Below, piece after piece: positions 1 to 25,681 of a stretch of DNA of 25,681 bases (its first letter is position 1; the number at the start of each line of letters is the position of its first letter). Origin of the DNA: a virus. Location: IMG/VR virus record IMGVR_UViG_3300029448_000387, positions 1-25,681 of that record; one strand, written 5' to 3'. The notes beneath the pieces were generated by a model that saw only the letters and a list, made by a program, of their open reading frames with translations, made no database searches and was not told where the DNA came from. The position numbers were made by a program, and so were the translations under genes.

Positions 1-722
1 ATGTATGATGGAATTGCAGTAGAAGAAATTGTTTGGGTTGCAGTCTTACCACCAAAACCACTGTGTCCTCTGTCTACAATTTCAAGTTCGATCTGGTAGC
101 CATATTTAGTTCCAACTCTGGAATAGTAGTCTGCATAGTCGCCTGTTACATCTAGTGTACTACCGTCGCAGAGTTGCCAACCAGCAGGAACATCAGATGT
201 GTTTCCTGCGAACGCAATGATCTCACCGACTGGGTGAACAGAGTCTAGACTTACGGTGTTTTCACCACCGATGTGTGTACCGATGTAGTTGGTAACAAGT
301 CCTCTGTCGTCTTGAGAACCACTAACCAATGTAAGAATTGGTTTGATGATATCACCACTATTTGTTGGTGCAGTGTTAGTAAGTCCACCAAGAACATCCG
401 GATCTAGGAACCAAACGTCTGAACCAGTCACACCCAGAGTTGAGTTTACAGAGATGAAGTTCGCGGTGTTGATTTCACCACCATAAATTACTGTAAATTC
501 ATTTCCTGCTGCGTCAACGCTTTCTACAATACCAACTGCTTCAGCAGTTACACCACCGTCTGCTTGAGCAAGCGCAAAGTTTCCGGTTACACCATCTGCT
601 TGCTGAACATAACGAATAACGCTACCAGCGGAGAATCCGTGACTGGCTTGAAATTTTGTGGCTCGCATAGATTTACCATCTGTACCAACCGAACTACTAA
701 GTGTGAATGCTGAGTTTGCCAT
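1..722 (-). CDS. Tail fibre protein with phage collar domain (3' end outside window)
   Basis: The reading frame opens with ATG at 722 (protein begins MANSAFTLSSS) and runs off the left edge after 240 codons, so the C-terminus is not visible. Residues about 27-150 form a domain also found in the fibre encoded at 1068-2465 (HGF...AEAVGIVESV...NEFTV...GE...IIKP). Residues about 163-206 match the phage tail collar domain: VGEIIAFAG, then PAGWQLCDG, then YADYYSRVGTKYG. That domain is typical of short or distal tail fibres that bind receptors. The gene lies 11 nt after the stop of the 110-aa gene, with a weak GGAA 6 nt before the ATG. It is the last gene of the minus-strand run visible here, consistent with a receptor-binding or fibre-tip role. 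The family assignment is firm; the receptor is unknown. Confidence 0.85.
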   Translation of the reverse strand, partial: MANSAFTLSSSVGTDGKSMRATKFQASHGFSAGSVIRYVQQADGVTGNFALAQADGGVTAEAVGIVESVDAAGNEFTVIYGGEINTANFISVNSTLGVTGSDVWFLDPDVLGGLTNTAPTNSGDIIKPILTLVSGSQDDRGLVTNYIGTHIGGENTVSLDSVHPVGEIIAFAGNTSDVPAGWQLCDGSTLDVTGDYADYYSRVGTKYGYQIELEIVDRGHSGFGGKTATQTISSTAIPSY

Positions 723-733
723 TTATTTTCCAA

Positions 734-1066
734 TCAGTCGTAAAAGACACCGTGTACAAAGTCTGGATCTGTCAGAGAACCTGCATCATCTTCTATTCTA
801 AGATCACATGTATTTCCAGATCTTCCGAACATTCGTATGCATAGAGGTATACCATCTGCACCATCATCTTCTGCGGTAAAGACTGCACAATATCCAGTCT
901 TACCCATGTTGTGTGTTACTGTATATTTTCCAGTGGCAGTCCTTGCAGCAGAAACGCCCACACCAAGAACCTGATCGATGGTGCATCCATCATTATCATC
1001 ATTCCCGTGCATGATAAATGCGTTTCTAGGACCCGCACCTGTTAGTTGTGTTGCACTTTGAGCCAT
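734..1066 (-). CDS. Small fibre-associated protein sharing the C-terminal domain of the adjacent fibre
   Basis: This 110-aa protein starts at the ATG one base after the stop of the upstream fibre gene, with an AAGGG SD about 11 nt ahead. Residues 41-97 (ARTATGKYTVTHNMG...CIRMFGRSGNTCDLRIEDDA) align by eye with the last 80 residues of the 465-aa fibre (ATGQYSVTHGFG...IGVFGHAGSAVDCAVELILA), so it looks like a free-standing copy of that domain. It has no signal peptide or membrane segment. From its place between two fibre genes I infer a fibre-tip or accessory virion protein. A function cannot be named from the sequence. Confidence 0.8.
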   Translation of the reverse strand: MAQSATQLTGAGPRNAFIMHGNDDNDGCTIDQVLGVGVSAARTATGKYTVTHNMGKTGYCAVFTAEDDGADGIPLCIRMFGRSGNTCDLRIEDDAGSLTDPDFVHGVFYD

Positions 1067-1067
1067 A

Positions 1068-2465
1068 TTATGTTACATCCCTTGCTAGTATAAGTTCTAC
1101 TGCACAGTCAACTGCGGATCCGGCATGACCAAATACACCAATCGTACATCCGTTTGACTGTTTGTCTAGTAGTGTTCCGATTACTGCACCTGTCGTGTTT
1201 CCTGCAACAGTTACTGAGTAGTTTGAGGATCCGAATCCGTGTGTGACGGAATATTGTCCGGTTGCAATTTTTGCACAAGTGATACTGCTTGAACCAGATT
1301 GTTTAGTTCCATCGGCGATAAAACTGAGTCTTCGCATCACAGGAGCAACGGTGTCTACCTCTGGAGCAATCTTTGCTCCAACGTATTGAAGAACCATCGC
1401 AGAGGTTGCACCCAAACCAATCATCATTGGTTTTCTAATCTTGTCCGCAGTTGTAATTTCTGTTGTGGAAACTTGACCAGTTCCTCCCAAGAAGTATACC
1501 AAACCTGCCTGCATGGTAGATCCTGCGTTACCAAGAGCAACACCGAAATCACCACGAACTTCACCTTGCATGGTAACTACGAATTCGTTTGCACTTATTA
1601 CTTCAGAAACAACACCTATTACTTCTGCATCTGCTTCTGCGTTTGCATTTGCAAGTTGACATGCTGTACCGTTAAGTCTTAGCGATTGTCCAAAAGTAAA
1701 TCCGTGACTTGTATGTTCAAATCTCTTCTTGTTTACTCCGTCATAAATTCTAACCATACCATCAGAGTCGAGGAATATACCACCAGTATGCGAAACGCTT
1801 CCAGTTCCCATATGAGAGAGTTGCATAGATTCTGATTCGTATACAACATCGCCTGCCATGTGAGGTCCACCAGCAGTACCGATGCTCTTGATCATAACAC
1901 CAGCACCAGTTGCATTTACACCCGACTTGAATCGCAAAACGCTGTCGTTAGATTTAAGTCCAACTCCGCCGGTTAGGTTGATATAATCCGAACATGTCCA
2001 TGCACCAGAACACCCAACACCCAAGGAGTTGAAAGTTAAACTGCCGCTTCCGGTCGTCATTCCCCTCCACAAGAAGGATGCAGTATCTCCTGCACTTCTT
2101 ATGAGCATTATACCACCACCACCACTTGCACCAATGTATGCATCTGGTTTACCAGAACCAGTAGCACCAAGAACAAGATTGAAATCATCAACAGTGAGTT
2201 CGGTAGAATTTACAGTGGTAACAGAACCATTAAAGATTACGTTACCAGAAAAGGTAACTCCATTTGGAATAGTATCCGCAAGTTCAATTTCAGATAAACC
2301 TGCGGAAGATGTGGTTACGTTAATACCATCTCCACCAGTGGCATTATAAGTACCAATGCTATTGAGTTTGGTAATAATAGAATTGTTGGTGACATTCATC
2401 CACTCGAAGAATGTATCTCCAAGCACAAGTTCTGGTATGTTGTAATCTTTATCTTCAACGCCCAT
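1068..2465 (-). CDS. Modular tail fibre / virion structural protein
   Basis: A 465-aa protein rich in Gly, Ser, Thr and Val, as expected for a beta-structured trimeric fibre. Residues 1-50 carry a possible attachment segment (LVLGDTFFEWMNVTNNSIITKLN). Residues 59-100 contain the pattern of stepped beta strands common in marine T4-like phage fibres (GVTFSGNVIFNG then NSTELTVDDFNLVLG). Residues 252-365 are shared with the collar-domain fibre at 1-722. Residues 385-465 are shared with the 110-aa protein at 734-1066. The start codon overlaps the preceding stop as TAATG, and an AAGGAAGAG SD lies inside the upstream gene, so the two are translationally coupled. The fibre class is well supported; the exact position in the virion is inferred. 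Confidence 0.82.
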   Translation of the reverse strand: MGVEDKDYNIPELVLGDTFFEWMNVTNNSIITKLNSIGTYNATGGDGINVTTSSAGLSEIELADTIPNGVTFSGNVIFNGSVTTVNSTELTVDDFNLVLGATGSGKPDAYIGASGGGGIMLIRSAGDTASFLWRGMTTGSGSLTFNSLGVGCSGAWTCSDYINLTGGVGLKSNDSVLRFKSGVNATGAGVMIKSIGTAGGPHMAGDVVYESESMQLSHMGTGSVSHTGGIFLDSDGMVRIYDGVNKKRFEHTSHGFTFGQSLRLNGTACQLANANAEADAEVIGVVSEVISANEFVVTMQGEVRGDFGVALGNAGSTMQAGLVYFLGGTGQVSTTEITTADKIRKPMMIGLGATSAMVLQYVGAKIAPEVDTVAPVMRRLSFIADGTKQSGSSSITCAKIATGQYSVTHGFGSSNYSVTVAGNTTGAVIGTLLDKQSNGCTIGVFGHAGSAVDCAVELILARDVT

Positions 2466-2692
2466 TAGTTACTCTTCCTTAAAAAATCTTTGATTTCATT
2501 GAGTATGGTTTTCACTTCAAAGAGTTCCTCTTTTACTTTATTTATTTCATTTTCATTGCTTAGAATTTTATTATCTCGTTCTTTTTTTCTTAACCACACT
2601 TCTTTTTCTTGAAGACTGGTTTTTATAATTGCCTTCGAGTTAACGTCTCTTATTATATCTTCTCTTCCATCTATTTTAATTGATTCGTTCAT
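2465..2692 (-). CDS. Small coiled-coil protein between DUF4815-type protein and fibres
   Basis: I choose the ATG at 2692 (protein MNESIKIDG..., 75 aa). An in-frame ATG lies 21 nt upstream, but AAGGA at 2700-2704 sits 7 nt before the 2692 ATG, and the preceding gene stops at 2697, leaving a 4-nt gap. The first 25 residues are polar. From about residue 30 to the end the chain is a charged heptad-like helix (KEVWLRKKERDNKIL, then EINKVKEELFEVKTILNEI), so a coiled coil is likely. There is no membrane segment. I recognise no family. Position suggests a fibre connector, trimerisation partner or fibre-assembly chaperone, but this is inference only. Confidence 0.75.
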   Translation of the reverse strand: MNESIKIDGREDIIRDVNSKAIIKTSLQEKEVWLRKKERDNKILSNENEINKVKEELFEVKTILNEIKDFLRKSN

Positions 2693-2696
2693 GTTG

Positions 2697-5600
2697 TTAT
2701 CCTTGTAGAGCAATCACTCTTAGATCTTTAACTAGAGGAACCTTAGTAGAAGACGAACTGTACAGACAAATCTTAATAGCAAAGGTCTTAACTGGATTTG
2801 TGAAGTTCGAGGACAGAGAAAATACTACTTCATTGAAGTCATAGTCATTTGCTGAATTTGGAATTGCAGAATCGGAAGTCATCTGAGTGAAAGAAACTTC
2901 TTCAAACGGTGTTGCGTCGTCTACACCAAGTGGTTTAACAAACACCTGAACATTTGCTTCTGATGGTTTATTCACCGACATGATTACCTTGAAGTTTTTG
3001 GATTCGAAACCATCTTCCAAGGTAACTCTTCTGGTAATATATCTACCTGCCGCACCAGCAGTCGAATTCGGGTTGTCTGTTCCTGATCCATACAAAGAAC
3101 TGTCTGAAGAGTTGGCGCTGGAGTTAAGTTCTCCGTTGGTAGAAGTGTCCGTGCTATTGTTTACGTCATTGTTTACCGAAACAAAATCTAATCTCTTCAG
3201 ATCAATTACAGGCGAAACATTAACATTGCTCGAACTCAAAACAGAAGTCAAAGAGAAATCTGAATTAGAGGTGAGTGTGGCAGGAGATTCTAAGTAAATA
3301 TTTTCATTTGTAATTATGTCTGTGTTAGAAAGAACTGTCCCCAGATTCACTCTGTTGCCAATTGTAGTGCTTCTTGGTGAATGTTCTCCTGATACTACCT
3401 TGAAGTTGTCAACCTTTGAGTTTGTTAGACTTTCACTGGTAAACTCTGAACTTAGTATTCTGGTTTCAATGCTACCAGACAGATCAAATTTACATGTGTT
3501 TATTCTATACATTAAACTCTCAGACGGATTGTTTGTAGAAATTCCTGTATTCTGAGGAACGAATAAGGATCCACTTGCAGGTTGTTCTGAAATATAAGCA
3601 CCACTGTTTAGATCATTTTGTCCAATGGTTGCTTTATATAAATTATAGTCTTGACTGCTTGTCCTCATACAAATCGAATATTCGCCTGGTGTTAGATACA
3701 AAGGACTGGTAAAATTAAATCTAGTGTAAGTGCTTGCTTCTGGGAAGTCTTCCCTAATCTCACTCTCTTCTGGGATCAGTGATACACTAGAAAGAGGTAG
3801 AACCTTTGAAAGATGTGGATATCCATTGATGGTAGGTCTAATTTCTAGAGTGATGGGAACGTTGACAGATCTTCGTTGGAAGAATAAATCTATACTGTCT
3901 AAGAACACACCATCCACAAAGTCACTTGAACTCACAGTGAATGTTTGTGCAAGGGGATCTAACCAGAGGTTGTTTGATACTGTGTTGTAGTAAATGTCTC
4001 TATCAAAAGCATCTCTTACAATAGCATCATCATTTACTACTTGTCTTCTTGTAGTGATCGGTCGTGTAGAAACCAAAGTTCCATCTCTTTGATCAACAGT
4101 ACCCGCTGAATAGTAAATGGCATCTGCCGCTGTTGTTGTTTCAGACAGAGTGTTAGTAGAACTATCTGTTAGCCTGAAAAGTTTCTCTCCTGATTTGAAC
4201 GTCCCTAGTGGAATAGAGAAGAATGCACCTTCAATATCACCGCTTGGTCCGGAGACAATTGCTTCACCGGATGCACCACCGTTAGGACCACAATGTGAGG
4301 AAACAGAATCACCATCAAAATATGGATAGAATGTTGTGTTTGGTTTGAGTCCATATGCGCTGAAAGTTGCAGTCTTGGATCTCATGTAGGGGGTAACACT
4401 AGCATCTACGATTCTGTCGTTCACCAGTTTCTCAAGTCTTTGTGGTAACTTTCTAATGCGAATTCCTGTTCTTCCTTGACTATTTTTAATAGTCTCAGTA
4501 GATCTAATTGACGCATCATTAGCAATAGCCATTCTCTGTTCGATATTTTTACTAAGATCGGCAGTAGTGATGTTGTTTAAGAAGTCTCTACCTCGATCAC
4601 TGTAAAGATCGCTCTCTGTGATATTTCTTCCTGACCACAGTACTTCCCAATCGTTCCATTGAGTACCAAACCCATAGGAAGTGTTTTCGTTTTTAACCTT
4701 CCATCGATCATTTTCACCTTGGCTGTTAATCTTAACTGTTGGTTTGTAGTTTTCATCCCACCAGTTATCAAACGGATCGGTGAATTCTAAGTGTCCCATG
4801 AAGTTTGGAACATTGAATGGGTTTGCTTTTACCCAATCACTCGCAAATGGTTGCCAAACAAACTGTGGATTTGTTTCGTAGTTTAGAGTTGCAATTCCAT
4901 CTGGGGATATTGTTATTCCAGAGTTGGAGTGATTGTCTAATTTTACATTCTTAGCAATGAATGGAGGTCTTAGGTGACCATTTTCGAAATCAATTGAGCA
5001 ATCATAGTCAGAGTTTAGTACATCACCCACAGAGTGTCCTCTGAATGCGTCAACCAAGATGCCATTCTTGAATGTGTCATTACCATCCGCATCAGCAAAA
5101 GATCTATTTTCTGTTTGCTGTTCGAGTAGAGATAGACTGGTATAGTATTCTAATGTTTCTACTCTCTTTTCGATTGCTCCAATATCTCTCATTGTATATC
5201 TTCTGTTTTCGATATACTTGGTGGAGATGTCATCAATATTATATGTGTAGGCAGGAACTGTGATGACATATAGTGTCATTGCGTCTGCTCTATCGGGAGG
5301 GGTTACTGGGTTCAGTGACGGGATACCTTTAATTACATCAAACTTTCGTTCTTTGGTGAGAACAATCTTATCTACCCTAGAAAGGTGGTGTGTGTAATCT
5401 GCTCTAAAGTCAGATGAACTCTTGATACTAAGTCCGTCTGGTTTGATCGTACCATCAGACTGTTTTGTTCCTCGGAAGTCAATGCAGTTTCTAAGAGAGA
5501 AACTCTTACCGGTCTTGGGACTAACATAGAGAGGAATGTTGTCGAAGGTGAAACCGGAAGTGCTGTGTGTATATGAATCAACAACAAATGGTCCTTCTCC

Positions 5601-7934
5601 GGATGAGTGAGAGAATCTGTCGTAGTTGATTGTTAGATTTATATCGCCAGTAATTGCATCTACACCTAAGTTTGGTTTCAAGTACAGTCTACCAAAGTCA
5701 TAGTAGTTGTCTCTCTGTCCGGTGTCTAGCAAGAATGCATCCTTCACATCAGATGCTGGTAAACCTACTGCATTCGAAACTGTATTGTTGTTATCCACAA
5801 CGCTAGTAATATCTAAAATGTCGATATGGGATAAAGCAGCGTAATATGATCCGGTTGTTCCAGAAAGACTAACAGATGCTCCGTTGTCTACAGAATATGA
5901 AGTTGTTCCTGTCGTCTTTGTTTTCTTTCTATACAAGAAAGGAGAGGCGACATCTATTGTTGTAATGAGAGTATAATTACCAGGCGCAAGTTGCTTTGTT
6001 GCTGTGCTTGCGTGACCGATTTCAATTGACTTTTTGTCTGCCGCTGGCTTAAACTGAATGGTATCAGTCAAAACTCTTTCACCAGTTCTACCCTTTGAGT
6101 TTTCACCCCCATCGTCGCAGATTAAAGTGTAGAAGGATCTTTTATCTGCGGGGAAATATGAGTCGTTGTCTGTTGAATCTGTTGTTCCCACAAAAGTCAT
6201 TGCATCGCTACCAGAGGAAACCGTGGTAACTGTTGTTGCGTCAGATGTCGAGAAGGTAAACCCTTTATAGATTCTATAAGTTAGATCTGAAACACTATTA
6301 ATAGAGTTTCCAACGGGAAGTGGGAATAGGGATGTGTTGAATCCTGGCTGGAAAAGAATTGTTCCACCAGTACCCCCGGCTGTTCCAGCAGTTCCTCCTG
6401 TACCAATCACAAATCCTGCTGTTAGACTTCCTGCTCCGAGGCTGGTTTCTCCTACAGTAGTAACGTTACCGAATGCAGTGATTCCGTTTAGGTTGATATC
6501 AAACATATACATGTTGTATGTTTGAGAAATCGCCGTCATACCAGAAGTTCCGAAGTCATTGTTAGGAATGATCTGTCGAACTCTAGCATCCCCGGTTACT
6601 CCTCCAGCGTCTTTCAACTGAACGAGAGGATAGTTTGTTGCTAACAGTTCAGCAAATCCTCCAGTGAGAGACATGTTTGCTTTCGGAGACACTTTAATAT
6701 ATTGACCATAAACTGCATCATTAACTGGTTGCGAAGTTAGAGTCTGAGTTGTTCTTGCTTTGTCGATAAGAACATATTGTGTACCTTGTGTTTCATATTC
6801 ATAACCAAACACATATGCTTTACCAGGCTGTAAACCAACTGCTGCTAAAGTTTCACCACCACCTTCAAGGGTGCTGTAAGGTCCACCTAAATCTGAAAGA
6901 GACTCTCTGATATCAATTTCAAATGGTTTGGTGGTATATGAACCAGATTCATCATATGTTCTTCTTGCTAGGTTCTTTTCTATTTCAGAGTATTGACTGT
7001 AGTTGGTGGTTGCCTTTAGGCTTCCATCTACGAATCGAACAAGATCGATAAAGTCTGGATCTCCAAAACCACTTGCACCGTAAGATGAATCGTTGACGAA
7101 ATTCTTAAAATCTAGTTTCAGATCTACCTTGTATCTATCGGCGCCCGGTGCGTTATAGTTAAAAGAACCAGAGGCAGGATCTCTTAAGGTAAAGTCCTCG
7201 GTATGTTCGACAATAGTTTTCTCAATGTCAAATCCAATCCTGCTGGTAGGAGAACCAAAGTCTCTAACATTAGAACTTGCACCAGTCAAAGAGAATGGAG
7301 AAATTGATTGTGTATCATTTTTTACAAAACTACCGTCTACAAAGAAAATACCATTTTGAGTTGTAGTTAGTTTTGCAGTACCAGTGATACCGTTCACGGT
7401 AGCAGCATCGGTCGCTAAGACTCCGGAGGTAACTCCAAGTTTTGCAACATATGTGTTTGTTCCTGTGGTTCCTCTTATGACATCACCCGGAACAAACTGA
7501 GAACCTAAATCCCCACCTCCATCAACATATTGAACCATGAGGATGTAGTAGTTGTCATTGTCAGAAGTTCCTCCGGTTATTCCGTGGAGAACCTTTGCTC
7601 TTCTTGTGTCATTACCCAGAGCAGTATTGTTTACAATATCTGTTCCGATTAGAGATTGAACATCTAAGTCTGTGGAATTTACTTGTTCGGTGGTGTATAC
7701 TCTTAAGAATGTAACGTCTTGATTTGTAAGTTCTCCGCCAAGAACTCTAGATCCATTTTTAAATACATGATCACCAAATCGTTTGACTTGATCTTGAACA
7801 ATAGTCTGAAGTTGGGTTAATTCACGACCTTGTACTGCTCGACCTGGTTTGAAAAGCATACGAAGGAATTTCTTTTCCTCGTCGTAGTCATCCCAATAAG
7901 GATCTGTGTTAAAAAGTGTTGAACTGTAAACCAT
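2697..7934 (-). CDS. Very large DUF4815-type virion structural (tail/fibre) protein
   Basis: A 1745-aa protein, the largest in the window. Residues 9-67 carry the hallmark N-terminal block of the DUF4815 family of T4-like marine phages: FNTDPYWDDYDEEKKFLRML, FKPGRAVQGRELTQLQTIV, then FGDHVFKNGSRVLGG. The long middle is Gly/Ser/Thr-rich and beta-like. The last 110 residues (GFESKNFKVIMSV...VKPLG) resemble the usual family end. Start is supported by AGGAG spaced 9 nt before the ATG. The SD begins in the TAG stop of the gp8-like gene, so the two are closely coupled. It occupies the slot that T4 fills with gp9-gp12. From this I infer a baseplate-peripheral fibre or fibre-adaptor role. Family recognition is good; the biochemical role is unproven. 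Confidence 0.85.
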   Translation of the reverse strand: MVYSSTLFNTDPYWDDYDEEKKFLRMLFKPGRAVQGRELTQLQTIVQDQVKRFGDHVFKNGSRVLGGELTNQDVTFLRVYTTEQVNSTDLDVQSLIGTDIVNNTALGNDTRRAKVLHGITGGTSDNDNYYILMVQYVDGGGDLGSQFVPGDVIRGTTGTNTYVAKLGVTSGVLATDAATVNGITGTAKLTTTQNGIFFVDGSFVKNDTQSISPFSLTGASSNVRDFGSPTSRIGFDIEKTIVEHTEDFTLRDPASGSFNYNAPGADRYKVDLKLDFKNFVNDSSYGASGFGDPDFIDLVRFVDGSLKATTNYSQYSEIEKNLARRTYDESGSYTTKPFEIDIRESLSDLGGPYSTLEGGGETLAAVGLQPGKAYVFGYEYETQGTQYVLIDKARTTQTLTSQPVNDAVYGQYIKVSPKANMSLTGGFAELLATNYPLVQLKDAGGVTGDARVRQIIPNNDFGTSGMTAISQTYNMYMFDINLNGITAFGNVTTVGETSLGAGSLTAGFVIGTGGTAGTAGGTGGTILFQPGFNTSLFPLPVGNSINSVSDLTYRIYKGFTFSTSDATTVTTVSSGSDAMTFVGTTDSTDNDSYFPADKRSFYTLICDDGGENSKGRTGERVLTDTIQFKPAADKKSIEIGHASTATKQLAPGNYTLITTIDVASPFLYRKKTKTTGTTSYSVDNGASVSLSGTTGSYYAALSHIDILDITSVVDNNNTVSNAVGLPASDVKDAFLLDTGQRDNYYDFGRLYLKPNLGVDAITGDINLTINYDRFSHSSGEGPFVVDSYTHSTSGFTFDNIPLYVSPKTGKSFSLRNCIDFRGTKQSDGTIKPDGLSIKSSSDFRADYTHHLSRVDKIVLTKERKFDVIKGIPSLNPVTPPDRADAMTLYVITVPAYTYNIDDISTKYIENRRYTMRDIGAIEKRVETLEYYTSLSLLEQQTENRSFADADGNDTFKNGILVDAFRGHSVGDVLNSDYDCSIDFENGHLRPPFIAKNVKLDNHSNSGITISPDGIATLNYETNPQFVWQPFASDWVKANPFNVPNFMGHLEFTDPFDNWWDENYKPTVKINSQGENDRWKVKNENTSYGFGTQWNDWEVLWSGRNITESDLYSDRGRDFLNNITTADLSKNIEQRMAIANDASIRSTETIKNSQGRTGIRIRKLPQRLEKLVNDRIVDASVTPYMRSKTATFSAYGLKPNTTFYPYFDGDSVSSHCGPNGGASGEAIVSGPSGDIEGAFFSIPLGTFKSGEKLFRLTDSSTNTLSETTTAADAIYYSAGTVDQRDGTLVSTRPITTRRQVVNDDAIVRDAFDRDIYYNTVSNNLWLDPLAQTFTVSSSDFVDGVFLDSIDLFFQRRSVNVPITLEIRPTINGYPHLSKVLPLSSVSLIPEESEIREDFPEASTYTRFNFTSPLYLTPGEYSICMRTSSQDYNLYKATIGQNDLNSGAYISEQPASGSLFVPQNTGISTNNPSESLMYRINTCKFDLSGSIETRILSSEFTSESLTNSKVDNFKVVSGEHSPRSTTIGNRVNLGTVLSNTDIITNENIYLESPATLTSNSDFSLTSVLSSSNVNVSPVIDLKRLDFVSVNNDVNNSTDTSTNGELNSSANSSDSSLYGSGTDNPNSTAGAAGRYITRRVTLEDGFESKNFKVIMSVNKPSEANVQVFVKPLGVDDATPFEEVSFTQMTSDSAIPNSANDYDFNEVVFSLSSNFTNPVKTFAIKICLYSSSSTKVPLVKDLRVIALQG
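2700..2704 (-). promoter_or_regulatory. SD that fixes the start of the coiled-coil gene
   Basis: AAGGA on the minus strand lies within the last codons (Gln-Gly) of the DUF4815-type gene, 7 nt before the ATG at 2692. The upstream alternative ATG at 2713 has no comparable site, so 2692 is preferred. Confidence 0.65.
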
Positions 7935-7946
7935 TAAGAGTTACTC

Positions 7947-10277
7947 CTAAAATCCAATTATGATCCTAATTTCTTCGTCCTGTTCGATTCCTCTAGTAAC
8001 AGGTCTTATATTCTCTATGTATAAGACTTCTCCCGAGCCTATTTTTAATTCTGGTAGAGAAATTGATGTAATTGAGTGGTTTGCAGATCCAGAGAAACCT
8101 CCGGTTGAAAAAGAACCTCTAACATCATTGAGAGATATAACTCCTGTTGATCCGTTAGTTGCCGACCAATCCACTATCTTACCTGTGACAATATTTCCTG
8201 TTATACCCGTTGCTTCATAATTTACCTGATAAAACGTAGCGTCTTTCGTAAAACTGTTTGCATCAAAAGCAGATCCACTATCCTCTAGAACCATTTGGGT
8301 GGTTAATCTATAAGATCTTTCCAGAGTATCTTCGTCTTGGACATCTGACAATTTGTTGGCTCTTGCTATGTTTTGATATCCGTTTGATGTTGGGAAAGTT
8401 TTGAATTCGAATGTGTTTCCATCCGTTGATGAGAAGTGCTTGATTAGTTCTCCCATCTTTCTCTCTACTACAGTAGTGCTGAGCCAATCAACACCTGTCG
8501 TAGTTGTCCCTGTTGAGTTGTATTCTATGACTTTATTGTTCAAGTCAATTGTTGAGGTGGTAAACGAGTTTGAGGTTACTCTTACTACCAGTTCATATGG
8601 ACCTCCACTGGGAGCAGTCCAAGAAATTATTTTTCCTTCTGCAACTACTCCCGAGGTAGTTTGTTTGACTACATTACCTACAGTAAAATCTCCAGTGTTT
8701 CCGGTGGAATCCTCGGGAAATACTAATCTGGTAAGGGTGGATGCGGGATCCTCGATATCAAACGTTCCCTGTAAATTTGAAAGTTCTAGAGTACCTACAG
8801 AACCATCGGAATCACTAACCCATTTTTCAATTTTACCAGTTGCTCTTGTATTCTCTCCCATTACAGAGTTTCCTGCAACAAAAGAAGAATCGTTAAAACT
8901 GTTTGTCATGAAGTATGGTTTTGCAACTCTAAGTTGCTTTCTTCTTATAATTTCAGTTCCCGCTACTTTTCCATCATTAGTACCACCAAGCAAAGATGGA
9001 TTTTTTACGATGGAAATCTGTCTATAGTCTTGTGCGGTGTTGAAATTGGTGTCGGTTCCTTTTACCAATGTTCTTATCATAATTTTGTTTGCACCTAAAC
9101 TCTTTAGGATGTTGTTTGCATGTCCACCAACAGGAGGAATTACAACAGAGAATGTAGGTCCGGCAATATTATTCGTTCCTATGTTTCCACCGGAAACTGA
9201 TTTGGGATAAACATCAATTTCTCCAATGGTATAATCTCTTCCCCGATTTAAAACGGTAACGTCTGTGATTTCATACTGAGAATTTAATGTAGGAATCGCC
9301 TCACCAGAAACACCATCTCCGTTGATGACTAGGTTTGGTATAATTTTGTATTTACTTCCCTGAACACCTCCGAGAGAGACATTCAATGGAGCAATAAGTG
9401 GAGTTGCGAAAGTAACCGTTCTGTTTGCTCCGTCATAATCTGTAATTACTCTTCTTTGTCCTTCGCCAGATCCACTGCTAATGTAAATTGCATATCCATT
9501 ATAATAATCATCTACGTTGCTGTCGGTGGATGATATTGTAATTGTTGTAGCACCCACTGATGAATTCGCACCTACTTCTTCGTCCGAACCAGAAGAAGTG
9601 GTTGCACTTGCCGAAGATTTCACCCATGCGGCAGCAGTTAGTCCTGATGTTGGAACTTCTATTTTAATTTTTGTAATAGCACCGTCTATTGATGCTTGTT
9701 GTGCATTCCATTGATTTAATATATTTTCTGAATTGTCTAATGCAAATTGAACCGGAACGAAAGATTCAGTTATAAAATCTCTTGCATCTTCTAAAACCTT
9801 ACCCATAAATAACCAAACATATCCATCGCTATATGACACTTGAGATGTTATAGTATGATCGGGTTCAAACGAAGATTCAGAACCTCCTGCATTATCAAGG
9901 CACATATAAACGTTTCCAGTAGATGTGTAAACGAAAAACGTCTTTACAGTTGAGGTGCTTAACATTTCTGCTGTGTGATCATACTCGTCATAAACGGTGC
10001 CAGTAGTCCAGTTGTTTCTAGGAATCAGATGGTAAATATTTCTAGAAGAAATTCTTTTAGCGGCAACAGTGTCTCTTTTCGCATAGTTTGATCTATCGAC
10101 AGAATCTACATTGCTCGCAGGAGTGGATGCACTTGCAGATGAATATGGTGCATTTTCCCATGTATCAACTTTTCCAAAATAGATGAAATATTGATTTGCG
10201 TTATCGTTGTCAAATTCATTTGCCAAGTCAGAGGCAAATGTAAGAGAGAAAGATTTTGTCATTGCATCAGATGCCAT
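7947..10277 (-). CDS. gp8: Baseplate wedge protein gp8 (enlarged)
   Basis: A 776-aa protein whose ends match T4 gp8 (334 aa). Near the N-terminus are YFIYFGKVDTWENAP (29-44), LIPRNNWTTGTVY (84-96), NVYMCLDN (122-129) and SDGYVWLFMGKV (150-161). Later come DYRQISIVKNP (417-427), like T4 FRQISIITNP, and the C-terminus GEVLYIENIRPVTRG...DEEIRIIIGF, like T4 GEMIYMENRPPI...TEEINILFTF. The extra length lies between these blocks: about 200-400 and about 455-740. The second stretch contains three copies of a beta-rich repeat (ATGKIEKW, AEGKIISW, VTGKIVDW). In T4, gp8 dimers sit in the baseplate wedge and bind gp7 and gp10. The start has AGGAG 7 nt upstream. The homology call is confident; the insert's role is unknown. 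Confidence 0.88.
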   Translation of the reverse strand: MASDAMTKSFSLTFASDLANEFDNDNANQYFIYFGKVDTWENAPYSSASASTPASNVDSVDRSNYAKRDTVAAKRISSRNIYHLIPRNNWTTGTVYDEYDHTAEMLSTSTVKTFFVYTSTGNVYMCLDNAGGSESSFEPDHTITSQVSYSDGYVWLFMGKVLEDARDFITESFVPVQFALDNSENILNQWNAQQASIDGAITKIKIEVPTSGLTAAAWVKSSASATTSSGSDEEVGANSSVGATTITISSTDSNVDDYYNGYAIYISSGSGEGQRRVITDYDGANRTVTFATPLIAPLNVSLGGVQGSKYKIIPNLVINGDGVSGEAIPTLNSQYEITDVTVLNRGRDYTIGEIDVYPKSVSGGNIGTNNIAGPTFSVVIPPVGGHANNILKSLGANKIMIRTLVKGTDTNFNTAQDYRQISIVKNPSLLGGTNDGKVAGTEIIRRKQLRVAKPYFMTNSFNDSSFVAGNSVMGENTRATGKIEKWVSDSDGSVGTLELSNLQGTFDIEDPASTLTRLVFPEDSTGNTGDFTVGNVVKQTTSGVVAEGKIISWTAPSGGPYELVVRVTSNSFTTSTIDLNNKVIEYNSTGTTTTGVDWLSTTVVERKMGELIKHFSSTDGNTFEFKTFPTSNGYQNIARANKLSDVQDEDTLERSYRLTTQMVLEDSGSAFDANSFTKDATFYQVNYEATGITGNIVTGKIVDWSATNGSTGVISLNDVRGSFSTGGFSGSANHSITSISLPELKIGSGEVLYIENIRPVTRGIEQDEEIRIIIGF
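8090..8882 (-). other. Three-copy beta-rich repeat region inside gp8
   Basis: Residues 466-510, 530-590 and 680-730 of the gp8-like protein repeat a pattern of the form GN-V, G-K-I-x-x-W, a Gly/Ser turn, alternating hydrophobics, then G-x-F. The best internal pair is ATGKIEKW...GTLELSNLQGTF with VTGKIVDW...GVISLNDVRGSF. The middle copy (DFTVGNVVKQTTSGVVAEGK) closely resembles a stretch of the gp7-position protein. The call rests on alignment by eye. Confidence 0.6.
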
Positions 10278-10286
10278 TATTATCTC

Positions 10287-12461
10287 CTAGATGGTATATC
10301 CGTGATCGCTGTGGTATTGGTAAGAGGCAGATTGTCGAAGGAAGTCTTCTAGTTTTATGTGTTTTACTTTATTTCTAAAAGTGGTTTCTTCTGTCATTGA
10401 TCCACTTACCGCATACGATACAGAAATACTTCCCGTCCTATTATCTATCTCATTTATAGTGCCTGCTGAAAAATTATTACCAGAGGTTAACTGTATTTTT
10501 AAAGTATTGCTGGTTGATCCAGAAGCGCCTGGAATCCAATCTTTCACAATTCCTCTACTAACAGAATTCTGAGTAACCACGTTTCCTATGGTAAAATCAT
10601 AACCCGCTGTATATCCGGATGTGGTTGCAAAAGTTTGAACGGTTATGACTTGGGATGATGATGAGGAAGCAACAGGAGAACTTTGAACATCCCAATATGC
10701 AGTTGCACCATAAGCAGTCGCACCTGCTGTAAGTGCCGCCCCGCCTGTTACATGAACATGAGAATCAAACTCATATACAGTTCCATTTCCAAACTGAACG
10801 CTTGTAACAGAGGCAGTCATTCCACCAGTTGCTGTTATGGTTTCCCCGGAGGTAAATCCAAGAGTTCCTCCTGTGGCAGCGGTGTATAAAAGTAAAGCAC
10901 CACCGGTCGCACTGTTTCTATGCCAACCAAATACTACACCAGTCGCACCACTGGCAGCAGTGAACCCCTCTCCATTTCTGAAGGATCCAACAGTGAAACC
11001 ACCATCTCCGGTGGATTCAATTCCAATTCTTCCTCCAGTATTTGCTAGACAGTGGTTGGGTGATGTTGCACCGGGATTGAATCCCTTCGGATAAAGATCT
11101 ACTTCACTCCCAGATCCGGTTGCTCCTCTGAGACTATCTTGAGTTTCAAATGTATACGGTGCGTACCTTCCGATTACTGGTTTTATTTTTTGATTTAGTT
11201 GTGTACTATACGGGATGCTTGTGGAGACTGTATCTATGATGGAAATATTTCCAAAAAGTTTAGTTCCCGCTGGGTGAACAAGTTTTTTAATTTGATTTTT
11301 ATATGTGTCTAAAGATATTTCTGTTTTTAACACATAAGAATATTCTTGATATAGATCATTGTCTCTAATTTTCTTGTTAGAACTAATCTTACCATCATTG
11401 TTTGCGTAATAGCCAGGATATTCGCAGAGGGCATCAAGATTAACATATCCAGTTGCACCATAACCAGATCCAGATATGAATTTTACTGGTAGTGTGTTTT
11501 CTGGATTGTTGGATATGTAGTTTACACCAAAGTTATCAATCTGTGCGTTTTGAATGATACCAGTATTTGATACTCTGGTAACAGATCCTATCGCTCCCGA
11601 ACCAGAGATGAAGTCACCTGCTGCTGTATCAATTTCAATTTGATCGCCTGACTTATAACCAATTCCTCCATTTTGAATTGTCACGTTTGAGGGAACAGCA
11701 TAAATTTTCTCGACGAGTTCCTGACCGTCACTTAATGTGCATCTTATATCAGATCCTTGGTTAAATGATCCGTTTATGTCTGTTAAAAATAACTCTGTAA
11801 TTTTATACTGATTGACCTCGTACTGATAAACATTGTCAACGTTAGCGTAAGCCGTCACTGCGCCATTCAAAGAAGGATCAATCTGTTGAACAACACGATT
11901 TTTCATTGAAAAGTTAGAGGTTCCGTTTTTACTGGTAATCTTGATTGTATTTTTTTCAACCCATTTACCATCAGAAACTCTGATCAAATCTTCTTTTGGG
12001 TAGTAAAAAGATACATCACTATCGTGCAGAATCTTGAACAATAGATTGTAAGATTTCTCTGTCCCTTTTGCCTTATAGAAATCGTTTATATTTTTAAGAA
12101 CTGTTTTCTGATTTACTTTATTTCCTGAAACCGAGGTAGCGAATGTCTTAGGAAAATCATGAAGATATGTTTGTTTAAAATAATCAATGAAAGAATCTAG
12201 AGTTCTGTCTACATCCATTGTGTCCATTAGAGTGGCAGAAGTTCCGTATGGATTTTCTTTTTTCTCCATCCATTCATAATAAGCCTCTACAAAAGTTACA
12301 AATCCAGAGTGGTTGTCTTTTATGAAATTAGGAAGATATTCAGATATAATAGCAGAGATGGGATTTTCAATCCTATCGTCATCCGGTGTTAATAAAGTCA
12401 CAACCTGAGACGGTTGATCTGATCCTTGACTACCAGCACTTTCGAATATCAAAAAAGGCAT
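10287..12461 (-). CDS. Baseplate wedge protein at the gp7 position
   Basis: A 724-aa protein between gp6 and gp8, the slot of gp7 in T4. The N-terminal 170 residues contain a conserved helical block familiar from marine T4-like phages: FVTFVEAYYEWMEKKENP (54-71), DVDRTLDSFIDYFKQTYL (83-100), FYKAKGTEKSYNLLFKIL (128-145) and YYPKEDLIRVSDGKW (153-167). Residues 388-410 hold another conserved block (YKNQIKKLVHPAGTKLFGNI). The C-terminal third is Gly/Ala/Thr-rich with two beta modules (489-560 and 621-675) resembling inserts in gp8 and gp53. The ATG lies 9 nt after GGAGGA, which is encoded by the terminal Gly codons of gp6. It is shorter than T4 gp7 (1032 aa), and I see no clear sequence match to T4 gp7, so the gp7 role rests on synteny. 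Confidence 0.75.
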   Translation of the reverse strand: MPFLIFESAGSQGSDQPSQVVTLLTPDDDRIENPISAIISEYLPNFIKDNHSGFVTFVEAYYEWMEKKENPYGTSATLMDTMDVDRTLDSFIDYFKQTYLHDFPKTFATSVSGNKVNQKTVLKNINDFYKAKGTEKSYNLLFKILHDSDVSFYYPKEDLIRVSDGKWVEKNTIKITSKNGTSNFSMKNRVVQQIDPSLNGAVTAYANVDNVYQYEVNQYKITELFLTDINGSFNQGSDIRCTLSDGQELVEKIYAVPSNVTIQNGGIGYKSGDQIEIDTAAGDFISGSGAIGSVTRVSNTGIIQNAQIDNFGVNYISNNPENTLPVKFISGSGYGATGYVNLDALCEYPGYYANNDGKISSNKKIRDNDLYQEYSYVLKTEISLDTYKNQIKKLVHPAGTKLFGNISIIDTVSTSIPYSTQLNQKIKPVIGRYAPYTFETQDSLRGATGSGSEVDLYPKGFNPGATSPNHCLANTGGRIGIESTGDGGFTVGSFRNGEGFTAASGATGVVFGWHRNSATGGALLLYTAATGGTLGFTSGETITATGGMTASVTSVQFGNGTVYEFDSHVHVTGGAALTAGATAYGATAYWDVQSSPVASSSSSQVITVQTFATTSGYTAGYDFTIGNVVTQNSVSRGIVKDWIPGASGSTSNTLKIQLTSGNNFSAGTINEIDNRTGSISVSYAVSGSMTEETTFRNKVKHIKLEDFLRQSASYQYHSDHGYTI

Positions 12462-12464
12462 TTA

Positions 12465-14438
12465 TCAATATCCTCCGGACGAGGATGAACTACTCGAAGA
12501 ACTGCTTGATGAACTACTCGAAGAACTACTCGAAGAACTGCTTGATGAACTACTCGAAGAACTGCTCGTAGTAGAAGACGTACTAGATGTCAACTCGACG
12601 CTTGATTGGGATATTGTAGTGCTATATGGATCATATTCTTCTACTGTAACCACGATTGCGGTTGGATCGCCTGAATCAATTACTAATATAGAACTTCTCT
12701 CAGAAAGAATGTCTTTGTTTGCAGGTTCAACTTCTATTTTTAAAATACCATCATCGATTGAAGTTGGATTTAATTTTTCAATTGAAATTGTTCCTGTTTC
12801 GTAGTCTACGTTACCGATGTTGTTGGAAATATATGTTCTCACTCCATTGACGAGTTCATATAATCTTATTTTTCCATTTCCATCGTCATCGATGTGTGCA
12901 TCACATACCGATCCGTCTAATTTGGTATATGAGAATTGTGAAGAATTGACTACTGACTGGTATCCTGCAATTGGATGATATAAAGGATTTTCGAACTTAA
13001 CGGTATAAGACGCTTCTCTTCCGATGGATGGTGTTAAACGTTTTTCTAAAACTAAAGAAGTTTCGTTGCTAATAATAGATTGATCGGTATCATCAATCTC
13101 TCTTACAAACTTAGAATATCTTAAGTTTCTAGAAAACTTTTCTAACGAAATTGTTTTATAAGCAAGAATTTTTGCAACCACTAATGAATTTAAATCATTA
13201 CTGCTTTTTGTTGTTTGATCCGAATTAAAGAAAACCTTAGAAGTTACTTTCATATAAATGTAGTTTGGATCTACAACATCGGGTATTATGCTAACTACGT
13301 TTTGATTCTTAATTAAGTTTTGAAGACTAATTTTTTCTTCGTTATTAAGCACAGTAGAGTTTGTTGGTTTCACAGCAACAAATACTTTTCCAAACTCTGG
13401 AGGGTTGTTGTCTTCCCCACCCCACACAAATACATCACTCGCATTAGAGTAGTTCGTTTCAATATAACTCTTGTAGTCGTTTGTAGTAACATTTCTATTC
13501 TGCGATTGGAATGCTTTTGGTGCGTTGAACTTAATAGAGTCTAAAGTTTCTTTACCTTTCCCTCCGTTAGATGATGTGACTACAGAAATATCGGCAACGT
13601 TTGATAGACTAGAACTAAAAGATCTAGAATTTTCTGCGTCTTGACTTCCTATTTCGTTTGCCTCTGTACCGTTGGTTACGATATAGTCAACGACAATTAA
13701 ATTTCCATCTGCAACTGCCGCGCCCAATATTCCATCACCAAAATATATTTCATACTGTCCTTCTTCTGTTTCTTGTATGAAGTATACTTTACTCGTTGAT
13801 GTGAGTGTAGTTATGTCCGAAACAGCAGTCCATGTATCAGCATACCCTGAAGTATTTGTTATGGATGTTTGAATATTAACTGTTAGTCTAGAGGTATCTA
13901 CATTTTTATCTGGAATGATAAATCTTTGTGTTGAAAGATTGCTGTCTACAACAAAAGAAGCATTTCTCCACGTTCCTTCAACTACACTAACGTTCCTGGC
14001 AATCTTTTGCGTACTGTTTAATACTTCAAACTCTTCTGCGTCTGGATTGGAAAATGTGTAAGAGACACCATCCTTTGCACCAATAAACTTTGTTCTTTTA
14101 GTAAGATAGGTGGTGCTTGAATCTGCGTTGTTGATTGTAACATCAATTAATGCCGACGATGTAGTAGATGAATTTGGAGTATATCCTAATGACTTTGCAT
14201 GGGAAACGACTGAAGTTCTCTTTACTGCACTGTCTAGGAACATTTCATTTGCTACCATGTTATTGTAGAAACCTTGGTAGTGAGTTACATACGCCAAAAG
14301 GTCCATAAGAATAGAAGTACCAGAGCCTTCGAAGTTGAAGTCCTTGAATTCATCAAGTCCGCTTAGGTATGACTTGAGATTATTTTTGATACCAAAGAAA
14401 TCTAAATCATTGATTTCAATTTTTCTTGAGTTTGTCAT
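12465..14438 (-). CDS. gp6: Baseplate wedge protein gp6 with a 30-serine tail
   Basis: A 657-aa protein, close to T4 gp6 (660 aa). The N-terminal signature is clear: residues 34-88 include FNFEGSGTSILMDLLAYVTH, YQGFYNNMVANEMFLDSAVK and SHAKSLGYTP. This family resembles gpJ of P2; gp6 dimers form the inner ring that holds the six wedges together and controls sheath contraction. The start overlaps the gp25 stop as ATGA, with GGAGAG 7 nt upstream, so translation is coupled. Oddity: residues 625-654 are 30 consecutive serines, followed by GGY. The run is preceded by a Thr/Ser-rich stretch (SVELTSSTSSTT). T4 gp6 has no such tail. The family assignment is very firm; the tail's role is unknown. Confidence 0.93.
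   Translation of the reverse strand: MTNSRKIEINDLDFFGIKNNLKSYLSGLDEFKDFNFEGSGTSILMDLLAYVTHYQGFYNNMVANEMFLDSAVKRTSVVSHAKSLGYTPNSSTTSSALIDVTINNADSSTTYLTKRTKFIGAKDGVSYTFSNPDAEEFEVLNSTQKIARNVSVVEGTWRNASFVVDSNLSTQRFIIPDKNVDTSRLTVNIQTSITNTSGYADTWTAVSDITTLTSTSKVYFIQETEEGQYEIYFGDGILGAAVADGNLIVVDYIVTNGTEANEIGSQDAENSRSFSSSLSNVADISVVTSSNGGKGKETLDSIKFNAPKAFQSQNRNVTTNDYKSYIETNYSNASDVFVWGGEDNNPPEFGKVFVAVKPTNSTVLNNEEKISLQNLIKNQNVVSIIPDVVDPNYIYMKVTSKVFFNSDQTTKSSNDLNSLVVAKILAYKTISLEKFSRNLRYSKFVREIDDTDQSIISNETSLVLEKRLTPSIGREASYTVKFENPLYHPIAGYQSVVNSSQFSYTKLDGSVCDAHIDDDGNGKIRLYELVNGVRTYISNNIGNVDYETGTISIEKLNPTSIDDGILKIEVEPANKDILSERSSILVIDSGDPTAIVVTVEEYDPYSTTISQSSVELTSSTSSTTSSSSSSSSSSSSSSSSSSSSSSSSSSSSSSGGY
12477..12566 (-). 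repeat. Tandem repeat encoding poly-serine in gp6
   Basis: Ninety bases built from 24-nt units (read on the plus strand as GATGAACTACTCGAAGAACT plus GCTT or GCTC) and an extra 12-nt sub-unit (ACTCGAAGAACT) in the middle copy. All 30 codons in the gp6 frame are serine, drawn from both serine codon families (AGT/AGC and TCA/TCT/TCG/TCC). The unit sizes are multiples of three, so copy-number change keeps the frame open. Confidence 0.9.
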
Positions 14439-14833
14439 CGGATTCTCTCCATCGTTAGCGTCAAGTCTTCAACTTGGGGTGAGTTTATTATTTGATATTT
14501 GATTGTAATTCCATATGAATTTTGCACGACATTATGAAGAATTCTTACATCTATAAGTTTAACTCTAGGTTCATATCGTTTTATAACATCAAATATAGAC
14601 TTCCTCATTTCTATTTTTGTTAGGGGTGTGTCTGGTTCAAAGAGCAGATTTCTGATGTTGCCGCTTATTTGAGGTTGAAAAGGTTTATCAAATTTGTTCA
14701 TCAATATTAGATTCTTAACAGATTGTTTGATAGATTCTTTGTTTGATTTTTGCACGACATCGCCAGTGACAGGATGTGCTAAGAAATCCAAGTCTATGTC
14801 TTTATATCGTGATTTGTTTGATTGTCCTGCCAT
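14435..14833 (-). CDS. gp25: Baseplate wedge / sheath initiator gp25
   Basis: A 132-aa protein, the same length as T4 gp25. The family's EPR motif is present in KRYEPRVKLIDVRIL (residues 85-99), which holds gp25 to gp6 and nucleates sheath polymerisation. Other conserved blocks are DIDLDFLAHPVTGDV near the N-terminus, and SGNIRNLLFEPDTPL followed by a conserved helix. The name 'lysozyme-like' in databases reflects fold similarity only; no catalytic role is implied. The last base pairs overlap the gp6 start (ATGA). Unusually for this operon there is no good SD in front. The 20-nt gap upstream instead holds CATAAATA ending 4 nt before the ATG. Confidence 0.93.
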   Translation of the reverse strand: MAGQSNKSRYKDIDLDFLAHPVTGDVVQKSNKESIKQSVKNLILMNKFDKPFQPQISGNIRNLLFEPDTPLTKIEMRKSIFDVIKRYEPRVKLIDVRILHNVVQNSYGITIKYQIINSPQVEDLTLTMERIR

Positions 14834-14853
14834 ATTTTATTTATGCCGTTGTT

Positions 14854-15486
14854 TCATCGGTGTTTGTTTAATTGGTGCCCTAGTTGAACTTCTATAATTT
14901 TTCGTGATCTTTCCATCCACTCAATCGACATTTCCTCGTCAATACCATCTGCTTTAGACATACTACACCATTGCGCCATAACATATCCTATTGCTTGATT
15001 GTTTTTTCTTATTGGTAAGAACGAAAATGCTACGGTGTTGCTGTTTTCCATGAACTGCTTACACCAAGAATCTTCTAGATCAGATACCATGTATATGTGG
15101 GCATCATCTTCAAGAACTAATGTGAGTCCATCGATACACATCGACAGCATTAGATCTTGTTTGACCTCCCGTTCGCTGGAAACGCCTTTCCTCAGTGACT
15201 CGTGGGTGAGTGACTGTTTCTTCATCGAAACGCCATTTAAGAACTCGCCGCCGTTATGGAACTGTACTATTTGCGCTCTTGCACAATCAGTTTTTACTCG
15301 TAACTCGGTGAGTGTTTCGTGGAGTTGTGTGTGTACATCCCAATTACACGACTCTGGCATCTTTAAATTTATAGGAGATAATAATTTAATTTTTCTTTTC
15401 TTCATCAAGAAAACAACTGCTGATATTGCTCCAGCACCAATACCTGCGACAACTCCCCCTAATTCAAACCAAAATGTAGTGTCCAT
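14854..15486 (-). CDS. Membrane-anchored GAF-like protein in the baseplate operon
   Basis: A 210-aa protein. Residues 5-28 are a single hydrophobic segment with Gly-rich packing faces (FELGGVVAGIGAGAISAVVF), followed by the basic stop KKRKIK, so one N-terminal membrane anchor with the rest in the cytoplasm is likely. Residues about 52-205 look like a GAF-type sensor fold: helix HETLTELRVKTDCARAQIV, strand/turn QFHNGGEFLNGVSMKKQSLT, a later FLPIRKNNQAIGYVMAQW core, and a final amphipathic helix. An AAGGA lies about 10 nt before the ATG. It lies between the unknown 246-aa gene and gp25. GAF-like folding is judged from pattern only; ligand and role are unknown. A virion role, a lysis-timing role or a host-sensing role are all possible. 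Confidence 0.7.
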   Translation of the reverse strand: MDTTFWFELGGVVAGIGAGAISAVVFLMKKRKIKLLSPINLKMPESCNWDVHTQLHETLTELRVKTDCARAQIVQFHNGGEFLNGVSMKKQSLTHESLRKGVSSEREVKQDLMLSMCIDGLTLVLEDDAHIYMVSDLEDSWCKQFMENSNTVAFSFLPIRKNNQAIGYVMAQWCSMSKADGIDEEMSIEWMERSRKIIEVQLGHQLNKHR

Positions 15487-15519
15487 ATAGTTATTTTCCT
15501 TATCCTATGTATCATATTA

Positions 15520-16260
15520 TCACAGGCCGTTTAGTTTTTCTTTCATTGACACAGAAGCAATTTTGTCTATTAATTTTCCGGTGAAGCAAGGATCTGAAGA
15601 ACCAGAAATCAATGCATTTCCTATGTTGTAATTTCTAACCGTGTTTGTTGCCGTTTCATATGACGCATTATCTGTGACGATCAGTCCAGAGATATCGGTT
15701 GACAAAGAATTAACCTTGGTAACATGAGTTGCCAACTCTGCATTAAACGAATCGCTGGATGCACCTCTACTGCTTTCACGTTCAACGAAGGTTTTGATTT
15801 GATTGTCAATTATGTCTTTTGCTCTTCCTAGTTTGAAAGATCCGGGTCCAAGAATACTATTGAAGATTGGACTAAAGTTGTCCTTGGTTCCTCCAGTAAC
15901 AGACTCGCAAATAGAATTGTATGACTTTGCAACACCTAGAAGTCCAACGAGTCCGGGTTCAGCACTAGGTCCAGTTGCACCCAAGACAACTCCGGACAAT
16001 CTGTTACTGTGTGTAAGATATGATGTAAGATTTCCATTAAAGGTGTTTAATGCTGTTGTTAGTGTACCAAAAATACCAGCAGTTACTGCACCCGCAATCA
16101 GTGTTATGGTGGTAGATGTTGATGCACTTGCTCCCTGAACACTAGATTCGTCGGGATTGACAAAGGCATTTCCTGCTGTCACTTGGTTCATTACAGACTT
16201 TTGTTCGTCTGTGAGTTTTACCGAATCAATTGTACATCCGTCTGTTGGTAGAATTCCCAT
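15520..16260 (-). CDS. Conserved-context structural protein of unknown function
   Basis: A 246-aa protein starting 11 nt after an AGGAG-type SD, directly after the PAAR gene (1-nt gap). The N-terminal 45 residues are polar and helical (KLTDEQKSVMNQVTAGNAF). Residues 47-73 are hydrophobic and Ala/Gly/Thr-rich (TTITLIAGAVTAGIFGTLTT). The rest is mostly helical and polar with some Gly-rich turns and an ending rich in Lys. There is no obvious signal peptide or enzyme motif, and only two cysteines outside the N-terminal DGCTID. I do not recognise the family. Position between spike tip and gp25 suggests a virion or hub-assembly protein. The hydrophobic stretch could insert in a membrane, so a lumen or ejected protein is also conceivable. 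Confidence 0.75.
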   Translation of the reverse strand: MGILPTDGCTIDSVKLTDEQKSVMNQVTAGNAFVNPDESSVQGASASTSTTITLIAGAVTAGIFGTLTTALNTFNGNLTSYLTHSNRLSGVVLGATGPSAEPGLVGLLGVAKSYNSICESVTGGTKDNFSPIFNSILGPGSFKLGRAKDIIDNQIKTFVERESSRGASSDSFNAELATHVTKVNSLSTDISGLIVTDNASYETATNTVRNYNIGNALISGSSDPCFTGKLIDKIASVSMKEKLNGL

Positions 16261-16261
16261 A

Positions 16262-16537
16262 TCAATCTCCTGCCTTTACTAGAGGCGAACCACTCGTTGC
16301 ACTTTCGCCTGTTGAAGAGACATCTCCCTGTCTAACAATACCTTGTCCGTTTGCTCTTACTGTAATCGAACTTTGCATCATGATGCCAGGTTTTGGGGGA
16401 GTTCCGTGAGGAGTCAACGGAGAGTTTGCTAAGGTGACTGGTTGACCACCGACGCGAACATTTGTCGCACCCAAAGTAGCAAATGCAGCGAAAGGTATAG
16501 TAGGATCTGATGTTCTTGATATGGGTGATTTAGGCAT
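16262..16537 (-). CDS. PAAR-domain spike tip protein (gp5.4-like)
   Basis: A 91-aa protein, close in size to T4 gp5.4 (97 aa), in the expected position right after the gp5 spike. PAAR family features are an N-terminal MPKSPISRTSD, the strand NVRVGGQPVTL, PHGTPPKPGIM (43-53) and SITVRANGQGIVRQGDVSS (57-75). PAAR proteins form a pointed cone that sharpens the beta-helical spike and coordinates a metal at the tip. The only histidine here is His44 and there is no cysteine, so the usual three-ligand metal set is not evident. SD TAGGAG precedes the ATG. Confidence 0.85.
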   Translation of the reverse strand: MPKSPISRTSDPTIPFAAFATLGATNVRVGGQPVTLANSPLTPHGTPPKPGIMMQSSITVRANGQGIVRQGDVSSTGESATSGSPLVKAGD

Positions 16538-16545
16538 ATTTACTC

Positions 16546-17526
16546 CTAGTTTAGATCGATACCCGCCGTACCCTTGAGTACCATGTTACCGTTTGTCTCT
16601 ATGTTAATCGAACCACTAGACTTCATCTCTATGGTTGCTGCGTCAACTTTAAAGTTTCCTGTTATGTCCTGTTCGACGTTACCCGTTATTTCCTGCTCTA
16701 CATTTCCACCAACCACCTGTTTCACGTTACCATCCACTTGAATATCAGAGTCACCCTTTACATAGAATGTGCTTTGTCCATCGACGAGAATGTTTGCATT
16801 ACCAGAAACGTGAACAAACTTTTTACCAAGCAATAATTCGTAATCATCGCCTATAACTTTTATAACTTTACTTCCGTCTGGATGAATCTCTTCAAACGTA
16901 CCTGCTTTATGGTATGTGTGAATTCTCTCCGCACCCTCGGTGTCATCAAATTCTTGAACATGACCGCTTTCACTTTGATATACATGGTTTTTGGGATACT
17001 TTGCATCAAAGGGAGTTTCTGGTTCCGCCCAGTTATGATCTCCGGCTTCGTTAGCGGTAGCATGTTCTTTGTGTTCTCCTGCTGCCTCTATCTTGGACTG
17101 TACGATTGTGTCCGCAGTCAAACCCCTCGCAAGTCGGTTGGTGTCTTGCTCTTTCAGGAGTTCCTGTTTTGGATATACGCCGTTTGGATCGTTGAATCCT
17201 TTTCCGGTGTTCGGAGATTCCGGAGGAATTCCACCTAATGTCCCAAAGAAAACTGGTTCTTGACAATTCAAACCGTCACGGAAAAACCCCACAACCCAAG
17301 TCCCCTCGACAGGCCCTATTGGTGCATGTCCTATTCCGCTAATTGCAGCAGAAGTTACAGGTTGAATAGGCATCGCCCATGGTAAACTTTCAGTAGGTAT
17401 ATCTGTTTTATTTTCGGTGTGATATCCAAGACATCTAACCCTACACCTACCAAGGAATAGAGGATCTGCTCTATCCTCCACAACTCCCTGAAACCAAACA
17501 AAACCATCTGTACCCATAAAACTCAT
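16546..17526 (-). CDS. gp5: Baseplate central spike gp5 lacking the lysozyme domain
   Basis: A 326-aa protein. Residues 9-115 are the N-terminal OB-fold domain: FVWFQGVVEDRADPLFLGR, LPWAMPIQPVTSAAISGIG, GPVEGTWVVGFF and a GF-DPNGVYP end, nearly as in T4 gp5. Residues 177-215 match the start of the T4 C-terminal domain (YPKNHVYQSESGHVQEFDD, then GTFEEIHPDGS). Residues 235-315 are a triple-stranded beta-helix with repeating V-x-G-N/D steps (VSGNANILVDG, VGGNVEQEITGNVEQDITGN). T4 gp5 (575 aa) has a lysozyme domain between these parts. Here the linker is about 60 residues with no such domain. ATGA overlap with the hub gene upstream. Functions as the membrane-piercing needle. Confidence 0.93.
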   Translation of the reverse strand: MSFMGTDGFVWFQGVVEDRADPLFLGRCRVRCLGYHTENKTDIPTESLPWAMPIQPVTSAAISGIGHAPIGPVEGTWVVGFFRDGLNCQEPVFFGTLGGIPPESPNTGKGFNDPNGVYPKQELLKEQDTNRLARGLTADTIVQSKIEAAGEHKEHATANEAGDHNWAEPETPFDAKYPKNHVYQSESGHVQEFDDTEGAERIHTYHKAGTFEEIHPDGSKVIKVIGDDYELLLGKKFVHVSGNANILVDGQSTFYVKGDSDIQVDGNVKQVVGGNVEQEITGNVEQDITGNFKVDAATIEMKSSGSINIETNGNMVLKGTAGIDLN

Positions 17527-18935
17527 GATAATATATTTCCTGTTCCGCTTGGAAGTACGTTAGAATCCATAGTTAGATTTTGTGGAGTTGGGTTCATATT
17601 TGATTCCTTACATAATTTCATTTGCATCATGTGACCACGTGATTTATGAATGGTGTGTTTAATTTTTGTCACAACATAATTTCCTGTTATCATATTGTCG
17701 TTTTTAACTCTTCCTTGTTGATCTAAACCTTCGAATGAATTTACTAATGCAAAGACTTTATCGCCTACTCTTCTAGAAGTGTCGCCTGCAACTTCAATCT
17801 CTATATGATTTGATTCTAAGAGACACAACTGTGCATCGTGTCTCAGTAACCAATTTTGAACGTCATCGTTTCCGCTATTTTCTTCGCTACCAGAAGGCTC
17901 CCCGTATAAGTTTAAATGGCTAGGAACAAAGTGATCTCTTGAGTTTGTCTTGTCTGTGTACATATTGTTCTTAGGCATTATTGGACTGCCATTTAAACTT
18001 GGTTTCTTGTCAAAATCTTCCATGTAATTATATTCAACGGTGTCGTATGATTTAGTAATCATGTCATGAATAAGAATGTTAGAAGAAAAGGTTCCTTTCA
18101 TAACTTCCTTGCTTCGATCAAATCCCCCAGCAGAAATCTTTCTTATGTTCTGAAATGATTTTTCCATGTCAATTTCAGAGTTAGGTGTTTCTCTAATAAA
18201 ATCTTTAGAGTTGTCAACTCCATATATGTAAGTCTGCATAGGTTCACCCTCAAACATCGAACTTACGGATCTGAAATGAAAACCATCAAGATCTTGGTAA
18301 AATAGATAATCACAAACTTTTGTGTTTGCATCTGATACCGCTCTTCTAGAAAGCCAGTTGATAGATGTCAAGGCATTCCATGATGGTATTATTATATTTG
18401 TTTCTCCGAAGGTTTTTTCGTTTGTCACCAATTCTTTTCTTGTTTGGTTTCCTCCAGCATTTAAGTGATTTTTAAAAATATCATTTACTATATTTGATAT
18501 ACTGGACGTATAAGATTTAGAAACACTTGAGAATAGATTACATGCAAAAGTAGGACAAACAAAGTGTATGTCATAAAACTGAGATTGATTATTTCTAAGA
18601 GGCGCTCTGTCGATGATTTTGTCTATAAGAAATGCTAGTTCTATTTCTTTACCGGAACCGGGAGTAGCAAAAGTGATCATCAAAAATTCTTCTCCTGTTA
18701 GGGGGAAGTTTGCGACAATGTTAGATGCATCAATGTTTGAAACTACACCGGAAATATTATTTTGAAATATATCTTCACTAATTTGAAAAATGGCATATTG
18801 ATTCATTATACTCATGTCAGTTCCGTTGGGAGATACTATACTGATATCTCTTAAACGAATGTCGTTCATTCTTAAGTATGAATCTGGATTTGCACTCGGT
18901 GATGTATTAGGAGATGATATAATATCCTCAAACAT
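17523..18935 (-). CDS. Baseplate hub protein, gp27-like
   Basis: A 470-aa protein ending in an ATGA overlap with gp5, the spike it should carry. T4 gp27 (391 aa) forms a trimeric torus that joins the tail tube to gp5. Visible features are an N-terminal region of beta/alpha type (DISIVSPNGTDMSIMNQYAIFQISEDIF), a central segment with SISNIVNDIFKNHLNAGGN and IPSWNALTSINWLSRRAVSD typical of gp27/gpD-type hub proteins, and a C-terminal OB-like strand set (HIEIEVAGDTSRRVGDKVFA...GNYVVTKIKHTIHKSRGHMMQM). The first gene-neighbour relation plus the WLSRRAVSD-type block supports the call. Direct identity to T4 gp27 is not obvious by eye. AGGAG lies before the ATG. Confidence 0.82.
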   Translation of the reverse strand: MFEDIISSPNTSPSANPDSYLRMNDIRLRDISIVSPNGTDMSIMNQYAIFQISEDIFQNNISGVVSNIDASNIVANFPLTGEEFLMITFATPGSGKEIELAFLIDKIIDRAPLRNNQSQFYDIHFVCPTFACNLFSSVSKSYTSSISNIVNDIFKNHLNAGGNQTRKELVTNEKTFGETNIIIPSWNALTSINWLSRRAVSDANTKVCDYLFYQDLDGFHFRSVSSMFEGEPMQTYIYGVDNSKDFIRETPNSEIDMEKSFQNIRKISAGGFDRSKEVMKGTFSSNILIHDMITKSYDTVEYNYMEDFDKKPSLNGSPIMPKNNMYTDKTNSRDHFVPSHLNLYGEPSGSEENSGNDDVQNWLLRHDAQLCLLESNHIEIEVAGDTSRRVGDKVFALVNSFEGLDQQGRVKNDNMITGNYVVTKIKHTIHKSRGHMMQMKLCKESNMNPTPQNLTMDSNVLPSGTGNILS

Positions 18936-18937
18936 AA

Positions 18938-19849
18938 TTATCTCCTGTTAATCAGTGTCTTAAATTCTTTAACAACTTGATCTAAGAAAGTTGGATTAAG
19001 CAATGATATCTTTCGTTTTTCTTCGTTTTTATTTTCTTCATTCTTTACGTCTGTTACGACATAGGTGCTTGATCCGCTTTCTACATACGAATATAAAAGA
19101 GTTTCGCCATATGTAACTCCACCAGATCCCATTGATATTTGTGTCGTTCCATTATATTTGGAAAGAGGATCCAACCACACCTTAGTGGTTTCATAACCAC
19201 CACCAACATCATCATATCCGCTAAATGTAGATCCAGAATTTTCGAAGTGATGTAAAGATTGTGAAGATTCGGTAATTACTTTACGAACAGTTGCTTCACC
19301 AACGTTTTGACTTACGAGTGTTCCACCACTTGCATTATAGGATTTGATTGTATCATCAACACTGAACTCTTCTCCTGCGACTAGACCTGTTATTGTAATT
19401 TTGTTTAGAACAGGATCAAAGTCTCTGACTAAACCACCCCATCCAGTCGTTCCCGTTCCATCTGTTTTCACAATGGTATCATTCATTGCAAAAGATCCTG
19501 TGACACCATATGTGTCCCCGGAGGATCCTAAAAATAAAGTGATGCCTGGATACTTCTTCTTGATGTAATTTTCAAACTTATTTTGATTCATAGACCATTC
19601 AAAGAATGTATCAAATTTATCATTGAATAGCATTACTACCCAGTGGAACTCGGGAGATCCATATATTTTTTCTGATATACTTTCTGGTGTGTCTTCGTCT
19701 CTTACATAATAGTTTAGGAAAAATTCTGATCCAGTTTTACCCCCAGAAGAAAAAGCAACTCTTCTGAGAATATCTACCGCCATTACAGAACTTCCGGTAG
19801 CACCCGTAACACCATCTAATATGATTTTAGGAAAATTCTTAAAGTACAT
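18938..19849 (-). CDS. gp53: Baseplate wedge protein gp53 with a beta-rich insert
   Basis: I use the ATG at 19849 (303 aa, MYFKNFPK...). A TTG two codons upstream gives 305 aa, but the AGGGG SD at 19858-19862 is 8 nt from the ATG and only 2 nt from the TTG. Family blocks relative to T4 gp53 (196 aa) are NYYVRDEDTPESISEKIYGS, then EFHWVVMLFNDKFDTFFEWS (46-87), and the C-terminal FLDQVVKEFKTLINRR. Between them, residues about 106-198 are extra sequence (AMNDTIVKTDG...GWGGLVRDFD...NKITITGL...GEEFSVDDTIKSYNASGG). gp53 links gp6 and gp25 to adjacent wedges and has a LysM-like fold in T4. Confidence 0.9.
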   Translation of the reverse strand: MYFKNFPKIILDGVTGATGSSVMAVDILRRVAFSSGGKTGSEFFLNYYVRDEDTPESISEKIYGSPEFHWVVMLFNDKFDTFFEWSMNQNKFENYIKKKYPGITLFLGSSGDTYGVTGSFAMNDTIVKTDGTGTTGWGGLVRDFDPVLNKITITGLVAGEEFSVDDTIKSYNASGGTLVSQNVGEATVRKVITESSQSLHHFENSGSTFSGYDDVGGGYETTKVWLDPLSKYNGTTQISMGSGGVTYGETLLYSYVESGSSTYVVTDVKNEENKNEEKRKISLLNPTFLDQVVKEFKTLINRR

Positions 19850-19851
19850 TA

Positions 19852-21120
19852 TCAATACCCCTGTTCTACTAGATCTGAGTCAAGGAGAGACATTTCTTCG
19901 AATGTTAATGATACTAACATATTGGTAGGAGCGCCGTTCTTGAAAGTAGAGAAAGAACCTGCTGCTGAGTAGTCAACGTTAATTTCTCTTAAGGCACATC
20001 TACCAATTCTATTAATCCAGTCATTTTCTACAACTTCGCCAGATTCATTTACAGTTTGGTATTCTATTTCAAACTCAGCAGGGAAATTGTAAAACGCACC
20101 CTGTGCATATGTTTTGTTTAGAGTAGGATATGCATGTTTCTTGAATCTCTTTATGATCTGGTAAACTCTCTCAGATTCCTCTTCATTCTTCGGTGAAAAG
20201 TTAAAAGAGAATTCGAACTTACGAGATATAGGTTCCCTGAAAAGAAGTTGTTTGCGTGGGTTAGGAGCGATCCTAGCCCCTGCTAGGATAGCAGTATCAA
20301 TGTTTGTATTCAACCCAAGTATACCTGCAAGACTGTCAATAACTTGAGGCGCCTTGGTAATCAATGATCTGGCTGCAAGTCCCTGCCAGTCATTGATAGC
20401 ATTTTGTACGAAGGAAAGATCTTGCTGTTCGTATTCCATCAGAGAAAGTTGTTGAATTTTTTGAGGCATATAAAGAGCAATTGTATCTTTAGATTTTACT
20501 TTTGCCTCGCCAAATCTTGCTATTCTTCCGGTGTCTTCAAAGATCTGTTCGGACTGTTCGTAGAAATCATTAACTATTCCTGCTTCTGCATCTGCAACTG
20601 ACTGCAAAGCACCTGATTGGTTTTCGGTTAGACTAAATGCCTCTGATGCAGCCTGTCCTGCTTCAAAACCACCCCATGCTCCTCCGAGAGTAGATAAGAA
20701 CTGAACTACACCTCCGTATCTACCCAACCTTCCTGATTTTGCAAGAGCCCGGGATCCAAGAAATCCTCCTGCTGCACCACCTGCACCACCCGCTAAACCC
20801 CCAGAGAATATTTTAGATTCAGCCTCTCTAGCATCGGTTATTGTTTGTTGATCTAGTCCATCTATTCCTGCCTCGATATCAGAGTAAATATGAAATACAA
20901 CCATATGTGTATGTTTTTCTGTACCAAGAGATATAGGATATTCTAGTCTGTCTGCTGTACTATAACGATCAAGACCACTGATGTTTCCAAAGTAGTCTGA
21001 AGTAAGGTTCTTAACAGAATCTCTTGCAGTAGGCTGATATGATTCTTGGTTTGACTGTCTGATATTGTCCAGTGGACCGAAATAACCAAAGTCGGGTAAA
21101 TTCATTCCGGGTATTGACAT
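19852..21120 (-). CDS. gp48: Baseplate tail tube cap gp48
   Basis: A 422-aa protein (T4 gp48 is 364). The C-terminal half carries the diagnostic tube-like domain: PNPRKQLLFREPISRKFEFS, FNFSPKNEEESERVYQIIKR, FKKHAYPTL, FYNFPAEFEIEY and NRIGRCALREINVDYSAAGS, ending FKNGAPTNMLVSLTFEEMSLL. gp48 sits between the hub and the tail tube and starts tube assembly with gp54. Residues 106-157 are a very Gly/Ala-rich, partly hydrophobic stretch (SGGLAGGAGGAAGGFLG, LSTLGGAWGGFEAG), reminiscent of glycine zippers. First gene of the minus-strand run; SD GAGAGGAAC lies 4-5 nt before the ATG. Confidence 0.88.
   Translation of the reverse strand: MSIPGMNLPDFGYFGPLDNIRQSNQESYQPTARDSVKNLTSDYFGNISGLDRYSTADRLEYPISLGTEKHTHMVVFHIYSDIEAGIDGLDQQTITDAREAESKIFSGGLAGGAGGAAGGFLGSRALAKSGRLGRYGGVVQFLSTLGGAWGGFEAGQAASEAFSLTENQSGALQSVADAEAGIVNDFYEQSEQIFEDTGRIARFGEAKVKSKDTIALYMPQKIQQLSLMEYEQQDLSFVQNAINDWQGLAARSLITKAPQVIDSLAGILGLNTNIDTAILAGARIAPNPRKQLLFREPISRKFEFSFNFSPKNEEESERVYQIIKRFKKHAYPTLNKTYAQGAFYNFPAEFEIEYQTVNESGEVVENDWINRIGRCALREINVDYSAAGSFSTFKNGAPTNMLVSLTFEEMSLLDSDLVEQGY
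19858..19862 (-). promoter_or_regulatory. SD that fixes the gp53 start
   Basis: AGGGG on the minus strand lies in the final codons of gp48 (the -QGY end), 8 nt before the gp53 ATG. It argues for ATG at 19849 rather than the TTG at 19855. Confidence 0.65.
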
Positions 21121-21133
21121 GCGAGTTCCTCTC

Positions 21134-21141
21134 TATAAATG
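21134..21141 (+). promoter_or_regulatory. Late-promoter-like box (TATAAATG) driving gp4
   Basis: TATAAATG matches the T4 late promoter consensus TATAAATA in 7 of 8 bases. It lies in the short divergent gap, 15 nt before the ATG at 21157. If it is the promoter, the ATG formed by its own last bases (21139) would be upstream of the RNA start, which supports 21157 as the start of gp4. Confidence 0.5.
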
Positions 21142-21149
21142 AACTACAT

Positions 21150-21155
21150 ATTATA
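21150..21155 (-). promoter_or_regulatory. TATAAT box for the minus-strand baseplate operon
   Basis: The minus strand reads TATAAT here, a perfect -10 hexamer (also near the late box TATAAATA), 29 nt before the gp48 ATG at 21120 and followed by the SD GAGAGGAAC. I see no TTGACA-like -35. The position is right for a divergent promoter, but AT-rich sequence makes chance matches likely. Confidence 0.35.
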
Positions 21156-21156
21156 T

Positions 21157-21591
21157 ATGGCATACAAAGGACGATATAAACCAAAACACCCAGAAAAATA
21201 TATTGGGAACCCAACCAATATAATTTATCGTAGTCTTCTCGAAAGGCGATTCATGGTGTATTGCGACTCTTCTAAAAATATATTAGAATGGGGTTCGGAA
21301 GAAGTAATTGTCCCTTATAAATCTCCAGTTGATAATAGAATGCATCGTTACTATGTAGACTTTATTGTTAAGTTGCGAAATAAAGAAGGATTAACCGAGA
21401 CTCTTTTGATAGAAGTTAAACCAAAAAAACAATGTTCTGAACCGAAGAAACCAAAAAAGAAAACACGAACATACCTGAACGAAGTTAAAACATGGGGTGT
21501 AAATACGGCGAAATGGAAAGCAGCGACAGAGTACGCCGAGAACAAGGGTTGGAAATTTAAAATTATGACAGACGAAACCCTGGCTCCATAA
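21157..21591 (+). CDS. gp4: Head completion protein gp4
   Basis: I use the ATG at 21157 (MAYKGRYKPKHPEKYIGNPT, 144 aa; T4 gp4 is 150 aa). The upstream ATG at 21139 lies in a probable promoter box. Family blocks are YKGRYKPKHPEKYIGNPTNI, IIYRSLLERRFMVYCD, YYVDFIVKLRNKEG with LLIEVKPKKQ, and TWGVNTAKWKAATEYAENKG. The E(R)-D-ExK pattern (Glu in LLERRF; Asp in YVDF; Glu-Val-Lys in IEVKPK) is like the endonuclease fold of TnsA-type proteins. In T4, gp4 works with gp50 and gp65 in head completion before tails attach. The first gene of the plus block, diverging from gp48. There is no clear SD. Confidence 0.9.
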   Translation: MAYKGRYKPKHPEKYIGNPTNIIYRSLLERRFMVYCDSSKNILEWGSEEVIVPYKSPVDNRMHRYYVDFIVKLRNKEGLTETLLIEVKPKKQCSEPKKPKKKTRTYLNEVKTWGVNTAKWKAATEYAENKGWKFKIMTDETLAP

Positions 21592-21609
21592 GTTTAGTAT
21601 ACATATTAT

Positions 21610-22290
21610 ATGGCTAAACAAAGCAGAATCCTAGAAAATCCAGATGCAGTCCTCGCAAGAAAAAACATCTTCGATGCGTTGGATGAACTGTTTGATGATA
21701 CTGGAATTCCAAGAGGATCCCAGCAAGCCATGTCTTGGTTTAGAAGTCTTGCAAGACAGTTGTTTGATGAGACTGATGCTACCCCAGAAGAAACCTTCCT
21801 AAGAGATCCGTCAAGAATTATTCAAAAGAGCGGATACAAGAGGAGGGGTAACTTTTTCATCTTTAACTACCTACCAAAAGGAGCATCTAAATTAAAATAC
21901 TTTGACACGATGCCTCTTGTGCTTTTGTTGGACTTCACAAAAGACGGATTCTATGGTCTGAATCTGCACTATCTACCAAACAACCTCCGAGAGAGATTCT
22001 ATCTTTTAATCAGACAAAGAATGGTAGGTTCTGATGAGGATGAATTTGCCAGAATAAATATCAACTATGATACATTAAAATCTCAGAGGCAATTTAGACT
22101 TTATCGACCTTGTATTCGAAGATATAAGACTAGATATATTGGTTCTAGAATTTTAAGAATCACACCGAAGGATTGGGATTTTGCAATCCACCTTCCGCTT
22201 GAGAGATTTAAGAAAGCAAACAGAAACGTTGTATACACAGATTCCAGACGTAAACTAGCAGAAGAAATAGAAGGAAGTGCGGAACAGTAA
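21610..22290 (+). CDS. Conserved T4-like virion or assembly protein of unassigned role
   Basis: A 226-aa, basic, Arg-rich protein. The distinctive central block is LKYFDTMPLVLLLDFTKDGF followed by YGLNLHYLPNNLRERFYLLI (residues about 97-135). A second block is FRLYRPCIRRYKTRYIGSRI and LRITPKDWDFAIHLPLERFK. I have a memory of this family in T4-like structural operons of marine phages but cannot place it confidently. T4 has gene 2 (DNA-end protector) beside gene 4, so a gp2-type role is a possible but weak inference. The ATG lacks a clear SD and is preceded by TACATATTATAT, as in gp4. The stop overlaps the gp54 start (TAATG). Confidence 0.78.
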   Translation: MAKQSRILENPDAVLARKNIFDALDELFDDTGIPRGSQQAMSWFRSLARQLFDETDATPEETFLRDPSRIIQKSGYKRRGNFFIFNYLPKGASKLKYFDTMPLVLLLDFTKDGFYGLNLHYLPNNLRERFYLLIRQRMVGSDEDEFARININYDTLKSQRQFRLYRPCIRRYKTRYIGSRILRITPKDWDFAIHLPLERFKKANRNVVYTDSRRKLAEEIEGSAEQ

Positions 22291-23126
22291 TGCCAATATT
22301 ACCACCAGATTTTCAGAACAACTTATTAGAGATTGATACCAGTATCAATCTACCACTTGTTGGTAGTATTAGTCCTTTCGGAGACACTGGTTCTAGAGTA
22401 CCCAATGGTGTTGACACTCTAGTGGCAATGATTACCAACAAAGATCTTGCATATCCATTCCGATACGAGATTTCTTTTAACACGGCAGATGCACTTTCTA
22501 ATCTCAGACTCGCAGTGTCATGTGAAAATGTTTCTCTTCCCGGTAAAACAATCTCGACACAAGAGATCAAAACACACGGACCTGTTGATGACATGCCATA
22601 TGAGGTTTCGTTCGCTGGTGACGTTGATGCAACATTCAAGGTTGCAGGAGATTATTTTGAGAGGAACTTCTTCGACTCATGGCAAAATTTAATAGTCAAT
22701 CCCGGAACCAACAACTTGGGATACAAGGATTCATACTCATGCGAGATGGAAATAACCCAACTTGATTTGCAAGATCAACCAATCTACCACTTGGTTCTTG
22801 AGGACTGTTTTCCAAAGACAGTTAATCCTATTGAGTTGGGTGATGATCGAGAGGGAATTCAAAGACAGACTGTTTCGTTTTCGTATAGAAAGTGGAGATT
22901 CAGAAAACCAGAAGAAGTCGGATTCTTGCAGAGTGTAATCAACCGACTAGATCTTCGAGGAAGACTCAACAGAAAACTAGACGATATGTTTGGTGGAACC
23001 ATTCCCATGGAACCAACTGCTATCGGTGGAACCGTCTTGAATCTTCCTTTTGGTTTGAACCCCGGACAACTAACAGATCAAGCAGGACTTGCCACCTCTG
23101 ATTTCTTTAATGATTTACTTGGATAA
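22290..23126 (+). CDS. gp54: Baseplate tail tube initiator gp54
   Basis: A 278-aa protein (T4 gp54 is 320). It carries a tube-like fold: AYPFRYEISFNTADALSNLR, SCENVSLPGKTISTQEIKTH, then YEVSFAGDVDATFKVAGDYF, FFDSWQNLIVNPGTNNLGYK and a strand pair CEMEITQLD...YHLVLEDCFPKTVNPIELG. This family caps the baseplate with gp48 and nucleates the tail tube. The C-terminal 70 residues (QSVINRLDLRGRLNRKLDD and beyond) are polar and Gly/Pro-rich. Start codon shares a base with the preceding stop. The call as gp54 rather than tube gp19 is based on its position with gp48, the 26-type chaperone and the tape-measure gene. Confidence 0.82.
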   Translation: MPILPPDFQNNLLEIDTSINLPLVGSISPFGDTGSRVPNGVDTLVAMITNKDLAYPFRYEISFNTADALSNLRLAVSCENVSLPGKTISTQEIKTHGPVDDMPYEVSFAGDVDATFKVAGDYFERNFFDSWQNLIVNPGTNNLGYKDSYSCEMEITQLDLQDQPIYHLVLEDCFPKTVNPIELGDDREGIQRQTVSFSYRKWRFRKPEEVGFLQSVINRLDLRGRLNRKLDDMFGGTIPMEPTAIGGTVLNLPFGLNPGQLTDQAGLATSDFFNDLLG

Positions 23127-23134
23127 TATAAAAT

Positions 23135-23138
23135 GGAG
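23135..23138 (+). promoter_or_regulatory. SD that fixes the gp26-type chaperone start
   Basis: GGAG lies 6 nt before the ATG at 23145. An in-frame ATG at 23133 overlaps this SD and has none of its own, so 23145 (MKLPSVALPKYQ) is the better start. Confidence 0.7.
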
Positions 23139-23144
23139 AACACT

Positions 23145-23837
23145 ATGAAACTACCAAGCGTTGCGCTACCAAAATATCAAATTCATGTACCATCAACAGG
23201 CGAAAAAGTATTCTATCGCCCATTTGTTGTGAAAGAGGAAAAGGTATTACTCATTGCACTCGAAAGTGGAGAATACCCAATGATTGCAAAAGCAATCAAG
23301 GACATCGTAAATTCTTGTACATACGAACAACTCGACGTTGAAACTATGCCTATTTTTGACATATGTTACTTGTTCATTAACATTAGAGCCAAATCAGTGG
23401 GTGAAACGGTAGAACCAAATCTAATTTGCAAGTCGTGTAAATTTAAAAACCCAACAGAAATTAATTTGTCAGAGATTCAGGTAATGGGGGATCTCAGCAA
23501 AGATAAAAAATTAAAACTTGGTGAAAACGTTGGTATGGTTTTAAAATATCCTGCTCTAAACACTGAAGAAGATGTTGATGGTGTAGATCTTTCTTTACAC
23601 TCTATTGCAGATTGTATTGAAATGATATTTGAAGGTGATAATGTGTTTAAAGCAGAGGACATTAAGAAAGAGGAATTGGTGGGTTTTATTGAAAACCTAA
23701 CACATCAACAGTTTGAAAGCATTCTTGAATTCTTTGCAGAAATGCCTAGACTTTGCCATAGCGTAAATTATACATGTTCACAGTGTGGTGAAAAGAACGA
23801 AGTAACATTGGAGGGACTTGGTGATTTTTTTCTCTGA
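23145..23837 (+). CDS. gp26: Tape-measure chaperone, gp26-like (0-frame product)
   Basis: A 230-aa protein of the T4 baseplate gp26 type (T4 gp26 is 208 aa), the counterpart of the tail assembly chaperone that coats the tape-measure protein. Visible blocks are YRPFVVKEEKVLLIALESGE (24-43), MPIFDICYLFINIRAKSVGE (68-87), and FIENLTHQQFESILEFFAEM followed by PRLCHSVNYTC (181-211). It carries two C-x2-C pairs, Cys95/Cys98 and Cys211/Cys214, that could form one zinc site. The reading frame stops at 23835-23837, just after a seven-T run. Start fixed by GGAG spaced 6 nt before this ATG. Confidence 0.85.
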   Translation: MKLPSVALPKYQIHVPSTGEKVFYRPFVVKEEKVLLIALESGEYPMIAKAIKDIVNSCTYEQLDVETMPIFDICYLFINIRAKSVGETVEPNLICKSCKFKNPTEINLSEIQVMGDLSKDKKLKLGENVGMVLKYPALNTEEDVDGVDLSLHSIADCIEMIFEGDNVFKAEDIKKEELVGFIENLTHQQFESILEFFAEMPRLCHSVNYTCSQCGEKNEVTLEGLGDFFL

Positions 23838-24016
23838 CTCTCTCACATGAATCATTAGTCTTATTTTACAAACTCAATTTCCAGATGATGCAGCACCACA
23901 AGTATTCACTAGAAGAGTTAGAAAATATGATGCCATGGGAGAGAGAAGTTTATACAAGTCTTTTAGTACAACATATAGACGATCAAAATAAAAAGATGGA
24001 ACAAGCAAAAGGGTAA
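23145..24016 (+). CDS. Tape-measure chaperone frameshift product (gp26 + downstream frame)
   Basis: A -1 shift at the seven-T run lets translation continue from 23831 without a stop to the TAA at 24014-24016, giving about 290 aa. The added 61 residues begin SLTLSHESLVLFYKLNFQMM, then YSLEELENMMPWEREVYTSL, then a polar helix. The downstream frame is open from the slip site onward, keeps phage-like composition, and has no SD for independent initiation at its ATG pair (23885). This matches the G/GT tail-chaperone arrangement of lambda-like phages. In them the long form carries a C-terminal extension and is needed for correct tape-measure loading. The shift frequency cannot be read from sequence. 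Confidence 0.75.
23825..23831 (+). promoter_or_regulatory. Slippery heptamer T-TTT-TTT for -1 frameshift
   Basis: Seven T's in 0-frame phase GAT-TTT-TTT-CTC-TGA fit the X-XXY-YYZ rule exactly: tRNAs in both P and A sites can re-pair after a one-base backward slip. The 0-frame stop lies one codon later. No strong stem-loop is obvious downstream by eye; only short weak complementarity (GACT with AGTC at 23836-23860) is visible. Confidence 0.75.
24009..24013 (+). promoter_or_regulatory. SD for the GTG start of the tape-measure gene
   Basis: AAGGG overlaps the end of the frameshift reading frame and lies 8 nt before GTG at 24022. The next in-frame ATG is about 400 nt further on, after well-conserved coding sequence, so GTG is the start. 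Confidence 0.7.
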
Positions 24017-24021
24017 ATTAA

Positions 24022-25681
24022 GTGTCAGATAGAATCGAACAATTAGAAAAGAAAATTGCGGATGCAAGATTAAAGATTTCTTCAAATCTTTCCCCCGGTG
24101 GTGATCCTAGCCAACGTGGTGCATCTCTCTTCAATACTATACTCGGTTCGAAGGTTGGTGGTTTTTTATCTAATGTTCCTGCCAGTGTAACAGAAGCCAG
24201 AAGAAGACAAGCAGAAGGTGAACTGAAGAGAGCAGAGTCTCAATTAGAGAGAGAAAAGAAGAAGAGTAGATTCGAGTCTCATACACCATCCGAAGCAGCA
24301 GAAGAGTCTAGAGAAGGTGACGTAAGAGAAACCGAGATAGTCGCAAAAGAAGATGAAGTCGTAGATCATCTTAGAGCGATTAGATCAAACACTGATGCTT
24401 TGGTTGGTAATCCATCTATTGTTGCGATTGGTGGTATGGGGAGAGGAAGAGCCGGTGCTGCTGGTGCTGATGGGATAATGGGTTCGGGACTCGATGCAAT
24501 GGATCTTGGATTGTTGGGTACAATGATTCTACCAGGTCCACTGAAAGCACTTGCAAAATCTAGAGTTGGACAATTTGTAACAGGATTCTTTACAACTGCA
24601 AAGGTTGCCCAAACCGGACAAATGGGATTTGCAGGAATTCAAGCAGCACGAATGGCACAGACTGCAAAACAAGGAAGAATGGCAAGTGCAGTTACAGGTT
24701 TATCAAAGGCAGCAAGAACCATCAGCATGGGTAGGTTCTTTGGTGGACTGGTAAGTTTCGGTATCACCGAAGCAATTTATCAAATAGGTAATGCGATGAT
24801 CGAAGAAGCCAATGACGAGATCAGAGCAAACGAAGTTCTGTTAAATGTCAGTGGAATGATGGACAAAGATAAGCAGGGCAGAACCAGATCCACTAACGTA
24901 GGAATGCAAACAGACGCATTTGGTAATACCATACCCGGAACAGGAATGGTACTGCGTGATCCTGCGAAGGGTGATGCCCCCGGAGAACTACCCAAGCACA
25001 CGATTGCTAGAGGTTTGTTGCGAGAAAACGAACATTTAGTTTACGAGAGACTGAGAGCAGCCCATCAAGCATTTGAGAGAAATGAAGATGGTATTGGTGT
25101 AGAACAAATGGAAGCAGCACAGACCTTATTAAGAGATAGAGGTCGTATCGCTTCTATGCTTTCGCCTAGTAGTCTTGAAGAAGCACTGGGAATACTTCGA
25201 TTTGAAGGAACAAATATATTTGGTGCTGCTACAATGGAACTTAATGGTGTGGGTGATGAAATTAATTCTCTACTAGAACCACATGATTACTCCAAGTTCA
25301 GACAAACACTAAGTCTGTTAGAACAGTTCGATCCGCAAAGCAATAAAGGAATAAAGAATTTACAACAGGCTCAAGTCGGACGAACCACTACCATGTTTAC
25401 CGGACAAGGTGCAATAGACAAAGGTCTAAATGCTATGGGATTCGAGGGGCTACGAAGAACAGAAACAGGAACAGAGACTATAATCAATGACAGGTTAGAG
25501 TCTGGTTTGAGACAAAGGCGAGAGAGAATGAGTGGTTCTGCTAGTTCTGTTTCTGTTGCTCCTAGTTCTGTTAATGGTATGGTATCTTTAGACAGAAATG
25601 CGTCAGGAACTTTTGATAGACTAATGCTTTCATCTGGAACAGAATTGAGAGACGTAGGTTTGTATAATGTAAATGCCCCTA
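24022..25681 (+). CDS. Probable tape-measure / hub protein (C-terminus outside window)
   Basis: Open from GTG at 24022 to the right edge (553 codons, no stop). The protein begins MSDRIEQLEKKIADARLKIS. Residues about 1-120 are charged and coiled-coil-like (RRRQAEGELKRAESQLEREK). Residues about 138-265 are Gly/Ala-rich with hydrophobic helices (DLGLLGTMILPGPLKALAK, FFTTAKVAQTGQMGFAGIQA, GRFFGGLVSFGITEAIYQIG). The remainder is helical and polar, ending in a Ser-rich part. A long helical protein with a hydrophobic middle, directly after the chaperone, fits a tape-measure protein; in T4 the equivalent is gp29 (590 aa). I see no direct sequence match, so the call rests on order and composition. Confidence 0.72.
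   Translation, partial: MSDRIEQLEKKIADARLKISSNLSPGGDPSQRGASLFNTILGSKVGGFLSNVPASVTEARRRQAEGELKRAESQLEREKKKSRFESHTPSEAAEESREGDVRETEIVAKEDEVVDHLRAIRSNTDALVGNPSIVAIGGMGRGRAGAAGADGIMGSGLDAMDLGLLGTMILPGPLKALAKSRVGQFVTGFFTTAKVAQTGQMGFAGIQAARMAQTAKQGRMASAVTGLSKAARTISMGRFFGGLVSFGITEAIYQIGNAMIEEANDEIRANEVLLNVSGMMDKDKQGRTRSTNVGMQTDAFGNTIPGTGMVLRDPAKGDAPGELPKHTIARGLLRENEHLVYERLRAAHQAFERNEDGIGVEQMEAAQTLLRDRGRIASMLSPSSLEEALGILRFEGTNIFGAATMELNGVGDEINSLLEPHDYSKFRQTLSLLEQFDPQSNKGIKNLQQAQVGRTTTMFTGQGAIDKGLNAMGFEGLRRTETGTETIINDRLESGLRQRRERMSGSASSVSVAPSSVNGMVSLDRNASGTFDRLMLSSGTELRDVGLYNVNAP

Follow-up and report, generated by a model that had tools for sequence, protein, structure and literature searches.

Organization of the gp26 locus

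The window analysed in this study, the complete 25,681-nt stretch of the IMG/VR virus record IMGVR_UViG_3300029448_000387, contains a gp26-type gene whose 3' end overlaps an open -1 frame (Table 1). The original prediction had placed the start of this gene at 23145, which proved correct because homologues begin at this position and a GGAG lies just upstream, while an in-frame ATG at 23133 was rejected as a four-codon overcall. The 3' end reads GGT GAT TTT TTT CTC TGA, exactly as had been described, and both the heptamer T TTT TTT and the -1 open frame of 61 codons are present as claimed. A TGA immediately adjoining the heptamer closes this frame upstream, and from 23825 the frame runs through two Phe codons (FF) and the 61 codons to the TAA at 24014-24016, giving a predicted frameshift product of 290 aa compared with 230 residues for the short protein. 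Upstream of gp26 lies the tube-like gene. The downstream gene, earlier named as the tape measure gene, does occupy the position directly after the -1 frame, but it has no match to any Pfam or PHROG family and is therefore a probable tape measure gene by position only.

Table 1 Features of the gp26 locus in the window (positions count from the first base of the window).
Feature	Position	Strand	Evidence or remark
Upstream neighbour, tail tube-like protein	22290..23126	+	phrog_3629 E=2.5e-32, phrog_45 E=1.3e-31
gp26-type gene, predicted short tail assembly chaperone (TAC-N, 230 aa)	23145..23837	+	PF12322 T4_baseplate E=7e-60; phrog_150 E=5e-66
GGAGGG, Shine-Dalgarno-like, proposed frameshift stimulator	23810..23815	+	Synonymous-codon test; spacing
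Slippery heptamer T TTT TTT	23825..23831	+	NNT TTT TTY in 90/90 relatives
gp26 stop TGA, one codon past the slip site	23835..23837	+	
-1 frame extension, gp51-type domain, 61 codons and TAA	23831..24016	+	phrog_634 E=2.4e-26; purifying selection
Downstream gene, probable tape measure protein	24022..25681	+	GTG start, runs off the window; position only

Elsewhere in the window, a head closure (gp4-type) protein (21139-21591) gives a Pfam hit (E=8e-22) to the N-terminal domain of TnsA-like endonucleases. On the minus strand, a baseplate-region gene (12465-14438) ends in a long serine run (12465-12640), which looks like a simple-repeat tail of possibly variable length and whose opposite strand encodes a repeated NYSKN ORF, and a 210-aa ORF with a membrane-like N-terminal segment (14854-15486) is located among the baseplate genes.

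The slippery heptamer is conserved in the gp26 relatives examined

With about 13 occurrences of TTTTTTY on the two strands of the window, a heptamer by itself is unsurprising; the site at the end of gp26 goes beyond chance because of its conservation, not because of its mere occurrence. The search of homologous gp26 genes that had been proposed for the heptamer and the open -1 frame returned a uniform result, in that 90 of 90 relatives, down to approximately 33% identity, end gp26 with NNT TTT TTY and carry a gp51 domain in the -1 frame after the heptamer, with conservation extending to the residues ahead of any ATG. The alignment search for relatives yielded 80 loci, including a duplicate of a contig already counted. 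The same junction is found in seven close IMG/VR relatives (75-100% identical), and NNT TTT TTY is also present in Vibrio phage nt-1, two KVP40-type contigs, S-CAM4, Aeromonas phage phiAS5 and Methylophilales phage Melnitz-2. The heptamer is likewise retained in L038, L068, L084, L086, L093 and L097, in which gp26 terminates several codons later. Pseudoalteromonas phage XG4 (L140 446-1213) has the slip site T TTT TTA instead of T TTT TTY; T TTT TTA is the heptamer of HIV-1.

TTT makes up 73% of the Phe codons in these gp26-family genes. Calculated from the codon usage of each gene, a T is expected to precede TTT at the slip site with a probability of about 0.44-0.45, and the product of these expectations amounts to 1.3e-8 for 21 genes less than 50% identical and 1e-14 for 37 genes less than 60% identical, values that are somewhat overstated as they assume independent sequences. 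Because the heptamer is conserved in every one of the approximately 90 relatives checked, the frameshift signal is very probably real.

The homopolymer run invites two other explanations. A one-T sequencing or assembly error within a continuous gene would be most easily made at such a run, but its probability is negligible because independent contigs share the junction: it is identical in seven other contigs and recurs in some 80 more distant loci and in isolate genomes. Transcriptional slippage, by which mRNAs one base longer or shorter would allow normal translation of the long form, would draw on the seven T's adjoining the open frame and on the known slippage at long A or T runs. In 67 of 86 relatives, however, the run ends in C after only six T's (TTTTTTC), fewer than the runs of nine cited for bacterial slippage, and the fixed phase of NNT TTT TTY fits tandem tRNA slippage instead, which makes a transcriptional origin very unlikely.

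The -1 frame encodes a gp51-type extension

The chaperone-extension-like content that had been noticed in the -1 frame corresponds to a gp51 domain, the matching family, phrog_634 (Table 1), being annotated as baseplate hub assembly catalyst. Of the 29 base changes between the window and the locus L010, whose gp26 is 75% identical, 23 are synonymous when read in the -1 frame, compared with 2 and 1 in the other frames. Over the initial 47 bases, which precede any ATG, all ten changes are silent for the -1 frame and none for either of the others. The -1 frame consequently evolves as protein from the slip onward, including the residues that precede any ATG.

This bears on the possibility that the small frame is an independent gp51 gene, with its own start or translated by termination-reinitiation at the gp26 stop. 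A separate gp51 is annotated in S-PM2, Bellamy, HTVC008M, nt-1 and Cr30, 29 of 86 relatives have their first -1-frame ATG at codon 5, which would permit separate translation there, and the window itself has a CTG at 23834 with GGTGAT 5' of it. Across the 86 relatives, however, no start codon position is shared, and the first -1-frame ATGs of the window (23885 and 23888) lack a ribosome site and fall within the conserved domain, so that initiation there would drop a conserved stretch. As an independent gene would also leave unexplained both the invariance of T TTT TTY and its loss in the T4 clade (see below), we consider this alternative improbable and retain the programmed -1 frameshift.

With the extension in the -1 frame, gp51 is easily lost from annotation, which is the reason why S-CAM4 (L138 500-1391) has no gp51 annotated at all and why in phiAS5 (L139 434-1383) a short hypothetical ORF covers the -1 frame only partly. 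The same cause probably applies to Aeh1, where gp51 has been called missing.

A Shine-Dalgarno-like element precedes the heptamer

A GGAGG core (23810-23814) lies 10 nt 5' of the heptamer within the codons TTG GAG GGA for LEG, and 10 nt is the commonest spacing between SD-like element and heptamer among the relatives. In 86 relatives, the predicted pairing with the 16S tail averages -7.3 kcal/mol compared with -5.8 kcal/mol in synonymous recodings drawn from each gene itself (z=-9.4), whereas 20 control segments of the same genes gave z between -2.2 and +2.5, somewhat damped as they were taken from every third locus. Restricted to 21 sequences below 50% identity, the test still yields z=-5.8. 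Codon choice points in the same direction: at LEG the Glu codon is GAG in 52 of 65 cases, against 542 of 2045 (27%) elsewhere and 8 of 46 before Gly elsewhere. The SD-like GGAGG is thus favoured at synonymous sites. It was the duplex energy and the Glu codon test that resolved the question; the longest-substring match to the anti-SD, tried as a measure, gave an excess of only about 1.7 SD and was abandoned as too coarse because GAA GGA also yields AAGGA. For the window itself the predicted pairing reaches -11.0 kcal/mol, part of which may stem from the GGTGAT adjoining the heptamer and not from GGAGG.

The 10-nt spacer falls within the working distance of 9-14 nt given for SD-like stimulators of -1 shifts by Atkins et al. 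2016 (PMC5009743), whose relevant passages name dnaX and many IS elements but not tail chaperone genes. We found no earlier report of an SD-like element in tail chaperone genes in the open-access literature and, as far as could be checked there, the GGAGG 10 nt before the heptamer is apparently new.

Downstream hairpins differ between lineages

No downstream hairpin was found in the window. Across the family, a clear excess of predicted folding over shuffled sequences is restricted to segments whose start falls between approximately 7 nt before and 9 nt after the last base of TTT TTY, with a mean z of -1.5 at +3 to +6 nt and values mostly between -0.4 and +0.3 elsewhere. Long hairpins occur in several lineages, such as S-PM2 (L012 1520-1553), where one of about 14 bp begins about 9 nt past the heptamer and is much stronger than anything in the window. 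No hairpin common to the whole ungapped family emerged from RNAalifold because the hairpin register differs between the lineages. A trade-off between SD-like strength and hairpin was likewise absent (Spearman 0.10, p=0.36). A hairpin present in many relatives and absent in the window is, as far as could be checked, an apparently new observation, and the gp26 family seems to follow the dnaX layout, with the hairpin as an optional part.

Relation to gp26 and gp51 of the T4 clade

Whereas the gp51 domain of the window is encoded in the -1 frame of gp26, the T4 clade has a separate gene for gp51, in frame and about 250 codons long (249-253 aa). One locus departs from this length (L136, 2501 onward), its gp51 frame stopping after 120 codons compared with about 250 in its relatives through a mutation or a sequencing error. 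The T4-clade gp26 retains the GLKEFF end in most of 32 readable loci, but the codons are mostly GAR TTC TTT or TTC TTC and no NNT TTT TTY is left, the nearest exception being GAG TTT TTT in L119. The Phe pair is thus kept for the protein and the slippery codons only where the -1 frame follows, and we regard this natural control as stronger evidence on the heptamer than the products derived from codon usage.

Profile comparison relates the gp26 of the window family to that of the T4 clade (E=1e-19); its match to the N-terminal part of gp51 is weaker (E=3e-5, probability 72%). T4-clade gp51 aligns with gp26 in hhalign (E=6e-10). An AlphaFold model of the window gp26 (pLDDT 90), built from an alignment that left out the annotated-record rows, matches viral models of both gp26 and gp51 type. 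Regarding solved structures, the chaperones 3FGX and 2OB9, which served as a test for the HK97 gp13-type fold, gave a Foldseek E of about 5 against the PDB, which is not significant, and a profile search of solved structures returned nothing relevant.

The N-terminal approximately 200 residues of T4 gp51 constitute a diverged copy of gp26 and only the C-terminal approximately 50 correspond to the -1 frame. By these profile and model matches, T4 gp51 is a gp26-like paralogue fused in frame to the extension and gp26 the copy lacking it. The idea that gp26 and gp51 of T4 arose by the splitting of a once-linked chaperone therefore gives way to duplication followed by in-frame fusion. The frameshift layout is more widespread than the T4 arrangement and occurs in Kyanoviridae, Mylasvirus and Chrysonvirus; it is presumably the ancestral state.

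Discussion

Taken together, the comparative evidence makes it very likely that gene 26 of this marine T4-type myovirus encodes its tail assembly chaperone by means of a programmed -1 frameshift, as originally proposed. This reading is supported by the conserved heptamer, the -1 frame and its protein, the lack of a conserved start for the small frame and the loss of the slippery site in the T4 clade. Because the heptamer and the gp51 domain in the -1 frame are conserved and the slippery site is lost in the T4-clade fusions, gp26 would represent the short and gp26-gp51 the long chaperone. Most ribosomes would stop at the TGA at 23835 and produce the short TAC-N, while pairing between GGAGGG and the 16S rRNA tail would hold a minority of them, which would slip back one base on T TTT TTT and continue into the long TAC-NC with its gp51-type domain. 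By analogy to lambda gpG/gpGT, many short and few long copies would coat the tape measure protein, and the extension of the long form may recruit tail tube subunits.

As the driver of tail chaperone frameshifting in the wider T4 superfamily we slightly favour a dnaX-like signal in which U UUU UUY is preceded at 10 nt by an SD-like element and, in many lineages, followed by a hairpin. Lineages would weight the stimulators differently, and the T4 clade would have replaced the signal by duplication and in-frame fusion. Cyanophage gp51 has been described as having about 20% of the length of its T4 counterpart (Sullivan et al. 2010, PMC3037559). The frameshift would explain why database gp51 entries of cyanophages have only about 50 residues, and it offers a reason why no gp51 was found in Aeh1; in the relatives examined, gp51 would be neither shrunken nor lost but the frameshift half of gene 26. 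The SD-like element moreover leads to a specific prediction that can be tested in phages of cyanobacteria and of other marine hosts.

A G/GT-like layout is not a novel idea in T4-like phages, since later papers credit Vladimirov, Gautam and Davidson 2022 (Virology 566:9) with identifying the tail assembly chaperones of these phages and the poly-T slip sites in their short-chaperone genes (PMC10885494, PMC12846349). The main claim is therefore known in kind, and the window contributes another example, from an uncultivated marine lineage, sharing the protein families and the poly-T slip site with the T4-like gp26/gp51 described there. The PRFect paper (PMC10885494), where it cites the same study, refers to T4-like phages with a short gene and a long fusion gene and no frameshifting. 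T4 has its short and long forms as separate genes where the window has one gene and a frameshift, which provides a natural comparison of frameshifting and gene duplication as ways to obtain one protein in two lengths, the slippery codons being lost once no longer needed.

The conserved tail-gene frameshift, with lambda gpG/gpGT, was reportedly described by Xu, Hendrix and Duda in 2004. The precedent in the lambda tail chaperone is also covered in passages of PMC5009743. In common with lambda, the window has its -1 slip near the 3' end of the gene and just upstream of the presumed tape measure gene, with a short main and a long minor product, both predicted here, but its U UUU UUU slip site and SD-like stimulator differ, and the likeness drawn here is one of layout. 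With phage Adele and the Vandenendeviridae and Andersonviridae (PMC12846349), it shares a T-run that ends the short chaperone gene and an open -1 frame lacking a separate gene, although the Adele motif is GTTTTT and the phage families are different. The locus resembles E. coli dnaX in having an SD-like element some 10 nt ahead of the heptamer and, in many relatives of the window, the 3' hairpin, whereas it differs in the gene concerned, in the U-run that takes the place of A AAA AAG, and in a window that dispenses with the hairpin.
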